Shown here piece by piece: positions 1 through 64,000 of a DNA stretch of 64,000 nucleotides. Origin of the DNA: Acidobacteriota bacterium. GTDB taxonomy: Bacteria > Acidobacteriota > Terriglobia > UBA7540. Location: the NCBI GenBank assembly GCA_023474345.1, contig JAMCXS010000022.1, positions 1 to 64,000 of the forward strand. Reading direction: 5' to 3'. Made by a program: the position numbers and the translations under genes. The notes under the pieces are model-generated. The model did no database searches, was not told the DNA's origin, and saw only the letters and a program-made list of their open reading frames with translations. Each line of letters starts with the position of its first letter. Within the stretch, counting starts at the first letter, position 1.

Positions 1-1
1 G

Positions 2-865
2 GTAGCCTGCGGCGCCGGTGCCGGAATGGGCGCGGCGTATGGTGTTCCGCTCGGAGGCGCGCTGTTTTCCCTGGAGGTGATGCGTGGGAAGCTGGCGCTG
101 CGTTACGTTCTTCCCGCCGTGCTTACCGCGCTCATCGCCTGCGGAGTGTCGTGGCTTGTGTTGCCTAACGCGCCGACCTACATCATTCCTGCGTATGCGA
201 GTTCCGCTTCCGTGATCCTATGGGCAATAGTCGTGGGTCCTATCGCCGGCGTGGCCTCGGTGGCTTACGTTCGCATGATTGCCTGGGCAGATCGCAACCG
301 GCCCGAAGGCTGGAAGCGGCTGGTAGCGCCCGCCATGGTGATGGGACCGCTCGGAATCGCATCCATCTGGTTTCCGCAAATTCTTGGCAACGGTAAGGAC
401 GTCTCGCAGTTGGCATTCACAGGGCAGGTTGCGACTCTTCTCCTCCTGGCGCTTCTCGTGTTGAAACCCGCCGCCACCGCTCTATGCATGCGCAGCGGGG
501 CGCCGGGTGGCATGTTCACGCCGTCGCTGACCGCGGGCGCATTGCTCGGTGGCGTCCTGGGACAGGCATGGTCTCACTTCTGGCCGGGAGTGCCTCCCGG
601 TCTTTTTGCCCTGCTCGGCGCTGGAGCCGTCATCGGAGCTACGACGCAAGGTCCGATCTCTGCGGTGGTTTTGATAATGGAGCTGACAGGAATGGATCGC
701 TCTTTCATCTTGCCGCTTATTCTCATCGTTGCAATTGCTACCCTGGTAGCACGCACCATCGAGCCGCGATCAATTTACGATGCGCGACTGACTGATGAGG
801 AAGTTGAGAAACGGCAGAAGCTTCGCGAAATACCCGACACGCAGGATTTCCTAAGGGAGGAGTAG
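2..865 (+). CDS. ClC-family chloride channel/antiporter, 5'-truncated by window edge
   Basis: This is the C-terminal part of a ClC chloride channel or H+/Cl- antiporter of the inner membrane. The frame is open from base 2, so the gene begins upstream of the window; the first in-frame ATG at 26 is internal. About 287 residues are visible, with many hydrophobic segments. The family motif GGMFTPSLTAGA (the GxFxP anion-selectivity segment) is present, as is the GAGAVIGATTQGPISAVV stretch near the end of the channel domain. No CBS domain follows; the protein ends in a short charged tail. It is followed by a terminator-like hairpin and then by a diverged second copy of its own last codons. Family assignment is confident; substrate and channel-versus-antiporter mode cannot be told because the N-terminal motifs are missing. 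Confidence 0.9.
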   Translation, partial: VACGAGAGMGAAYGVPLGGALFSLEVMRGKLALRYVLPAVLTALIACGVSWLVLPNAPTYIIPAYASSASVILWAIVVGPIAGVASVAYVRMIAWADRNRPEGWKRLVAPAMVMGPLGIASIWFPQILGNGKDVSQLAFTGQVATLLLLALLVLKPAATALCMRSGAPGGMFTPSLTAGALLGGVLGQAWSHFWPGVPPGLFALLGAGAVIGATTQGPISAVVLIMELTGMDRSFILPLILIVAIATLVARTIEPRSIYDARLTDEEVEKRQKLREIPDTQDFLREE

Positions 866-895
866 CCACGGCACCGTTTCCGTGCCGTAGGTTTT
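866..895 (+). terminator. Intrinsic terminator after the ClC gene
   Basis: Directly after the stop codon, ACGGCAC (868-874) can pair with GTGCCGT (882-888) around a 7-nt loop, followed by a short T-run at 892-895. A better-formed version of the same hairpin follows the second tail copy at 1154-1184, so the terminator belongs to the duplicated block. Confidence 0.6.
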
Positions 896-907
896 GAGCT
901 GGTAGCC

Positions 908-1001
908 GGTAGCGCAGAGTTTTGCGCGGCCAGCGCAATACTCTGCGGTTCGTTTCATTAAAATCAAAAGCCGCAGAGTTACAGAACAACTCTGCGCTAC
1001 C
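908..1001. repeat. BIME-like nested palindrome between the two ClC tails
   Basis: An outer 14-bp perfect inverted repeat (908-921 with 988-1001, beginning GGTAGCGCAGAG) encloses an inner 9-bp inverted repeat (940-948 with 971-979). The outer arms carry the GTAGCG/CGCTAC ends that recur in other intergenic repeats of this window, which suggests a REP-derived element mobilised by the local RAYT transposases. The element lies exactly between the two copies of the ClC gene tail. Confidence 0.65.
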
Positions 1002-1153
1002 CGCTTTTGCTCATCGTTGCCATTGCTACCCTGGTTGCACGGAGCATCGAGCCTCGATCCATTTACGATGCGAGATTGACGGATGAGGAAGTTGAGAAAC
1101 GACAGAAGCTTCGCGACATACCCGACACGCAGGATTTCCTGAGGGAGGAGTAG
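1001..1153 (+). pseudogene. Remnant 3' end of a second ClC gene
   Basis: The sequence repeats the last 48 codons of the upstream ClC gene and ends at the same stop codon. By eye there are 12 nucleotide differences over about 144 bp. Ten are synonymous and two give conservative changes (Thr to Ser, Glu to Asp). That pattern means the copy was under protein-level selection after it diverged, so it is more likely the tail of a former tandem ClC paralogue whose body was deleted than a fresh duplication. There is no start codon or ribosome-binding site, so it is not a gene now. Homology to the first copy begins near 713/1001, right at the edge of the BIME-like repeat. Confidence 0.75.
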
Positions 1154-1184
1154 CCACGGCACCGGTTTTGTGCCGTGGGTTTTT
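1154..1184 (+). terminator. Intrinsic terminator after the ClC tail remnant
   Basis: A perfect 9-bp stem, CCACGGCAC (1154-1162) with GTGCCGTGG (1170-1178), has a 7-nt loop and is followed by five T (1180-1184). This is a textbook Rho-independent terminator, better paired than the paralogous hairpin at 866-895. Confidence 0.8.
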
Positions 1185-1232
1185 AGGTGCACGCATAAGA
1201 AGGAAAGGCCCACGCACGAAATCGGTGCCGCA

Positions 1233-1878
1233 GCGGGTAGCGAGGACCGCCGGTTTTGCGGTCCGCGGGTTTTCCTTTCAAATTCGCGTCCGTTCATCCG
1301 ATGGTGGCAACACGCGATCGATGACCAGCGCGCAGCGCTGATTTTGTTCTTCGGGAGTCACGCCGGCGTACTCGTTGAAGCTCGACCAGCGCCAGTCTTG
1401 CGGGCAGCGCGCCAGGCCGCTGCGCACCGGATTCAGATGAAGGTACTCAACGGTCTTGTTGTACTCCTTCACCGTGCGCAGGGCGCGGTCGAAGAATCGC
1501 GGCTGCCAGAGCTCGCCCGGTGCCGCGCGGCGGCGATTGATGGCCATCGTGGAACTCTGCTTGACGGATTTAACAACCAGGGAAATCGTTACCGGATGTC
1601 GCGGCGCGCAGATGGCGTGCCAGTGATCAGGGAGAAATACCCAGGCGGTCAGCAGCAAAGGATGCAAGGATCGCACGCGGTTGAAGGCTTGCGCCAGCAG
1701 AACGAAGTCGGCGTCCGTCATCTTCTCGCGTCGCCGAAGCAGGCGCACGGTGATGAAGAAATAGCGGTCGGAAAGAAATGGACGACGCAGCCTGGACACA
1801 GCGGTACAATACGACACCGTGAGGACGATTGCCAGGAAAGAACCGCGGACCGCAAAACCGGCGGTCCTCGCTACCCGC
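1233..1878. mobile_element. RAYT unit bounded by inverted REP sequences
   Basis: A 43-bp REP at 1233-1275 (begins GCGGGTAGCGAGGACC) and a nearly identical copy in inverted orientation at 1835-1878 flank the RAYT gene at 1278-1799. Each REP contains its own imperfect hairpin, GGACCGCcggttttGCGGTCC. A transposase-like gene between inverted REPs is the arrangement known for REP/RAYT systems, which mobilise REPs rather than behave as ordinary insertion sequences. Both ends are intact, so this unit is the probable source of related repeats at 2874-2916, 3103-3143, 3791-3824 and elsewhere. Confidence 0.7.
1278..1799 (-). CDS. REP-associated tyrosine transposase (RAYT, Y1_Tnp family)
   Basis: This HUH-type single-strand nuclease of the Y1 transposase family would nick and join REP sequences. 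The start is taken as GTG at 1799 (VSRLRRPFLSDRYFF), because the frame further upstream is just translated REP sequence; the protein is then about 173 aa, normal for RAYTs. The metal-binding HUH motif is seen as LPDHWHAI, the catalytic tyrosine lies in YLHLNPVRSGL, and the family-typical C-terminal WRWSSFNEY follows. No frameshift or internal stop is visible, so the gene appears intact. Inverted REPs flank it on both sides. A related remnant copies its first 27 or so codons at 2947-3040. Confidence 0.85.
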   Translation of the reverse strand: MSRLRRPFLSDRYFFITVRLLRRREKMTDADFVLLAQAFNRVRSLHPLLLTAWVFLPDHWHAICAPRHPVTISLVVKSVKQSSTMAINRRRAAPGELWQPRFFDRALRTVKEYNKTVEYLHLNPVRSGLARCPQDWRWSSFNEYAGVTPEEQNQRCALVIDRVLPPSDERTRI

Positions 1879-1929
1879 TCTTTAGATGCCTGAAAAGACC
1901 GTGTACCTGCGGTACAAAGGAGAGGAATC

Positions 1930-2874
1930 ATGCCTAGGTCTTTATCGCCGGGAGAATGTCCCCTTTGTGGGACCGAGGCTAAGGTTACGGACTACGACGA
2001 AAAATTCACGCGTTGGGTTGAATGCGCGACTTGCGGTAACTTTGCAATCAACGTTGAAGCAGAGCAAGCGGTGACTCCGGAAAGCAAACCGCTCCTTTCC
2101 GCCTATACCCGACGCTTCTTCAGGCGGGCGGACCCGCCGATCCTGATTACCTCTAGCAGCATTGGGGAGTTCGTTCGAGTTCTTCCACGGTATACGCCTC
2201 CCGAGAAACTGGACGACTTGCTTATTCAGTTGTGCCGTATGAGCCCATCTGAATTCGGCAAACCAACGGGGTTCGATCTGAAGAAGGACTACCCGCTAGT
2301 GATCATGTCGGGCCCGGCCGAGGTTCATTCCTACCTTGCGGAGCTAAGGAACCCGAACCGCGGATACGTTACGATTCATGACCCACCAATAGTGACAATA
2401 GAAGGTTGGCGGCGGTTTGAAGAAATTGGTCAAGAGGGTAAGCGGTCGAACAGGGCATTTGTCGCCATGTGGTTCCACACTAGCACTGATGAGGTCTACG
2501 AGAAGGCGATCGAACCAGCGATCCGGGAGGCCGGGTACGAACCTCTCAGGATTGACAAACATGAGCATGTGAATCGTATTGATGACGAAATCATAGCGCA
2601 GGTGAAACGGTCGCGCTTCATGGTCGCCGACTTTACCGGTCAGCGGCATGGAGTGTATTTTGAGGCTGGCATGATGCAAGGGCTTGGGAGGAACGTATTT
2701 TGGATCTGCCCCAAGAAGGACTTAGAGCAATTGCATTTTGACGTAAGGCAGTTCAACTTTATCGATTACGAATCCACGAAACAAGCCAAGGACCGCCTTT
2801 ATTATCGGATTATGGCACTGGAAGGCGAAGGGCCAAGTGCCAACCCGAAGGAAACATCTACTGCAGGCGTGTAG
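1930..2874 (+). CDS. Zinc-ribbon protein with nucleoside 2-deoxyribosyltransferase/TIR-like domain
   Basis: This 314-residue soluble protein has two recognisable parts. At the N-terminus four cysteines in two CxxC pairs (C10, C13, C32, C35) suggest a zinc ribbon. From about residue 173 to 285 the sequence reads like the nucleoside 2-deoxyribosyltransferase-like fold, which is related to TIR/SLOG-type nucleotide-processing domains: RAFVAMWF strand, a YEKAIEPAIREAGYEP helix, an IIAQVKRSRFMVADFT segment, then GVYFEAGMMQGLG, whose Glu near 244 matches the catalytic glutamate position. Such domains occur in stand-alone nucleotide-binding proteins and as effectors in anti-phage systems. The middle region (40-170) is unrecognised. 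The stop codon overlaps the start of a REP, and RAYT sequences lie on both sides. A defence role is inference only; the enzymatic target is unknown. Confidence 0.6.
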   Translation: MPRSLSPGECPLCGTEAKVTDYDEKFTRWVECATCGNFAINVEAEQAVTPESKPLLSAYTRRFFRRADPPILITSSSIGEFVRVLPRYTPPEKLDDLLIQLCRMSPSEFGKPTGFDLKKDYPLVIMSGPAEVHSYLAELRNPNRGYVTIHDPPIVTIEGWRRFEEIGQEGKRSNRAFVAMWFHTSTDEVYEKAIEPAIREAGYEPLRIDKHEHVNRIDDEIIAQVKRSRFMVADFTGQRHGVYFEAGMMQGLGRNVFWICPKKDLEQLHFDVRQFNFIDYESTKQAKDRLYYRIMALEGEGPSANPKETSTAGV

Positions 2875-2916
2875 CGGGTAGCGCGAACCGCCGGTTTTGC
2901 GGTCCGCGGTTCTTTC
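2874..2916. repeat. REP copy at the stop codon of the zinc-ribbon gene
   Basis: It is nearly identical to the REPs flanking the intact RAYT unit (GCGGGTAGCG, then a CCGccggttttGCGG hairpin, ending TTCTTTC). It begins on the last base of the upstream stop codon. Together with the inverted copy at 3103-3143 it bounds a short non-autonomous unit. Confidence 0.7.
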
Positions 2917-2946
2917 TTGGCAATTGTCCTTACGGTGCCGTATTGT

Positions 2947-3040
2947 ATGGCGGTGTCCAGGCTGCGTCGCCCATTTCTTTCCGACCGCTATTTCTTCATC
3001 ACCGGGCGCCTGCTTCGGCGACATGTGAAGCTGGCAGCGG
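2947..3040 (+). pseudogene. 5' remnant of a RAYT gene
   Basis: From ATG at 2947 the reading AVSRLRRPFLSDRYFFITG and a few more residues match the start of the intact RAYT at 1278-1799, with ATG where the intact copy has ACA-GCG-GTG. Similarity stops near 3025, before any catalytic motif. What follows (to about 3100) is unrelated. The remnant sits between inverted REPs (2874-2916 and 3103-3143), forming a MITE-like element that would need a RAYT in trans. Confidence 0.7.
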
Positions 3041-3102
3041 GTATCCCGGCGGTGCTGATGTCTGCGGTTCTTGGGGCGGCCACGTCCACGCTCACTCCCA
3101 AC

Positions 3103-3143
3103 GGAAAACCCGCAGACCGCAAAGTCGGCGGTCTTCGCTACGC
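3103..3143. repeat. Inverted REP closing the RAYT-remnant unit
   Basis: GGAAAACCCGCAGACCGC at the left end and CTTCGCTACGC at the right end match the reverse complement of the REP at 2874-2916 with a few substitutions. Confidence 0.6.
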
Positions 3144-3213
3144 ATAACGCCCCGGCATGGGCATGACCCATCGCTCCGAATCGGAAACGCTTTTGAAGTA
3201 TCTTACTGGAACC

Positions 3214-3723
3214 ATGTCGCATATCCATCGGCTGCGGACTGCGGACCGAATCTTTTTCGTGACGGTTAACCTGCGCCGTTCCGTTCAGGCGTTCGACACG
3301 ACCGAATACCAGATGATGACCGACGTCCTGGAAGGTTCGCGAGCGAGGCTTGAGTTTCTGCTGTGCGGCTATGTCCTCATGCCGGACCACTGGCACGCGT
3401 TGATCTGGACAGCTTATCCGCCGACGATTTCGCAGGTCGTCCACGACGTGAAAAAGGTTGCGGCGCGCCGGCTACACCAGCAACGAGGAACGGATGGGGC
3501 GGTTTGGCAGCATCAATTCTGGGACCGGTTTGTGCGCCACGAAAAGGAATTCGGTGCGCGGTTGGACTATATGCACCTGAACCCGGTGCGGAAGGGATTT
3601 GTCGGTAAACCGGAAGAATGGTGATGGTCAAGCTACAATAATTCCGCGCTGCAGCAAGATGTCGTCCAATGTTGCCCGATTCAGATCGATTACGTACGGC
3701 TGCCGGAGGGGTATCGTGGATAA
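3214..3723 (+). pseudogene. Second RAYT transposase, interrupted by an in-frame TGA
   Basis: This is a different RAYT lineage from the one at 1278-1799. The ATG at 3214 (MSHIHRLRTADRIFFVTV) fits the family start. The HUH motif MPDHWHALIW and the tyrosine segment YMHLNPVRKGFVGKPEEW are intact. At 3622-3624 a TGA interrupts the frame exactly at the EEW-x-WSSYNN junction. After the TGA the frame continues through WSSYNNSALQQ and CPIQIDYVRLPEGYRG to TAA at 3721-3723, a normal RAYT C-terminus. The undamaged tail means the nonsense mutation is recent (CGA to TGA would be the simplest path). The truncated 136-aa product keeps the catalytic residues and may retain some activity. Confidence 0.8.
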
Positions 3724-3790
3724 AAAGCCCACGGTCAGAAAGGCACTGACCGTGGCTTGCTATCGAATGGGATGCCGTAAGTGCACCTCA

Positions 3791-3824
3791 GAACCCGCGG
3801 ACACAAAACCGGCGGATCGCGCTA
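3791..3824. repeat. Degenerate REP upstream of the GH18 gene
   Basis: GAACCCGCGGACACAAAACC followed by GGCGGATCGCGCTA is recognisable as the same REP family in inverted orientation, with substitutions in the stem. Confidence 0.5.
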
Positions 3825-3911
3825 ATGGCTCGATTGGAGCGCAGGTGCGATAGAATGCCCATGCTCAAAGCAAAAGCTTTTTTCATGATTGATGGGAAGG
3901 GAGAGACACAG

Positions 3912-4949
3912 ATGGTTAAAATTGTCCGAGCAGTCGTCCTGTTGTTGCTGGCAGCCGTTGCGGCGCAGGCGCGTCCCAAATCGCTGTTTTACATGACACG
4001 CAATCCTGATTCCGTGCGCTCATTCCTGGCGCACGCGGACAAAATCGACATCGTCGTCCCCACCTGGTACAGCGTCGACGGGAGCGGCCTGGTCTGGGGC
4101 GGCCCCAATCCGCTGGTGCTCAAGGCGGCGAAGGAACATCACGTGCCGGTCATGCCCATTGTTTCCGCCCCGGGTTTTGGCATCAAGGAATTCCATGCCT
4201 TCCTTTACAATGCCGCCGCCCGAAAGGCTTTCGTGGACGCACTGCCAAAGGAATGCAGGCGCTACGGCTACTCGGGCTTTCAGATCGACTTTGAACACCT
4301 CGCCTGGAACGACCGCGACGCGCTTTCCAGCCTGGTGGCTCAAGCGGCGGCGGCCCTGCATCGCCATGGCTACCAGTTGTCCATCGCCACCTCGGCCAAC
4401 GCGCCCGGCTATCCCGGCCAGACGGACTACAGCTACTGGAGTTACCGCGACTGGACCGGCGTCTTTGATCTCGCTGCGCTGGCCAAGTCCGTGGACCTGA
4501 TCTGCCTGATGGCCTACGACCAGCACGGGCAGCATACGCCGCCGGGCCCGGTGGCCGGATATCCGTGGGTGGTGGACAATCTGAACTTCGCGCTGAAGTT
4601 GGTGCCCAAGGATAAACTCGCACTGGGAATACCGCTCTACGGCAAACACTGGCATGCCGGCATGCCCAAAGACGACCAGGCCAATGTCGCCGTCGATTAC
4701 ATCAGCGAGCCGGATGCCATGCTGCTTGCCCAAACCTACGGCGCCAAGATCCAATGGGATCCCGTCGACCTCACCTCGTGGTTCTTCTTCTACCGGGACT
4801 ACAAGCGCGAGTGGGTGTTCTTCACGGACGTCCGAACGTTCAAGGCACGCTACGACCTGGTGAAAGAGCGCGGCCTGCAGGGCTTCAGCGCTTGGGTGTT
4901 GGGAATGGAAGACCCCGGAATCTGGAAGCTGCTGCCCTCGCACAAGTAG
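3912..4949 (+). CDS. Exported GH18-family glycoside hydrolase (chitinase-like)
   Basis: Predicted to hydrolyse beta-1,4-linked GlcNAc polymers, or a related glycan, outside the cytoplasm. The start is ATG at 3912, preceded by GGGAAGGGAG and followed by a signal peptide (MVKIVRAVVLLLLAAVAAQA); earlier ATGs at 3825, 3855 and 3885 lack both. The 345-residue protein is a single GH18 TIM barrel. The barrel-strand-4 motif is YSGFQIDFEHL: the catalytic Glu and the preceding Asp of DxE are present, but the first Asp of the classical DGxDxDxE is Ser and the second is Gln, as in the YaaH/SleL-like branch of GH18. A typical LMAYDQHG strand-6 motif and an FSAWVLGMEDPGIW C-terminus are also visible. The gene is monocistronic and convergent with the GH28 gene. 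Confidence 0.85.
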   Translation: MVKIVRAVVLLLLAAVAAQARPKSLFYMTRNPDSVRSFLAHADKIDIVVPTWYSVDGSGLVWGGPNPLVLKAAKEHHVPVMPIVSAPGFGIKEFHAFLYNAAARKAFVDALPKECRRYGYSGFQIDFEHLAWNDRDALSSLVAQAAAALHRHGYQLSIATSANAPGYPGQTDYSYWSYRDWTGVFDLAALAKSVDLICLMAYDQHGQHTPPGPVAGYPWVVDNLNFALKLVPKDKLALGIPLYGKHWHAGMPKDDQANVAVDYISEPDAMLLAQTYGAKIQWDPVDLTSWFFFYRDYKREWVFFTDVRTFKARYDLVKERGLQGFSAWVLGMEDPGIWKLLPSHK

Positions 4950-5245
4950 CAGGTAGCATGTAGCGAAGAGTCTCGCTCTCCAGAGACTCTACGGCTTTTA
5001 TTTTTGCCGGGGCGAGGTTGGGCTCGAGGATCACAGAGCGAAAACCCACGGACAAAACCCGAGGACCGCGCTGCGTGCTACAGGCTGAAAGCAGGTAGCG
5101 CATCTATAACGTCGTCGGAGTTGTGCGCGGAGCGCATTACTCTGCGGCCTTTTCCACTCTGCGCGACCTCGCTGCCCGCGTTTTCTTGCGGGCGTAAGAA
5201 CCGCAGCAGAACGGCGGACCCCGAAACCGGGGGACCGCGCTACCG
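4950..5245. repeat. REP-rich gap between convergent GH18 and GH28 genes
   Basis: No gene is seen. The stretch holds several fragments of the GTAGCG...CGCTAC repeat family: around 4953-5000 (GCATGTAGCGAAGAGTCTC with an AGAGACTCT partner), around 5040-5100 (ACCCACGGACAAAACCCGAG), and around 5200-5243 (GAACCGCAGCAGAACGGCGG, then GACCGCGCTACC). Both flanking genes end here, so the hairpins may also terminate transcription from either side. Confidence 0.55.
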
Positions 5246-6946
5246 CTAAAGGGACTTTGATGTGACTGTTTCCAGCCGGGTATCGGGCACCGATTTGCTC
5301 CAGAGGACGTTGAAATCCCTGACGTTTTTCAACGCAAAAACGTCAACACCCGGAGCGTGCTGGGCGCCGATGTGGAAGAAGTCGGCCCCTTTCACGTCGT
5401 CCAAAATGATCGGCGGTCTCTGGTCTTCCTTCTCGTACTGAATTTCGATGTCGCTCATGTCCAGGCCCTTGATGTGGCGCAGGTAGAAGCCGTAGGCGGG
5501 CGTCGTGCCGAACATCGTCGGCTCGGGATAGCCCTCGGCTCTTTCTGGGAGCACAATCGCCGCGTCTTCTTTGGTTCCTCCGCCCTGGGTAAGAATGGTG
5601 ATGCCGTTCAATCGCACCTCTTCGATGTCATGTCCGGGAATGCCACTGAGTATTGAAGCCCAGCGTCCGGAAGTGTTGGAGACGACGAGATTGCTGATAT
5701 TGACCCGCCGCAGCTTGCCGACCGGCGTGCTGGGCGGACTGTGCCTTTGGTAAAGCGGAGCGAGCATCCGGCTGCCCAGGCGCATGAAGATCGGCGCGAC
5801 GCCAACGTCCCGCATGGTGACGTTCGAGATGGAGACATCTTCCAGGTGCGCTCCGTCCACCGTTTCGAGCGCCAGGCCCATGGTGTTCTCGAAGACGCAG
5901 TTGCTGATGGTGACGTTTATGAAGCCACCATAGGACTCGGTGCCATACTTAAAGCGGCCGTTGCGGATTCCGGCGGTGGGAGGGAACCGTTTCCATGTCC
6001 CATTGAGCACGGAGCCGACTTCGTAGCCGCCGGTCACGAAGCAGTTACTGATGGTCATGTTTTTAGTCGGCCGCGGATAGCCGAGCGCGCCGGAACTTTT
6101 CGGGCAGATACCGTCGTCAAACGGATCGTTCACCGTGCAATTCGTTACCCGCGTGTTCCAGCAGCAATCGAGGTCCATGCCATCGCGCTCGGTGTCAATC
6201 AGGAGGTTGTCAATCGTCAGGTTGTCCACGCCGGTGGCGAGAATGCCGAAGTGGCCGCCTTGCAGAATCGAAAAATCGCGCAAAATGACGTTGTGGCAAT
6301 TCTTGAGGGCGATGCACTTGTCGCCTTGTCCGGTAATCGGAATTGGCTGCGGGCGGTGTCGAGTGCGCCCCACGTGGTACCTGTACGGGATCAGAGTGTT
6401 TCCCATGGGGTGCATGCCGATTCCCGTGCCTCGCAGCAGGCCTTTGCCGTAAATCAGACCCGGGCCGAGGATGGAGACGTTCTCGAGCCCGACGCCCCAA
6501 ATGAGGGCGTTGTGCCAGTGCCGGTGGCCGAAATCCTCATAATAATTGCCCGGGCCCGGCTCCGGCGGGTCATAACCGGGGCCGCCATCCGGCGGCGTTG
6601 CGCCCAGGATGGTCGCGCCCGCGTCAAGGTAAAGGGCGACGTTGCTCTTCAGGCGAATCGAAAAGCACAAATACGTTCCGGCTGGCACGAGGACCGTGCC
6701 GCCGCCGGCCGCCGCGGCCGCCTCGATGGCCTTGTTGATGGCGGGCGTATCAAGCGTTGTCCCGTTGCCCGTCGCCCCAAAATGGCGCACGTTAAACGAC
6801 GGGCGGCCAGCTTCCGGGCCGCGCTCCGCCGCCACAGCCTTTCCCGGTAAAAGAAGTCCCGCCCCGGCCACGCCGGTTCCGATCCCCAGCAAGGTCCCAA
6901 GAGCATGCCGTTTGCCGATGTCAATACCAGCCGTTTGATGGCGCAT
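5246..6946 (-). CDS. Exported GH28-type polygalacturonase-like beta-helix protein
   Basis: A 566-residue right-handed parallel beta-helix enzyme, probably acting on pectin-type galacturonans. The N-terminus has a twin-arginine-like signal (IGKRHALGTLLGIG, hydrophobic stretch, AVAAE), although the pair is Lys-Arg. A pectate-lyase-3-like start follows (FNVRHFGATGNG, then GGGTVLVPAGTY at about 50-95). The GH28 core is recognisable in TERDGMDLDCC and NDPFDDGICPKSSG, corresponding to the family's NxD and DD motifs. The canonical GHG is not evident; GGYEVGS stands at about that place. That makes the exact activity uncertain; an exo- or rhamnogalacturonan-type relative is possible. The ATG at 6946 has GGAGAG upstream. 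Its neighbours are GH18 (convergent) and a GH78-like gene, consistent with pectin use. Confidence 0.75.
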   Translation of the reverse strand: MRHQTAGIDIGKRHALGTLLGIGTGVAGAGLLLPGKAVAAERGPEAGRPSFNVRHFGATGNGTTLDTPAINKAIEAAAAAGGGTVLVPAGTYLCFSIRLKSNVALYLDAGATILGATPPDGGPGYDPPEPGPGNYYEDFGHRHWHNALIWGVGLENVSILGPGLIYGKGLLRGTGIGMHPMGNTLIPYRYHVGRTRHRPQPIPITGQGDKCIALKNCHNVILRDFSILQGGHFGILATGVDNLTIDNLLIDTERDGMDLDCCWNTRVTNCTVNDPFDDGICPKSSGALGYPRPTKNMTISNCFVTGGYEVGSVLNGTWKRFPPTAGIRNGRFKYGTESYGGFINVTISNCVFENTMGLALETVDGAHLEDVSISNVTMRDVGVAPIFMRLGSRMLAPLYQRHSPPSTPVGKLRRVNISNLVVSNTSGRWASILSGIPGHDIEEVRLNGITILTQGGGTKEDAAIVLPERAEGYPEPTMFGTTPAYGFYLRHIKGLDMSDIEIQYEKEDQRPPIILDDVKGADFFHIGAQHAPGVDVFALKNVRDFNVLWSKSVPDTRLETVTSKSL

Positions 6947-7017
6947 AAATTGTTCTCTCCAATGATGAAGGTTCGGCGGCAGCGGCCGCCGATAAAACCG
7001 TTCATTTTATCACGCCG

Positions 7018-7103
7018 TAGCGGGTAGCGCGGAGCGCGCGCCCTCGGTCCGCGGTTCTTTCCCGGCACATCGATGAAGGGGGCGGTCCTCGCAACCCGCT
7101 TTT
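7018..7103. repeat. REP-like palindrome between GH28 and a small membrane protein
   Basis: GTAGCGGGTAGCGCGGAGCG on the left and GGCGGTCCTCGCAACCCGC on the right are related to the REPs at 1233-1275 and 1835-1878. The middle differs. It lies in the divergent region between two start codons. Confidence 0.5.
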
Positions 7104-7166
7104 GCAAGGGAACATTGTCCGTGCCGGTGCGTATAAAGGATTATAAGTACGCGGGAGGCATGTGGC

Positions 7167-7379
7167 GTGATCAAGTTTCTGCTGTGGTGTATTCTGCTGG
7201 TTCTTTGCTGGCCACTGGCGCTGCTGGCGCTGGTGCTCTATCCGCTGGTGTGGCTCCTCTTGCTGCCCTTCCGAATCCTCGGTATCGCCGTCGAAGGCGT
7301 GCTTGCCCTTCTGACAGCCATCATCACCTTTCCTGTCCGCCTATTGCGCGGTCCTCGATCGCCGCGCCCCCTCCGATAG
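7167..7379 (+). CDS. Small hydrophobic membrane protein, unknown function
   Basis: A 70-residue protein that starts at GTG (7167) with GGGAGG eight bases upstream, a well-placed ribosome-binding site. Almost the whole length is hydrophobic: MIKFLLWCILLVLCWPLALL, then LVLYPLVWLLLLPF and a third segment near VEGVLALLTAIITF, ending in a basic tail (RLLRGPRSPRPLR). This predicts two or three membrane helices with a cytoplasmic basic C-terminus. I have no functional name for it. The reverse strand holds no plausible gene here. Confidence 0.55.
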   Translation: MIKFLLWCILLVLCWPLALLALVLYPLVWLLLLPFRILGIAVEGVLALLTAIITFPVRLLRGPRSPRPLR

Positions 7380-7412
7380 AACCGTGCGGCATGAGGCGTT
7401 GCCGGTTCCGCT

Positions 7413-9911
7413 TCATTCTGATTGCAAGGTATAGTGGCCTGGCTGATCGAGGTGAACGATAGCCCGCCGGCCGCCCTCCGCGGAAGTAGCGGATTCTGTG
7501 CGGCCATTCATTCGGACCACAGTCGCGCCCTGGGTGACCGGCATGGAAACGGTCGCTTGTGTGCCAGGCGGCAAATCGACGGTGGCGCTTAAGCCGTGCG
7601 AGCCAGCGCGGTAGTCCACCTTGATCAGGCCCTGCGGCGTGGGCTCAGCTCCTTTTGCCCACTTGAGCCCGGCAAGTTCGGGGCGGATCGTGACTTGTGT
7701 AAACCCGGGCGCGGCGGGCCTGATTCCCAGAATGTACTGCATGAGCCATATGGTCGGGCCGCTGGACCAGCCGTGCGCCAAACTCACGAAATAACCCCGG
7801 CCATTGTCGGCGCGCAGGTTTCCGTGCCACCCATGCATCGGCAGCCCCTCCTGGTACCCTTCCCAGGTGCTCGTTGCTCCTCGGCGCACCATGCCCCCCC
7901 AATACTTGCGAATCCAATCCAGGGCGGCCTTATAGTGGCCCGCCGAAGCCATAGCCGAGATGACGTAATAGTTGTAATAGGGGGTGATGCGAAACTTATT
8001 GCGGTGGGAAAGGACGTTGCGCCAGATCGCCTCGGTTTGAGCTTTGTCCGCGAGGCCCGAATAAATGGCCATGGCGTTCGGCTGCCAGCGTTCGCCAAAC
8101 GTTTCCGATTGCGAATCGAGCATATATTTCAGAGCGGCGCTGCGAATTGCCGTGGCCTTTGCCGCAAAGCGGTCAGCATTGGATGAATCCCCCAGTTGCC
8201 GCAGAAGCCATGCACCTTCCCGAAAAGCCGCGTAGAATTCGAACTGCGTGGCCCGCTGGGCATCGGGCGCGAACTCGCTGAGCGGCAGCTTGGCGCTGGG
8301 GAGAAGTTGCGGAGCCAGGCCCGGCGACCAATCGACAAAGATACCGGCGCGATGGCGATCGGTGAAGACGCTCCGGCTATCGAGCTCGCTGGCCATATAG
8401 TCAAGAAGCTGGACGAGTGGCTGATGAATGGAACGCAGATAGCTGAGGTTGTCGAAATGCCGGTAATAATCCGCTTCGCCCATCACCCAGAACGCCGAGT
8501 AGCCAGGAATACCATTCACGTCGCGATCCACCGGCTGCCCGGCGTCGCGGATGAGGTAATCCATGGTCTGCTGCATCAGGAAATGATCGGCAAACACCGC
8601 GTCGATCGCGTGCCCGCTCACATCCAGGTCGCCCATCCACCGTGCCCGGTCGCGCTTGGGGGCGTCCCAGATGTCATCCTGCATGCAGAGATGGTCCGTG
8701 TAAGCGCCCAAGTCCCAGATGCGATTGACCAGCGGGTCGGAAGAGTCAAAAGAGCCGCGATAGTGCACCGGATAATAGATGTCATCCAACAGGATGGCTT
8801 TGAAACGCAACGGCGAAGCGCCGCCGAGAAAAGTCACCTTAGCGTAACGGAAGGCGCTTTTGGGACCGTAGGCGGTGGCGTGCGGCGGTACATCAAGCTT
8901 GTCTATGCCAAAGTAGGGTCGGTGCAAAGTCTCGCCCAGGGATTCTCCGTATTGGAGGGCGAGCCGCAGGGGTGCGTCTGAATCGGATACAACTTCGAGC
9001 CGGCCCGCGACTTCACGCCCGAAATCAAGCATCACGCTGGGATACTCACTCTTCAGCGCTCCGGCGGGAGGCAGATCCACGATGAAATCGCGCTGCGGAG
9101 GAGCGGAGAGCTGATTTCCTTTGGCCGCGAGCACGTTCGTGTTATGGAATGCGCCGAGCCCCCTGAAGACGTCCACCGCCTCTGCTCGCACGGGTACGCG
9201 AGCCAGAAATGGAGAGATGCCGTCATAGCCGGGCCAGCGATACATTCCAGTATCCTGATTGCCCTGGAAGAAGTTGATGTTGCTTTCGATCCCTCCCAGC
9301 ACCGCTGCAGCCTGCCAGCTACTGTCGTCAAATCCGGGCTGCTCCCATCCGTTTTGCTCCTGAGTGCTGTATTTCCAGCCTCTGCCGCTCATGAGAATGG
9401 CTGGCCCATTCTCCTCTGGCGGCCGGGGCACGATTTTCACGGCCAGCCGCCGCCAGCCACCGGCCACGGCAAGCGAGAGCACGTTACGGCCGGGGCGAAG
9501 CGACCCGTTTACATTGAGAATCAAAACGTAAACACGGATTATTCCGGAGATCAAATTCCGCTGAGCGTTCGCCAAAAGTCGGCCGTTCAGATAGACGCGC
9601 ATATCCGCAGGCCCAGCCGCGTAAAGCGTTGCCGTGCCAGGAACGCTCTTCAGATCGAAGCCTCGGCGAAAATAAATCCATTGGGGAGCTCTTCCGAAAC
9701 GCCCGTACGGCCCGTCCGTCTTCTCCTGTCCCTGGGCCCAGATGTATTGCTCAGGCAGCGGATGGTGCAGTTCGGATTCGAGCCTTGGGTGTTGGATGTG
9801 AGCCGTAAGGTCCAAAGGAGTGGGGCTGTAAACGGACGGGGCCGTCTGGCCTGAAAGATTTAATGCCACAAAGCTGAAAAAAACGAAGAAACACAGAAAT
9901 CGTTTTTGCAC
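7413..9911 (-). CDS. Exported alpha-L-rhamnosidase-like (GH78-type) glycosidase
   Basis: An 832-residue exported enzyme with an (alpha/alpha)6 catalytic barrel. The start is GTG at 9911, because AAGGAGGT stands four bases upstream and a signal peptide follows (VQKRFLCFFVFFSFVALNLS). An N-terminal beta-sandwich region (GVRVYLNGR-type text around 100-200) precedes the barrel, and a C-terminal beta domain ends the protein. The family region reads DDIWDAPKRDRARWMGDLDV; in classical GH78 enzymes the matching segment is D-x-P-x-R-D-E-R-x-x-W-x-G-D with a catalytic Glu that is not present here. So this is a variant branch, and rhamnose specificity is likely but not certain. Rhamnose release would complement the neighbouring GH28 on rhamnogalacturonan. 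Confidence 0.75.
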   Translation of the reverse strand: MQKRFLCFFVFFSFVALNLSGQTAPSVYSPTPLDLTAHIQHPRLESELHHPLPEQYIWAQGQEKTDGPYGRFGRAPQWIYFRRGFDLKSVPGTATLYAAGPADMRVYLNGRLLANAQRNLISGIIRVYVLILNVNGSLRPGRNVLSLAVAGGWRRLAVKIVPRPPEENGPAILMSGRGWKYSTQEQNGWEQPGFDDSSWQAAAVLGGIESNINFFQGNQDTGMYRWPGYDGISPFLARVPVRAEAVDVFRGLGAFHNTNVLAAKGNQLSAPPQRDFIVDLPPAGALKSEYPSVMLDFGREVAGRLEVVSDSDAPLRLALQYGESLGETLHRPYFGIDKLDVPPHATAYGPKSAFRYAKVTFLGGASPLRFKAILLDDIYYPVHYRGSFDSSDPLVNRIWDLGAYTDHLCMQDDIWDAPKRDRARWMGDLDVSGHAIDAVFADHFLMQQTMDYLIRDAGQPVDRDVNGIPGYSAFWVMGEADYYRHFDNLSYLRSIHQPLVQLLDYMASELDSRSVFTDRHRAGIFVDWSPGLAPQLLPSAKLPLSEFAPDAQRATQFEFYAAFREGAWLLRQLGDSSNADRFAAKATAIRSAALKYMLDSQSETFGERWQPNAMAIYSGLADKAQTEAIWRNVLSHRNKFRITPYYNYYVISAMASAGHYKAALDWIRKYWGGMVRRGATSTWEGYQEGLPMHGWHGNLRADNGRGYFVSLAHGWSSGPTIWLMQYILGIRPAAPGFTQVTIRPELAGLKWAKGAEPTPQGLIKVDYRAGSHGLSATVDLPPGTQATVSMPVTQGATVVRMNGRTESATSAEGGRRAIVHLDQPGHYTLQSE

Positions 9912-10043
9912 TTCGACCTCCTTCTCGAAACCAATGGGACTTCCTTCCAGCCCAAACTGGACGCTTTCGTTGGTGGCATAAGCGCAACGCCCAATAAGGA
10001 TGACGCGGCTAAGCAACAGGAGCGAAAAATAGCGAATCTCCGC

Positions 10044-12290
10044 TCAGCCCTTCAGTTGTACCGCCCCTTTCAGCCGGATGTCGGCCGACGAAGCGCCCAC
10101 CAGGATGTCTACCGTGCCGGGCTCGACGACAAATTCATACTTGCTTTCATCCCAGTATTGGAGCGCCCGGTCGGCATGCGCCAGCTCGAAACTGACCGTG
10201 CGGGTTTCGCCCCGTTTCAGGTGGACCCGCTCGAAGTTCACAAGCTGCTTCAAGGGCCGCTCCACCTTACTCCCTTCGCAGTGAACGTAAAGCTGCACCA
10301 CTTCATCCCCCTCGCGGTCCCCGGTGTTCGTCACCTCCAGCGAGATCGTCACTTTGCCCCCCGCCGCGAGCGTCTTCCCGCTGAGCTGAAGGTTCCCGTA
10401 GCGGAATGTCGTATAGCTCAGGCCGTGCCCGAAAGGATAAAGAGGCCTCCCTCGGAAGTACATATAGGTACGGCCATGGCGTATATTGTAATCGCGAAAG
10501 CTAGGCATGTTGTCTAAGCTCCGATACCAGGTGGTATTCAGTTTGCCGCCCGGATTGTAATCGCCAAACAACACGTCGGCCAGCGCGTTCCCCTGCTGCT
10601 CGCCCAGAAACATCCCGCCCACAATCGCCGGCAGGTGCTCCTGCTCCCAGTTCACGGCTACCGGACAGTTGGAAGAAATCACCAGGATGGTCCGCGGATT
10701 GGCTGCATAAACGGCCTGAACCAGCTCATGCTGGGCGCCCGGCAGGTGGATGTATGAGATGCGGTCGTGCGACTCGCGATCCACCTGCTGATCGTCTCCC
10801 ACAAACACCAGCGCAACTTCCGCCTCCCGAGCGGCCTGGACGGCTTCGGCGAACTGCGCCGCCTGCTTTTCCCCTATGACGCTACACCCCAAGGCATAAG
10901 TAACCTCGGTCGAGCCGCCTGCCGCCCCCAAATATTCCTTAATGCCCTGAAGCGGTGAAACCAGGAAGTCAGGCTTACCGCTATAATTGCCCAAGTGGCA
11001 CACGGCGGCCATCGGACCAATCACCGCAAGTTTTTTCAGGCGAGATTTGTCAAGCGGCAACGTGTGCTCCTCGTTTTTGAACAACACAATCGACTGACGA
11101 GCTGCTTCGCGCGCCAATTGCCGGTGCGCGGGGCTTTCCAAACAGGAAATAGGAATCTTGCTGTAAGGGACCTGTTCGGGCGGATCAAACTCGCCCAGCA
11201 GGAATCGGCCTGTATACGAGCGGATCAGCGAGTGGTCGAGTGTCGATTCGCTGACGAGCATTTTTCCCACGGCTTCGCCCAAATACTTCTGCAGCGTGTC
11301 GCCGCAATCGATGTCGCAGCCGGCGTTTACCGCCAGCGCGGCCGCCTCAACGTAAGTCGGCACAAAATAATGAGAGTGGCAGATGCCATGTACCGCGTCG
11401 CAGTCGGAAACCACGTAGCCGCGAAACCCCCAGCGCTCGCGCAGCAGGTCCGTCAGCAGGAATCGGCTGGCGGTGGTGGGAATGCCGTTCATCGCGTTGT
11501 AGGAACTCATGACAGTGAACACATGGCCTTCTCGCACGCAAGCCTCAAAGCCGCGAGTGTAATATTCCCAAAAACTGCGCGGGTCAATTGTTGCGGACGT
11601 CCAATAGCGGTCATCCTCCGTATCGTTGCCGATGAAATGCTTGGCGCAGGCGATGGCTTTGAGGTAGCGCCGGTCGCATCCCTGCATCCCGTGGATCGTG
11701 TAGATCGCCATCTGGCCTATCAGATAGGGGTCCTCGCTATAATTCTCCGCGATGCGGCCCCAGCGCGGGTCGCGTGCCCCCATGTTCACGGTGGGCGGCG
11801 AAAACATCGGCTGGCTCAGACCGTTCTTTTTGTGCCACGCCCAGATTTCATCCGATACCGCCGTAAAGACCCGCTCCACCAGCGAACGATTCCACGAGCA
11901 TCCCATGGCCAGCGGCAAAGGGAACGACGTGACCGGTCCGACAGGACCAATGCTGAGGCCATGCAGCGCTTCACCGCCGTAATACTTGAAAGCGGGCACA
12001 TGAAGGCGGGGAATGGCGGGAACCGGACCTGTAGAGCCGAACTGGGAGATTTTTTCCTCGAGCGTCATCTGGGCCACCAGGGCGGCGGCGCGCTTCCGGG
12101 CATTCTCAAAATGCTCGATTGCAATCCCCCCGGTATCCAGCGCTTCGGGCTTCTCCTCTGCCGTAGCCGGAACAGTCTCGCCCGCGGCCTCCTTTTTCCC
12201 CATCGCAACCAACGCGGCGCTCCCGACGGCCGACCCTAAAAAATCGCGCCGCGTAACCCCTGCGCGAAAGTTTTTCTCGTGTTCTGCCAT
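10044..12290 (-). CDS. Tat-exported GH3 beta-glycosidase (beta-glucosidase/xylosidase type)
   Basis: A 748-residue GH3 enzyme releasing sugars from the non-reducing end of beta-linked oligosaccharides. The start at ATG 12290 gives a clear twin-arginine signal (TRRDFLGSAVGSAALVAMG). The order is GH3 N-terminal barrel, GH3 C-terminal sandwich, fibronectin-III-like domain (TRTVSFELAHAD near the end). The nucleophile Asp lies in GYVVSDCDAVHGI near residue 296; a KHFIGNDTEDD segment binds substrate. The SDCDAV form is more typical of beta-xylosidases than of beta-glucosidases, so xylan or arabinoxylan oligomers are plausible substrates. It is co-directional with the GH78-like gene (132 bp gap), possibly one transcript. 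Confidence 0.88.
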   Translation of the reverse strand: MAEHEKNFRAGVTRRDFLGSAVGSAALVAMGKKEAAGETVPATAEEKPEALDTGGIAIEHFENARKRAAALVAQMTLEEKISQFGSTGPVPAIPRLHVPAFKYYGGEALHGLSIGPVGPVTSFPLPLAMGCSWNRSLVERVFTAVSDEIWAWHKKNGLSQPMFSPPTVNMGARDPRWGRIAENYSEDPYLIGQMAIYTIHGMQGCDRRYLKAIACAKHFIGNDTEDDRYWTSATIDPRSFWEYYTRGFEACVREGHVFTVMSSYNAMNGIPTTASRFLLTDLLRERWGFRGYVVSDCDAVHGICHSHYFVPTYVEAAALAVNAGCDIDCGDTLQKYLGEAVGKMLVSESTLDHSLIRSYTGRFLLGEFDPPEQVPYSKIPISCLESPAHRQLAREAARQSIVLFKNEEHTLPLDKSRLKKLAVIGPMAAVCHLGNYSGKPDFLVSPLQGIKEYLGAAGGSTEVTYALGCSVIGEKQAAQFAEAVQAAREAEVALVFVGDDQQVDRESHDRISYIHLPGAQHELVQAVYAANPRTILVISSNCPVAVNWEQEHLPAIVGGMFLGEQQGNALADVLFGDYNPGGKLNTTWYRSLDNMPSFRDYNIRHGRTYMYFRGRPLYPFGHGLSYTTFRYGNLQLSGKTLAAGGKVTISLEVTNTGDREGDEVVQLYVHCEGSKVERPLKQLVNFERVHLKRGETRTVSFELAHADRALQYWDESKYEFVVEPGTVDILVGASSADIRLKGAVQLKG

Positions 12291-12872
12291 GATCGTTCAA
12301 CCTCCTGAATCAGAATTTCATCAAGCTCTTCCGCTCCTTGCTTCGCACCAAAATCACGCCGGGGCGGCAAGCTGGCGAATGCCACTCGAACAGTATTCTC
12401 TCCGGGCGCCGGCATGCTTTGGAGCGGATGCGACCGACGCCGGCCGAGATCATCGCTTTCGGCCAGCCGCCGAGCCTGCGCAATTTGCCGGGGCCCATTC
12501 ACTTCCGTTTGAATTGTTCTCCATGCAGGGCGCCCGCACTCATCATCAGATCAAGCTTCTGCCCGATACTCAGGCTGTTCCACCACTTTGAGGTTGTTTC
12601 CTCAACCGTCTTATGTTTTCAACAGCCTTTTATCATACACGCAGTGAAGCTCTTGGGTAGACTATCGCCTGTTTTCGGGGCCGGTTTTTTCGGTGTTCAC
12701 TGACACGGGAGCGGGGAGTTGGCGGCGGAGGGATAATCCGAGCGGGAAGTACTGCCGGAGGAGTGCCGGTTTTCGGGGTCTGCTACCCTTCTCAGGACGA
12801 CAGGCCGCGCGAGGGAAAACCGGCAGTCATAGATCTCCGCCCCCGTAACTTCGGGCGTAGCCAGCCGGATTT
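12291..12872. other. Gene-free gap upstream of GH3
   Basis: I see no convincing gene in these 582 bases; the short open frames have no ribosome-binding site and no recognisable family. The right half holds a repeat at 12764-12825. The left half should contain the promoter of the GH3 gene, but no clear -35/-10 pair stands out on the minus strand. Confidence 0.4.
12764..12825. repeat. Inverted repeat, 11-bp arms
   Basis: TGCCGGTTTTC (12764-12774) and GAAAACCGGCA (12815-12825) are perfect inverted arms around a 40-bp centre containing CTGCTACCC and GCCGCGCG. The CCGGTTTT core and CTACCC fit the REP family of this window. Lying past the end of the rhodanese gene, it may also act as transcript end for the sulfur operon. 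Confidence 0.5.
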
Positions 12873-13535
12873 CTATGTGCAGCCGCGGCCGAGTTTCAGT
12901 CTGGTGGCGGGAATTTTCTTTTGTTGGGTCGCAGGCGGAGGAGGCGGGGGCGGCGCGGCGGGTGCAGCCTCACCGGCGCCCTTGGAGGGAGCCGCGGTTC
13001 CGAAGAAATAATCGCGCAACTGTTTGGCTTGCTGATATCCGGTGGGCGAAGCGCCGGCGGTTTGCAGGCTGGTGGGCGTCATCAAGTCATACCACCAGCC
13101 ATTGATCCCTTCGCGTACGGAATAGGCGTTATAGCCTTTCATGCTGAGGAGCAGTTGCGCCTGAGCGGCGTGGCCCTGGCCGGAGCCATAAAGGACGATC
13201 TTCTTTCCGCGCGAAAGCTGCTTGAGGCTATCGGGCTCAAACAACTGCGCCAGCGGAATATTGATGGCGGTAGGAATGTGGTAGTCATCGAACTTCCACG
13301 GCTGGCGGACGTCAATAAGCTGGAAATCCTGCCGCTTCTCGACGAGCCACTGGGCCAGTTCGCGCGGGGTGACGCGGTCTTTTTCCTGGACGATGTTCTG
13401 GACCAGCGCAGGAGCGTTCAAGGGCTCCGAACCCGTTCCGCGGGCAATCGTGGCGGCCACGGCCAGCACCACGCCGAGGAAGATGGCCGCGGCGGCCGCC
13501 AGGCTTTTGCCGGTCAGTTTGATTTCAGTTCTCAT
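12873..13535 (-). CDS. Membrane-anchored rhodanese-like protein lacking the catalytic cysteine
   Basis: A 220-residue protein with an N-terminal signal or anchor (SLAAAAAIFLGVVLAVAATIA), a single rhodanese domain at about 50-150 (FQLIDVRQPWKFDDYHIPTA, then an active-site loop), and a low-complexity C-terminal tail rich in Ala and Pro. In rhodaneses the active-site loop starts with Cys after a hydrophobic strand; here the strand IVLY is followed by GSGQGHAAQA, so the sulfur-carrying Cys is absent. It may bind sulfur compounds or protein partners without doing sulfur transfer. The ATG at 13535 overlaps the stop of the upstream YeeE-type gene (ATGA), so the two are translationally coupled. It is the last gene of the molybdoenzyme operon. 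Confidence 0.8.
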   Translation of the reverse strand: MRTEIKLTGKSLAAAAAIFLGVVLAVAATIARGTGSEPLNAPALVQNIVQEKDRVTPRELAQWLVEKRQDFQLIDVRQPWKFDDYHIPTAINIPLAQLFEPDSLKQLSRGKKIVLYGSGQGHAAQAQLLLSMKGYNAYSVREGINGWWYDLMTPTSLQTAGASPTGYQQAKQLRDYFFGTAAPSKGAGEAAPAAPPPPPPPATQQKKIPATRLKLGRGCT

Positions 13536-14155
13536 CGGCGTTCATCTCCTTTTGACTGCTTTCCATAGAGCCGCGCGAAAACGTTCCACGGGCCTTCACT
13601 TTTCTCCGCCGCCCAAAACGCCACAATTGCCAGCACCACGACGGCCAGAACTACAATGCCTGTGTTCAGGTTGAGCCAGGTGGGAATGGTCAAGGTTCCC
13701 AGATGCCCCGAGAGGTTGAAACTGGTAATGTGCGGGACTGTCACGCCGAACAGGAAGATTCCAGCCAGAATCCCAACGGCAAATAGCAGAGCGTCGATTT
13801 TTCCGATGGCGACCGCCACCGCAGAGGTGCCTGGTCAATAGCCGCCGATGATGAATCCCGCGCCCAGCAAAAGCCCACCCACGAGTTGCGGCCAGATATA
13901 GGTCGGCGGCACGAAGACTTGGCTCATATCCAGCCAGCCGACAAAGCTGAGATAGGCGATTCCGAGCATGGCGACCACGATGGCCGAAAACATTACCTTA
14001 AGGACGGCAGAATCCTTGAAAAAAAACTGCGCTGTCAGCTTGTGCGCACTCGAAAATCCCGCTCTTTCCAGAAAGAACCCGAAAAAGAAACCCAGCAGAA
14101 GGGCCACCGCCAGGTAGGTTGTCAGTGAAAAGGTTGAAAAGTAGGGAGCGCTCAT
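13532..14155 (-). CDS. YeeE/YedE-type sulfur transporter half, probable selenoprotein (UGA at codon 107)
   Basis: Read through one TGA, this is a 207-residue membrane protein. The first part (MSAPYFSTFSLTTYL, then LGFFFGFFLERAGFSSAHKL) and the segment PPTYIWPQLVGGLLLGAGF are typical of the second half of YeeE/YedE-family transporters, which move thiosulfate or related sulfur species. The family motif GGY-C-PGTS is encoded as GGY-TGA-PGTS: the stop is at 13835-13837, precisely at the conserved cysteine. Downstream codons stay in frame through SAVAVAIGKIDALLF, two more membrane helices and TGA at 13532-13534. No start codon with a ribosome-binding site precedes the second part. The ATG at 14155 overlaps the previous gene's stop (ATGA). 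A hairpin with a GGUC loop follows the UGA. Alternatives are a Cys-to-stop mutation or a sequence error. Confidence 0.75.
13804..13821 (-). promoter_or_regulatory. Candidate bacterial SECIS hairpin after the UGA
   Basis: On the mRNA, counting the U of UGA as 1, bases 17-23 pair with 28-34 (six Watson-Crick pairs and one G-U) and close a four-base loop GGUC at 24-27 (13811-13814). The E. coli fdhF SECIS also has a GGUC apex, beginning at base 22 after the same count. The loop G and U that contact SelB are therefore present at about the right distance. Found by hand; no folding energy was computed. Confidence 0.6.
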
Positions 14156-15615
14156 AACCAATACCTCCGCATAAAGTAGGCTCCAATGAACCCTGCGGCA
14201 AAAACCGCGAGCATGAAAACCCAGGCGCCGACCGCGAGCACGGCTCCGCCGGAAAGCGCCAGGCCGCTGGTGCATCCGCGGGCAAGCCGCGCGCCGTAGC
14301 CTGTCAGAATTCCTCCGCCGAGGGCCAGCGCGTAGCGCGTGCGCCGTGAAATCCGGGGGCCTTTATCCACGGCGATTCGGACGCGGCCCGCCAGCCAGCC
14401 GGAAACAAACCCTCCGATCATCGCGCCAAATATCTCGAAAACCAGGAAGGCGATTAATGGCGATTGGCCGGGCTGGACGTAATTGCTCCAATAAGAACTG
14501 TGAGCTGCGTAGTTCGGCGCCACCCAGGCAAGAATGGCGACAAGATAGCGGGTGAAAGCGCCGGATGCGCCCAGGCCCTGGCCCATCAGCACAAAAGTGG
14601 CGAGCAAGGTGAGGCCCAAACCGGCGCCTGCCACATAAGGCGGCCAGTACTCCGGCGCGCGAAATATTCTCTTAAATGTCCAGGCCCCTTCGCGCTTCGC
14701 TTCGGTTCTTTCTAGCGGACACTTGGCTGCTACGCTTCCGGCTCCCGCGACGGGCGGCGCAACCCCGCTTGATCCGGAAGCGCCCTGAAGTTCCAACTTC
14801 CAGGCTTCTTCCTGCATTTTGACCTCTCTCCACCATTTGAAATGGTGCCTGTAGGCGTAGAGTTCGCTCACCATGCCGGTGATCATCGAAAAGAATGCCG
14901 GCTTCTCTTCCGGAAATACGGCGCCCATGTATACGTGAATCATCAGCCCGGAAAGCACCAGGCCGACCGCAACAAAATGCAGGACCACCGCCCAGGCCAC
15001 CGTCATGGTGCTGATCAGGTGCAGAGCCATCACCAGGCCCGTGAGCATAATCACCGGAATCGCCAGGTAGACGAGCCAGGCAAACAGTTTCTGCCCGGCG
15101 TTGTAAAGCCCCTGCGGGGGCAGAGGCTCATGGTTGCGGCCCATCACCCGCAGGAAACGAGCCTTCAGCCAGCGCACGTCGTCGGCATCGAGGCAGACTT
15201 CCTCGTTTTGGAAGAGAATGCATTGCAGGGCCAGAAACTTTCGCCAGGCAGGCTGCTCGTGGATCCGCACGCCGTGCAGAACACTAGTCCGCACGTAAGT
15301 TCGGAACCCGAAGGTAACATAGACCGCAAAGACGATCACCCAGGTGACCCCGACCGCGATGTGGAACCGGAGCATGTTGGCCCGGGAGCCGAAGAAGGTT
15401 GTCACCATGTTGATGTACCAGTAAGGGGCAACGCGAAAATAGGGCGAAGCGATCAGCGCGGCGCCGGTCGAAAGCTCAAACAGCCACACGACGGCATTGA
15501 ACCAGTGGAGCAGCATGATTGCCACGTGGTGCTTCTTGATCTGCCGTCGGGACATCGCCTCCGCCTGCTCGACGGTCAGCGGAGCGGGCGTGAGTGGCAA
15601 AGATTGAGCCCCCAT
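14152..15615 (-). CDS. Cytochrome b (FdnI/PhsC-like) fused to a YeeE/YedE-type domain
   Basis: A 487-residue membrane protein in two parts. Residues about 30-265 resemble the diheme cytochrome b subunit of formate dehydrogenase and thiosulfate reductase: LLHWFNAVVWLFELSTGAAL, a LRFHIAVGVTWVIVF helix, LITGL-type helices and a LHFVAVGLVLSGLMIHVYMG segment supply His ligands. After a linker at 265-310, residues about 320-487 are a YeeE-type first half, with GARLARGCTSGLALSGGAV and a conserved Cys. The next gene encodes the matching second half, so transporter and quinone-linked electron carrier are physically joined. The stop overlaps the next start by ATGA. The ATG at 15615 has AGGAGG upstream. 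This fusion is unusual. Confidence 0.8.
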   Translation of the reverse strand: MGAQSLPLTPAPLTVEQAEAMSRRQIKKHHVAIMLLHWFNAVVWLFELSTGAALIASPYFRVAPYWYINMVTTFFGSRANMLRFHIAVGVTWVIVFAVYVTFGFRTYVRTSVLHGVRIHEQPAWRKFLALQCILFQNEEVCLDADDVRWLKARFLRVMGRNHEPLPPQGLYNAGQKLFAWLVYLAIPVIMLTGLVMALHLISTMTVAWAVVLHFVAVGLVLSGLMIHVYMGAVFPEEKPAFFSMITGMVSELYAYRHHFKWWREVKMQEEAWKLELQGASGSSGVAPPVAGAGSVAAKCPLERTEAKREGAWTFKRIFRAPEYWPPYVAGAGLGLTLLATFVLMGQGLGASGAFTRYLVAILAWVAPNYAAHSSYWSNYVQPGQSPLIAFLVFEIFGAMIGGFVSGWLAGRVRIAVDKGPRISRRTRYALALGGGILTGYGARLARGCTSGLALSGGAVLAVGAWVFMLAVFAAGFIGAYFMRRYWL

Positions 15616-15626
15616 AATCGTTCCTC

Positions 15627-16358
15627 CTATTTCTCGAACTCTTCTTCGCCCACCTTCAGTTGGTGGAAGAATGCGACGGCTTGGCCCAGAAACGTGGCGC
15701 CCACGGCGGCGAGGATAAACGGCTTCAGGTAGCCGCGCCAGATCTCGCCCGGTGCGAGCAGCCGCGGACGATGAGGCGGAAAGGTGGCAAGAACCAGATC
15801 CACATTCTCTTTCTTGCCCAAGTAATAGACGTTGGGCCCAATCGCTACCTCAGGCGTTTCAAGCCGCCGGGCACCTTGTTCGTAAACCATGTTGAAGACT
15901 TCGCTCTTCGGGTCTTCCAGATTGCCAAAGAACTTTGCGTGGGCGGTGCAGGTGAGGACGCACGCCGGTTCCTGCCCGCGTTCGAGACGCGGGGAGCAGA
16001 AATCGCACTTGTCGGCCTTTTTGATTGTGGGGCTGATGTAGCGGGCGCCATAAGGACACGCTTCCAGGCAATAGCCGCATCCGATGCACAGGTTGCGGTC
16101 AATGTGCACAATGCCGTTCTCGGCCTGGTAGGTGGCGCCGGTCGGGCAAGCCTTGGTGCAGGCGGGGTGGTCACAATGATTGCATTGCGCGACGTAAAAG
16201 CTCGAAACGAGATCCGGGAACACGCCGGCCACACCCGTCGCGTGAACGTGCGTGCGCGCAAAACCCGTGGGAACTTCCCATTCCGAGTTGCACGCCACCG
16301 TGCAGGCCTGGCAGCCCACGCATTTCCTGAGGTCTGTTACCATGGCGTAGCGCGCCAT
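15627..16358 (-). CDS. Four-cluster ferredoxin subunit of a molybdoenzyme (PsrB/PhsB/NrfC type)
   Basis: A 243-residue electron-transfer subunit with four cysteine clusters: CVGCQACTVACN near the start, CNHCDHPACTKACP, CIGCGYCLEACP and CDFCSPRLERGQEPACVLTC. This set defines the DMSO-reductase-family beta subunits that carry four [4Fe-4S] clusters. There is no signal peptide, so it would travel with the Tat-exported catalytic subunit. An unusual C-terminal hydrophobic segment (FILAAVGATFLGQAVAFF) anchors it to the membrane. It sits between the molybdopterin subunit (64 bp gap holding a palindromic element) and the cytochrome b fusion (11 bp gap). Confidence 0.92.
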   Translation of the reverse strand: MARYAMVTDLRKCVGCQACTVACNSEWEVPTGFARTHVHATGVAGVFPDLVSSFYVAQCNHCDHPACTKACPTGATYQAENGIVHIDRNLCIGCGYCLEACPYGARYISPTIKKADKCDFCSPRLERGQEPACVLTCTAHAKFFGNLEDPKSEVFNMVYEQGARRLETPEVAIGPNVYYLGKKENVDLVLATFPPHRPRLLAPGEIWRGYLKPFILAAVGATFLGQAVAFFHQLKVGEEEFEK

Positions 16359-16372
16359 CGGTTTTGCTCCAC

Positions 16373-16427
16373 TGTAACGGCGCTCTACCGAGCGCCGGGA
16401 ATCGCCGGTGGGGACACCGGCGTTACA
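16373..16427. repeat. Three-way-junction palindrome at the molybdoenzyme stop codon
   Basis: Outer arms TGTAACG (16373-16379) and CGTTACA (16421-16427) enclose two hairpins: GCGCTC/GAGCGC (16380-16385 with 16390-16395) and CGCCGGTG/CACCGGCG (16403-16410 with 16415-16422). The TAA of the molybdopterin subunit lies inside the right arm, so the element supplies the end of that gene. It may modulate expression of the downstream subunits. Confidence 0.65.
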
Positions 16428-18630
16428 ACTTGACTACCTTTACGAAGTTCACTCGCATTCCTGTTCCGCCCATGATGGGATCGACCTTAACGCGAGTCAT
16501 CAGGCCGGCATCCGAAGCGCCGCGGTGATAGGCGAGTTTCAGCCGCCGGGACTCGTGTCCGAACCCGTGCACCATGTACAGGCAATCGCGGCGGATGCCT
16601 TTGGTAATGCTCACTCGAATGGGCAGGCTTTTCGCGCCATCCTGGTTTTCGAGCACGACTTGCTGACCTTCGGCAAGTCTTAAGTCGCGAGCCGCGTCCT
16701 CATTGATCCAGGCCACATTTTCGTCCATCAGAGCGTCCAGCCAGGCGTTGTTCTGGCTGCGCGCGAAGGAATGAACCGGCGCCCTGCCATAAAGCAGCCG
16801 GAAGTAGCCGACGGGAGGTTCACCGACCGGCGCATAACGGGGCAGAGGATCAAACCCCAGTTGCTTGAGCAGAGGCGAGTAAAGCTCGATTTTGCCGCTC
16901 TGGGTCGGAAACAGCGGACCATCTTCCGGCAAGCGTTCCGCAATGTACGGCCGGCCCGGAAAAGCCACCGCACCGCGGGTAAGGAGCGTATCGATGTTGA
17001 CGCCCAGCGGCTGGACCAGAGTCGCAAGGTGCTCTTCAGGCGTCTTCCAGGGAAAGTAGGCTTCCAGTCCCAGCCGATGCGCCATTTGCAGCGTAATCCA
17101 CCATCCCGGCTTCGATTCGTATAGCGGCTCGACGGAAGGTTGCCGGATGGCGATATAGGGCTGCTTGGCGCTCAAGGCAATCTGCGGCATGTCGTACCGC
17201 TCCAGGTAAGTCGCCTCGGGCAGCACCAGATCGGCGTAGTAGGTCTGCTCCATGGGCAGAACGTCGACCACGACCATTAAATCAAGTTTCCGAATGGCCT
17301 CGAGAGTGTGAGGCCGCTGGGGAATGCTTTCCAGAACGTTCTGGCCGTAAACAATCCACGCCTTGATGGGATAGGGCTTGCCGCTCACGGTGGCATCGAC
17401 CAGGCCGTTGGTGACTCCTTGCTCTTCAGAAGCCAGCGGGAAACGCGTCCCCGCGCCATCCGCCCGCTCGCGCTTCGGTGCGGGAAAAGCGGGCGTACGG
17501 AACTCTCCTGTCTTGATCGCTGTAGGAAGAAAGATTCCGCCTTTTTGCCCCCAGCTTCCCAACAAAGCCGTGAGGATGGCCATGGCCCGCGCGCGCTGAG
17601 TGTCATCACCGTACCAGGTGGTATGCCGGCCGGGATGCAAGGCAACCGCCGGTTTAGCCGCCGCCATGGCGCGCGCCGTGGCACGAATCTTGGCCGCCGG
17701 AAGCTCTGTGATGGTTTCCGCCCATTCGGGAGTGAACTCTTTCACGTGCGCGGCAAGTTCCGGAAACCCTTGCGCGTAGCGGGAAATGTATTCCTTGTCG
17801 TAGCTTTCTTCCGTGATCAGGACATGCATCCAAGCCAGCAACAGCGCGGTGTCGGTCCCGGGCCGAATAGGTAGCCACCAGTCGGCTTTCGCCGCCGCGG
17901 TGGAAAACCGCGGATCGACAACAATCAGTTTGGCTCCGCGTGAAAGTCCATCGGCAAAAGCCGTGACCTGCGACGTAAAAATGTTCTCGCCAATGTGCGT
18001 TCCGATCAGAACGATCAGCTTGGATTCTTCCAGATCAACCGGCTCCGGCGATCCCAGCCCCTGGCCGAAGGTCAGCGCATAGCCCACCTCACGCGGGCCG
18101 CGGCATTGCGCGAAGGCGGGCTCGGCGATATTGTGCGTTCCGTAGGCTCGCATCAAGGTATGGAAAAAAGCCGACGCGACGCCATGCGGGAAAAACGCCA
18201 CGCTTTCAGGACCATATTTCTGTTTGAACTCAGTGAGACGTCCGGCGAGGAAATCCAGCGCCTGGTCCCAGGAGACCTGCTTGAATTTTCCTTCCCCGCG
18301 CTCGCCCACGCGCAGCATCGGATATTTCAAACGGTCGGGATCATAAAGAAGCTTGGGCCCGGCGTTGCCCTTAGCGCAGAGCCGCCCTTTGGTCAGCGGA
18401 TGGCTGGGATTGCCCTCAAGCTTCAACACCTTGCCATGGGCCACTTCCGCCAGCACGCCACAGCGCCAAAAGCACATCTCGCAGTTGGTGGCAATGGTTT
18501 CGACTCGTGTGGTACCGCGCCAGCCCGGAGGATGCTCGGCGCTTTGGGCAGGAGCAGTCCCGAGGGTTGTTACAGCCCCCAGAAGGGATGAACTCCTGAT
18601 GAAATCGCGCCTTGTGAGCTTAGGACTCAT
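16423..18630 (-). CDS. Tat-exported molybdopterin oxidoreductase (PsrA/PhsA-like catalytic subunit)
   Basis: A 735-residue catalytic subunit of the DMSO-reductase superfamily, probably acting on a sulfur compound such as thiosulfate, polysulfide or tetrathionate. The ATG at 18630 has AGGGAG upstream and starts a twin-arginine signal (LTRRDFIRSSSLLGAVTTLG). An N-terminal [4Fe-4S] site follows (CEMCFWRC, then GRLCAKG). The molybdenum ligand is most likely the Cys in EPAFAQCRGPREVG near residue 175. A molydopterin-dinucleotide-binding C-terminal domain ends the protein. Substrate cannot be read from sequence, but the neighbouring YeeE-type and rhodanese-like genes argue for sulfur chemistry. It is the first gene of the minus-strand operon. 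Arsenate or tetrathionate reductase relatives are alternatives. Confidence 0.85.
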   Translation of the reverse strand: MSPKLTRRDFIRSSSLLGAVTTLGTAPAQSAEHPPGWRGTTRVETIATNCEMCFWRCGVLAEVAHGKVLKLEGNPSHPLTKGRLCAKGNAGPKLLYDPDRLKYPMLRVGERGEGKFKQVSWDQALDFLAGRLTEFKQKYGPESVAFFPHGVASAFFHTLMRAYGTHNIAEPAFAQCRGPREVGYALTFGQGLGSPEPVDLEESKLIVLIGTHIGENIFTSQVTAFADGLSRGAKLIVVDPRFSTAAAKADWWLPIRPGTDTALLLAWMHVLITEESYDKEYISRYAQGFPELAAHVKEFTPEWAETITELPAAKIRATARAMAAAKPAVALHPGRHTTWYGDDTQRARAMAILTALLGSWGQKGGIFLPTAIKTGEFRTPAFPAPKRERADGAGTRFPLASEEQGVTNGLVDATVSGKPYPIKAWIVYGQNVLESIPQRPHTLEAIRKLDLMVVVDVLPMEQTYYADLVLPEATYLERYDMPQIALSAKQPYIAIRQPSVEPLYESKPGWWITLQMAHRLGLEAYFPWKTPEEHLATLVQPLGVNIDTLLTRGAVAFPGRPYIAERLPEDGPLFPTQSGKIELYSPLLKQLGFDPLPRYAPVGEPPVGYFRLLYGRAPVHSFARSQNNAWLDALMDENVAWINEDAARDLRLAEGQQVVLENQDGAKSLPIRVSITKGIRRDCLYMVHGFGHESRRLKLAYHRGASDAGLMTRVKVDPIMGGTGMRVNFVKVVKL

Positions 18631-18720
18631 CCGAACTCCCTTCACACCTAAATCACGCGCATAAATAACATGAATAAAGCCTGGAGGTCACAGCCGACAA
18701 TGAGGTATGTCACTCGACTG

Positions 18721-18736
18721 TGTGATGCACATCACT
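18721..18736. promoter_or_regulatory. CRP/FNR-family operator in the divergent promoter region
   Basis: TGTGA-TGCACA-TCACT matches the TGTGA-N6-TCACA consensus in 9 of 10 positions, with perfect GTGATG/CATCAC arms around CA. It lies between the divergent starts of the molybdopterin subunit (18630) and the multiheme cytochrome (18860). A regulator of the CRP/FNR family could control both transcripts, which would suit an oxygen- or redox-responsive respiratory system. No clear -10/-35 pair was identified next to it. Confidence 0.55.
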
Positions 18737-18859
18737 CCAACAAGAGTTCCCGCCGTTTATCGTTGAAAGCCGGAAATGGCGGCAGGGCTTTCTGCCGTGT
18801 TTGGGGACCGGTGGATGCCAAGGGAAGGCAGATGCTTTTAGGAGGCTGTGATTTTAAGC

Positions 18860-20938
18860 ATGAGAAACGAGAAGGAATGGACATCGCCGATTCGCCACGC
18901 TTTTCTCAGCGAGCGGGGGGTTCTGGGTTTTGCCTGGGTCGGCGGAGCACTTTTATTTGTGGCACTTACGGGCCTTTTGATCTGGCTGCTGCCCTTCAGC
19001 GTCAGCGCCCAGATGGCGGTACTGTTCCACACGGCGCTTGGACTGCTGGTACTCGTTCCTTTCGCGCTCTGGCAACTCAGCCACTGGCTGGCCACCCGCA
19101 AAAAGCCGCGCGCCGCGAGAAAGATCAGCGCTTACGCGGGATTCTGGTTGCTGGCCGTGAGTACGGTAGCTGGCATCATCATTACCTGGCAGGCGTTTTT
19201 TGAGGTCGTCGTCAGCCACGGCTGGGCGGAAATTCATCTCTGGAGCGGGGTACTGGCTCTGCCGTTTCTCGTCTACCACGTTTTGCCGGTCAAGCAGGAG
19301 AACGTTGCCGCAAATGGGTTGCCGGTCGTAGTCCCCTCGCAAGATTACGGGCCTGCCCGCCGCCGCACGTGGAAGCATGTTTTTGGCGTGGCTGCGGCGC
19401 TTTGCGCGTTGCTCGTGGCCGGGACATTGGCTTACCGCGCGCCATCATTCAAGAATTATCGACCGCCTGCGAGCTTCAAGGCGGCGCCAGGACCAAATCC
19501 GTTTGCTCCGAGCCACGCTGAAACCACAATCGGCGGCCCGGTCGCGCCCGAGACCATTGCCGACTCGCGCTCCTGCGGGGCGTCGGGATGCCACACTGCG
19601 ATTTACAAGGATTGGCAGGCAAGCGCTCACCGTTGGTCGGAAGAAGATCAGTTTTTTCAAGAGGTTCGCAGCGCCACTACCCAAGTGCAGGGGATCAAAT
19701 CCACAGAGAAATGCGGCGGTTGCCATGCTCCGGTTTCGATGCTTTCCGGGTACAAAGACCCGCGGCTGGGGAAAAACATTCCCGGCTACAAAGAAGGCGA
19801 CTCCTGCATCGTCTGCCACGCCGTGCGCCATGTGGACGAGCGCGGAATCGGAAGTTACGTGCTGGGCATCCCGAAGCCGTATCTTTACGAATACAGCAAG
19901 GCCCGCTATGCAATTGCGGTCAATCACTTTTTGATTCGCGTTTATCCCGCGCAGCACGACCGCGATTACAACCTGAAGATTGCCCGCCAGGCCGAGTCGT
20001 GCGCTCCATGCCACAAGGAATTTGACGTGGTGGGCAAGTATCCCGGCCTTCTGCAAGTCGAAACTCAGTATGACGACTGGAAGCACAACAAGTGGAACAC
20101 CAATCCCGACCCGGCCAAGCGGTTGCGTTGCCAGCAGTGTCATATGTTCTACCAGAGCGTGGCGCGCCGCGCCGAAGCTGATCCATATGACTTGGAGGCT
20201 GGGCTGGGACTCAAATACCACAACCATCGCTTTGCCGCCGCCAATCAATACATGCCTCTGGCCATATCCTCGCCCGGCGCCGAGGAGCAGGTTCGCGATG
20301 TGAAGAAATGGCTGACGGGCGAGCGGCTGGTGCCGGAAATTCAAAAAGTCTGGCCGCGCGGTCCCATTGTCCCGATAACGATCAAAGCGCCGGCATCTGC
20401 GGAGCCGGGCAAACAGCTTAATTTACAGGTCGTCTTGACCAACGAAAAGGCCGGTCACAGCTTTCCTACCGGGCCACTCAACGTGGTGCGAGTCTGGATT
20501 GAATTGGACGTACGCGACCAGGCGGGAAGGGAAATTTTTCATTCCGGAGGGCTCGACGGTGAGAACCACGTTGAGGCCGGGTCCTATGTCCTCCGCCCGA
20601 TTGCCATCACGGAAGGCGGACAGTCGATCATGACGGCGGACATCTGGCACCCCCAGGGTCCCAACTACCGTCCGGCAATCTCTCCCGGCAAATCAGAATC
20701 CTTTGAGTACCATTTCCAGGTGCCAAGAGGCGCAACGGGGCCGCTCGCGGTGAAGGCTCGCCTCCGGTACCGCAAAGCCAATCAGTTTTTCATGAATGCC
20801 GTTTATCCTCACGAGCACCGAGAGCCTCCGATCACGGACGTCTCTTCGGAATCCGTAGAAATTCCAATTGCAATCAGCACTGCCACAAGGGCGGCAATCT
20901 CGACTCGACCCATCGTGCGGATACCCGCAAGTAAATAA
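18860..20938 (+). CDS. Membrane-bound multiheme cytochrome c with b-type-like membrane domain
   Basis: About 692 residues. Four hydrophobic segments with histidines at 20-190 (for example LLIWLLPFSV, FHTALGLLVLVPFALWQ, HLWSGVLALPFLVYHVL) resemble a quinol-linked cytochrome-b-type module; a further anchor precedes the periplasmic part. Heme c sites: an unusual CGASGCH (CX4CH) near residue 238, then CGGCH, CIVCH, CAPCH and CQQCH near 285, 316, 381 and 424, five in all. The last 200 residues form a beta-sandwich-like domain. ATG at 18860 is preferred; GTG at 18848 is in frame but only two bases from AGGAGG, while 18860 is 14 away. Divergent from the molybdoenzyme operon, it is a likely electron partner of it. 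Confidence 0.8.
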   Translation: MRNEKEWTSPIRHAFLSERGVLGFAWVGGALLFVALTGLLIWLLPFSVSAQMAVLFHTALGLLVLVPFALWQLSHWLATRKKPRAARKISAYAGFWLLAVSTVAGIIITWQAFFEVVVSHGWAEIHLWSGVLALPFLVYHVLPVKQENVAANGLPVVVPSQDYGPARRRTWKHVFGVAAALCALLVAGTLAYRAPSFKNYRPPASFKAAPGPNPFAPSHAETTIGGPVAPETIADSRSCGASGCHTAIYKDWQASAHRWSEEDQFFQEVRSATTQVQGIKSTEKCGGCHAPVSMLSGYKDPRLGKNIPGYKEGDSCIVCHAVRHVDERGIGSYVLGIPKPYLYEYSKARYAIAVNHFLIRVYPAQHDRDYNLKIARQAESCAPCHKEFDVVGKYPGLLQVETQYDDWKHNKWNTNPDPAKRLRCQQCHMFYQSVARRAEADPYDLEAGLGLKYHNHRFAAANQYMPLAISSPGAEEQVRDVKKWLTGERLVPEIQKVWPRGPIVPITIKAPASAEPGKQLNLQVVLTNEKAGHSFPTGPLNVVRVWIELDVRDQAGREIFHSGGLDGENHVEAGSYVLRPIAITEGGQSIMTADIWHPQGPNYRPAISPGKSESFEYHFQVPRGATGPLAVKARLRYRKANQFFMNAVYPHEHREPPITDVSSESVEIPIAISTATRAAISTRPIVRIPASK

Positions 20939-21290
20939 TACGAGGCGAGCAACCAGCTTTGCAGGATCGTTCAGGATGCGCTGAACGATTCGATCGCCCA
21001 TAAGCCTGCTTATAGCAGCGACTTTTTCCCGTGTCTGGATCGCTGCGAAGAAATATGAAAAATACTCATTGACAAGAGTAGAGGGTGATGATACTCAATA
21101 GCCAGGGAGGTAGTTCTTATTTTCAGTATCGCTGAATTCTTCAACGCGGGGTAGTCGCACACGTAGGAAATTTACAGTCTTTTAGCACGGTGGGGATTAT
21201 CAAGAAACACAACAACTGAGCACTTTTCAGTATCACCGAGCGCGTCGGGGCACGGCTAGTCAAGCAAGTAAAAACAAGGAGGAATGACAG
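20939..21290 (+). promoter_or_regulatory. Upstream region of the TonB receptor with direct repeats
   Basis: No gene is seen. A possible promoter is TTGACA (21069-21074) with GATACT (21090-21095), spacing 15, slightly short. ATACTCA occurs on both sides of it (21062-21068 and 21091-21097). A TTTTCAGTATC core occurs twice, near 21120 and 21225, the second about 60 bases before the start codon. These GTATC-centred repeats may be regulator sites. A strong AAGGAGG at 21276-21282 serves the receptor gene. Confidence 0.4.
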
Positions 21291-24200
21291 ATGGCGAAAA
21301 GTATTTTCGCGTCCAGGGTAGAAGTGTCTCGGCAGCTATGCTTCTTTGCACTACTTTGTCTGACCACGGCGGTTGGAGCCTGGGCTCAATTGATCCCCAC
21401 GGGTTCGATTACGGGCACGGTGAAAGATCCCAAAGGCGGGGTGGTTCCCGGCGCTGCGATTACCGTCACCAACACTGCAACCGGCATCGTCAAGACAACC
21501 AAGACAAACAGCACCGGCGATTTCCTGGTTCCGGACCTGCTGCCCGGAACGTATCGCGTCGAGGCTCAAATGGCAGGTTTTAAGAAGATCGCGCAGGTGG
21601 GGACTGTCCAGACAGGCGGATCCACTACGTTTGACCTGACACTGCAGCTTGGGAGTACTAAACAAACGGTGGAGGTATCAAGTCAAGCGCCCTTACTCCA
21701 GGCAACCACGAGCGCTTTGACGACCACGGTTGATAATCGCGCGATTGTGAACCTGCCCTTGCAGGGCAGAAATCCGCTGCTGCTGGCAAGGCTCAGCCCC
21801 GGCGTGGTGCAGACGTTCAATCCGGGACCTAGCGGGGTGAACGTCAATGCCATGAACCAGTCTTCTTACTTTACCAGTAACGGCGCCTGGGACCGTGATA
21901 ACAGTTTTATGATCGACGGCGTCCCAGACAATTTAACCGACCGTGTGGGATACATTCCCCCCGTGGCTGACACGGAGAACGTCACAGTGCTGACCAACGC
22001 CTTGGATGCCCAGTATGGCCAGGGCGCGGGCGCAACCGTGATCGTGACCACAAAGAGCGGCACCAATCAGTTTCACGGCACAGCCTATGACTTTCTCCAA
22101 AACAGCGCATTGAACGCCAACGGCTTTTTCGGCAACTTCGAAGGCCTGCAGAAGCTCCCCCTTCACTATAACCAATTTGGGGGTGCGATCGGAGGCCCCA
22201 TCATCCACAACCGAACCTTCTTTTTCTTTAACTACGAAGGCATCCGGACTTCAAATACTTCCGCGGTGCTCGGAACGGTTCCTACGCTCCTTCAGCGGCA
22301 AGGCAACTTTTCACAAACTTATGATAGCAAAGGGAACCTGATCCAGATCTACAATCCTTTTTCAACCCGGCCCGATCCGAACAATCCGGGAAGCTACATT
22401 CGCGATCCGTTTTCGGGTAACATCATCCCCACGTCCATGATCAATTCCGCAAGCGCCGGCGTGCTCGCCTTACTTCCTCTTCCCAACCGGACAGGTCTTA
22501 TCACGGGTGCGCAGAACTATGCGACGAGCATCACCAACAGCACGCCCATGAATGATTACACGATCCGGGTCGATCACCAGATCAATGATTACAACCGGGT
22601 TTTCGTGCGTTTTTCCAAGGAACGAACGGATCAAATAAACTCTCGCCTTTACCCGAAGCTGCCCGCAGCCAATAGCATGAACCAACAGATTTCCGTGGGT
22701 TTGGGCTACAGCCATATCTTCTCGCCGACCTTGGCCTTGGACGTTGCCTTGGGTTGGGAAGGCTGGCAGAATCCTGGCTTCACGCCAACATTCGACATGT
22801 CGTCCCTGGGTTTTTCGTCTTCCTTCATCGGCCTGCTGCCCGGGCAAACTGTACCTTCGATCAGCATTGCCGATATGGGCAGCTTCGGCTACGGGACCTT
22901 CGGGTATCACGACACCGATCCCACGTGGGGGTTCAACGCGAACATGAGGAAAATGTTGGGCATCCAGAGCATCAAGTGGGGTTTTCAGTTCCAAGTTAAG
23001 CAAGATAATTCCGGGATTAACGGCGACACCGGCACCTACAGCTTTAGTCGCAGTTACACGCAAGGCCCGGACCCGTCAACCTCAGGCCCCGATGTGGGTT
23101 ACGGCACGGCCTCTTTCCTGCTGGGTACCATGGACAATAGCAGCTACTTGCAGTCTGCCAGCAGTGAAGCGACCACCGCGCCGTACTACGGGGCTTACTT
23201 GAATGACGATATCCGCGCCACGAGCCGGCTGACTCTGAATCTCGGTGTGCGGTGGGAAGTTTGGCTGCCGGCGACAGAGCGCTTCAACCATCAGAATGCC
23301 GGCTTCGCTTTCGATACGCCTAATCCGATTGCGCCGCAAGCCATCGCCAACTACACGGCGAATCCTATTCCGGGCAACATTTTGCCCCCCGATCAGTTTC
23401 ACGTGAACGGCGGCCTGCTGTTTGCTACGGCCAGTGGCCGGCGCTGGGGCAGAACATACTGGAACGACTGGAGCCCGCGGGTTGGCTTTGCATACAAGAT
23501 TAACAATAAGACCGTGATGAGGGGTGGCTTCGGATTCTTCCGATCGATGTTCTGGACCAGTTTCGCCCGGCAAACGGGCTTCAACAGCAGTACTTTTGCC
23601 GTGGGCAGCTTGAACGGTATCAATCCCACCAATCTTTTCAATAATCCCTTCCCCGAGGGCTTTACCCCGATTACCGGTTCCAGCCTGGGATTGATGACGG
23701 ATCTGGGAGGCAGCTACGGGTTTCTGGACCAGAACGCCCAACCGGGTTACAACGCCCGCTGGAACTTTGGCTTCCAACGGCAAATCACTCCCAGCACACT
23801 GCTCTCCGCGTACTACGTCGGCGAGACGGCCGTCCATTTGCCCCTGGGAAGCGGGGGTCAGATTTTCACGCCCGCGGGCAATGCTGAACAGGATTACCAA
23901 CTCAACTACTTGCCCGCCAAGTATCTCTCCCTGGGCGACAGCCTCTACAACCTCGTTCCGAACCCGTTCTACGGCCTGATTTCCACGGCGGGTTTCAACG
24001 GGCCCACGATTCACGAAGGCCAACTCCTTTTGACCTATCCGGAATTCGGGGGCCTCGACGACGCCCGGAGGACTGGTGGCATGAGCTACTATCATTCGCT
24101 GCAGATCACGGTGGACAAGCGCTACTCGAACGGACTGTCTCTGTTGGGCGCCTACACATGGTCGAAATCGATCGACCGTTACCGGTTTATCAACGCCAGC

Positions 24201-24749
24201 GATCCCGGCCCCAGCAAAATGATCGGGTATTATGACGCGCCCCAGCGGTTCACCCTGGGCGCAGTGTACGATCTTCCTTTTGGCCACGGCCAAGCCTGGG
24301 GTTGGAAAAGCGGGGTGGGTGACGAGATAATCGGGGGCTGGCGGCTGAGCGTCAACGGAGTCTTCCAAAGCGGCCTCCCAATCTCGCTGAATGCGCCGGT
24401 GATTCTGACGGGAGTAAATCCCACACTCTCGGCAGGCCGCCGGGGCCGGCTCGATTGGTTTAATACGGCCGCTCTTACCACATTGCCCACATTTTCGCTG
24501 CGCGCCGCGCCCTGGGAAATCGCCAGCTTGCGCGCTGATGCAATCAACAACTGGGACACGGCACTGATGAAGAACTTTCGCCTGACCGAGCGCTTCGGTC
24601 TGGAATTCCGATGGGAGATGTACAATGCTCTCAATCGGGTTCAATTCTGTCCCCCGGACGTTAATCCTGCCAGTAGCACATACGGCACTATCGGTTGCCA
24701 GGCCAACACGCCCAGGGAAATGCAGATGGCGTTGAAGCTCAACTTCTAA
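21291..24749 (+). CDS. TonB-dependent receptor, Oar-like, with carboxypeptidase-regulatory-like domain
   Basis: An outer-membrane uptake receptor of 1152 residues. The signal peptide is followed by an N-terminal carboxypeptidase-regulatory-like beta-sandwich (GSITGTVKDPKGGVVPGAAI to about residue 120), then a TonB plug (NRAIVNLPLQGRNPLLLARL, then IDGVPDNLTDRVGYIPP), then a long beta-barrel with many aromatic strands ending in ALKLNF, a typical Phe terminus. Such receptors are greatly expanded in Acidobacteriota and are often tied to glycan, peptide or siderophore uptake. Start ATG 21291 is eight bases from AAGGAGG. A permease and a PIG-L deacetylase follow on the same strand, suggesting one uptake and processing locus. 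The ligand is unknown. Confidence 0.93.
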   Translation: MAKSIFASRVEVSRQLCFFALLCLTTAVGAWAQLIPTGSITGTVKDPKGGVVPGAAITVTNTATGIVKTTKTNSTGDFLVPDLLPGTYRVEAQMAGFKKIAQVGTVQTGGSTTFDLTLQLGSTKQTVEVSSQAPLLQATTSALTTTVDNRAIVNLPLQGRNPLLLARLSPGVVQTFNPGPSGVNVNAMNQSSYFTSNGAWDRDNSFMIDGVPDNLTDRVGYIPPVADTENVTVLTNALDAQYGQGAGATVIVTTKSGTNQFHGTAYDFLQNSALNANGFFGNFEGLQKLPLHYNQFGGAIGGPIIHNRTFFFFNYEGIRTSNTSAVLGTVPTLLQRQGNFSQTYDSKGNLIQIYNPFSTRPDPNNPGSYIRDPFSGNIIPTSMINSASAGVLALLPLPNRTGLITGAQNYATSITNSTPMNDYTIRVDHQINDYNRVFVRFSKERTDQINSRLYPKLPAANSMNQQISVGLGYSHIFSPTLALDVALGWEGWQNPGFTPTFDMSSLGFSSSFIGLLPGQTVPSISIADMGSFGYGTFGYHDTDPTWGFNANMRKMLGIQSIKWGFQFQVKQDNSGINGDTGTYSFSRSYTQGPDPSTSGPDVGYGTASFLLGTMDNSSYLQSASSEATTAPYYGAYLNDDIRATSRLTLNLGVRWEVWLPATERFNHQNAGFAFDTPNPIAPQAIANYTANPIPGNILPPDQFHVNGGLLFATASGRRWGRTYWNDWSPRVGFAYKINNKTVMRGGFGFFRSMFWTSFARQTGFNSSTFAVGSLNGINPTNLFNNPFPEGFTPITGSSLGLMTDLGGSYGFLDQNAQPGYNARWNFGFQRQITPSTLLSAYYVGETAVHLPLGSGGQIFTPAGNAEQDYQLNYLPAKYLSLGDSLYNLVPNPFYGLISTAGFNGPTIHEGQLLLTYPEFGGLDDARRTGGMSYYHSLQITVDKRYSNGLSLLGAYTWSKSIDRYRFINASDPGPSKMIGYYDAPQRFTLGAVYDLPFGHGQAWGWKSGVGDEIIGGWRLSVNGVFQSGLPISLNAPVILTGVNPTLSAGRRGRLDWFNTAALTTLPTFSLRAAPWEIASLRADAINNWDTALMKNFRLTERFGLEFRWEMYNALNRVQFCPPDVNPASSTYGTIGCQANTPREMQMALKLNF

Positions 24750-25060
24750 TCGGAGGTTTTTAAGCTACAGAAGGTTCGAGAATGTGAGTTAAGGTAATGG
24801 CTGGCAGCGCAAGCCGCAATGGAGCCATGCGCTGCCAGCTACAACGCCAGACTCAGCGAAACGACACCCCTTCCCCAGCAAAAACCACCTCATGGCAGCG
24901 CGGCAAGTTGGAGAAAAGATAATTTAAAAGGTACCGCCTTTATCGAGGGCCCAAGGTTTATCACTCGTCGCCAATCTCTCTTTTATCTTGCACAAAAAGA
25001 CTTCAACGTCTATTCTTTCTCTCCATCTGAACTCTTATGAATGTGTGATTAGGGGGTAAG
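24750..25060. other. Gap between TonB receptor and NCS1 permease
   Basis: No gene is seen in these 311 bases. The first part holds a strong 12-bp hairpin (24800-24839). The second part, from about 24900, is richer in A and T than its surroundings and should hold the permease promoter; no convincing -35/-10 pair was identified. Confidence 0.4.
24800..24839 (+). terminator. Hairpin downstream of the TonB receptor gene
   Basis: GCTGGCAGCGCA (24800-24811) pairs perfectly with TGCGCTGCCAGC (24828-24839) around a 16-nt loop. There is no T-run after it, so it may stabilise the receptor mRNA 3' end or attenuate read-through into the permease gene rather than be a classical terminator. Confidence 0.45.
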
Positions 25061-26398
25061 ATGGCTTCGGAACTTCCAAAATACCTGCAAGCGTCGGTTT
25101 CCAACCCTCTGAGCAAGCGGGTCCCCTGGTACAAAAGCACTGCACCTGCGTACGCGGGGATTTTCTTGTGGGTGGGATTCTATTTGGGGCTGTCCGCGCC
25201 CACGCTCAGCCAAACTACCCCCGCGGTCTGCCTGGCCGGGCTCTTAGTAGCGGGTCTTCTGTGTTTTGGACTCTACTACTATGCACCTGCCATGCTGGGC
25301 ATGTTGACTGGACGGCCGCTTTATATTGTCGGAACCTCCACGTTCGGCGTGAAGGGCGGGTATCTGATGCCCGGCCTGCTGATGGGATTCCTGCAGTTGG
25401 GCTGGTTTGCGGTGGCCACGTACTTTTCCACCGATTACATCATGCAGGGACTTGACGCCCATTCCAAAGGATTGTTTGTAGCGATTGCGCTTGTGTGGGC
25501 TTATGGGTTGGCCTGGGTATCGATCAAAGGGATTTCGTACGTTGCGCGCCTTGCCCAGTTTCTGAATTGGGTGCCGCTTTTCATGATTGTGGTCGTCTTT
25601 TGGGCTAACAAGGACGGAATCGCTGCCTATCATCCCCCCAAAAACGATGCCTGGGGCGGCTTTCTGACAATGCTCGCCATGGTGATCGGCTTCTTTGCCA
25701 CCGCCGGAGCGGCAGGGGCTGACTTCGGCACAAACAGCAGGAACCGCCGCGACGTATTCCTGGGCGGCCTGACGGGAATCGCTTTGGCTATTCTGGTGGC
25801 GGGGGGATTGCCGGTTCTTTCTGTGGCGGGACATCTCGGGAAAATTGGGGACGCATCGGATTTCACTTACGCGGCAACCATCCGCGGCGTAGGGAGCTTG
25901 GCGCCGGTGATGTTTTTCCTCTTTGCCGCTGCTTCGCTAGCTCCCACAACGTTTTGCACATTTATTGCCGGCAATAGCTTTGAAACCATGTTGCCGAAAA
26001 TCCCGCGCGCGGTTTCCACTCTGGTAGGTGCAACCATCGGCGCGGCTCTGGCCATCACCGGGGTAGCCCAAAACCTGATCGGTTTCTTCCAGATTGTGGG
26101 CGCTTCCTTCGGTCCCATTTGCGGGGCAATGGCTGCCGATTACCTGCTGGCGGGGCGGAAATGGTCCGGGCCGCGCACGGGGATCAACTGGGCCGGATAT
26201 ATTGCCTGGGCGGTGGGATTCGTGGTGGGCATTCTCAATCAAATTCCCGGAGTGCCCGCAAGCTGGGTGCAAGCCGACCGTCCGGCGGTTCTTTTCTCCT
26301 TTATCGTGGGCTTCGTTATTTACCTCATCCTTGCAAAGGCGGGACTGCAGCCTGCCCTGATTCCTCAGACAGATTTGCAGACGGCACCGGAAGCATAG
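25061..26398 (+). CDS. NCS1-family permease (cytosine/purine/hydantoin type)
   Basis: A 445-residue inner-membrane symporter with about twelve hydrophobic segments. The family shows in the N-terminal PWYKSTAPAYAGIFLWVGFY, the GRPLYIVGTSTFGVKGGY loop and the FFATAGAAGADFGTNSRNRRD segment, which aligns with the substrate-site region of NCS1 cytosine and purine transporters. NCS1 members import nucleobases, allantoin, hydantoins or vitamins; the substrate cannot be told here. Start ATG 25061 has a GGGGGT ribosome-binding site. It lies between a TonB receptor and a secreted PIG-L enzyme, so it might import a nitrogen-containing product released outside. Confidence 0.85.
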   Translation: MASELPKYLQASVSNPLSKRVPWYKSTAPAYAGIFLWVGFYLGLSAPTLSQTTPAVCLAGLLVAGLLCFGLYYYAPAMLGMLTGRPLYIVGTSTFGVKGGYLMPGLLMGFLQLGWFAVATYFSTDYIMQGLDAHSKGLFVAIALVWAYGLAWVSIKGISYVARLAQFLNWVPLFMIVVVFWANKDGIAAYHPPKNDAWGGFLTMLAMVIGFFATAGAAGADFGTNSRNRRDVFLGGLTGIALAILVAGGLPVLSVAGHLGKIGDASDFTYAATIRGVGSLAPVMFFLFAAASLAPTTFCTFIAGNSFETMLPKIPRAVSTLVGATIGAALAITGVAQNLIGFFQIVGASFGPICGAMAADYLLAGRKWSGPRTGINWAGYIAWAVGFVVGILNQIPGVPASWVQADRPAVLFSFIVGFVIYLILAKAGLQPALIPQTDLQTAPEA

Positions 26399-26521
26399 AA
26401 CTGCAATCCCCGGGAATTGCCTTTCCCCCGGATGCCGAGGAACAGAAAAAACCTTGCCGATGCCTCGCCCCAGCCGTTCGTGATAAATTGGAGTTTTTGC
26501 ACCGGGGTCTGGCGGCGGGCG

Positions 26522-28540
26522 ATGCGACACGACATCTCCAAAAAGCTTGCGGTTGTAGCGTGGCTCTTGCTTTTGCCTGGGCTTGCGCAGGCCGAGGCTC
26601 TGGTCCGGGCGGTCACCGACAAAACCAGTTACAACGTTGGCTCGCAAGTTTTGATGCGGCTCGTGCCGGCGCCTGGGGCTGCGGTCCCTCTGGACGTAGT
26701 CTTTGCGCCAACGGTACGTTACGCGGGAGAATCGAGGCCGGAATTTACTACCCCATCCTCCGAAGTCTGGAGCCTTCCCACGGGCTCGGCCGGCGGCTCT
26801 TATTCCCCCCTATGGACAATTCCAGCAAACGCCAGGACCGGGCGCTATGAAATTGACCTGGTTGGGTACGCCAAGGTCTCAGGGCAAATCGTTATCAAGG
26901 TTCACCAGGCAGGCTCCTTTGCAGTGCATCGCAAGCTGGTCAAGGTCGAGAGCATAAAGCTCGGAAAAACCTTTTATGTGCCGGGCGACCCTGTCGCTTG
27001 CAACATAACCTTAAAAAACCTTACCGACCATTCGCTTCACGGCCTGCGCGTCGAGTTCTCAAACCGTTACTGGCCGTGGATCGCCGGACCCGCTCAGCAG
27101 GCTGCAGCCAGCATTGTGACGGTGGCGGCAGATTTGTCACTCGCCGCCGGCTCAGAGCGGGTTATTCATTCTTCCCGGGTTGCCGTCGCGCCAGCGGTCA
27201 CGGAGCCTGCCGTGCACCAATACGGCGTGGTGGTCTGGGACCACGACCGGAAAAATGTCTTGGACATCGCGTTCAGCCGGCTGGTCTTTATTCGGCCGCC
27301 GGGAGTTGATTCGCCCGAGCCTTACCCGCTGCAATACATGTACACGAAGCTCAGCGACGTGAACACGACGAGCTATCGCCACTTCTATCCACCCGGCCTT
27401 AATTCAGGTGCTGTCCGGTTTGACTCCAGCCACACAATGTTTGTTCCGGGACGCGACGCAACGATCAAGTTTTCCGTCGGGAACCCCGGAACGACCCCGT
27501 GGAAGCAGATTTCCGTCGTGGCGCGCTTGCTCGGCCCGGAAGGCAAGGAAATTGAAAGGAAGACTCTCGCCGAGCGTCGCGACTTGCTGCCGCACGAAGC
27601 TCCTATGAGGGAAAGCGTAACCTTTGCTTTGCCTGGTTCGCCCGGCCTCTACCATGCCGAAGTCACACTCCGGGATCCTTCGGGAAACGCTGTCGCGCAA
27701 AGCGAGCTCGATATAGGGGTTAACTCACTGCCTAAATCCATATTAATTTTCTGCGCGCACGAGGATGACGAGGGAGGCTGGACGGGATTGATCCGGGCGG
27801 CGGTGGAGAATCACATTCCCATCCACTTTGTTTACTTCACCAGCGGAGACGCCGGGTCCTGCGACCTGTATTACGAGCACTCATGCAGTCCCGCGGAGGC
27901 GATGAACTTCGGCGAGCTGCGGATGGCGGAGACGCGGGCGGCGCTTGGACACTTGGGCGTGGGAAAACGGGATATCTATTTTCTGGGATTGCCTGACGGC
28001 GGTTCCGGAGAAATCTGGTATCACCACCTTGATCCCGGCAATCCTTACCTTTCTGTCTTGCTGGCCTGTGACCACGCGCCTTATCAAGACGTCTTTCAGC
28101 CCAACCTGCCTTACGCGCGAAAGTCGGTTGAGGCCGCAGTGAAAGCCCTTATTATGAAGTTCCATCCGCAGGTCATTGTGACCGCGCATCCACCGGCCGA
28201 AGGGCACATCGATCATATTGTAAATGGTTATTTTGTGGTCCAAGCGCTCCAGGAGTTGGTGAGGGAACATGCCCTCTCGCCCGCAAACGTTAAGGTCTAT
28301 GTCGACAGGGTCTATGATCGCAAGACTTTGCCTCCCACTCCGTACCACTATGCGAAGCGCGTTTTGTATGTTTCAGGCGAAGTGATGGCGCTAGGCCAAG
28401 AAGCAAACTGGTTTTATCAGTCGCAAGGCGGGAACCGGATGGAGGGAAATATACAGGACTTTGATCAGCTTCCCCGCACACTAGTTTACCGACAGGTGTT
28501 AGACTGGAGAAAACACGAAGGATGGAACGAGAAGCCTTGA
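26522..28540 (+). CDS. Exported PIG-L family deacetylase with N-terminal beta domains
   Basis: The start is ATG 26522, which begins a signal peptide (KKLAVVAWLLLLPGLAQAEA); the in-frame ATG at 26417 would bury it. The protein has 672 residues. About 25-405 are beta-rich, probably two or three Ig-like modules (VYGVVVWDHDRKN-type strands). The catalytic PIG-L domain starts near 405: the AHEDDE zinc motif near 411-416 and the EGHIDH zinc ligand later are both present. PIG-L enzymes remove N-acetyl groups from GlcNAc-containing substrates or other amides, zinc-dependently. Most are cytoplasmic and far shorter, so a secreted form with a large N-terminal part is notable. Its gene follows the NCS1 permease by 123 bp. 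Confidence 0.85.
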   Translation: MRHDISKKLAVVAWLLLLPGLAQAEALVRAVTDKTSYNVGSQVLMRLVPAPGAAVPLDVVFAPTVRYAGESRPEFTTPSSEVWSLPTGSAGGSYSPLWTIPANARTGRYEIDLVGYAKVSGQIVIKVHQAGSFAVHRKLVKVESIKLGKTFYVPGDPVACNITLKNLTDHSLHGLRVEFSNRYWPWIAGPAQQAAASIVTVAADLSLAAGSERVIHSSRVAVAPAVTEPAVHQYGVVVWDHDRKNVLDIAFSRLVFIRPPGVDSPEPYPLQYMYTKLSDVNTTSYRHFYPPGLNSGAVRFDSSHTMFVPGRDATIKFSVGNPGTTPWKQISVVARLLGPEGKEIERKTLAERRDLLPHEAPMRESVTFALPGSPGLYHAEVTLRDPSGNAVAQSELDIGVNSLPKSILIFCAHEDDEGGWTGLIRAAVENHIPIHFVYFTSGDAGSCDLYYEHSCSPAEAMNFGELRMAETRAALGHLGVGKRDIYFLGLPDGGSGEIWYHHLDPGNPYLSVLLACDHAPYQDVFQPNLPYARKSVEAAVKALIMKFHPQVIVTAHPPAEGHIDHIVNGYFVVQALQELVREHALSPANVKVYVDRVYDRKTLPPTPYHYAKRVLYVSGEVMALGQEANWFYQSQGGNRMEGNIQDFDQLPRTLVYRQVLDWRKHEGWNEKP

Positions 28541-28578
28541 GCGCGGATTCGGAAAACTCAAAGAAGGAAGGGTCATCC

Positions 28579-29163
28579 ATGGCTGAATCACCTAACACAG
28601 AGGGGACGACGCCACCCGCGGGTTATCCAGATGAACCCTTTGCGTGTCCTCACTGCGGCCAGATGCTGGCGCCTTCCGTCCGGGTGTGCGCTTCCTGCAA
28701 GCAACCGATCGATCCGAGCCAGATCGCGCGACCGGCTGTTTCGATTCCGATTGCCGAGCAAGTAATTCCTTTGCCGCAGAAAGAGGTGGCACGGTTTTCC
28801 TGGAGCATATTTTTTGCAGTATTGGGAACCTGGTTTATTGTGGCCGTGGCTCTTCAGCGCTTTGTGGGTTATGAACCGAGCCAGTTTGTGCTGGGGGGCG
28901 TGGTGCTGATTTCTTCTGCCTGGATCCTTTACGATGCCCGTAAAAAAGGCATTCCCAAAGCACTCCGCTGGGGTGTGGGTTCGCTGTTACTTTGGATTCT
29001 TATTTTCCCTTGGTACCTGAGCCGCCGGAGAACCCCGCAAGCTGCTTGCCCTTTCATCGAGGGAGAATCGGGCCGGGTGGCCAGGACTTTGCTGTTCATC
29101 CTTCTCGTGTTCTTTTTGCTGAGTGCGGTGATGCTGCTTCTCAGGGGCCCCGCACATCATTGA
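28579..29163 (+). CDS. Zinc-ribbon membrane protein, unknown function
   Basis: A 194-residue protein. ATG 28579 (MAESPNTEG) is chosen because AAGGAAGGG stands just upstream; an ATG at 28522 overlaps the previous gene and has no such site. Residues about 25-45 form a zinc ribbon (CPHCGQMLAPSVRVCASC). After a linker three or four hydrophobic segments follow (SWSIFFAVLGTWFIVAVAL, FVLGGVVLISSAWILY, LLLWILIFPWYLS, TLLFILLVFFLLSAVMLLL). No enzymatic motif is visible. Such zinc-ribbon plus membrane proteins are common in Acidobacteriota and remain uncharacterised. It is probably co-transcribed with the PIG-L gene. Confidence 0.7.
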   Translation: MAESPNTEGTTPPAGYPDEPFACPHCGQMLAPSVRVCASCKQPIDPSQIARPAVSIPIAEQVIPLPQKEVARFSWSIFFAVLGTWFIVAVALQRFVGYEPSQFVLGGVVLISSAWILYDARKKGIPKALRWGVGSLLLWILIFPWYLSRRRTPQAACPFIEGESGRVARTLLFILLVFFLLSAVMLLLRGPAHH

Positions 29164-29279
29164 AAAGGAATTGCCCGACTGTGGGTTCTACAAATGGCGG
29201 CCACGGTTGGGAATGTGCCGACCGCGCTACCGGCTCGCCAAAACCCAACGGCATCACAAGGGAACAGCACGGCAGGAGG

Positions 29280-29917
29280 TCAGTCGAGCCTGTCAGTGGC
29301 GGCCTTTTCCTGACTGAGCGCTGCGCTCATCATCCCCATCGTGGCCGCCAGCCAAGGTATGACCTCTGCGCATATCTCGTCTGCCAGTTGCGGTGAACGC
29401 AGATTCTTGGAGACAAGGAAAACCGGAACACCCTCGGAGAGCACGGTGTTCCATTTTGCGCTGAATAGGTCTCCATGGGTTACGCTATTGAAGTCCTGGG
29501 TGAATCCCTTCATGGATGCAAACGCACCGTTTAGCAACTTGTCGTTCAAGTACTCCACCATTTTTTGAGACCAGGACGACGCCTGTGGTCCCATCCTTCG
29601 TTCCAAATCCCCAGCGCATCGTGATTATGGAACAGGTACAACATTGTTACCGCACGTTCCACGAAAGGCCGGATCAAAACTTTCGCGCCGAACAGATATC
29701 CTTGACGAATTAGTTCGCGAATTGACAATCCCAGGCTTATTGTCTGAGGCACCAATATGCACAACGCACGCTGGAAATCCGACAGTCCTCGATCATGAGA
29801 GGCGGGAGCACACTTCGAGTTCAATTCTAGGCAAGAACAAATGAGGTTATCGAATTGGAGTAATAGCTCACGACCCAAGTATGGCTCGTCATCTGGTGTA
29901 AAAACCGGCGCTGACAT
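29280..29917 (-). pseudogene. DUF5677-like gene split by a one-base frameshift in an A-run
   Basis: Two overlapping frames together make one protein. From ATG 29917 (MSAPVFTPDDEPYLGREL; GGAGG six bases before) the frame runs through SIRELIRQGYLFGAKVLIRPFVERAVTML to RPGLKK and then stops. At that point a run of six A on the minus strand (29561-29566) precedes ATGG; one extra A, or a -1 shift, continues into MVEYLNDKLLNGAF and on to the stop at 29280. The helical content and the LIRPFVE segment recall the DUF5677 family of unknown function, but I am not certain of that name. It may be a pseudogene, a sequencing error in a homopolymer, or a slippage-expressed gene. Confidence 0.6.
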
Positions 29918-29984
29918 GCACATCCTCCGCTGCCGTATATTATATTACAGCCGCTACCGCCTCCACTGCCGAGCTCTTTCCTTG

Positions 29985-31151
29985 TTAAACACTTCCGGCT
30001 TCATGCTCTTCATGACCGGCCAGAGCGCCGTCCGAGGCCTTGCAGACGTAGATCTCGGCGTCCAGCGCCAGCGCTTTGCGGTAGCCTTCCTTTACCGCTT
30101 CCGCAAAGGAGTCCGCTGCATCGGCTCGAACCAGATTCACCGTGCATCCGCCAAAGCCTGCCCCGGTCATCCGCGCTCCCAGGACACCGGGTTGCTTTCG
30201 GGCCAATTCCACCAGAACATCGAGTTCCTTAGAGCTTACCTCGTAATCTTCGCGCAGGCTCTCGTGGGAGGCATTCATGAGTTCGCCGAACCGCTCGAGA
30301 TCCCCTTTTTCGAGAACTTCAACAGCCTCAAGAACGCGGTGGTTTTCACTGATCACATGCCGGGTGCGCTTCAAGAGCACTTCCGTCAAGCTGTGTCTCG
30401 CAACCTCCAAGTCCGCCAAATCAATTTCACGGAGCGAATTTACCGCCAAGCCGGTGGTTCGCAATTGCGCCACGGCTTGCCGGCACTGCTTCAGCCGGAT
30501 TTCGTATTCTGACGAGGCGAGCGCCCGCCGGACACCGGAATTGCAGACGACGATCTTGACGTTCCCGTGGAGAGGAACGTGGCGATAAGCGAGATCCCGG
30601 CAATCGAGAAAGAGCGCGTGATCCCGCTTGCCCAAAGCGCAGATGAACTGGTCCATGATCCCGCAGGGAACATTGACGAACTCGTTTTCCGCTCTCCGGG
30701 CGAGCCTCGCGACTTCAAGCGGCGCAAGTTTTAGGTCAAACAATTTCATCGCAAGCGCCACAGCTCCGACTTCGACGGCCGCGGATGAGCTGAGCCCGGC
30801 TTCCCGCGGTACGTTTCCGCCAAAAACCACGTCAGAGCCTTTCACGTGATAGCCTTCGGCTTCGAGAAACTTGAAAACCCCACGCAGATAGTTGCTCCAG
30901 GGATGCTCGCTATCCTTTTGAATGGCGTCGAGGCTGAATTCAACTTGATCCTGAAAATCCAACGAGTGGACGCGCACCAAACGATCCTCGCGGCGTCGAG
31001 CGGCAAATTCGATGGTACGGTCGATGGCCGCCGGCAGGACAAAACCGTCATTATAGTCCGTGTGCTCGCCGATCAGGTTCACCCGTCCCGGGGCGCGGAC
31101 GACCGCGTCCGGCGAGGCTCCGAAAATCTTGCCAAAGACTTCCTCGATCAC
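29985..31151 (-). CDS. galK: Galactokinase
   Basis: Phosphorylates galactose to galactose 1-phosphate with ATP, the first Leloir-pathway step, in the cytosol. The 388-residue protein shows all GHMP-kinase signatures: the galactokinase motif GRVNLIGEHTDYNDGFVLP near residue 22, the ATP loop GLSSSAAVEV near 115, and GARMTGAGFGGC near 330. The start is GTG at 31151, with AGGAGG five bases upstream; that ribosome-binding site lies in the 10-bp gap after galT, so the two genes form a tight operon galT-galK. Confidence 0.95.
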   Translation of the reverse strand: MIEEVFGKIFGASPDAVVRAPGRVNLIGEHTDYNDGFVLPAAIDRTIEFAARRREDRLVRVHSLDFQDQVEFSLDAIQKDSEHPWSNYLRGVFKFLEAEGYHVKGSDVVFGGNVPREAGLSSSAAVEVGAVALAMKLFDLKLAPLEVARLARRAENEFVNVPCGIMDQFICALGKRDHALFLDCRDLAYRHVPLHGNVKIVVCNSGVRRALASSEYEIRLKQCRQAVAQLRTTGLAVNSLREIDLADLEVARHSLTEVLLKRTRHVISENHRVLEAVEVLEKGDLERFGELMNASHESLREDYEVSSKELDVLVELARKQPGVLGARMTGAGFGGCTVNLVRADAADSFAEAVKEGYRKALALDAEIYVCKASDGALAGHEEHEAGSV

Positions 31152-31161
31152 ACTGTCCCTC

Positions 31162-32145
31162 CTAGGCGCGAGAGGATTGGGCGACTTCGCGGCGCGTCAT
31201 GGGCGGCGTCGCGGAAAGTTCACCCGCTTTCTCCTCAGCTAATGAATCGTTCAAGAACGTGCCAGCTCCGGTTTCAACACTGGCCAGATATTTCAGTTTC
31301 TCCTTGCTGCGATGCGGGGGATAGAACTCAATATGGAAGTGATAATAAGGGTAGTGGCCGCGTGTGGGTGCTTGGTGCATGAGCATCATGTAAGGAAACG
31401 ACATCTGGAAAAGATGATCGTACTTCAGGGTCACCCATTTGAGGATTTCCGCCAGCGCCTTTTCCTCCGAGGGCCTAAGCTGGTCGAGCGCGTCCAGATG
31501 CCGCCGGGAGTAGATATGCACCTCGTAGGGCCAGCGCGCATAGAACGGCACGAAAGCGGTGAAATCGCGATTCTCCGCCACAACGCGCCGGCCGTCCCCG
31601 CGCTCCTTTTCCAGGATGTCGCAAAAGAGGCAGCGGTGATGCGTCCGGAAATGAGCGCGTGCGGAATCAAGCTCCTTTTTGATGAGAGGCGGGATCAAAG
31701 GGAGGGCGTAGATCTGGCCGTGAGGATGAGGCATGGTCACGCCGATCACGGCACCCTTGTTTTCAAAGATCAACACGTAGCGGATACCTGGAGTCTCTTT
31801 CAGCTCCACAAATCTCTTTCGCCAGGCGCCGACAAGGCGGCCCAGGTGTGGAATCGGCAGCTCAGGCAAAGACGTATGATGGTCGGGATGGTAAAGTACC
31901 ACGTCACACTTGCCGTGGGAAGGCTTTACCCTGTAAAACCCGTCGCCTTCGGTGGACGGAACCTCAGGCGGAATCGAAAAAGCGGCAAAATCGTTCGGGT
32001 AAATATAGACGTCGTAGTTGTCCGGGACGCGCCCCGAGCCCGGACAAAACGGGCACCAGTCTTGCGGCATCAGGGGCCGGTTCTGGCGATGGGAAGCTGT
32101 GGACACCCATTCGCGTAAGGTTGGATTCCAGCGAAGTTCAGTCAT
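31162..32145 (-). CDS. galT: Galactose-1-phosphate uridylyltransferase
   Basis: Exchanges UMP between UDP-glucose and galactose 1-phosphate. About 327 residues from ATG 32145 (MTELRWNPTLREWV); a TTG at 32154 is in frame but has no better ribosome-binding site. The zinc site CPFCPGSG near residue 30 and the catalytic HPHGQ near 160 (VTMPHPHGQIYALP) are present. The second half carries an LMHQAPTRGHYPYYHFHIEFYPP segment, typical of galT. It stands directly upstream of galK. galE and a galactose mutarotase are not in the window. Confidence 0.93.
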   Translation of the reverse strand: MTELRWNPTLREWVSTASHRQNRPLMPQDWCPFCPGSGRVPDNYDVYIYPNDFAAFSIPPEVPSTEGDGFYRVKPSHGKCDVVLYHPDHHTSLPELPIPHLGRLVGAWRKRFVELKETPGIRYVLIFENKGAVIGVTMPHPHGQIYALPLIPPLIKKELDSARAHFRTHHRCLFCDILEKERGDGRRVVAENRDFTAFVPFYARWPYEVHIYSRRHLDALDQLRPSEEKALAEILKWVTLKYDHLFQMSFPYMMLMHQAPTRGHYPYYHFHIEFYPPHRSKEKLKYLASVETGAGTFLNDSLAEEKAGELSATPPMTRREVAQSSRA

Positions 32146-32193
32146 AGATTTCAAGCTCCGCGCGGCATCCGAAGCGGACCCCTGAGGCTCCCT

Positions 32194-33237
32194 TTAGTTC
32201 AGGAAGTAATTGCGGTAAAGCGTGTCGCGCTTGATGGGACGGAAACCGGCGTCAATAATCATCTTGCGGAGCAACTCCTCGGTGGAGGTTCGTCCGCAGC
32301 CGGCGGCAGACACCACATTTTCTTCAATGAGGATGCTTCCCACGTCGTTCCCCCCGAAACGCAGGGCGACTTGGCAAACCTTGTGGCCGGGCGTCAGCCA
32401 GGAGGCTTGGACGTTCTCAATGTTATCCAGGTAAAGCCGGCTGACCGCCAGCGTCTTAAGATAATCCACCGCGGTAACTTCTTCCTTAATGAAGTGCCCA
32501 AGAGAGGTGTTTTCGTGCTGGAAAAACCACGGGATGAAGGCCGTGAAGCCACCAGTTTCTTCCTGCAGGCGCCGAATCTGCTCGAGATGGTTGACGCGGT
32601 GTTGAAACGTCTCGCCGCATCCGAACATCATGGTTGCCGAGGTGCGCAGTCCCAACTGGTGGGCTGCGCGGTGCACGGCAAGCCATTCCTCCGTGTTGCA
32701 CTTCAAGCGGGCGATCCGCTTGCGCACTTCGTCATCCAGAATTTCCGCGCCGGCTCCTGGAATTGAGTCAATGCCCGCATCGATCAGGCGCGCTAAGGTA
32801 TCGCGAATGGTCAGTCCGCAAATCTCCGCAATATTGAGGATTTCCGGCGCCGACAAGCAATGCAGATGGATTTGCGGATAGCGGCGCTTGATGCTGGAAA
32901 GAAGGTTTTCGTAGTAGTCGATCTTGAGATCGGGATGCAAGCCGCCTTGCATCAATACCCCAGTGCCGCCGAGCGCCAGCGTCTCTTCGATTTTCTGATA
33001 GATTGTTTCAAGCGGCAGTACGTAGCCTTCCGGAGAGCCCACCGGCCGATAAAACGCGCAAAAAGAACAGTACTCCGTGCAAATATTGGTGTAATTGATG
33101 TTGCGGTCAATCTGGTAAGTAACCACGCCGCCGGGATGCAGGCGCCGCCGCAACGCGTCAGCCTCCATGCCGATTCCGATCAGGTCGTCGGAGCGCAACA
33201 TCTCCAGAGCTTGTGATTCTTTAAGACTCATGGACAT
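32194..33237 (-). CDS. mqnC: Cyclic dehypoxanthine futalosine synthase
   Basis: A radical-SAM enzyme of the futalosine menaquinone pathway that cyclises dehypoxanthine futalosine. The 347-residue protein has the radical-SAM cluster CTEYCSFCAFYR near residue 53 (CxxxCxxC), then a GGTGVLMQGGLHPDL motif and the IPGAGAEIL segment characteristic of the MqnC/MqnE family. The text fits MqnC better than MqnE in length (MqnE is usually longer). It lies 67 bp downstream of mqnA, the first pathway enzyme, on the same strand. Menaquinone would be the quinone used by the molybdoenzyme system in this window. Confidence 0.9.
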   Translation of the reverse strand: MSMSLKESQALEMLRSDDLIGIGMEADALRRRLHPGGVVTYQIDRNINYTNICTEYCSFCAFYRPVGSPEGYVLPLETIYQKIEETLALGGTGVLMQGGLHPDLKIDYYENLLSSIKRRYPQIHLHCLSAPEILNIAEICGLTIRDTLARLIDAGIDSIPGAGAEILDDEVRKRIARLKCNTEEWLAVHRAAHQLGLRTSATMMFGCGETFQHRVNHLEQIRRLQEETGGFTAFIPWFFQHENTSLGHFIKEEVTAVDYLKTLAVSRLYLDNIENVQASWLTPGHKVCQVALRFGGNDVGSILIEENVVSAAGCGRTSTEELLRKMIIDAGFRPIKRDTLYRNYFLN

Positions 33238-33304
33238 TTCTTTCTAACGCGGCCTCTCCGCGCTCGTCGCTCTCGGAAGCAATCGAGGTCCGTGCAGCTT
33301 CATG

Positions 33305-34105
33305 CTAAGCAAAATATATATCTCTTTGCCCGCTGATAATGCCCAACTCACTCGCCAGGCTGTAAAACAACTGCAATCCCCGGCGATTTTCCTCATCCAA
33401 AGAATAATCGATATTTTGGGTGAGGTAAACTTTGACGTCCTCGGCTTGCATATTCAACCTGGTTGAGTATTCCCGCGCGATCTCGTCAATATGCGAGAGG
33501 CCGTAATCTCTGGAAGCCTCGAAGTCCTTGCGGAACCGGGCGATATTGGCGTCTTCGTGGCCCGCCCAAACCGCGAACACAAAAGGCAACCCTGTGAACT
33601 TCCTCCACTCCGCGGCAAGGTCGTAGATTTCGGACACCGGACCATCGTAGGCCAACGCGGGATCGCCTATCACGAGGGCGGCATCGGCCGCGTTCAGCAT
33701 AGCCTCAGGCTTCGGCGCCGAAGGCAGAAAATCGACAGGGTGCTCATAGAATTTGCGCATCAGGATCGTCAAGAGAGCCACGGAAGTCCGAGAAGAGTTA
33801 TCAATCGCAATCGACCGGATTTCCTTAACAGGCACTTTGCTGAACAGAAGAACGCTTTTCACCTTTCCTTTCGAGGCAATTGAGAGACCGCTGAGGATCT
33901 GGAGATGCTCGATGCGCTGGTACTCGATGGAGGGAATAATGCCGATATCGACCTCCCGCCGGCGCAATGCATCAGCGCACACCGCTGGGACGGTAAAGTC
34001 GAGATCGTATTTCCCTTTCTGTTCGCCTTTCAGCATTCCCCAGACCAGCGGAACCGTGTTGAGATACTGAACGACGGAAACTCTGGGAGTATGGATCGTA
34101 GTCAT
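33305..34105 (-). CDS. mqnA: Chorismate dehydratase
   Basis: Converts chorismate to 3-[(1-carboxyvinyl)oxy]benzoate, the first committed step of the futalosine pathway. ATG 34105 (MTTIHTPRVSVVQYLNTVPL) is preferred; the frame extends to 34219 but that part has no family resemblance. The 266-residue protein has a periplasmic-binding-protein-like fold with the SVVQYLNTVPLVWGM start, DIGIIPSIEYQRI, and SRTSVALLTILM, all typical of MqnA. It is followed by mqnC. mqnB, mqnD and mqnE are not in the window. Confidence 0.9.
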   Translation of the reverse strand: MTTIHTPRVSVVQYLNTVPLVWGMLKGEQKGKYDLDFTVPAVCADALRRREVDIGIIPSIEYQRIEHLQILSGLSIASKGKVKSVLLFSKVPVKEIRSIAIDNSSRTSVALLTILMRKFYEHPVDFLPSAPKPEAMLNAADAALVIGDPALAYDGPVSEIYDLAAEWRKFTGLPFVFAVWAGHEDANIARFRKDFEASRDYGLSHIDEIAREYSTRLNMQAEDVKVYLTQNIDYSLDEENRRGLQLFYSLASELGIISGQRDIYFA

Positions 34106-34276
34106 AGAACACCAGGTTTGATTTGTCCAAATTACAACTATACATCTTTCGGGCGGCGGGTAGCGCCGCAAGTAATGCCCAATATCAAGCACGGGTTCCC
34201 GCAGCGTGACGAAAGGCAAATAAGCGCAACCGCCTCCTCGATCCGGCGCCTCGGGGAGCTTGGCCGGAATCGGGGC

Positions 34277-35188
34277 TCAGGCTTTTGGATGAGCTTTATC
34301 GTAAACCTCCATCAATTGCTTGATGGACACCTGCGTATATTTCTGGGTTGTGGCCAGGCTCTTATGGCCCAGCATCTCCTGGATCGCGCGCAGGTCCGCG
34401 CCCTCGGCCAGCAGGTGTGACGCAAAAGCGTGGCGCAGGGAGTGGGGCATTATCAGCGGGCAAAGAGATATATATTTTACGTAGCGTTTGAGCAGCCGGT
34501 CCACGGACCGGGTGGTCAGTCGCTGCCCGCGGGCATTCAAGAACAAGGCTGGGCTGCCGGTCCTTGTTTCCCGCAAAAGCTTCTCACGAAAAGGCAAGTA
34601 GCCTTCGAGCGCCGCCTTGGCCTTCGAACCGAAAGGAACAATCCTTTCTTTGCTGCCTTTTCCGCGTACCAGCACAAAGGCGTCTCCAAAATTTACATGG
34701 CGCAAATCCAGTCCGGCCAGTTCGCTTACCCGCAGGCCGGAGGCGTATAACAACTCCATGATCGCGCGGTCGCGCAGAATGACCGGATCGCTGACCTCGG
34801 CAGCTTGTGCCACGCGATCGAGGAAGGTGTTCATCTCTTCCTCGGTCATGATTCGCGGAAGCTTCTTGTCAAGTTTAGGCGTTGAGATGGCCGCGGCGGG
34901 ATTTTCCTCGAGGAGCTGTTCTCTACTTAGAAATTTGAAGAAAGCGCGGATCGCGGCGAGCTTTCTGGCGATCGATGCTTTTTCCTCTTCCTTCTGAAAA
35001 AGAAATGCCAGGAAACCGCGAATATTATGGGCGTCGATGGCCCTGATATCAACCTGGGCTTCCTTATTTTCGCCTGCCAGGAAATCCCGAAACTGCAGGA
35101 GATCGCTGCGGTAATTCCGAATCGTATGCGGCGAAGCATTCCGCTCGTAACGCAGGTACTCGACGTAGCGTTCGATCAGCTTATCCAT
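34277..35188 (-). CDS. xerC: Tyrosine recombinase XerC
   Basis: A 303-residue site-specific recombinase for chromosome-dimer resolution at dif. The N-terminal SAM-like core-binding domain (RYVEYLRYERNASPHTIRNY) and the catalytic domain are complete: Arg in ASGLRVSELAGL, Lys in GKGSKERIVPFG, HxxR in MPHSLRHAFASHLL, His in MLGHKSLATTQKY, and the nucleophile Tyr of that last segment. Length and sequence style fit the XerC/XerD housekeeping type rather than an integrative-element integrase. Its start overlaps the trmFO stop by 8 bp, the trmFO-xerC arrangement also known from Firmicutes and Acidobacteriota. Confidence 0.88.
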   Translation of the reverse strand: MDKLIERYVEYLRYERNASPHTIRNYRSDLLQFRDFLAGENKEAQVDIRAIDAHNIRGFLAFLFQKEEEKASIARKLAAIRAFFKFLSREQLLEENPAAAISTPKLDKKLPRIMTEEEMNTFLDRVAQAAEVSDPVILRDRAIMELLYASGLRVSELAGLDLRHVNFGDAFVLVRGKGSKERIVPFGSKAKAALEGYLPFREKLLRETRTGSPALFLNARGQRLTTRSVDRLLKRYVKYISLCPLIMPHSLRHAFASHLLAEGADLRAIQEMLGHKSLATTQKYTQVSIKQLMEVYDKAHPKA

Positions 35189-36593
35189 GGAATCTGTCCG
35201 TTATCTTTCCGCCCGTGGGCGGGATGGCATAGGGTCCGGGATCCGTGCCAATCGCCTTGGGAGGCAAAGCGAGCGGCAGTTCGCGCAGCCAGTCCGCGAG
35301 ATCAGCAAGAGCGCGCTCACACTGACGCTCCCGGCGAGCCCGGCGGTCGCGCGCGATGTGCCGCGGCAGCCCTTCGATGGGAGGCAAAAGGTCAAAAGCG
35401 ATATTCGCGGGTTGATAATGATCCGGGCTGGCATGGGTGATGTAATGGACCAACGAGCCCAGGGCGGTGGTCCGCGGAGGAGGCGCAAACGGCTTCTGCC
35501 GCACTCGGTGGGCCAGCGCCAACCCTGCCAGCAAGCCCGTTGCGATGCATTCGACGTAACCTTCCACTCCTGAAAGTTGACCCGCAATGAAAACTTGCGG
35601 CGCCGCTCGCAAACTTAAATCAGCTTCAAGAAGTTTCGGCGCGTTGATATAAGTGTTGCGGTGAATCTGGCCAAAACGGAGGAATTCCGCCTTCTCCAAG
35701 CCCGGAATCATGCGCAGGATTCTTTTCTGCTCCGGAAATTTCAAATGGTTCTGGAAACCCACCAGGTTGTAACTGGAAAAGCGCAAGTTTTCTGACCGAA
35801 GCTGCACCACTGCGTACGGACGCTGGCCGGTGCGGGGATCGATAATTCCCACCGGCCTCATTGGACCGAACCGCAAGGTGTCGAAGCCGCGGCGCGCCAG
35901 TTCCTCGATCGGGAGGCAAGCTTCGAAATACTGCCGATCCTCAAACTCGTGGGCCGCCACGCTTTCCGCGCCCATCAGCGCCTCATAGAATGCGCGATAT
36001 TCCGCTTCGGTCATGGGGCAGTTCAGATAATCCTCGCCGCCTTTGCCGTAGCGGGACGCCCGGAAGATACAGTCCATGTTCAAGGTTTCAGCGTCAACAA
36101 TTGGGCTGATGGAATCATAAAACGCCAAGTTCTCGGAGCCTGTCAGGCATTGAAGGCTCCGGGCCAAGGCATCGGAAGTCAGGGGACCCGTGGCCACCAG
36201 CATGGATTTGTCCAATGGGATTTCCTTCACCTCTTCGCGGCGCAGTTCGATGAGCGGATGTCCATCGATGGCCTTGGTGACTGCGGCGGAAAAACGTTCC
36301 CGGTCCACGGCGAGAGCTGCTCCGCCCGGCACCGCGCATTCATCCGCCATGCGCAGCAGGAGCGACCCCGCGCGGCGCAGCTCTTCCTTCAGCAGCCACG
36401 AAGCCGCGCCGGGGGCGTTTGATTTGAGTGAATTGCTGCAGACCAACTCCGCCAGGAGGCCGGTCTTGTGCGCCGGTGTCGGACGTTGCGGCCGCATTTC
36501 GTAGAACTCCACGGTCGCCCCACGCTCGGCAAGTTGCCATGCCGCCTCGCTGCCCGCCAGTCCGCCTCCCGCAATGATGACATCAGCTCCCAT
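35181..36593 (-). CDS. trmFO: Methylenetetrahydrofolate-tRNA-(uracil-5-)-methyltransferase
   Basis: Makes 5-methyluridine at position 54 of tRNA using methylenetetrahydrofolate and FAD. ATG 36593 (MGADVIIAGGGLAGSEAAWQ) gives a 470-residue protein with the FAD-binding GGGLAGSE near residue 9. LAELVCSNSLKSN near 50 holds the conserved cysteine of the catalytic site, and the C-terminal INANFGLLP-like text (here FDLLPPIEG) is present. The gene precedes xerC with an 8-bp overlap. A TGTTATAAT box stands just upstream. Confidence 0.92.
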   Translation of the reverse strand: MGADVIIAGGGLAGSEAAWQLAERGATVEFYEMRPQRPTPAHKTGLLAELVCSNSLKSNAPGAASWLLKEELRRAGSLLLRMADECAVPGGAALAVDRERFSAAVTKAIDGHPLIELRREEVKEIPLDKSMLVATGPLTSDALARSLQCLTGSENLAFYDSISPIVDAETLNMDCIFRASRYGKGGEDYLNCPMTEAEYRAFYEALMGAESVAAHEFEDRQYFEACLPIEELARRGFDTLRFGPMRPVGIIDPRTGQRPYAVVQLRSENLRFSSYNLVGFQNHLKFPEQKRILRMIPGLEKAEFLRFGQIHRNTYINAPKLLEADLSLRAAPQVFIAGQLSGVEGYVECIATGLLAGLALAHRVRQKPFAPPPRTTALGSLVHYITHASPDHYQPANIAFDLLPPIEGLPRHIARDRRARRERQCERALADLADWLRELPLALPPKAIGTDPGPYAIPPTGGKITDRFHG

Positions 36594-36606
36594 TCTTCTT
36601 CCGAAG

Positions 36607-36615
36607 ATTATAACA
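36607..36615 (-). promoter_or_regulatory. Extended -10 box before trmFO
   Basis: On the minus strand the sequence reads TGTTATAAT, a perfect extended -10 (TGnTATAAT), thirteen bases before the trmFO ATG. That would leave a leader of only about six bases, so the transcript would be nearly leaderless. No -35 hexamer matches. Confidence 0.35.
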
Positions 36616-36774
36616 ACCGGGGAACTTGGACCGGTAAAACACTTCAAGAGAAGCCTGCGAGCAACGATGCCGGCGGGGGAGCCAGCCTATCGTTCCTGGT
36701 ATTCCGCGCGGGCTCCGCCTGTTATGTTTGCCTCGCAACTCCCGCCAGCAAACAGCGCCGCAACCGGCGACATT

Positions 36775-39321
36775 CTACCTGACTGTAATCCCGGCCTGCA
36801 GCGGCACATGTTCCGAGGAGTCGCCGACGTAGATGATGAATTTGCCGGGGTCGACCTTCCAGCCGTTGGCTTTGTCACTCCAATAGGCCAGCGAGCGACG
36901 GTCTAAGGTGACTGTAACCCGCTGGCTTTGACCCGGCGCCAGCATGACGCGGTCGAAGCCCTTCAATTGCTTCTGCGGCATTGGCACGGTGGCGGAAGGA
37001 TCCCCAACGTAAACCTGGGCGACTTCGGCGCCGGCGCGCTGGCCGACGTTCTGAACGTCAAAGCTGACGGTGATCGGGCCATTCGGGCTGGCTTCCTCGG
37101 GCGTGACGCTCAGGTTGCTGAAGGCAAAACGCGTGTAGGAAAGGCCGTAGCCGAACGGAAATAACGGCGGCGCCTGCCCTGGCCGGCCGTACGCGCGGTA
37201 GCCCAAAAAGACGCCTTCGCGGTATTTCACATCGTGCGTGCCGGGTATCTCGTAATAATTTTTATAAGTGGGATCTTCCTGCACTGTCTGCCACCAGGTC
37301 ATGGGCAACTTGCCCGAAGGATCGACCTTGCCGGTCAGCACCTCAGCCAAAGCGCGGCCTGCTTTCGATCCGGCGTACCAACTCTGGATCAACACGGGCA
37401 CGCGATCCAGCCATCCACGGGTTGCCACGCTGCCTCCTGCGGTAAGCACCACGATCGTGCGTGGGTTTGCGGCCACCACGGCTTTGATCAGTTCCTCCTG
37501 GCCCGGAGGCAGGTGGTAACTTCGGTCGAAGCCCTCGCCCTCCGTTTTGTCGTTGAAGCCGACCGACAACACCACGACGTCCGCAAGGGAAGCAATTTTC
37601 CTGACGTCCGGCTCGAGCATCTCTTGAACTGGAATTACGCCAAGCCGGGCTTGTAATCTGTTGCTGGTCGGCGCCAGCACGTAGTCCAACCGCACGGAGG
37701 CGGGCTGGCCGGCAGTCAGGTCAACATCCGCGGCTCGGGGCGCTATGCCAAAATTCGGGGGCACATTGAGCACAAGCTTGTTGTTCACATAAAGACGGTA
37801 GGAATCCCAGGGGCCAACGGCAGCGAAGAAGCGCTGCGGCCCGGAGGTCTTTGGAATATAGTAGCCAGACCAGCGGACAGACCGGACAACCCGCCCCGGA
37901 GGGGGGCTTGAGAACGACTCTGAGTTCAGGTGGAACACCCTGAAGACGCTGCTTGGTTCACCGCTGAAGTCAGCGTTCGGGAATTCCTCCTGCTGGAGCC
38001 CGGGCTCCCTGCCTTGCTGATCGGTTGCGAAATTGCTGCTGCTGAAAATTTCCTCTACAGTCTTTATCCCGCTGTTCCAAAGGACCTTGGTCCCAGGTGC
38101 CAGCGAGTCACTCAGGCCAGTCATGAAGCTTATGGGGGCGAAGGCCGTGACGTGGGCGCTGCCGCCTGCGCAGGCCACGGCCGGATAGGCGTTCGGGCCG
38201 ATGACGGCGATCGTGTGGATTTGGCTCATCGTGAGCGGCAGGAGATTCCCTTCGTTCTTGAGCAGTACCATGCTCTCCTCAGCCGACCGGAGCGCGACCG
38301 CCAGCGACTGTTGGTCATAGAGAGGGATGCTCAGGTCCTGCTGAACGTGGTTAAAGAACCCGAATTCAAGCGCCACCCGCAGAATGCGCCGGACTTTATC
38401 GTTGATCGTCGCCACGGAAACTTTGCCGGCTTTGATGGCGGGCAAGAGTGTTTGAGCATTCATGTATTCCGCCGAAGGCATTTCCAGATCAAGCCCGGCA
38501 TTGGCGGCGGCGATGCCGTTGTGAGTGGCGCCCCAATCAGACATCAGAATGCCACGGAATCCCCAGTCTTTTTTGAGTACGTCCGTATCCAGAAATTTAT
38601 TCTGGGTTGCATGCTCGCCGTTGATCAGATTGTAGGAAGCCATCACAGCGCCGACATGCCCTTCCTTGACTGCGGCCTCGAACGCCGGCAGGTAAATCTC
38701 CCGCAGCGTGCGCTCATCAATGATGGAGTTCGAGCGATGGCGGTCGTACTCCGAGTTGTTCGCATCAAAGTGCTTCACTGTAGCGACGACGTCCTGGCTC
38801 TGCACGCCCAGGATGTAATGGGCGGCGATTTGCCCGGCCAAATAAGGGTCTTCGCCGAAGAATTCAAAATTCCGGCCGCCCATCGGTGCCCGGTAAATGT
38901 TGATGCCGGGGCCGAGAATGAAATTCACCCCGCGGGCCCGCGCGTCGTGACCGAGCGATACCCCTATTTGCCTCGCTAATTTTACGTCCCACGAGGCCGC
39001 CAGGCCGATGCCGGCTGCGTAAGCCGTGTCCGGGCCCCAGGTGCGGACGCCCATGGGGCCGTCAGACATCTTGAGCCGGGGCAGGCCGATCTCCGGCATG
39101 GCGTGGGTGAACATGCCGTCCACACCACCGATAAGTTTGATTTTCTGGGCAAGTGTCAGCTTGGCGAGCATCGCGTCCACGCGACGATCGATCTCCGCCG
39201 GAGAAAGTTTCTGTTGGGGTTGCGGCCCAGCCGCCAACGCGACAACGGGACTCACGATCAGGAACAGAGATAGGTAAGCACAGCGCAAGCGATGCGGCAA
39301 TCTGCGGATGGTAGTTGGCAT
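36775..39321 (-). CDS. Exported GH3 beta-glucosidase with PA14-like insert
   Basis: An 848-residue exported GH3 enzyme. ATG 39321 has AAGGAGA four bases upstream and begins a signal peptide (LRCAYLSLFLIVSPVVALAA). The GH3 barrel has the nucleophile Asp in ILMSDWGATHNG near residue 262 and the substrate-binding KHFDANNSEYDRHRSN. The (alpha/beta)6 sandwich is interrupted by a PA14-like carbohydrate-binding insert at roughly 420-560 (VRSVRWSGYYIPKTSGPQRF, then YRLYVNNKLVLN). A fibronectin-III-like domain closes the protein. The SDWG form and PA14 insert are usual for beta-glucosidases of the Bgl/KmBglI group. It is a single gene on the minus strand. Confidence 0.9.
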   Translation of the reverse strand: MPTTIRRLPHRLRCAYLSLFLIVSPVVALAAGPQPQQKLSPAEIDRRVDAMLAKLTLAQKIKLIGGVDGMFTHAMPEIGLPRLKMSDGPMGVRTWGPDTAYAAGIGLAASWDVKLARQIGVSLGHDARARGVNFILGPGINIYRAPMGGRNFEFFGEDPYLAGQIAAHYILGVQSQDVVATVKHFDANNSEYDRHRSNSIIDERTLREIYLPAFEAAVKEGHVGAVMASYNLINGEHATQNKFLDTDVLKKDWGFRGILMSDWGATHNGIAAANAGLDLEMPSAEYMNAQTLLPAIKAGKVSVATINDKVRRILRVALEFGFFNHVQQDLSIPLYDQQSLAVALRSAEESMVLLKNEGNLLPLTMSQIHTIAVIGPNAYPAVACAGGSAHVTAFAPISFMTGLSDSLAPGTKVLWNSGIKTVEEIFSSSNFATDQQGREPGLQQEEFPNADFSGEPSSVFRVFHLNSESFSSPPPGRVVRSVRWSGYYIPKTSGPQRFFAAVGPWDSYRLYVNNKLVLNVPPNFGIAPRAADVDLTAGQPASVRLDYVLAPTSNRLQARLGVIPVQEMLEPDVRKIASLADVVVLSVGFNDKTEGEGFDRSYHLPPGQEELIKAVVAANPRTIVVLTAGGSVATRGWLDRVPVLIQSWYAGSKAGRALAEVLTGKVDPSGKLPMTWWQTVQEDPTYKNYYEIPGTHDVKYREGVFLGYRAYGRPGQAPPLFPFGYGLSYTRFAFSNLSVTPEEASPNGPITVSFDVQNVGQRAGAEVAQVYVGDPSATVPMPQKQLKGFDRVMLAPGQSQRVTVTLDRRSLAYWSDKANGWKVDPGKFIIYVGDSSEHVPLQAGITVR

Positions 39322-39803
39322 ACGGTCTCCTTTATAAGTATCGGATTATACACTTGATGCGGCGGCCAGCGGACACTGTAATTTTGGATTCTCCGGGATG
39401 CCAGAAAATCTTGCAGGCTGCCCCTCTGGTAAGCAGTGAGATTTTCGCCGAGCCTGGGGGCCAGGCGGCTTGAGGGCGAACAGGCGTTAGATTCCGCTTG
39501 CCTGTCGCCAGTACCTGAAGCCTGTTATAATAAGGCTTAAGACTTCTCTGACCTGTTGCGCTAGTAAGAAACACGGGGTTCTTGGGCGTTTGGGGCGTGG
39601 CGCTCCACGGTTTTTTCCGGTTCATATACATAAAGGAGGACTTGTATACGGTAGCGGCTTGCGGCCGTGGCAGCCGGGATAATGAATCCTTCCGGCACTG
39701 TCCTCAAGGCGATTGGTAGCATCTTTTAACGGAAGCCTCCGAACCCTTGCGGAACTCAAGGACAGAATGGGGTTCCAAGCGGAGGGCCAGAAGAGGAGGG
39801 TCT
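39322..39803 (+). other. Leader region of the pnt operon
   Basis: The 482 bases before pntAA hold no supported gene. A promoter-like TGTTATAAT (39523-39531) is followed 65 bases later by a terminator-like hairpin at 39596-39616. After that comes an unused ribosome-binding-like AAAGGAGGA (39632-39640) with only a TTG two bases on. A second, functional GAGGAGGG lies just before the pntAA ATG. Confidence 0.45.
39523..39616 (+). ncRNA. Candidate short transcript or attenuator ahead of pntAA
   Basis: A perfect extended -10 (TGTTATAAT, 39523-39531) would start RNA near 39538. The hairpin CGTGG (39596-39600), loop CGCT, CCACG (39605-39609), then G and six T (39611-39616) resembles an intrinsic terminator, although the stem is only 5 bp. 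Together they predict an RNA of about 78 nt that is either a small RNA or an attenuated pnt leader. No -35 hexamer was found. Confidence 0.35.
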
Positions 39804-40985
39804 ATGGTGATAGGTGTTCCAAAGGAGATCTTTCCAGGAGAGCGGCGAGTGGGGCTGGTGCCTGCCGTCGTTCCCAGCCTGATCAAGGCCGGTTTCGAGG
39901 TGGTTGTGGAGGCCGGAGCGGGCTCGAACGCCGGCTACCTGGACACGTACTATACCGAGAAAGGCGCAAAAATTCTTGCCGATCGCGCGGAGGTGTTCAA
40001 GGCCGCGGACATCGTGGTTCAAGTTCTCTGTTACGGGTCCAACGACAAGACCGGCAAGGCGGATCTCCCCCACCTTCGTTCTGGGCAATTCCTGGTAGGT
40101 TTCCTTCGTCCGCTCGGAACAGTCGACACCGTTCAGGAAATCGCCGCCCGAGGGGTTTCGGCGTTCAGCGTCGAATTGATGCCCAGGATAACCCGAGCGC
40201 AGAGCATGGATGCCCTTTCCTCGATGTCAACGATTGCCGGCTATAAAGCCGTCCTGATGGCAGCCGATAAGCTGCCCCGGCTTTTTCCCATGCTGACCAC
40301 GGCGGCGGGCACCATTACCCCTGCCCGCGTTTTCGTTATCGGAGCGGGGGTGGCGGGACTGCAGGCGATTGCCACCGCTCGCCGGTTGGGCGCAGTCGCC
40401 TCAGCTTACGATGTCCGCCCTGCTGTAAAAGAGCAGATCCAGAGCCTGGGAGGCCGATTTGTCGAATTGCCGATCGAGGCGAAGCAGGCGCAGGACGCCC
40501 GCGGTTACGCGCAGGCGCAGGATGATTCATTTTATCGGCGGCAGCGGGAGTTGCTGGGGAGCGTGGTGGCGGAAAGCGACGTCGTCATTACCACGGCCGT
40601 GATTCCCGGCAAGAAATCTCCGGTTCTGGTGACGAAGGAGATGGTGGCGAGCATGGCGCCGGGTTCGGTGATCATTGACTTGGCCGCCGAGCGCGGCGGA
40701 AACTGCGAGCTCACGCAGGCAAGCGAAGTGGTGGTTGAGCACGGAGTGAGCATTGTGGGTTACATCAACCTGGCGAGCAGCGTCCCTTACCATGCAAGCC
40801 AGATGTATGCAAAAAATATCACTTCGTTTCTCCAGCACTTGTTCAAGGGTGGAAAGCCCGAGCTCAATCTGGATGATGAGATCACTCGCGAAACACTGGT
40901 AACCCGGGGCGGGGAAATCGTCAACGAACGGGTACGACAGTTTTACTCTCTTCCTGCCATTTCAGCTCAGAAAAATGCGCAGTGA
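39804..40985 (+). CDS. pntA: NAD(P) transhydrogenase alpha subunit, domain I part
   Basis: Binds NAD(H) in the proton-translocating transhydrogenase that links NADH and NADPH pools. ATG 39804 has GAGGAGGG at a good distance. The 393-residue protein has the alanine-dehydrogenase/PntA N-terminal fold (VIGVPKEIFPGERRVGLVP) and the NAD-binding VFVIGAGVAGLQAIATARRLGA. RQRELLGSVVAESDVVITTAVIPG is family-typical. It lacks the membrane part; that is encoded by the next gene, so this is the three-subunit (split alpha) type. Confidence 0.93.
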   Translation: MVIGVPKEIFPGERRVGLVPAVVPSLIKAGFEVVVEAGAGSNAGYLDTYYTEKGAKILADRAEVFKAADIVVQVLCYGSNDKTGKADLPHLRSGQFLVGFLRPLGTVDTVQEIAARGVSAFSVELMPRITRAQSMDALSSMSTIAGYKAVLMAADKLPRLFPMLTTAAGTITPARVFVIGAGVAGLQAIATARRLGAVASAYDVRPAVKEQIQSLGGRFVELPIEAKQAQDARGYAQAQDDSFYRRQRELLGSVVAESDVVITTAVIPGKKSPVLVTKEMVASMAPGSVIIDLAAERGGNCELTQASEVVVEHGVSIVGYINLASSVPYHASQMYAKNITSFLQHLFKGGKPELNLDDEITRETLVTRGGEIVNERVRQFYSLPAISAQKNAQ

Positions 40986-41189
40986 AGAGTGTAGTTTGCG
41001 GCGGCCGCCTGCGAGGGTGTGCCCGCGGTTTGCATAACCCAACATTAAGGAGCGTTGCAAAACATAGTGACAACCTGACTGAGGAGCCGGTGTCCCCACG
41101 GGCGGTTTTCGACGCTGAGTGGGACGCTGCCACAGAAAAGGGCGTGACTATATCTTGCAATCCTCAATAACGAGTTTAAGGAGGAGACC

Positions 41190-41486
41190 ATGCCAGCGGG
41201 ATTTATCACTAACCTATATGTGTTCGTGCTGGCGGGATTCGTCGGATTTGAGGTTATCCGGAGGGTCTCGCCGTTGCTGCACACGCCGTTGATGGCTTTG
41301 ACTAACGCGCTTGATGCCATCGTCGTGGTGGCAGCCATCGTCATTGCCGGACGGCATGGAACCGCACTTTCCGCCGCCCTCGGGGCGATCGCGGTTGCCG
41401 CCGCATTCAGCAACATGGTTGGCGGTTTTCTCATTACCGACCGTATGCTGCGGATGTTCAAACTGAGCGGGCGCAAAAAACAATGA
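41190..41486 (+). CDS. pntAB: NAD(P) transhydrogenase alpha subunit, membrane part
   Basis: A 98-residue membrane protein with three hydrophobic segments (FITNLYVFVLAGFVGFEVI, ALDAIVVVAAIVIAG, ALGAIAVAAAFSNMVGGFL). It corresponds to the C-terminal membrane helices of the E. coli PntA protein; the VTDRML-like LITDRMLRMFK end is typical. AAGGAGGAG stands before ATG 41190. It follows pntA after 204 bp that hold no gene, and it overlaps pntB by ATGA. Confidence 0.9.
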   Translation: MPAGFITNLYVFVLAGFVGFEVIRRVSPLLHTPLMALTNALDAIVVVAAIVIAGRHGTALSAALGAIAVAAAFSNMVGGFLITDRMLRMFKLSGRKKQ

Positions 41487-42877
41487 TGCCACCTACAGCG
41501 CAATACCTCACCGACTTCGCTTACATTGCGGCCATCGCCCTGTTCATCCTGTCGCTCAAATGGTTGAGCTCACCTGCCACGGCACGGCATGGCGTGCTGT
41601 CGGGTGAGATCGGCGCGGCCATCGCGGTGGTCACCACCCTTTTCAACCCCGAACTCGTCCAGTTCAAGTGGATCCTGATCGCGCTCCTGGTGGGCACGAT
41701 GATCGGCATCCGCCTGGGTCTGGTGCACATGACCGCCGTCCCGCAGCGGACGGCCATGAGCCACGCCTTCGGCGCGCTTGCCGCGGCTCTGATCGGGATT
41801 TCCGAGTATTACATGCGCATTCCACACATCAGCAAATTTGAGATGACGGAAATCGCGCTGGAAGTGATCATCGGTTCGCTCAGTTTCACCGGCAGCTTGA
41901 TTGCGGCCGGTAAGCTGCAAGAGATCCTACCGCAGCGGCCTATCACTTATAAGGGGCAGAACTACGTCAGCCTTTCAGTGCTGGGCGCGGCGGTCGTGAT
42001 CGCGCTCATCCTTATCCTGCATCCGACTCGCGTCTATTTTTTCCCGTTCATGGTCCTGATCTCGCTGATTTTCGGCGTCCTGCTGGTGACGCCGATCGGC
42101 GGGGCCGACATGCCCACCGTCATCTCGCTCCTGAACTCTTACGTCGGGTTCACGGCGGCGTTGTTGGGCTTTGTCCTCAACATCAAGGTGCTGGTGGTGG
42201 CCGGAGCGCTGGACGGATCTTCCGGCTTTATTCTGTCGGTGATCATGTGCAAGGCCATGAACCGCTCGTTCACCAACGTAATGTTTGGAGCATTCGGCAA
42301 GCTGCAGGTTTCCGCCGCGGCGGAAAAGGAAGAGCGAACGGTGCGGACCGCGTCGGCGGAAGAAGCTGCCGCGATTCTTGGCGCCGCGAACACCGTGATC
42401 GTCGTTCCGGGGTATGGGATGGCGGTCGCCCAGGCCCAGCATAAAGTTCGCGAACTTTACGATGCCCTCTCCAAAAAAGGTGTCGATGTAAAGTTCGGCA
42501 TTCACCCCGTGGCCGGCCGCATGCCGGGGCATATGAACGTCCTCCTGGCAGAGGCCGATATCCCCTATGACCGGCTGATCGATATGGAAACCGCCAACAG
42601 CGAAATGCCCCAGACCGATGTGGCTCTGATTATCGGAGCAAACGACGTCACCAACCCGGCGGCCAAAACCGAAGAAGGCAGTCCGATCTACGGCATGCCC
42701 ATCATCGAAGTGGATAATGCCAGGACCGTGATGGTGATCAAGCGCAGCTTGAGTCCCGGCTTTGCCGGCATTGATAACGGCCTCTACTATATGGGAAAAA
42801 CCCTGATGCTCTTCGGCGACGCCAAAGCTTTTGTCGGCGACATCGTTCGCGAGCTCTCGGGCGGCGCCCACGTGTAG
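41483..42877 (+). CDS. pntB: NAD(P) transhydrogenase beta subunit
   Basis: A 464-residue subunit with about eight membrane helices forming the proton channel, followed by a NADP(H)-binding domain. The C-terminal domain shows VIVVPGYGMAVAQAQ, then FGIHPVAGRMPGHMNVLLAEA, and GANDVTNPAAKTEEGSPIYG, all conserved in PntB. ATG 41483 overlaps the pntAB stop by four bases, so translation is coupled. The enzyme would supply NADPH from the proton gradient. Confidence 0.95.
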   Translation: MMPPTAQYLTDFAYIAAIALFILSLKWLSSPATARHGVLSGEIGAAIAVVTTLFNPELVQFKWILIALLVGTMIGIRLGLVHMTAVPQRTAMSHAFGALAAALIGISEYYMRIPHISKFEMTEIALEVIIGSLSFTGSLIAAGKLQEILPQRPITYKGQNYVSLSVLGAAVVIALILILHPTRVYFFPFMVLISLIFGVLLVTPIGGADMPTVISLLNSYVGFTAALLGFVLNIKVLVVAGALDGSSGFILSVIMCKAMNRSFTNVMFGAFGKLQVSAAAEKEERTVRTASAEEAAAILGAANTVIVVPGYGMAVAQAQHKVRELYDALSKKGVDVKFGIHPVAGRMPGHMNVLLAEADIPYDRLIDMETANSEMPQTDVALIIGANDVTNPAAKTEEGSPIYGMPIIEVDNARTVMVIKRSLSPGFAGIDNGLYYMGKTLMLFGDAKAFVGDIVRELSGGAHV

Positions 42878-43042
42878 GGCGAAACTCAGGTTTTGAGGCG
42901 GGCGATTTTTCTCCTCTTATGACCGAGGTATTTGCGGTCCTCAACCCGTCCCTTCTTGAAATCGCAGAGCCCCGAAGCCGGCCTGTGATGCGCCAGCCAC
43001 GGTTGGCGTCTTTCCAACCGCGGGCTTTTCCGCTTTGACGAA

Positions 43043-43071
43043 GCGACACTCAGTGCATTTCTGAGTGTCGC
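43043..43071. terminator. Hairpin between convergent pntB and GH92
   Basis: GCGACACTCAG (43043-43053) pairs perfectly with CTGAGTGTCGC (43061-43071) around TGCATTT. It sits between the ends of two convergent genes, so it may terminate both. There is no long T-run on either side. The gap before it (42878-43042) has degenerate repeat text only. Confidence 0.5.
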
Positions 43072-43077
43072 CACGCG

Positions 43078-45339
43078 TTATTCGGGATTGCTCAAGGAAG
43101 GCGGTGCGTCGGCGGGCAGGTTTCCCCAGTTCTTATTCGGCCTCTCTCCCATTTGCAGCTCAAGCGTTCCGCCATTGGCGATGTCCTGTTGTGTAAACCA
43201 AGGTTTAGTCAGCGGCTTGCCGTTGAGGGTCGCGGACTGGATATACTTGCCGCGTTTTGAGACATTGTCCGCCTTAATCGTGAATGTCCTGCCGTTTGGC
43301 AAATGGATCGTCGTCTTTTGAAACACGGGGCTGCCAATCACGTAATACGGGGCGCCTGGACAAAAGGGATAAAAGCCCATCGCGGAAAACACATACCACG
43401 TTCCCATGGCTCCCTGGTCGTCATCGCCGGGAAGTCCCAGCGGAGTATCGTTATACCAGACTTCCATGACTTCCCGGACCATCTTCTCTGCCCTCCACGG
43501 TTCTCCGGCAAAGTCGTACATGTAGGCGATATCAAAGCTCGGCTCATTCCCCTGCGCATAATTTCCGATCAGTCCCGTCATATCCGGGAACTTGGCCAGA
43601 AAAGTAAACTTCTGGAGCCCGCCATATTGTTCCGCAAACAATTGGTCCAGTTTCTTCAAGAAGGGCTTCCGGCCGCCAAACAATTGGATGAGACCCGCAA
43701 CATCCTGCGTGACGTTGAAAGTCCACACCCAGGAGTTACACTCGGCAAAGTAATCCCGGCCTCCGGGTCCTTTTGGAAGAATCGGGTTGAATCCTTTCAC
43801 CCACTCACCATCAGCCGCTTTCGGCGCCATAAAGCCAATTGACTTGTCGAAGACGTTTTTATAGTTATATGCCATCTTGATGAAGCGATGGTAATCGGCC
43901 GTGTGGCCCAGCGCTTTCGCCATCATGGCGATGCACCAGTCGTCGTAAGACGCTTCAAGCGTCACCGATACTGCCTGTCGCCTCTCGAAATGGTGTACTT
44001 CCGGAACGGTCTCTTTCTCACCCTCTCTCAGGGCGGGAAAAAATCCTTTCTCCAGATATATTTCCCCCAGCCTCGTCATCTTCCCTCTTCTCCAGGGAAT
44101 CATTGTGCCGTGGAGTGCTTCATGCTTCATCGCCTCATATGCTTTTTCAACATCGAAATTGCGATACCCCTTGAAGTAAGTGTCGGCAATAAACTCATCG
44201 GCATGCTCGCCGATCATGGCGGGAAGCTCTCCCCATACCCTGGGAAACGAAGGCAGCCAGCCCCATTGCTCATTCATCCGCACGAGGGATTGGATCATGT
44301 CTTCCTGCTGTTTTGGGTTCAGGAGTAACTGCAGCGGGTGTTCACATCGGAAGGTATCCCATAACTGGTCGTGAGTGTAAAAATCTCTGCCGTTCGAACT
44401 GTGAACCCCATGATCGAATCCACTGTAATACCGGCCGTCCTCGGTAATATTCATCATATTTTGCTCAGCACGGTAGAGAGAACTGTAGAAGATGATCTTC
44501 TGCTTTCTTGTTCCGCCTTCAACGTCGATTTTTCCCAGAAGCTTGTTCCAGGCTGATCTTGTCTGCTGTTTCCTCAGTTTGAAGTTCCTCCCTTCAATGG
44601 CCTGGTTCAAATTCTTCCTTGCCTGATCGAGGCTGATAAAGGATAGTCCGACTTTAACCTGGACCAACTCACTCCCCGGACCGGCAAAATTTAGCGTGAG
44701 CCCAATCTTTTTCCCTTCTAATCGCTGCAACTCGCCGGGCTTCCCATCGTATTTCCAGGCCGATTTCCCAACCGAAGGCTGCGAGAATTCAAGATAGAAA
44801 TAATATGGAACATCATGAATGGAAGTAGATCCCTCGACGATGGCAGGCGAAACCATCCGCATGCTTCCTGGATTCTCCATCATGATATTGACGTGCCGTT
44901 CCCCCGACGAAGGAAACCGGAACCGGTAAAAGGTGGCGAAATGGCCGACCGTATACGACGCCCAGATGTTGTAATGTCCAAGCAGTCCTTTGTAGTAATA
45001 GGGAGTTCGTGTTTCAAAGTCGCGGTCAAAACTTGAGGCGATATTGTTGGGACTCGTCTTGACGTTGCCGGTTGTCGGCATCAGTGACACGCCACCTGCC
45101 GGGAAGCCGTAGATTTTCGTTGCCAGGTACGAATCCGTAATACCTGGATTCAACAGCGGTGTTACCTGCGGATAGTCATGCGGTAATTGCACCATGGGCC
45201 GGGTGGTCGTTAGCAGAATGCTGATGCCACCGATGTCAGGCCGCACGTAGTCCACCGGTTCCTCTCCGGAACGCGCATAAGCGATGGAGACAAAAATAAT
45301 CAAAATGCATGTCACATAAGCTGGAACTAATTTCCTCAT
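43078..45339 (-). CDS. Exported GH92-family alpha-mannosidase
   Basis: A 753-residue exported, calcium-dependent exo-alpha-mannosidase candidate acting on N-glycan or yeast mannan type linkages. The signal peptide is MRKLVPAYVTCILIIFVSIAYA. The GH92 order is an N-terminal beta-sandwich (VDYVRPDIGG to about 260) and an (alpha/alpha)6 barrel containing HDQLWDTFRCEHPLQLL, EASYDDWCIAMMAKALG and, near the end, GLPGDDDQGAMGTWYVFSAMGFYP. The conserved acids of GH92, including the DDD cluster in that last segment, are present. Exact linkage preference (1,2, 1,3 or 1,4) cannot be told from the text. It is a single gene convergent with pntB. Confidence 0.9.
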   Translation of the reverse strand: MRKLVPAYVTCILIIFVSIAYARSGEEPVDYVRPDIGGISILLTTTRPMVQLPHDYPQVTPLLNPGITDSYLATKIYGFPAGGVSLMPTTGNVKTSPNNIASSFDRDFETRTPYYYKGLLGHYNIWASYTVGHFATFYRFRFPSSGERHVNIMMENPGSMRMVSPAIVEGSTSIHDVPYYFYLEFSQPSVGKSAWKYDGKPGELQRLEGKKIGLTLNFAGPGSELVQVKVGLSFISLDQARKNLNQAIEGRNFKLRKQQTRSAWNKLLGKIDVEGGTRKQKIIFYSSLYRAEQNMMNITEDGRYYSGFDHGVHSSNGRDFYTHDQLWDTFRCEHPLQLLLNPKQQEDMIQSLVRMNEQWGWLPSFPRVWGELPAMIGEHADEFIADTYFKGYRNFDVEKAYEAMKHEALHGTMIPWRRGKMTRLGEIYLEKGFFPALREGEKETVPEVHHFERRQAVSVTLEASYDDWCIAMMAKALGHTADYHRFIKMAYNYKNVFDKSIGFMAPKAADGEWVKGFNPILPKGPGGRDYFAECNSWVWTFNVTQDVAGLIQLFGGRKPFLKKLDQLFAEQYGGLQKFTFLAKFPDMTGLIGNYAQGNEPSFDIAYMYDFAGEPWRAEKMVREVMEVWYNDTPLGLPGDDDQGAMGTWYVFSAMGFYPFCPGAPYYVIGSPVFQKTTIHLPNGRTFTIKADNVSKRGKYIQSATLNGKPLTKPWFTQQDIANGGTLELQMGERPNKNWGNLPADAPPSLSNPE

Positions 45340-45695
45340 CTGTGATTCCCCTCAATCCTGTGCGGAAACAAATCGCCGCATTGTACCATCCTCGGGAGTC
45401 ATTTCCAAAGCGGCCAATGGACGGTTTTCGAGACTAAGTTCCTTTACCCTGCCGGTTCCCTTTGGGCCGGTAGCGCTTTGGCCCCGCGGTCTTTTTTAGG
45501 TTCGCCCCCGCAAATTGGATGGCAATCGCACACGAACTATCTGCCGCAGGTAGCGCACAACGCAACACCCTTACGCTCAGGCTATTAAGCATTGAGGCGG
45601 TAGCCTACGGATGGCCCTGGGCTATGTGTCCCGGGCGCGCCAAAAACCCACGACAGACAAAACGCCGTCGAGGGTAATCATGCCGCCGAGCGGCG
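45340..45695. other. Gap between the GH92 start and ygfZ end
   Basis: No gene is supported in these 356 bases. From about 45440 to 45560 there is repeat-like text (GCCGGTTCCCTTTGGGCCGGTAG, TAGCGC, CTGCCGCAGGTAGCGCAC) related to the REP family of the window, and GGGCC...GGCCC followed by CGCGGTC and six T near 45495 could terminate transcription. The GH92 promoter should lie near 45350-45420, but no clear box pair is seen. Confidence 0.4.
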
Positions 45696-46778
45696 CTACG
45701 AAGAGCGCCGGTAAAAAGGAAGGTCCGCGACTTCCGCCGCAAAGCCGGAAGCCGTTTTCAGCTTTTTGCCCGCCTGCGCATACTCCCGGCGCACGTAACC
45801 CAGCGCGAGCGTTTTCATAAGGGTCGGCGAAACGCAGGAACTCGTGATTTCACCAACTTCTTTCTCTTCAAGAATCAATTTCTCACCGGACGCCGGAGGT
45901 TCGCCGGCATCCACAAGCAGGCCGACAAGTTTCCAATTGACGTGGCCGCGGCTTCGCGCCCGCTCCACGATTTCCTGCCCGACGTAACATCCTTTGCTGA
46001 AGCTCAGGGCGTTCAGGAGATTGGCTTCGAGCGGCAATGTATCCTCGCCAAGCTCAGAACCGTAGCGGGGAATTCCTGCCTCGATTCGCAAGGATTCAAG
46101 CGCTTCAGTCCCGCAGGGCAGCATGTCGTAACTCGGAGCCTGGCCGTACGCTGCTCCCCAAAGACCCATCATGCCTTTTGCGCTGACCCAAACCTCGTAA
46201 CCTTCCTCGCCGCCGTTACTCATTCGAACCACCCGCAGCGGAAAGCCTGCGTAATTGGTCGCAAAATGCTCAAATTCTTTGAGCGGCGGCAAGTCCTCAT
46301 GCAGCGTCTTTTCCAACAGCCCGCGAGCACGCGGCCCCTCAAAAGCGAGAGCATAAAGCCCCAGCAGCTCCAGTTCGACTTGGTCCCCGATGATGTACCG
46401 GCGGATGAGTTCGACGGCTTTGGTGCGCAGGTCGGCGTCCGTATCGACCAGCAGCCGGTCTTCAGCGGCATAGATGCGCAGGTCGGTAAGAATCTGCCCT
46501 TGCGGATTCAGCAGAGTAGCGTATATACCTTGTCCGGCCGCGAGACTCTTGACGTCATTCGATACGATCCGGTGCAGAAAGCGGACCCGATCCCTTCCTT
46601 TCAGGGCGAACTTCGATCTGAACGAAAAATCGAAAAGTCCCGCCGCCGTACGCACCGCCTGATGTTCGTCGCGGGAATTCGAAAATCGGGCGGGGACGAT
46701 GGCGCCATGGTACTCGCCAAGCGTTGCGCCCTGCGAAAGATAATAATCAGCCAGCGGACTCCGGATTGGATCAGCCAT
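45696..46778 (-). CDS. ygfZ: YgfZ/GcvT-family folate-binding Fe-S maintenance protein
   Basis: A 360-residue folate-binding protein related to the glycine-cleavage T protein that helps maturation or repair of certain [4Fe-4S] enzymes. ATG 46778 (MADPIRSPLADYYLS) is preferred over the upstream frame extension. The diagnostic C-terminal motif KGCYVGQEIVERARSRGHVN, with the conserved Cys of K-G-C-Y-x-G-Q-E, is intact near residue 270, and the GcvT-like text RTAAGLFDFSFRSKFALKG is present. It is the last gene of the suf operon, which fits a role with MiaB-type and other Fe-S enzymes. Confidence 0.88.
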   Translation of the reverse strand: MADPIRSPLADYYLSQGATLGEYHGAIVPARFSNSRDEHQAVRTAAGLFDFSFRSKFALKGRDRVRFLHRIVSNDVKSLAAGQGIYATLLNPQGQILTDLRIYAAEDRLLVDTDADLRTKAVELIRRYIIGDQVELELLGLYALAFEGPRARGLLEKTLHEDLPPLKEFEHFATNYAGFPLRVVRMSNGGEEGYEVWVSAKGMMGLWGAAYGQAPSYDMLPCGTEALESLRIEAGIPRYGSELGEDTLPLEANLLNALSFSKGCYVGQEIVERARSRGHVNWKLVGLLVDAGEPPASGEKLILEEKEVGEITSSCVSPTLMKTLALGYVRREYAQAGKKLKTASGFAAEVADLPFYRRSS

Positions 46779-46856
46779 CGTGGATAGGCCTCGAAGAATT
46801 GCGACTACAAGAAGATGAGAGACGTTGTGAGTTCCCGCCGAGCGGCGCCACAAAAC

Positions 46857-47360
46857 TTACTTGCGAGGATCTGAAGAAATCGTTACCAAAGCGCCGGGAG
46901 CCGGCGTCACTTTGACCAGGTGCCCGGTCCAGGACGTCATCGCCTGCTCATCCGAGAGAAGGTCTTTCAGCGTGGTTTTGCTTAACACCTGGTCGATTAC
47001 CAGTTGTACCGCGCGCCACAGCGAGCGAACCGAGCAATCCACCCAATTCGTGCACGTGGACTCGCTGCCCGCATGCTCATTGCAAAACGCGGGATCGTAG
47101 AGCCGCCCTCCAAGCACCGCCAGCGCCTCACCCACGACGATTTGGTCCGCCGGGCGCGCCAGGCCATAACCTCCCGCCTGTCCCCGCACGCTCTTCACCA
47201 GCCCGCCGCGGCGCAAAATCCGCATCAGTTTGGCAACGTAAAAATTTGAGATGCCTTCCTTCTGGCTGATCTTGGGGATCGTCAGGCTTCCGCCCTCGCC
47301 CTCCCGCGCAATCCGCAAAAGACACCGCAGTCCGTATTCTTCCTGGGAAGTCAGTTTCAT
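46857..47360 (-). CDS. Rrf2-family Fe-S-responsive regulator (IscR-like)
   Basis: A 167-residue winged-helix repressor. The DNA-binding domain is MKLTSQEEYGLRCLLRIA with FYVAKLMRILRRGGLVKSVRG as recognition part. Three cysteines in the C-terminal half (CNEHAGSESTCTNWVDC) match the cluster-binding region of IscR-type regulators, so it probably carries a [2Fe-2S] cluster and senses Fe-S status. In most suf operons such a regulator comes first; here it is near the end, after sufT. The target would be the sufB promoter at 53603-53631. Confidence 0.85.
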   Translation of the reverse strand: MKLTSQEEYGLRCLLRIAREGEGGSLTIPKISQKEGISNFYVAKLMRILRRGGLVKSVRGQAGGYGLARPADQIVVGEALAVLGGRLYDPAFCNEHAGSESTCTNWVDCSVRSLWRAVQLVIDQVLSKTTLKDLLSDEQAMTSWTGHLVKVTPAPGALVTISSDPRK

Positions 47361-47405
47361 AACGGTAGTCCCGGCCGGCCTAAACGCGTGTGGCCGGCAA
47401 CATCC

Positions 47406-47825
47406 TTAAAACATTCCAAGTTGCAGCCTGGCCGCCTCAGACATCTTGCTGGGATCCCAGGGCGGGTCCCAAACCACTTCGACCTTCACATCTTTCACCT
47501 TGGCCATCGTGCGGATCTTGTCTTCCACTTCTCCAGGAAGCGACATGGCTGCGGGGCAGGCCGGGCTCGTCAGCGTCATCGTCACCGAAACTTCCGCCGA
47601 GGGTTCGACACGGATCTCATAGATCAGGCCAAGTTCGTAAATATCCACAGGAATCTCCGGATCGTAGCAGGTCTTTACCGCTTTGATCACCTGCTGCTTC
47701 AATTCCTCGGTCCCGGTGCCACTGGAAGCGCCGGCAGCCGCAGAGGTTGACTGACCGGATTCTGCTCCCTCAACGTGGCCTGAACCTGTTTTTTCCGCGT
47801 CGTCTGTTTTGTGGTAATCGTCCAT
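47406..47825 (-). CDS. sufT: SufT/MIP18-type Fe-S assembly factor
   Basis: A 139-residue protein of the DUF59/MIP18 family, which assists loading of Fe-S clusters into client proteins. The N-terminal 40 residues are low complexity (Ser, Ala, Gly, Glu). The conserved core follows: VKTCYDPEIPVDIYELGLIYEI and LTSPACPAAMSLP, with the conserved Cys in TSPAC, then VVWDPPWDPSKMSEAARLQLG. The segment and length fit SufT rather than PaaD. It sits 9 bp after sufU in the operon. Confidence 0.88.
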   Translation of the reverse strand: MDDYHKTDDAEKTGSGHVEGAESGQSTSAAAGASSGTGTEELKQQVIKAVKTCYDPEIPVDIYELGLIYEIRVEPSAEVSVTMTLTSPACPAAMSLPGEVEDKIRTMAKVKDVKVEVVWDPPWDPSKMSEAARLQLGMF

Positions 47826-47834
47826 GGCCTGCCT

Positions 47835-48290
47835 CTATTCAGTCGTAACTGTTTTGTTTTCGCCTTCGAGCGCGCTCCGGAAGGTGTGCCAGGCAAGGGT
47901 CGCGCATTTGACGCGCACTGGAAACTCCGCAACACCGGAAAAAACCGCCAGCTTCCCCAGCGTAACTGCCCCCGCCTTGTCGCCGTTTCCTTTGCCCGTC
48001 ACGAGCGCGTGAAATTGCTCAAAGAGCGCATCCGCTTCCGCCCTCGTCTTGCCTTTCAGGGTCTCCGTCAGCAGCGATGCCGAGGAAGTCGAAATCGCGC
48101 ACCCGGTGCCCTGAAAGCTGATGTCGCTGATCCGGTCATTCTCGAGCTTGACGTAAATGGTGATTCTGTCTCCGCAAAGCGGGTTGTAACCCTCGGCGTG
48201 ACAGTCAGCCCCTTCGAGCGCCCGAAAATTGCGCGGCCGCTTGCTGTGATCGAGAATCATTTCCTGATATAAACCACGCAGGTCCGCCAT
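47835..48290 (-). CDS. sufU: SufU sulfurtransferase/Fe-S scaffold-like protein
   Basis: A 151-residue zinc-binding sulfurtransferase that receives sulfur from SufS. The three conserved cysteines are in YNPLCGDRI, FQGTGCAIST and RVKCATLAW. The Gly-Thr-Gly-Cys loop and an extended segment between the second and third Cys (SufU-specific, absent from IscU) are visible. Start ATG 48290 overlaps the sufS stop (TGATG), so translation is coupled. Its partner is the upstream cysteine desulfurase. Confidence 0.9.
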   Translation of the reverse strand: MADLRGLYQEMILDHSKRPRNFRALEGADCHAEGYNPLCGDRITIYVKLENDRISDISFQGTGCAISTSSASLLTETLKGKTRAEADALFEQFHALVTGKGNGDKAGAVTLGKLAVFSGVAEFPVRVKCATLAWHTFRSALEGENKTVTTE

Positions 48291-49561
48291 CAGCCCAGCA
48301 ACTCCTTGGCCTTCCGAATTCCGGCGGCCAGCACATCAATCTCTCTTGTTGTATTATAAAACGCCAGCGAGGCGCGAGTCGCGGCCGGAATCTTGAAGCG
48401 CTCCATCAGCGGCTGTGCGCAATGGTGGCCCGTGCGCACGGCAATACCCTCCTGGTCAAGCACGGTGCCCACGTCGTGCGGATGGATGCCTTCGATCACA
48501 AATGAAATCACGCCGGCTTTCTCACGCGCCGTCCCGATAATCCTTACGCCAGAAATTCCACCAACCACCCGGGTGCCGTAGGCCAGCAGTTCGCCTTCAT
48601 AGGCGGCGATGTTATCGAGCCCAATCCCATTCACATAATCGACCGCTGCGCCCAAGCCGATGGCTCCGGCGATATTAGGCGTACCGGCTTCGAATTTGTA
48701 AGGAAGCGTGTTGTAAATCGTTTTCTCGAAGGTTACGGAACGGATCATGTCTCCGCCGCCTTGATAAGGAGGCATGGCGTCGAGCAGGCCGGCCTTGCCA
48801 TAAAGCACGCCCACGCCGGTGGGACCGTAAAGCTTATGGCCTGAAAAGGCATAAAATTCGCAGTCGAGCGCTTGCACGTCCACCTTAAGGTGAGGCGCCG
48901 CCTGGGCGCCATCGAGCAGCACTGGCACGTTCCGCCGATGCGCGGCTTCGACCATTTCGCGCACGGGGTTAATCGTGCCGAGTACGTTGGAAACATGCAC
49001 CAAGGCCGCCAGCCGCGTTCGCGGACTCAGCAGCCTTTCGTACTCCTCAAAGACAATCTCGCCGCGGTCGTTGATGGGGGCCACGCGCAGCCGGGCGCCT
49101 TTTTCCTCACACAGGATTTGCCATGGAACGATGTTCGAATGGTGCTCCATGGCGGTGATCAGGACTTCGTCGCCGGCTCCGACCTGCTTTCGGCCGAACG
49201 TGCTCGCGACCAGGTTGATCGCTTCCGTTGTTCCGCGCACAAAGATGATTTCCCGGCTTTCGCGCGCGTTCAGAAATTGCTGCACTTTCGTCCGGGCGTC
49301 TTCGTACCATCTGGTAGCCCGCTCGCTGAGTTCATGGACGCCGCGGTGGATGTTCGAACAGTCCCGGCGGTAAAAAAGTTCTTCGGCCTCGATCACCGCC
49401 AGCGGCTTCTGACTGGTGGCGGCGTTATCGAGGTAGGCGAGCGGCTTGCCGTGCACGGCGTTCGCCAGCAAAGGAAAATCTTGACGGATTTTTTCGACGG
49501 GGAAGCGGATCGAACGTTCACGATCAACTCCGTTCAGCACATCACGCGCGGTGCTCATCAT
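48290..49561 (-). CDS. sufS: Cysteine desulfurase SufS
   Basis: A 423-residue PLP enzyme that removes sulfur from cysteine to feed SufU and the SufBCD scaffold. Typical group-II text is seen: YLDNAATSQKPLAVIEA near the start, TAMEHHSNIVPWQ, the PLP lysine in FSGHKLYGPTGVGVLYGK, and the active-site Cys in RTGHHCAQPLMERF near residue 370. The start is ATG 49561 or the adjacent ATG 49558. It lies between sufD and sufU. Confidence 0.95.
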   Translation of the reverse strand: MMSTARDVLNGVDRERSIRFPVEKIRQDFPLLANAVHGKPLAYLDNAATSQKPLAVIEAEELFYRRDCSNIHRGVHELSERATRWYEDARTKVQQFLNARESREIIFVRGTTEAINLVASTFGRKQVGAGDEVLITAMEHHSNIVPWQILCEEKGARLRVAPINDRGEIVFEEYERLLSPRTRLAALVHVSNVLGTINPVREMVEAAHRRNVPVLLDGAQAAPHLKVDVQALDCEFYAFSGHKLYGPTGVGVLYGKAGLLDAMPPYQGGGDMIRSVTFEKTIYNTLPYKFEAGTPNIAGAIGLGAAVDYVNGIGLDNIAAYEGELLAYGTRVVGGISGVRIIGTAREKAGVISFVIEGIHPHDVGTVLDQEGIAVRTGHHCAQPLMERFKIPAATRASLAFYNTTREIDVLAAGIRKAKELLG

Positions 49562-49569
49562 GCCTCCTA

Positions 49570-50901
49570 TTAGCGCGTTCCTCCAGCCATCTTTGCCGCC
49601 AGAGTCTTCTTGAGCTGCTCTCGAAGCGGCAGAAATTTGATCCGGTCGATAATCTCGTTGGCAAAAGCCACGATCAGCAGGTTCCGTGCGTCTTCCCAGC
49701 CGATGCCGCGCGACCGCAAATAAAAAATCGCCTCGGGATCAATCTGGCCGACCGTCGCCCCGTGAGTGCACTTGACGTCGTCAGCAAAAATCTCGAGTTG
49801 CGGCTTGGTGTTGATGGCGGCGGATTCGGAAAGCAGCAGATTCTTGTCGCTCTGTTTGGAATCAGTTTTCTGAGCGTCTTTTCGCACCAGGATCTTTCCG
49901 TTAAAGACTCCGGTCGATTTGCCGTCCAGGATGCCTTTATAGAATTCGCGGCTGGAGCAGTGGGGCCGGGTGTGGTCGATGGCGGAATGGTTATCAAGCA
50001 ACTGCTGGCCGTTCGTAACGTAAAGGCCATAGAGAAAACTCTCCGCGCCTTCCCCATCCAGAACCGTGCTGAGTTCCTCGCGCCCCAGGCGCGCGCCGAA
50101 CTGCAAGGAGTTTGTCTGGATTCCCGCGTTGCGCGCGGCGTAGGCCAGTACGGTTGCCACGTGAAACGCCGCCTCGCTTTCCGCCTGTACTTTGACATAA
50201 TCCACGCGGGCGCCTTCTTCGGCAACGATTTCGGTGACAGAGTTGTTGAAATAGACATTCCCATCGAGGCTTGCGTAAGTCTCGATGACCGCCGCCTGGC
50301 TCTCCCGTCCCGCCAGAACCAGATTGCGCGGATAAGCAACCCATGGCTCAGCGCCGCCGGTCGAGATAAACATCAGATGAAGCGGCTTTTCGAGAACCGC
50401 GCCCTTGGGGATTTCAATGACGCCGCCGTCTTCCATAAAAGCCGTGTTGAGAGCTACAAAGGCGTGGCTCTTAAAATCCGCGTAACGGGCGAGATGCGCT
50501 TCGAGCGAGCTCCCGCCGGTCCTGAGAGCTTCTGAAAGGTTTGTGACCTTCACGCTCTCCGCCAGTCCCGCGAGCGACGAGAGTTCCCTGCAGTAATGTC
50601 CGTTCACAAAAACCAGGCGGGTCGTTTCGAAGCTCACAAAGGGCAGGCTCGCGATTTGCTCTGCCAATTTGTCGCTGAAATCGTATTGCGCCGGTTGAAA
50701 GTTAACCCCGGTAAGCGGTGCGAGGTTGGTGTATTTCCAATCCTCCAGGCGCGTGGTCGGAAAGCCCAAGTCAGCAAAAGCCTCCATACCCAGGTTGCGC
50801 AGCTTTGCGAACCATCCTGGAGCGCCCGAGGCCCGGCTTTTTTCAAGTTCCCGAAAGCTTTTCAAATAAAGCTCTTCACTTTCTTTCACTGCAAGCGTCA
50901 T
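49570..50901 (-). CDS. sufD: SufD subunit of the SufBCD Fe-S assembly complex
   Basis: A 443-residue beta-helix partner of SufB and SufC. Family text includes LGFPTTRLEDWKYTNLAPL near 50, YPRNLVLAGRESQAAVIET, and the C-terminal CTHGATVGQIDPEAIFYLRSRG, which is shared by SufB and SufD; the spacing and short N-terminus mark it as SufD. It has no predicted enzymatic residue of its own. It precedes sufS by 8 bp. Confidence 0.93.
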   Translation of the reverse strand: MTLAVKESEELYLKSFRELEKSRASGAPGWFAKLRNLGMEAFADLGFPTTRLEDWKYTNLAPLTGVNFQPAQYDFSDKLAEQIASLPFVSFETTRLVFVNGHYCRELSSLAGLAESVKVTNLSEALRTGGSSLEAHLARYADFKSHAFVALNTAFMEDGGVIEIPKGAVLEKPLHLMFISTGGAEPWVAYPRNLVLAGRESQAAVIETYASLDGNVYFNNSVTEIVAEEGARVDYVKVQAESEAAFHVATVLAYAARNAGIQTNSLQFGARLGREELSTVLDGEGAESFLYGLYVTNGQQLLDNHSAIDHTRPHCSSREFYKGILDGKSTGVFNGKILVRKDAQKTDSKQSDKNLLLSESAAINTKPQLEIFADDVKCTHGATVGQIDPEAIFYLRSRGIGWEDARNLLIVAFANEIIDRIKFLPLREQLKKTLAAKMAGGTR

Positions 50902-50988
50902 GAACCTTGGTTTCCTTTGCTTTTTTCAGGACACTGCTGGTTTCGAACTCTTTTTTTGCCAAAGCGGCCTGCTTCGATCCCGCAGCCC

Positions 50989-51070
50989 GTCATTCTGAGC
51001 AAAGCGAAGAATCTGCTTTGCCATTTACAGGGCAAAAAGCCGCAGACTTGCAGAACAAGTCGCGCTACCT
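50989..51070. repeat. Interspersed repeat in the sufC-sufD gap
   Basis: GTCATTCTGAGCAAAGCGAAGAATCT (50989-51014; shown here only to identify the repeat family, a common interspersed bacterial palindrome) is followed by AAAAAGCCGCAGACTTGCAG and TCGCGCTACCTGC, REP-type ends. It lies between two genes of one operon, 170 bp apart, where noncoding DNA is otherwise short. Confidence 0.5.
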
Positions 51071-51071
51071 G

Positions 51072-51839
51072 CTACGCTTTTTCGCCGGCCGGAACAGTCT
51101 CATCCAGCCAGCCGTAGCCTCTCTCTTCGAGTTCGAGCGCGAGCTCTTTCCCGCCCGACTTCACGATGCGGCCATTGGAAAGCACGTGAACGAAATCAGG
51201 AATAATATAGTTCAACAATCGCTGGTAGTGCGTAACCACGATAATCGAGCGTTTCTCGCTTCGCAGGGAATTCACGCCCTGGGCCACAATTCTCAAGGCG
51301 TCAATGTCGAGCCCGGAATCGGTCTCGTCCATGATGGCCAGCTTCGGCTCCAGCACGGCCATCTGGAAAATCTCATTGCGTTTTTTTTCACCGCCGGAAA
51401 AGCCTTCATTCACGGGCCGGTTCAGCAGCGTCTCGTCCATTTCAAGCAGCTTCATCTTCTCCCGAATCAAAGCGAGAAAATCCATGGCGTCGAGCTCTTC
51501 CTCGCCGCGCTGCTTGCGAACCGCATTGAGCGCGGCCCGGAGAAAATACGTGTTGCTCACGCCGGGAATCTCCACCGGGTACTGGAAGGCCAGGAAAATG
51601 CCCTCTCTCGCGCGCTCTTCGGGCGACATGTCCAGAAGATCCCTGCCGCCGTAAAGCACTTCGCCCTCGGTGACTGTGTAAACGTCGCGGCCCGCCAGCA
51701 CCTGCGCCATGGTCGACTTGCCGGAGCCGTTCGGCCCCATGATGGCGTGTACTTCGCCCAAGCCGACCGCCAGGTCCACCCCTTTCAGGATCTCGTTGTT
51801 GCCCACATTGGCATGTAGATTCTTGATCTCAAGAAGCAT
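51072..51839 (-). CDS. sufC: SufC ATPase of the SufBCD complex
   Basis: A 255-residue ABC-type ATPase driving Fe-S cluster assembly. Walker [10 protein letters not shown] near residue 37, Q-loop region [14 protein letters not shown], signature [14 protein letters not shown] and Walker [13 protein letters not shown] are all intact. The EKKR after the signature is the SufC-specific form. It starts 226 bp after sufB; the gap holds a 28-bp palindrome and a small open frame. Confidence 0.95.
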
Positions 51840-51863
51840 TCAGGTTTCATCCTCAGTCAGAAT

Positions 51864-51891
51864 GTAGGGGCGATTCATGAATCGCCCCTAC
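51864..51891. repeat. Perfect 28-bp palindrome between sufB and sufC
   Basis: Fourteen-base arms GTAGGGGCGATTCA and TGAATCGCCCCTAC form an uninterrupted palindrome. It resembles a known class of mobile palindromic repeats with GGGGCGATTC arms seen in many bacterial phyla. Inserted within the suf operon, it can form a strong hairpin in the sufBC mRNA, which might lower read-through to sufC or stabilise the sufB part. Confidence 0.75.
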
Positions 51892-51995
51892 GAAAACTCG
51901 GGAGGATCAATGACTCCTTTCACGGAGATTGGTCCACGTGGTTTGTGCTCGTCGGTCAAATTGACAAAGCAGAATTCCTGGTTTTCCATCACCAT
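51888..51995 (-). CDS. Small open frame between sufB and sufC, doubtful
   Basis: From ATG 51995 a 35-residue frame (MVMENQEFCFVNLTDEHK, ending DPPEFS) runs to a TAG that is supplied by the palindromic repeat. The frame is clean and has no repeat-like or low-complexity text, so it may be the start of a gene cut short when the palindrome inserted. I recognise no family and see no strong ribosome-binding site. Confidence 0.3.
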   Translation of the reverse strand: MVMENQEFCFVNLTDEHKPRGPISVKGVIDPPEFS

Positions 51996-52065
51996 GCCGC
52001 CTGTGCTTTTAATGGCTTCACTTCTTCTCTAAGGATGCGCACGTCCCGCAATTCAGAATTCAGAA

Positions 52066-53511
52066 CTATCCGACGCTGCCTTCCAGGCTCACGCCCAGCA
52101 GTTTCTGGGCTTCGACGGCGAATTCCATGGGCAGTTCGCGGAAGACTTCCTTGCAGAAGCCGTTGACGATCATGCCGATGGCATCCTCGGTGGAAAGCCC
52201 GCGCTGGCGGCAATAGAAAAGCTGGTCCTCGCCGATCTTGGAGGTGGAGGCTTCATGCTCGACCTGCGCGGTGGAGTTCTTCACTTCCAGATAGGGGAAC
52301 GTGTGCGCTCCGCACTTGTCTCCCATCAGCAGCGAGTCGCATTGAGAATAATTTCGCGCCCCGGTCGCATTCATAAGAATCTTCACCATGCCCCGGTAGC
52401 TGTTTTGGCCGTGCCCGGCGGAAATGCCTTTGGAAACGATGGTGCTGCGGGTATTCTTGCCCAAGTGGATCATCTTGGTGCCGGTATCCGCCTGCTGATA
52501 GTTGTTCGTGACGGCCACGGAGTAAAATTCTCCGACCGAATTCTCTCCCTGCAGGATGCAGCCCGGATACTTCCACGTGATCGCCGAACCCGTCTCCACT
52601 TGCGTCCAGGAAATCTTGGAGTTCACCCCCAGGCACTTGCCCCGCTTGGTCACAAAGTTATAGATTCCGCCCTTGCCTTCCTTGTCGCCCGGATACCAGT
52701 TCTGTACGGTGGAATACTTGATCGTGGCGTTATCGAGCGCCACCAGCTCCACCACCGCGGCGTGCAACTGATTGCTGTCGCGCATGGGAGCCGTACAGCC
52801 TTCCAGATAGCTCACGTAGGCTCCTTCGTCGGCCACGATCAGCGTGCGCTCAAACTGCCCGGTTTCCTTGGCGTTGATGCGGAAGTAGGTGGATAGCTCC
52901 ATCGGACACCGCACGCCCTTCGGGATGTAGGCAAACGACCCATCGCTAAACACCGCTGAGTTGAGCGTGGCAAAGAAATTGTCGGTATAAGGCACCACAG
53001 ACCCCAGCCATTTCTTGACCAGATCCGGATGTTCCTGGACGGCTTCGGAAAACGAGCAGAAAATGATGCCCAGCTCCGCCAGCTTTTCTTTGAACGTCGT
53101 CGCCACGGAAACGCTGTCAAACACCGCGTCCACGGCCACGCCGGAAAGGAGCTCCTGTTCCCTTAAAGGAATGCCCAACTTCTCGTAAGTCCGGACGATT
53201 TCCGGGTCCACTTCAGCCAGGCTCTTCGGCCTGGACTTGGTTTTCGGAGCCGCGTAATAGTAAGCGTTCTGATAGTCAATCGGATCGTACTTGATGTTGG
53301 CCCACTTCGGCTCTTTCATGGTCAGCCAGTGCCGGTAGGCCTTCAGCCGCCACTCAAGCAACCATTCAGGCTCATTCTTTTTGGCGGAGATCAGCCGGAT
53401 GACGTCCTCATTTAATCCGCGGGGAACCGTTTCCTGCTCAATTTCCGTTACAAAGCCATATTTGTACTCACGTGTGGCAAGCTCTTCCACGTTGTTTACG
53501 GGCGTAGGCAT
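52066..53511 (-). CDS. sufB: SufB subunit of the SufBCD Fe-S assembly complex
   Basis: The 481-residue scaffold subunit on which clusters are built. Family text: [23 protein letters not shown] near the start, [39 protein letters not shown], with the Cys that accepts sulfur in the central region, and the C-terminal [22 protein letters not shown] with [19 protein letters not shown]. It is the first gene of the operon; ATG 53511 follows the promoter at 53603-53631 by about 90 bases. Confidence 0.95.
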
Positions 53512-53877
53512 AACCGATGCTCCCTTGAGATATTCGTACGGCCTGCGGTGGCTCTCGCAAGTCGAGAAAACAAATCCTTATGTCCACCTTAAACCACGCT
53601 TTATAGTACTCAATCTATACCCACCAGTCAAGATTCTTTTCTGTACCTGTCAGTCAAGATTCCTCTCGCCCGATCGATTTGTCCCTCCTTTGATCGACTT
53701 AAGTCGTTATATTCCAATTGATTAAAGCCTGTGCCGATGCCCGGTTGAATTCACCACCGCTCCTGAGCCCAATTTTGATTTCCTTCGAGTAGCCCGCTGA
53801 CGCTTTTCAAGTAATCCAGATAATAGGCGAGTCACATAAGGCTAACATTCTAAAAGCAATATTCGTTGGTCAGAATT
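53512..53877. other. suf promoter region and downstream end of the MFS gene
   Basis: No gene is seen in these 366 bases. The suf promoter and its direct repeats lie at 53603-53662. The rest, up to the end of the MFS gene at 53878, shows neither a clear terminator nor a repeat of the window's REP type. Confidence 0.45.
53603..53631 (-). promoter_or_regulatory. suf operon promoter with direct repeats
   Basis: On the minus strand TTGACT (53631-53626) and TACTAT (53608-53603) are spaced by exactly 17 bases, a strong sigma-70-type promoter. The sequence GAATCTTGACTG occurs twice, at 53625-53636 and 53651-53662, the first covering the -35 box. The text after the -35 (GGTGGGTATAG) recalls Rrf2/IscR operators of the TTGACT-GGTCGGGTA kind. 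The Rrf2 gene at the end of the operon is the obvious regulator. Confidence 0.6.
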
Positions 53878-55140
53878 TTAGCCGCGGGGAGAATGGGTGG
53901 CAGGAGCGCCATGGCGATAGCGAGGCACGACCACGACAATCACGATGGCGGAACAGATAATCATACCGGTGCTTACCACGAATACGGACCCATAAGAAAC
54001 ATTCTGGGCCAGCCAGCCTGTTGCCAGGGTAAAGAGCATTCCTCCAAAAGCTGCCGTGGTGCCGGCAATCCCGGTAACCTGGCCCACTTCTTCGCTTGGG
54101 AACAGGTCCGCCGGCAGGCTGAGGATATTGCTCGCCCAGCTTGTGTAGCCAAAAAGAACAACGCTGATCCACACGATAGCCCAGGTGCTGCTGTGAACCT
54201 CGAATGCCGGGATGCCGGAGAACATCAGGATCGCGCTGATAACCATCACAATTTTCCGGGCGGTTACAGGCGGCCTGCCGTGCCGCACCAGGACATCTGA
54301 GGCATGTCCGCCTACCCAGCCGCCGATTCCGGCAAACAAGAAAGGAATCCAGGCGGTGGCCCCGATCTGCATGAGGCTGAACCCTCGGCTGTGGGCCAGA
54401 TACTCCGGCAGCCAGAAAGCATAGAACCACCAGATCGGGTCCGCAAAGAAACGCCCCACCATAAATCCCCACACCGCCCTCTCGCCGAAAAACTGTCGGA
54501 ACGGGCGGCGCGCCGTGGAATCAGCGACAACCGCAGCTTCCTGGAAGGGTATAACGTGCGGACGTCTGTAAAGCCTGTGCCAGGCAACCACCCAAACAAT
54601 TCCCGTCAGGCCGATGGCAACAAACATGAGCCGCCAACTCCATATCCCCGCCACCCCTGCCACAATAGGCGGCGCGATGATGGCTCCGAAGGTCGATCCG
54701 CTGTTGAACACTCCCACCGCAAAAGCTCGCCGTTCCGGAGGGAAGTTTTCGCTGACTGCCTTCACTCCTCCGGGCCAGTTTCCCGCTTCCGCCAGGCCCA
54801 GGAAGAGCCGCAGCACAGCCAGGCTGATGACCCCAACCACAAGTCCATGCAGGATGCTTACAACCGACCAGAACGCCACGCAGAGGAACAGGCCCAGTCG
54901 CGTCCCGATCACATCAATAACCTTGCCCGCCAGGGACTGGCTGATCATGTAACCAAGCAAAAAGATGAAGACGACGCGCGAGTAATCGATGGTGGTAAGG
55001 CCGATTTGATGGTGGAGGATCGGCGCGATGATGGAAAGGGTCTGCCGATCGAGGTAATTGATGGCGGTAGCCGCAAATAGCAGCAGCAACACGATTCGCT
55101 GGCTGCTCGCTGCGCGTTTTTTCAAATCAGATTGTCCCAT
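53878..55140 (-). CDS. MFS transporter of the anion:cation symporter type (ExuT-like)
   Basis: A 420-residue inner-membrane carrier with twelve hydrophobic segments. The N-terminal AATAINYLDRQTLSIIAPIL, LRLFLGLAEAGNWPGGVKAV and the FNSGSTFGAIIAPPIVAGVAG segment are typical of the ACS family, best known for hexuronate, glucarate and phthalate uptake. With a sulfatase and glycosidase-like genes upstream in the same direction, a sugar acid from a sulfated or uronic-acid polysaccharide is a plausible substrate, but this is inference. The start is ATG 55140. Confidence 0.88.
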   Translation of the reverse strand: MGQSDLKKRAASSQRIVLLLLFAATAINYLDRQTLSIIAPILHHQIGLTTIDYSRVVFIFLLGYMISQSLAGKVIDVIGTRLGLFLCVAFWSVVSILHGLVVGVISLAVLRLFLGLAEAGNWPGGVKAVSENFPPERRAFAVGVFNSGSTFGAIIAPPIVAGVAGIWSWRLMFVAIGLTGIVWVVAWHRLYRRPHVIPFQEAAVVADSTARRPFRQFFGERAVWGFMVGRFFADPIWWFYAFWLPEYLAHSRGFSLMQIGATAWIPFLFAGIGGWVGGHASDVLVRHGRPPVTARKIVMVISAILMFSGIPAFEVHSSTWAIVWISVVLFGYTSWASNILSLPADLFPSEEVGQVTGIAGTTAAFGGMLFTLATGWLAQNVSYGSVFVVSTGMIICSAIVIVVVVPRYRHGAPATHSPRG

Positions 55141-55204
55141 TCTCTAGTCAGCATGTTGTCGCCGCATCGGCATCCCCATCGCCGGCTGCAAAAAGCCAGG
55201 GGAT

Positions 55205-56785
55205 TCATGACAAGCTTTTTCTGGCTGCCTTCTCTTTATATAGTTTGTATGTCAAAACGCGAGATTGTGCCGGTCCCATCCGGGACACGAGTCTCTTGTG
55301 GAAACTTTCGGCGTCGAGGCTGTCAACCAGGTTCATCAGGATCTGGTGCTGCCTGTCGAAGGCGCGATAAGTAACCGCGTCGGGATCGAGCAGGGAAGTC
55401 AAATGCCGGTGCATTTCAACGAGGAGATTGGCCATCTCCGGCTTCTCGGCCAGATTGTGCATTTCTCCAGGGTCGTCCTTCAAATTGAAAAGCAGAGGCT
55501 TGTCCCCGGTGAAATAAATGTATTTCCAATCGCCTTTCCGAATCATGAAAGAGCCGGTGATGTTGCCTTCGGAGTGCGACTCGCTGAAGACAAACTCCGG
55601 CATGGCTCCTGCCTGTTCTCGGATCAGGGGCAAAAGCGAATGTCCGCGCAGCTTCTGGGGACGTGGAACTCCTGCTACGTCCAGGATCGTGGCGACCATA
55701 TCGACATGCGAAACCGGCGCTCTGAGTGTTTTCCCTTGGGGCAGGCCCGCTCCTGCCATGATGAGAGGCACACGCGCGGCGTTCTCCAGCAACACGTCCT
55801 TGAACCAGAGACCGTTGCTACCGAGCATCTCACCGTGGTCGCTGGTGTAGATAAAGAGCGTATTTTCAGCCTCTCCGCGGCGGTCGAGTTCATCAAACAG
55901 CCAGCCGACGTATTCATCCAGCTCCGAAATCATCCCGAAGTACGCGGCGCGGGCCCTCGCGATCCGCTCGCGGGAAACAGGCGCTGATACGTTGTGATAA
56001 TTCGCGAGCAGAGTAAAGGAAACCGACCGCTCATCGAGGTAGTTCAAGGGAACCACAGGCAGCGGCATCTTTTCAGGCGGGTAGATGTCCAGATACTTTC
56101 TCTGCGCGACCCAGCGCGGGTGGGGCATCGTAAATCCTACGTACATCGCCCAGGGCTGGCGCAGTTGCGGGGTATCATGGCGAAGAAAACCGATTGCCCG
56201 CTGGGCCCTTTTCTGATCCGGACTCACATGGTCTTTAAACCACCCGTTCACCTGCGGACGCTCAGGCAGATACATGCACACAGGTGCGCGGAACAGGGCC
56301 GTGATGTCGGGATTCCGGGAATGGCCGTTCGAGGTATCAACTTCGTGAAAACCGTAATCCGCTCCCTGGGTCAAGTCCATTTTGCCGGTGGCCCAGCAGT
56401 AGTACCCATGCGAGCGGAGGTAGTTTCCCCAACTGGGAGTGTTGGGACCAAGAGGCGTGGCGTTGCCGAATGAGTCCACGTCTGAGGCAAACATCCCGGT
56501 CATCAGACTCGCTCGCGCCGCCACGCAAACCGGGTTACTCGAGTAACAGTTTTGGAAATTGACTCCGCGGGCCGCCAGGCGGTCGAGGTTAGGCGTTTGA
56601 ACCAGGGGAAATCCGTTCAGACCCAGAAAGCGTCCGCTGTGCTGGTCGCAAATGACGAAAACGATGTTGGGCCGCCGGCCTGGAGACGCGCCCTGCGAGG
56701 AGAGCGCGGAGCCGGGAAACGCAGCAGGGAGCATCATGGTGGAAAGCAGAGACTTGCCGAATTTTCGCCTCGAAACCGGGCTCAT
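55205..56785 (-). CDS. Tat-exported arylsulfatase-type sulfatase
   Basis: A 526-residue sulfatase. ATG 56785 (MSPVSRRKFGKSLLSTMM) has GAAGGAGA upstream and starts a twin-arginine signal; an ATG at 56827 is 14 codons earlier without signal logic. The catalytic segment NPVCVAARASLMTG near residue 87 has the C-x-A-x-R form; the Cys is converted to formylglycine by a separate enzyme not in the window. Metal-binding IVFVICDQHS near 41 and YTSDHGEMLGSNGLWFK are present. C-x-A-x-R instead of C-x-P-x-R occurs in part of the S1 sulfatases. Substrate unknown. Confidence 0.9.
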   Translation of the reverse strand: MSPVSRRKFGKSLLSTMMLPAAFPGSALSSQGASPGRRPNIVFVICDQHSGRFLGLNGFPLVQTPNLDRLAARGVNFQNCYSSNPVCVAARASLMTGMFASDVDSFGNATPLGPNTPSWGNYLRSHGYYCWATGKMDLTQGADYGFHEVDTSNGHSRNPDITALFRAPVCMYLPERPQVNGWFKDHVSPDQKRAQRAIGFLRHDTPQLRQPWAMYVGFTMPHPRWVAQRKYLDIYPPEKMPLPVVPLNYLDERSVSFTLLANYHNVSAPVSRERIARARAAYFGMISELDEYVGWLFDELDRRGEAENTLFIYTSDHGEMLGSNGLWFKDVLLENAARVPLIMAGAGLPQGKTLRAPVSHVDMVATILDVAGVPRPQKLRGHSLLPLIREQAGAMPEFVFSESHSEGNITGSFMIRKGDWKYIYFTGDKPLLFNLKDDPGEMHNLAEKPEMANLLVEMHRHLTSLLDPDAVTYRAFDRQHQILMNLVDSLDAESFHKRLVSRMGPAQSRVLTYKLYKEKAARKSLS

Positions 56786-56851
56786 CGTTTCTCCTTCCGT
56801 CCAATAGAGCCGTGCTTTAAAAATCATCCCTAAGCAAGTTAGGTAAACGCC

Positions 56852-58270
56852 TTATCCTGAGCCGCTCATGTGATCCGCCGTCGCGCGTTCAGGTGTTTCA
56901 CCCAGCACGCCGGCAACGGCTTGCACAAAGAATATCGTCCCCAGATCGCGGAGGTGATAGGGCAACCGGTCAGTACCATCCGGGTACATCACGGTTGACA
57001 AAATTGCTCCGCGAAGATTCGGATCGGAAGGCTCGGTAAACTGCAACCTCATGCAGTAGTTCAGAGCTTTGCTCATTGCTGCCAGCCAGCGATCTTCATA
57101 GGTGAGCTTCCATAGTCCATGCCAGAGGATTACCGCGCATTCTATGCCGCTGGTTTCCTGACCGAATGAATTTGTATTGAAGTCGCGGTAGGTGCCTCGG
57201 AAAAGGCCGCCATCGTGCCGCATGGCGCTGATATAATATTCGCCGGAGCGGATGGCGCAGTCGAGGTACTTGGCGTTGCCGCTGTCCTTGTAGGCGGCAA
57301 TCTGAGGATATCCCCACCAGTAAGCTTGCCGGGGGTGAAACGATCCCGTCAAGGGATTGCAAGGCGGGTAGTTGATCCAGTTTCCCGGCGGGGACTCATC
57401 GCGCAGCAGGCGGTCCGACGTTTCATAGAAGATGCGCCGGTATTCCTGAATGCCAGTGTGCTTGAAGGCTTTCAGGAAAATGGCGTCGTCAATCAAAGGG
57501 CGGCCGTGCATGTAGGGAAACCATTTGTCCCCCGGTGGATTTACCCATCGCGATTGCCTCACAGAATAATCATCTCTAAACACGCCCTGGCCCATGTAGG
57601 CGTTCCGGGCCACCCACGCGACGGCTTCCTCCACCCATTTCCAGTACTTTGTTTCTCCCGTCGTTTTGGCCAGAAGCATAAGGCCGTCCAGGCACTCGAG
57701 AATACACGACGTATTCACCCCGTGGATGTCGCCCTCAGCGCCCCAAATCAGTCCATGATTCTTGTTCTTAGGATCAACGATGCGGGCTTCTCCAATAAAC
57801 CCGGCGCCGAGTTGCGCGGATTTAAGGAGCGAAGGGTCCTGAAGAATCTCGTTGGCGAACACCAGGGCTTTTATGGCCTGGCCGGTGTGCCAAACGGGGG
57901 CGAAAAAGCTCCATTGGCGAAGCGCCGCACTGTACTCACCGCGAATCGCGCCCCTCCAGTGTTTGTATGGAAAGTCGTGGAAGTTTTTTTCGATGGTTAA
58001 CTGATCGCCCCTCATTTGGGCGACGTCCGTGATCCAGGTGCAGGCAAGCCGCAGGGAGGATTGCAGGTCGTCCAGATTGACGCCGTGCGCCGCGAGACGA
58101 GGAAGAAACTCCAATTTGCCCTGCGCAACTGCGCCACCTCGGGCAGTGGTCTGGTGTGAACCAGCTGGCCTGCCTCCGAAACCCATAGCTCCGACCGGGG
58201 CGAGCAGAGCTCCCTGCCGAAGGAAGTCGCGCCGGCTAAATCTATTATTGGGATGGAGTTTCTTCGTCAT
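56852..58270 (-). CDS. Tat-exported alpha/alpha-toroid protein (six-hairpin glycosidase-like)
   Basis: A 472-residue exported protein with a twin-arginine signal (FSRRDFLRQGALLAPVGAMG). The body is rich in paired helices with aromatic and Gly turns (for example WHTGQAIKALVFANEILQ, WVEEAVAWVARNAYMGQG, FHPRQAYWWGYPQIAAYKD), which is the look of an (alpha/alpha)6 toroid as in GH88, GH105 or GH127-like enzymes and in heparinase-type proteins. No family could be named with confidence, and catalytic acids cannot be assigned. Position between a sulfatase and an esterase suggests work on the same glycan. ATG 58270 has CGGAGGA upstream. Confidence 0.6.
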   Translation of the reverse strand: MTKKLHPNNRFSRRDFLRQGALLAPVGAMGFGGRPAGSHQTTARGGAVAQGKLEFLPRLAAHGVNLDDLQSSLRLACTWITDVAQMRGDQLTIEKNFHDFPYKHWRGAIRGEYSAALRQWSFFAPVWHTGQAIKALVFANEILQDPSLLKSAQLGAGFIGEARIVDPKNKNHGLIWGAEGDIHGVNTSCILECLDGLMLLAKTTGETKYWKWVEEAVAWVARNAYMGQGVFRDDYSVRQSRWVNPPGDKWFPYMHGRPLIDDAIFLKAFKHTGIQEYRRIFYETSDRLLRDESPPGNWINYPPCNPLTGSFHPRQAYWWGYPQIAAYKDSGNAKYLDCAIRSGEYYISAMRHDGGLFRGTYRDFNTNSFGQETSGIECAVILWHGLWKLTYEDRWLAAMSKALNYCMRLQFTEPSDPNLRGAILSTVMYPDGTDRLPYHLRDLGTIFFVQAVAGVLGETPERATADHMSGSG

Positions 58271-58574
58271 TAGGATTCCTCCGTGGTTGGCGCGGCATGT
58301 CCAAAGCGTTTCCGATCCGTAGACGCATAGTGTTCACAATGGACAGCCGACACTGTGGCGCCCCAAAAAGCTAATTACAGGCAGAAGACGGTCTGAAGCA
58401 CAATGCAACGGTGCGCTTCGATCTTCAGATCTTACCGGTAGCGGTTGTGCAGGAGAAACTGGGTTGCGCCGACCCTTGAATAACCGCAGCGGTGATTGGG
58501 AGTGCCGCGGCGATCCTTCAACTCCCGCCGGCAAAACAAAGATCGCAGTCCGGTGACCATGCCTTTCCACCACA
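58271..58574. other. Gap between the toroid gene and the esterase
   Basis: No gene is supported in these 304 bases. Around 58438-58490 there is repeat-like text (CCGGTAGCGGTTGTGC, with a loosely inverted ATAACCGCAGCGG), distantly like the REPs of this window. The toroid-gene promoter is expected here but was not identified. Confidence 0.4.
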
Positions 58575-59480
58575 TCACTGTGGCAATACGCCATGGGCTT
58601 GAAGAAAATTAAACACAGCTTCCTCCGCCCTCATGTTTTCGCTACGGGTCCACCCTCCGTGCCCTCCGCCAGGAATGGTGACAAGCTGATTTGGAACGCC
58701 GGCCCGGTTTAAGGCTCTTTCAAGATCTACCGATTGGTGATAAGGCACCAACGTATCTTTATCACCCTGAATACTAATAATAGGTGGCAAGCCCTTGCGA
58801 ACATAGGTGAGCGGCGACAACTGCCTCGCCAGCTCCATACGATTGGGCTGGCTCCCAAACCATTCAAGCGCCCAGTTTCTCAGGTCAGGGCCCTGCAACA
58901 AATCGGCGACATCCGTGATGCCAAAAAAGTTGACGATGGCCGCTACTTTCAAGTCCTCGTTTCCCGCACACTCGTTGTCAAACTTAGAGTGCTGAGGGAG
59001 CATTCCTGTCATCAGGGCAAGGTGGCCGCCTGCGGAATGGCCTGCCACGACAAGCTTCGATGTGTCGAATCCATATTTCGGGGCGTTTCTGTAAACCCAA
59101 CGAAGCGCGCAGCGACAATCTTCAACGGCGGCAGGAGCCAGCGATACATGGGCCAAACGATATTCGACGTTGACGACATTCATGCCTTTGGCAAGGAAAG
59201 GCAGCGGCCAGAGTGCGTAGTATTCTTTGCTGCCGCCTACCCAGCCGCCGCCGTGAATATAAATTACAGTCGGGCGCTTCTGACTTGCGGGCCCGGCCGT
59301 GATGACATCCAGCTTGAGATCAACGTTGTTGGCCTTACCATAAACAATATTCGGATGGACCTGGTATTCATAAGCCGCAATCGTGGCCCACTTCGTGACC
59401 GGGTCGAGTTGTTGGGCAAAAAGGGTTGAACTGAACGCCATTAATAAGAAGACAACGAGCACAAGCTTTCTGGTCATCAC
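58575..59480 (-). CDS. Exported alpha/beta-hydrolase esterase (BD-FAE/HSL-like)
   Basis: A 301-residue secreted carboxylesterase candidate. The signal peptide is RKLVLVVFLLMAFSSTLFAQ. The oxyanion motif HGGGW (residues 76-80), the nucleophile Ser149 in VVAGHSAGGHLALM, and a late catalytic His in VTIPGGGHGGW near 282 fit the bacterial acetyl/feruloyl-esterase group; an Asp in ISIQGDKDTLVPYH completes the triad. It could deacetylate or deferuloylate plant polysaccharides. Start ATG 59480 or 59477; AAGGAGC is upstream. It stands 9 bp from the end of the TIM-barrel gene before it in the same direction, so they are probably co-transcribed. Confidence 0.82.
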   Translation of the reverse strand: MMTRKLVLVVFLLMAFSSTLFAQQLDPVTKWATIAAYEYQVHPNIVYGKANNVDLKLDVITAGPASQKRPTVIYIHGGGWVGGSKEYYALWPLPFLAKGMNVVNVEYRLAHVSLAPAAVEDCRCALRWVYRNAPKYGFDTSKLVVAGHSAGGHLALMTGMLPQHSKFDNECAGNEDLKVAAIVNFFGITDVADLLQGPDLRNWALEWFGSQPNRMELARQLSPLTYVRKGLPPIISIQGDKDTLVPYHQSVDLERALNRAGVPNQLVTIPGGGHGGWTRSENMRAEEAVFNFLQAHGVLPQ

Positions 59481-59489
59481 ACAGCTCCT

Positions 59490-61499
59490 TTATGGGGCAT
59501 GTAGCCTTCGACGGCTATCCATGCAAGAAGGATCTGATTCCTCACCGCACACCCCGCTATAACGCGGAATGGAGGAAATGCTAACATCCTCGCCCGGGTA
59601 AATCACCACCAAATCGTAGGTGTGGAGCTCCGGCACGATGATTTCAGCCCCACCCGCCATACTCCGGACGACAGCCTGCGACCGGCTTAAAGCGTCGGGT
59701 GAAAGAATCTCCACGCGCCTCACAGCAAATCGTACGCGGACGTGGATGTCTTGCTGGAGATCCTGCTTGTAATTGAGCAGGTGCAGCACGATTCGCCGGT
59801 CCTTTGCCTGGTAGGCAACGTTTGAGAACACGGTCGGCCGCGGCTCCACTTCCACCGCTTCCTTCGTCATGTGCTGCCGAATCAGTGCCGCCATTTCCGC
59901 CGCTGTGGGCAGCTTCGGCAAGTAGATCGCAAGGCCCTTCCCCTGGCGCCGCACCTGCATCTCGCGCGGAATCGCCCGCTTCGTAATTCCCAGCAGGTCA
60001 CCCAGACCGAAATCCTGGTCCCCGCCAGCCGGCCCGGGACGAAACAAGGAGGCGTCCTGCACCGCGACGAGTGTCCCTCCCTTTTCCTTGACCCAGCGGC
60101 TTAGGGCCGTGTCCCACGCCTCGCTGAGCGGATTTGTATTGGGCGCCACGATCACTTTGTAGTGGTCCAGCACGGACTGGTGTGGCCGCTGATAGTTGAA
60201 CAGCACGTCGTAGTCCAGATGCTGCAGGGAGAGCCTGTTCAACGCAGGCACAATACTATCGGTCGTGTCGCTCAGAATCGCGACTTCCGCCAGCGACTCC
60301 GGCTTCGTATAGTACTTCTCATTCCGCTCCAGAAATCCGTTATACACCCCGATCGCGCGCAACTGCCTCAGGGCCACGGGATCGTGGAAATAGAGATCCC
60401 GCAAGAACAGGCCTTCCACAAAAATCTCCAGGCTGGTGTGGTACATGGCGCATTCCGCAATCGCCAGTTGCCATTTCCGGGAGGCCATCAAGGTGGCTTC
60501 CCGGGTTCCCACATGCCGTTGGCCGTCCTCGACCGAAACGGGCCTCCAGCCTTCTCCAATCGCGTAGTTGTAGCGCAGCAGACCGGCATTCGTCACAATG
60601 TAAGGCGTGGCCCGGTCGGTATAGTACCCGGGCTCCCGCCCGTCTTCTGTCGTCACGCCATTCTGCAAGCGGGCCCAGGTGTAAATGCTGCGGTTGTAAT
60701 TCGACATGATGACGATGTGGGGGTTAATCTTGGAAACAACCGCATAGATTGCATCGATGAAATTGCCTACATTTTGTTCGCCGTAGTAACTGAAAGCGTT
60801 GTCGATCCAGAAGGCATCCACGCCCGCTCGCGCCGCGGCAGTCACCCGTTCCTTTTGCAACGCCACCCAGCCCGGATTCGTTATGTCCGCCATGTAGCGG
60901 TTCGGACGGCTGTAAAACCACGGGCTGCCGTCCGGCATTCGCTTCACCCAGGCGATGCTTTGGGGCAAATGTTCGAACATGTCCTCCCAGAACATGTTCC
61001 CGATGGAGAAGTAAGCGGCAACCCGGATGTTGTTTTCGTGGCACGCCTTGATGTACGCCCTGAGCAACCGCCACTGCTTTTCTTCGGTCACAGGTGAAAA
61101 ACCGTTGCTCCAAGTCACCCAGGCCCAGTTGATGTGCGCGATTTTCAGAAACCGGATGGTCTTCAGGTTATACCAATTCCGCGTGGCCTGAAGCACGTGC
61201 AGGGGGCTATCGGGGGTAAAATTTGGCCATCCCGTAAGCTCTCCCTTTTCCGCCTCGATCGGCCCGCCGTCCCAGCGCGCGGAGCGAAACATGCCCGTCT
61301 GAAACCAGGGCGGAATGTTGGCAGGATTCAGAATCGGCCGCGAACGTTGCTGCGGGCCTTGAAAGCCGGCCGCGGCCAGGCTGACAAGAAGGCCAAGCGC
61401 CACTAAGACGCATCCCGCTTTCAGGGATCGTCCTGGATTGCTGCCAGACGGTGTACTTGCTACGCGGGATTCACACTTTCGACACGTCAAGAAGCGCAC
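59490..61499 (-). CDS. Exported TIM-barrel glycosidase-like protein with GATase-like domain
   Basis: The start is GTG 61499 (VRFLTCRKCESRVAST), because AGGAGG lies six bases before it; 669 residues. A hydrophobic signal or anchor follows (LVALGLLVSLAAAGF). Residues about 60-370 look like a TIM barrel with glycosidase character (IRVAAYFSIGNMFWEDMFEH, DAFWIDNAFSYYG, IVIMSNYNRSIY). A GATase1-like trimerisation-type domain follows (VAILSDTTDSIVPAL to VKEKGGTLVAV), then a beta domain. The order resembles GH42-type architecture, but I cannot assign a family or catalytic residues. A divergent gene at 61945 has the same layout. Confidence 0.65.
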   Translation of the reverse strand: MRFLTCRKCESRVASTPSGSNPGRSLKAGCVLVALGLLVSLAAAGFQGPQQRSRPILNPANIPPWFQTGMFRSARWDGGPIEAEKGELTGWPNFTPDSPLHVLQATRNWYNLKTIRFLKIAHINWAWVTWSNGFSPVTEEKQWRLLRAYIKACHENNIRVAAYFSIGNMFWEDMFEHLPQSIAWVKRMPDGSPWFYSRPNRYMADITNPGWVALQKERVTAAARAGVDAFWIDNAFSYYGEQNVGNFIDAIYAVVSKINPHIVIMSNYNRSIYTWARLQNGVTTEDGREPGYYTDRATPYIVTNAGLLRYNYAIGEGWRPVSVEDGQRHVGTREATLMASRKWQLAIAECAMYHTSLEIFVEGLFLRDLYFHDPVALRQLRAIGVYNGFLERNEKYYTKPESLAEVAILSDTTDSIVPALNRLSLQHLDYDVLFNYQRPHQSVLDHYKVIVAPNTNPLSEAWDTALSRWVKEKGGTLVAVQDASLFRPGPAGGDQDFGLGDLLGITKRAIPREMQVRRQGKGLAIYLPKLPTAAEMAALIRQHMTKEAVEVEPRPTVFSNVAYQAKDRRIVLHLLNYKQDLQQDIHVRVRFAVRRVEILSPDALSRSQAVVRSMAGGAEIIVPELHTYDLVVIYPGEDVSISSIPRYSGVCGEESDPSCMDSRRRLHAP

Positions 61500-61517
61500 C
61501 TTGTTCCTCCTGCCCAC

Positions 61518-61944
61518 GGAATTGCCGCGTTAATTGCCACCATCAATCCAACACAACCTTTGGCCTGACGCCATTGTGAGCGCCGCACGGCAATTCCAAC
61601 AATAGAACACAACCGCAGGAGAATACCGCCGGGGTCTTGAAAACACAAGAGCCCCTTTAATCGGCCTCGGCGCCACACCAAGCCGGAAGCAAGCCGGCCA
61701 GGGCAGATGCCGGGAATGGGCATGAAAACGAAGCCATGGTAATTGAAGGTTTCCAGTGAGTGGTCGAAGAAAGCTGCTTCAACGTAATTCACGACGATAT
61801 GTTATACACTTTACCTTCTCTCCGCGGAGAGAATATTCGTTTTGGTATGCCTTGGCGGCGCGAATCGTTAACGCCTTCGTGAAGAATCCCAGGGTAAGCT
61901 CTGCGGAACGTAAGCAAGGATCGCGAGTGAATAAGGAGCAAAAG
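61518..61944. other. Divergent promoter region of the two TIM-barrel genes
   Basis: No gene is supported in these 427 bases. The region should hold promoters for both directions. ATAAGGAGC at 61931-61939 is the ribosome-binding site of the plus-strand gene. No clear -35/-10 pair or operator palindrome was seen by eye. Confidence 0.4.
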
Positions 61945-64000
61945 ATGAATCGAAGAGATTTCATGCGCGGGGTAGCCGCGGGTTTATCGGTTACCCAGGT
62001 TCCAAACCTGCTGCTTGCGGATGAAGCCGAGGCGGCTTCCCCTCGGGCCTGGTTAAAGAACTCGCCCTTCATAGCCGTGGGCAGTTGGGACGACATGCCG
62101 ATTTTCCAGCGGCGGACTGGCGGAGCGCCTACGTGGCAGGAGGCCGATTATCGCCGGGAGCACAGCGAAGAAACGGTGAGCAAGCTCAAGGACGTGGGTG
62201 TCACCATTGCGATTATCGATTTTTTCAAAGGCTTTGGGTTGCAGGCGGAAAAGGAACATATCGATCTTGCGCGGAAACTGGCGGCCCTTTGCCACAAGTA
62301 CGACATCAGGGTGGGGCTGTACGTGGGCAGTACAATCGCCTATGAAACCTTCCTACTGGAAGAGCCGGACGCGGAGGAATGGTTTGTTCCTGATTATTTT
62401 GGAAGGCCGGTGATTTACGACCATCAGACCTTCCGCAAGCGCGTCTACTTTATGCATCCCGGCTATGTGGAATACATCAAGCGCGTAGTGCGTCTCGGCG
62501 TCGAAGACTTAAAAGCCGACATGATTCACTTCGACAACACCAGCATGCAGGCACGGCCGGCGATTTTACAGCATCCGCTGGCGATCCAGGACTTCCGTGA
62601 GTACCTGCAAAACACGCATTCGCCGGAGGAACTGAAGAAGCGGCTGGGCTTCTCGAATGTGAAATACGTGCTGCCGCCCAAGTTTGACTGGCCGCTCCGG
62701 GTTATTGACGATCCCCTGTTCCAGCTATGGACGGACTTTCGCTGTCATCAATTGAACCGTTACTACGGGATAATGAAGCAACTGATTCGAGGGCTAAACC
62801 CGGCGGTGGTTATCGACAATAATCCCAGTTCCGGCATGTCGGGTACGAACACCATCTGGGACCAGGGAGTGAACTACGCGGGGCTTTACCCTCAGCTTGA
62901 CATCAGTTGGACCGAGGAAGGTGATGACGCCACCGTCACTCCGGAAGGCATCCTTGTCTCAAAAATCCGCACCTACAAGGTGGGGAGCATCCTGGGCACG
63001 CAAATCCTGACGTACACGGCAAGCAGCGGGCATTACGGCGCGGGAGAAGGCGGCAGGCTGGCGATGGCGGAGTCCATGGTATTCAACCGCCAAAGCCTGG
63101 GAATGGTGGGCGGACTGTTGGATGCAATAGACTTGCCCGCGGAGGAACGGGATTACATAAACTTTTACCACCAGAACTTCGAAAACTACCGGGATGTTGA
63201 GAACCTCGCCGACGTCGCCGTGCTGTACTCGTATGCAACGATGGGGTTCAACAATGATCGTCCGGCAGTGAGCTTCATGCTGGCGACACAGGCGCTTATT
63301 CAGGCCAGAGTCCCCTTCGATATTATTTTCGACGAGAACCTGAAAGACCTCTCCAAGTATCGCGTGCTGCTGCTGGCCGACCAGGAGTGTCTGGATGACG
63401 AACAGATGGGATTGATCCGGAAGTACGTCGAACAGGGCGGCGGGCTGGTGGCAACTGAGCAGACCTCGTTGTACACCACGTGGCGGCAGCGGCGGCCGGA
63501 TTTCGGGTTGAAAGATCTGCTTCAGGTGAAGGCGCCCGCGTGGCGAGGGGCGGGAAGGCCGGAAGAAGATTTGAAAATCGCTCCGGTAAGGAACCACGTA
63601 GGGCGAGGTCGCGTAAGCTACCTCGCCGCGATCAAGCCCGCGATTGAGAAGCCGCCCACAGTGCGTATGGACAGCCGCTATTGGAAACTGCCGCTCAACT
63701 GGAGAGAGCTGATTGCGGCGGTGCGCTGGGCGGCCGGGGACAGCCTCTCGCTGGAAGTCAAGACGCCCCAGACGCTGAACGTCGTGGTGGAGCTGATGGA
63801 ACAGAAAGGGAAAAACCGGCGGCTGGTCCATTTGCTGAACTATGCGTCCCGGCAGGGATCAACCGTAAGTAATATCGACGTCGACGTGGAGTTGCCACAG
63901 GGCAAACAAATCCGGCAGGTCACGTTGCTGACGCCGGACGGGGGCAAGCGGGAAACGGTGACGCCTAAAGTGGAGAGCGGTCGAGTCAGATTCACCGTAC
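61945..64000 (+). CDS. Tat-exported TIM-barrel glycosidase-like protein, 3'-truncated by window edge
   Basis: The frame is open from ATG 61945 to the end of the window (685 codons without a stop). AAGGAG (61933-61938) is six bases upstream. A twin-arginine-type signal (MNRRDFMRGVAAGLSV) begins the protein. Then comes a TIM-barrel-like body (VTIAIIDFFKGFGLQAEKEH, ADMIHFDNTSMQ, AVVIDNNPSSGMSG), a GATase1-like segment (DLSKYRVLLLADQECLDDEQ) and a beta domain with LVHLLNYASRQG, matching ILHLLNYKQD-type text in the divergent gene at 59490-61499. The two are therefore distant paralogues. No family or substrate can be named. The stop lies beyond the window. Confidence 0.7.
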   Translation, partial: MNRRDFMRGVAAGLSVTQVPNLLLADEAEAASPRAWLKNSPFIAVGSWDDMPIFQRRTGGAPTWQEADYRREHSEETVSKLKDVGVTIAIIDFFKGFGLQAEKEHIDLARKLAALCHKYDIRVGLYVGSTIAYETFLLEEPDAEEWFVPDYFGRPVIYDHQTFRKRVYFMHPGYVEYIKRVVRLGVEDLKADMIHFDNTSMQARPAILQHPLAIQDFREYLQNTHSPEELKKRLGFSNVKYVLPPKFDWPLRVIDDPLFQLWTDFRCHQLNRYYGIMKQLIRGLNPAVVIDNNPSSGMSGTNTIWDQGVNYAGLYPQLDISWTEEGDDATVTPEGILVSKIRTYKVGSILGTQILTYTASSGHYGAGEGGRLAMAESMVFNRQSLGMVGGLLDAIDLPAEERDYINFYHQNFENYRDVENLADVAVLYSYATMGFNNDRPAVSFMLATQALIQARVPFDIIFDENLKDLSKYRVLLLADQECLDDEQMGLIRKYVEQGGGLVATEQTSLYTTWRQRRPDFGLKDLLQVKAPAWRGAGRPEEDLKIAPVRNHVGRGRVSYLAAIKPAIEKPPTVRMDSRYWKLPLNWRELIAAVRWAAGDSLSLEVKTPQTLNVVVELMEQKGKNRRLVHLLNYASRQGSTVSNIDVDVELPQGKQIRQVTLLTPDGGKRETVTPKVESGRVRFTV

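Follow-up and report, generated by a model that had tools for sequence, protein, structure and literature searches.

Does a TGA codon inside a gene for a YeeE/YedE-type transporter end the protein, or is it decoded as selenocysteine (Sec)? The question is raised by positions 1–64,000 of contig JAMCXS010000022.1 from an uncultured Acidobacteriota bacterium (Terriglobia; UBA7540; GCA_023474345.1), a stretch referred to here as the window, in which a TGA stands at the place of the cysteine of a GGYCPGTS-type motif. An original prediction made from this DNA considered the gene to be a selenocysteine form of one half of a sulfur-compound transporter. The evidence presented below supports that view, and with a probability of about 0.87 the gene encodes a selenoprotein in which UGA is decoded as Sec by SelB and tRNA-Sec with the aid of a GGUC-loop hairpin, the product being a PmpB-type channel half with a proposed relay role.

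The frame across the TGA and the surrounding operon

The gene and its neighbours are listed in Table 1. With the TGA read as a residue, the gene forms one frame of 207 residues whose sole internal TGA is codon 107, in agreement with the original prediction. The predicted placement of the gene was also right; its strand, which had not been given, is minus (14155 to 13532). A further 100 codons lead from the internal TGA to a terminal TGA stop. At both ends the frame shares an ATGA with its neighbour, joining the stop of the preceding gene to its own start and its own stop to the start of the following gene, as expected for a frame that is translated as a whole within an operon; the earlier account had noted the 100 codons and the overlap with the following gene. 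The match to PF04143 covers residues 32–185 and spans the TGA (57.4 bits, gathering cut-off 27), so that YeeE-type sequence does lie on both sides of the stop. In a listing of open reading frames under translation table 11, the gene is split into two separate frames at the UGA. Ordinary annotation with this table cuts such genes at the UGA and the transporter is hidden.

Table 1. Features of the locus, with positions in the window.
Feature	Positions	Strand	Remarks
Rhodanese-fold protein	12873..13535	minus
YeeE/YedE (PF04143) PmpB-type half protein	13532..14155	minus	207 residues, Sec predicted at residue 107
SECIS-like hairpin	13804..13821	minus	CGGUGGC-GGUC-GCCAUCG; 7 bp, loop GGUC, -10.0 kcal/mol
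In-frame TGA, taken as selenocysteine	13835..13837	minus (read 13837-13835)	codon 107, GGY-U-PGTS
Cytochrome b561-type membrane anchor fused to the other YeeE half	14152..15615	minus	PmpA-type, Cys in ARGCTSG
4Fe-4S subunit, TtrB/NrfC/PhsB-like	15627..16358	minus
Molybdopterin oxidoreductase, PhsA-like	16423..18645	minus	525 bits
Divergent gene, weak multihaem-cytochrome matches	18848..20938	plus

The order of molybdenum subunit, FeS subunit, cytochrome b/YeeE fusion, YeeE half and rhodanese-fold protein is found in all eight of the acidobacterial loci L052–L059 (L052 with an insert) and is partly kept in three loci from Bacteroidota (L061–L063). The divergent multihaem-like gene also adjoins the operon in L052, L053 and L055. 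No in-frame TGA occurs in the partner YeeE half in any of 22 related rows. When scored with the PhsA model NF012032, the molybdenum subunit falls below the curated cut-off of 694 bits. Within a stretch of 16 residues of the rhodanese-fold protein, which we take to be the expected place of the catalytic cysteine, G or S is present and Cys is absent in all 19 related rows, which represent 17 distinct loci. This protein is probably a conserved non-catalytic rhodanese.

Two further observations concern the related operons. A gene for a 440-residue outer-membrane protein of the FadL/OmpP1/TodX type (PF03349), absent from the window, separates the Sec gene from the rhodanese gene in genome G037 (JAJYLL01; L052 6773–8092). 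In two of the Bacteroidota loci, the matches to the FeS subunit cross an in-frame TGA (L061 1717–2409 and L062 3872–4564; ESLND-U-KMKEE), which may be the end of the gene read through by the search.

Across the window there are 38 frames, the Sec gene included, in which a single TGA is flanked on either side by more than 80 codons. Of these single-TGA frames, Pfam was applied to both sides of two and to one side of a third. The TGA at 34279 of the minus strand (33308–35200) was rejected as an ordinary stop between an integrase (PF00589) and a gene of menaquinone biosynthesis (PF02621), and the remaining sides inspected matched no Pfam family. The window yielded nothing with Rfam at the gathering threshold and no tRNA with ARAGORN.

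Alternation of cysteine and UGA among relatives

Of 39 genomes of the same family that were searched, six matched at E 0.001, and in five the match was strong (E 1e-90 or better). A single TGA is present in four of these five genes and none in the other. In a sample of 396 genomes from the phylum, 37 matched at 1e-20; the matches occupy 44 places, and 14 of these are not among the loci that were fetched. A pattern scan of one genome per species across 84,980 species gave 58 loci. The 93 fetched loci (L017–L109) contain three duplicate pairs (L018 and L053, L019 and L052, L020 and L054) and represent 90 distinct genes. At the aligned codon, all 93 loci have Cys or TGA (52 TGC, 35 TGT and 6 TGA). 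Counted over the distinct genes there are 52 TGC, 34 TGT and 4 TGA, and the proposed alternation of TGA with TGC or TGT is therefore found in a ratio of 4 to 86, a pattern that, judged from the alignment, exceeds chance.

The four TGA genes are those of the window, G037, G017 (JAHEKS01) and G033, which are four genomes of one family. Each holds a single TGA and no further in-frame stop; of the disabling mutations that the original prediction had named as a warning, additional stops are thus absent from the relatives. Two weak matches from the phylum sample, in G160 and G218, also have a TGA somewhere; the aligned site of G160 (L051) is TGT and that of G218 lies outside the fetched loci. The window gene shows the pattern by which bacterial selenoproteins are recognised, namely UGA at the Cys position of homologues with homology on both sides.

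Purifying selection acts on the part of the gene that follows the TGA. When the four TGA genes and the G024 Cys gene are compared in pairs, synonymous divergence is 0.48–0.78 per site, and dN/dS past the TGA is 0.083–0.155 in the 7 of 10 pairs for which it could be computed. In each pair for which both values could be computed, dN/dS is somewhat higher after the UGA than before it. A lone stop within a frame always invites suspicion when the sequence comes from an uncultured MAG. That the gene is decaying through a nonsense mutation, or that the TGA is a sequencing error, is nevertheless close to refuted and hardly credible here, since the same TGA occupies the same codon in four separate assemblies with 0.54–0.75 synonymous divergence per site, no other stop is present in the four genes, and both the constraint past the TGA and the ATGA overlaps on either side speak against it.

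It may also be supposed that the UGA is a real stop and that two peptides are made, the second from a restart at the GTG of codon 113, six codons past the TGA. This GTG is the next start of an open reading frame after the TGA, but by eye it has no obvious ribosome site in the 20 bases inspected, and the relatives with Cys have a single chain across the site. The most conserved residues of the protein (C107, P108, G109 and T110, invariant in 26 aligned sequences) stand at or just before the putative restart, and such a restart is considered very improbable.

A tree of 46 relatives was calculated with the Sec codon entered as Cys. The G024 gene (TGT) and the window gene are sisters (100/86); the two group with G037 (100/99) and then with G017 (99/87), and the position of G033, next to Cys genes, is weakly supported (82/19). 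In its drawn form the tree requires the TGA label to change three times, and two changes are forced by the starred branches. The preferred reading is that Sec was gained in or before this group and returned to Cys in G024, where the hairpin described below was retained; the Cys gene of G024 with its hairpin looks like a reversal. Parallel gains of Sec are a possible alternative.

A SECIS-like hairpin and the machinery for selenocysteine

According to a published model of the bacterial SECIS (PMC13188914), the loop is 3–9 nt in length with a G in its first two places, the stem is 4–16 bp, the spacing is 16–37 and the energy is -7.5 or lower. A candidate element that agrees with all four constraints follows the UGA, an outcome in favor of the SECIS check proposed with the original prediction, and its GGUC loop begins 20 nt after the UGA. 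Against the background of synonymous divergence given above, the longest stretch without any difference among the four TGA genes measures 20 nt (GCGGTGGCGGTCGCCATCGG), and it is this stretch that forms the hairpin. Codons 112–117 are identical in all of them (6/6), compared with 15 of the 109 other codons that have an invariant amino acid; the probability of six of six is near 7e-6, or about 7e-4 when some 100 places are allowed for, with codons treated as independent and the place picked post hoc. Only 5 of the 90 distinct genes contain the 18-nt hairpin string, these being the four with TGA and the Cys gene of G024. The residues encoded at the hairpin are AVAVAI and differ in the Cys genes L055 and L056.

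When the UGA codon is omitted, as when it is covered by the ribosome, the predicted fold contains the hairpin. With 71 nt that include the UGA, RNAalifold prefers a different fold in which the UGA takes part. RNAalifold gives no covariation in the hairpin because the hairpin is invariant. An energy of -10.0 kcal/mol is not rare by itself: 65 of 1923 other positions attain it, as do 40 of 1000 synonymous codon shuffles. Stronger hairpins of other sequence occur at an allowed place in two of ten Cys genes tested (L056 and L023), and retention of the hairpin in the G024 Cys gene likewise counts against a SECIS. From sequence comparison, it is the conservation, place and loop of the hairpin, and not its stability, that argue for a SECIS element.

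The machinery for Sec is widespread in the family. Among the 39 genomes, matches over the cut-off were obtained for tRNA-Sec in 31, selA in 34 and selB in 32. One of the 31 is doubtful since the match in G001, at the start of a contig, gave no gene with ARAGORN. Both tRNA-Sec and selA are present in every one of the 18 genomes with a completeness of 90% or more and a contamination of 5% or less. Each of the other three TGA genomes (3/3) has tRNA-Sec, selA, selB and a selD containing a single TGA. In the Cys genome G024, which is 57% complete, tRNA-Sec and selA exceed the cut-off and neither selB nor selD does. Weaker matches that might have represented a second tRNA-Sec were rejected, as ARAGORN reads those in G010, G029, G019 and G022 as tRNA-Trp, an 89-nt tRNA-Cys, tRNA-Ser and tRNA-Ser, respectively. 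The tRNA-Cys of G029 (L175 175–263, anticodon GCA) scores 51 bits with the tRNA-Sec model and, from its sequence, may be an unusual Sec-like tRNA-Cys.

The MAG to which the window belongs is 75% complete in 33 contigs, and the search for Sec machinery that the original prediction called for was successful in part. Its selD carries a TGA in GUAAKLSP, and a hairpin with the loop GUAUU comes after this TGA at a spacing of 19. The last 143 residues of SelB (PF09107) are also present and run off the end of contig C29; they are 63–75% identical to seven relatives, four of which have the same neighbour gene. The machinery is not wholly absent from this genome, then, though selA was not found and neither was tRNA-Sec, the seven matches to its model being ordinary tRNAs. 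In four of eight relatives inspected, selA lies near a gene whose visible part has an MGS-like domain, presumably purH. The MAG has no purH, only a weak match in a 1083-residue frame. Since this neighbour is missing as well, the segment with selA is probably missing from the assembly.

The two genes not found in the MAG raise the prospect that, although the gene encodes a selenoprotein in the family, the Sec trait is being lost or is already gone from the window's own genome, where the UGA would then be a stop. Some weight is lent to this by G027 (88% complete), the sole further genome of the genus that was searched, which has no selA, tRNA-Sec or YeeE half and neither selB nor selD over the cut-off; recent loss of the trait is probable there. 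In the window's own genome, however, selD keeps its TGA and hairpin, the conserved SelB terminus with its shared neighbour ends only where the contig ends, the absence of purH points to an unassembled selA segment, and the transporter gene is intact and constrained past the UGA. Loss of the trait is thus unlikely, if better placed than a restart. Insertion of Sec is what we infer for the gene of the window as for those of the other TGA genomes.

Relation to known YeeE proteins and a proposed role

The original prediction treated the YeeE family as one not established among the selenoproteins. This does not hold, as a selenoprotein catalogue (PMC13188914, PMC9312934) lists a YeeE/YedE thiosulfate transporter (PF04143, motif GUxSG, WP_012471001.1). 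On the basis of its entry, that protein resembles the one described here in its Pfam family and in the predicted Sec in place of Cys. Compared by motif alone, it differs in having GUxSG and not GGYUPGTS, and the protein described here is of half size. A plasmid search for the catalogued protein returned only two distant matches, and YeeE is not named in the main-text passages searched of two papers to which the listing refers. No earlier report of a GGYUPGTS form was found in the texts of open-licence PMC papers; an earlier listing, for example in supplementary tables, may exist. The predicted selenocysteine in the GGYUPGTS half protein is a new motif variant in a family already listed as containing selenoproteins.

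The closest point of comparison for the residue itself is TsuA of S. thermophila, in which Cys293, Cys91 and Cys22 are described as a thiosulfate relay in the YeeE-YeeD paper and Cys91 and Cys293 as indispensable in PMC11582611. Residue 107 aligns with Cys91 (phmmer E 0.008, TsuA 5–105; position counted by hand). The TsuA model NF052577 gives 29.7 bits over model positions 5–111 against a cut-off of 400. An AlphaFold model of the 207-residue half has a mean pLDDT of 72 and its first fold match is the inactive YeeE mutant C91A (PDB: 6lep), a weak match (E 0.92, TM-score of 0.58 by query). TsuA is one full-length chain whereas the locus encodes two halves, and no gene for a YeeD/TsuB partner is present among the neighbours searched by Pfam.

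Half-size proteins encoded side by side are described for PmpA and PmpB, for which a heterodimer is proposed; PmpB is the N-terminal YeeE half with a Cys equivalent to Cys91, and PmpA is the other half with Cys293 (PMC11582611). As stated in that source, these proteins are of about 130 residues with four membrane helices. Here the protein has 207 residues, and in its predicted model the helices of at least 18 residues number more than four, in excess of the PmpB description, while the partner is fused to a cytochrome b and Sec replaces Cys. The locus also resembles the Phs/Psr-type thiosulfate and polysulfide reductases in having a molybdenum subunit, an FeS subunit and a membrane anchor in one operon, and differs from them in the fusion of the anchor to a YeeE half and in a PhsA score of 525 of the 694 bits of the cut-off.

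From these comparisons, a mechanism may be outlined. SelB and tRNA-Sec would decode the UGA as Sec with help from the downstream GGUC-loop hairpin, and the product would serve as the N-terminal, PmpB-type half of a channel of the YeeE/YedE family. The other half would be fused to the cytochrome-b anchor of the PhsA/PsrA-like molybdenum reductase encoded just upstream. By homology to TsuA, residue 107 would lie in the pore as the middle relay cysteine (Cys91), where the selenol would probably contact the sulfane sulfur of a passing thiosulfate or polysulfide. Reduction of the sulfur compound would in this way be tied to the movement of sulfur across the membrane. With the PhsA and TsuA models below their cut-offs, the operon context is the basis on which we infer a role in thiosulfate or polysulfide metabolism.

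It is tentatively proposed that the selenol in the translocation path is a relay for sulfur atoms and not a redox catalyst, that the cytochrome b fusion joins the channel to a periplasmic molybdenum reductase so that reduction and sulfur transfer are carried out by one machine, and that Sec was gained in this acidobacterial family and reverted to Cys in one lineage with a relic of the SECIS. A selenoprotein channel that moves selenium compounds or senses sulfur, in place of the import or export of thiosulfate or polysulfide, is a less favored alternative with a modest chance of being correct. The selenium-linked YedE models TIGR04112 and NF033796 do match the protein weakly, at 29.7 and 23.2 bits, and the YeeE-like SoxT1B is described as acting in signalling (PMC11582611). 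Both scores are far below the cut-offs of 200 and 350 bits, however, and the operon that holds the gene is PhsA-like and includes a rhodanese-fold protein. This operon also exists with Cys in place of Sec in further members of the Acidobacteriota and, incompletely, in Bacteroidota.

According to PMC9312934, the majority of selenoproteins are believed to take part in redox reactions. With the relay proposed above, a selenocysteine at a pore residue of a transporter raises the question of what selenium may do outside enzyme catalysis. The family provides a natural Sec/Cys pair, two genes of 91% identity in syntenic operons that carry predicted Sec and Cys, respectively, at a shared site, with which the effect of the swap could be measured. 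The finding also links the use of Sec to an operon of the sulfur-respiration type in Acidobacteriota.
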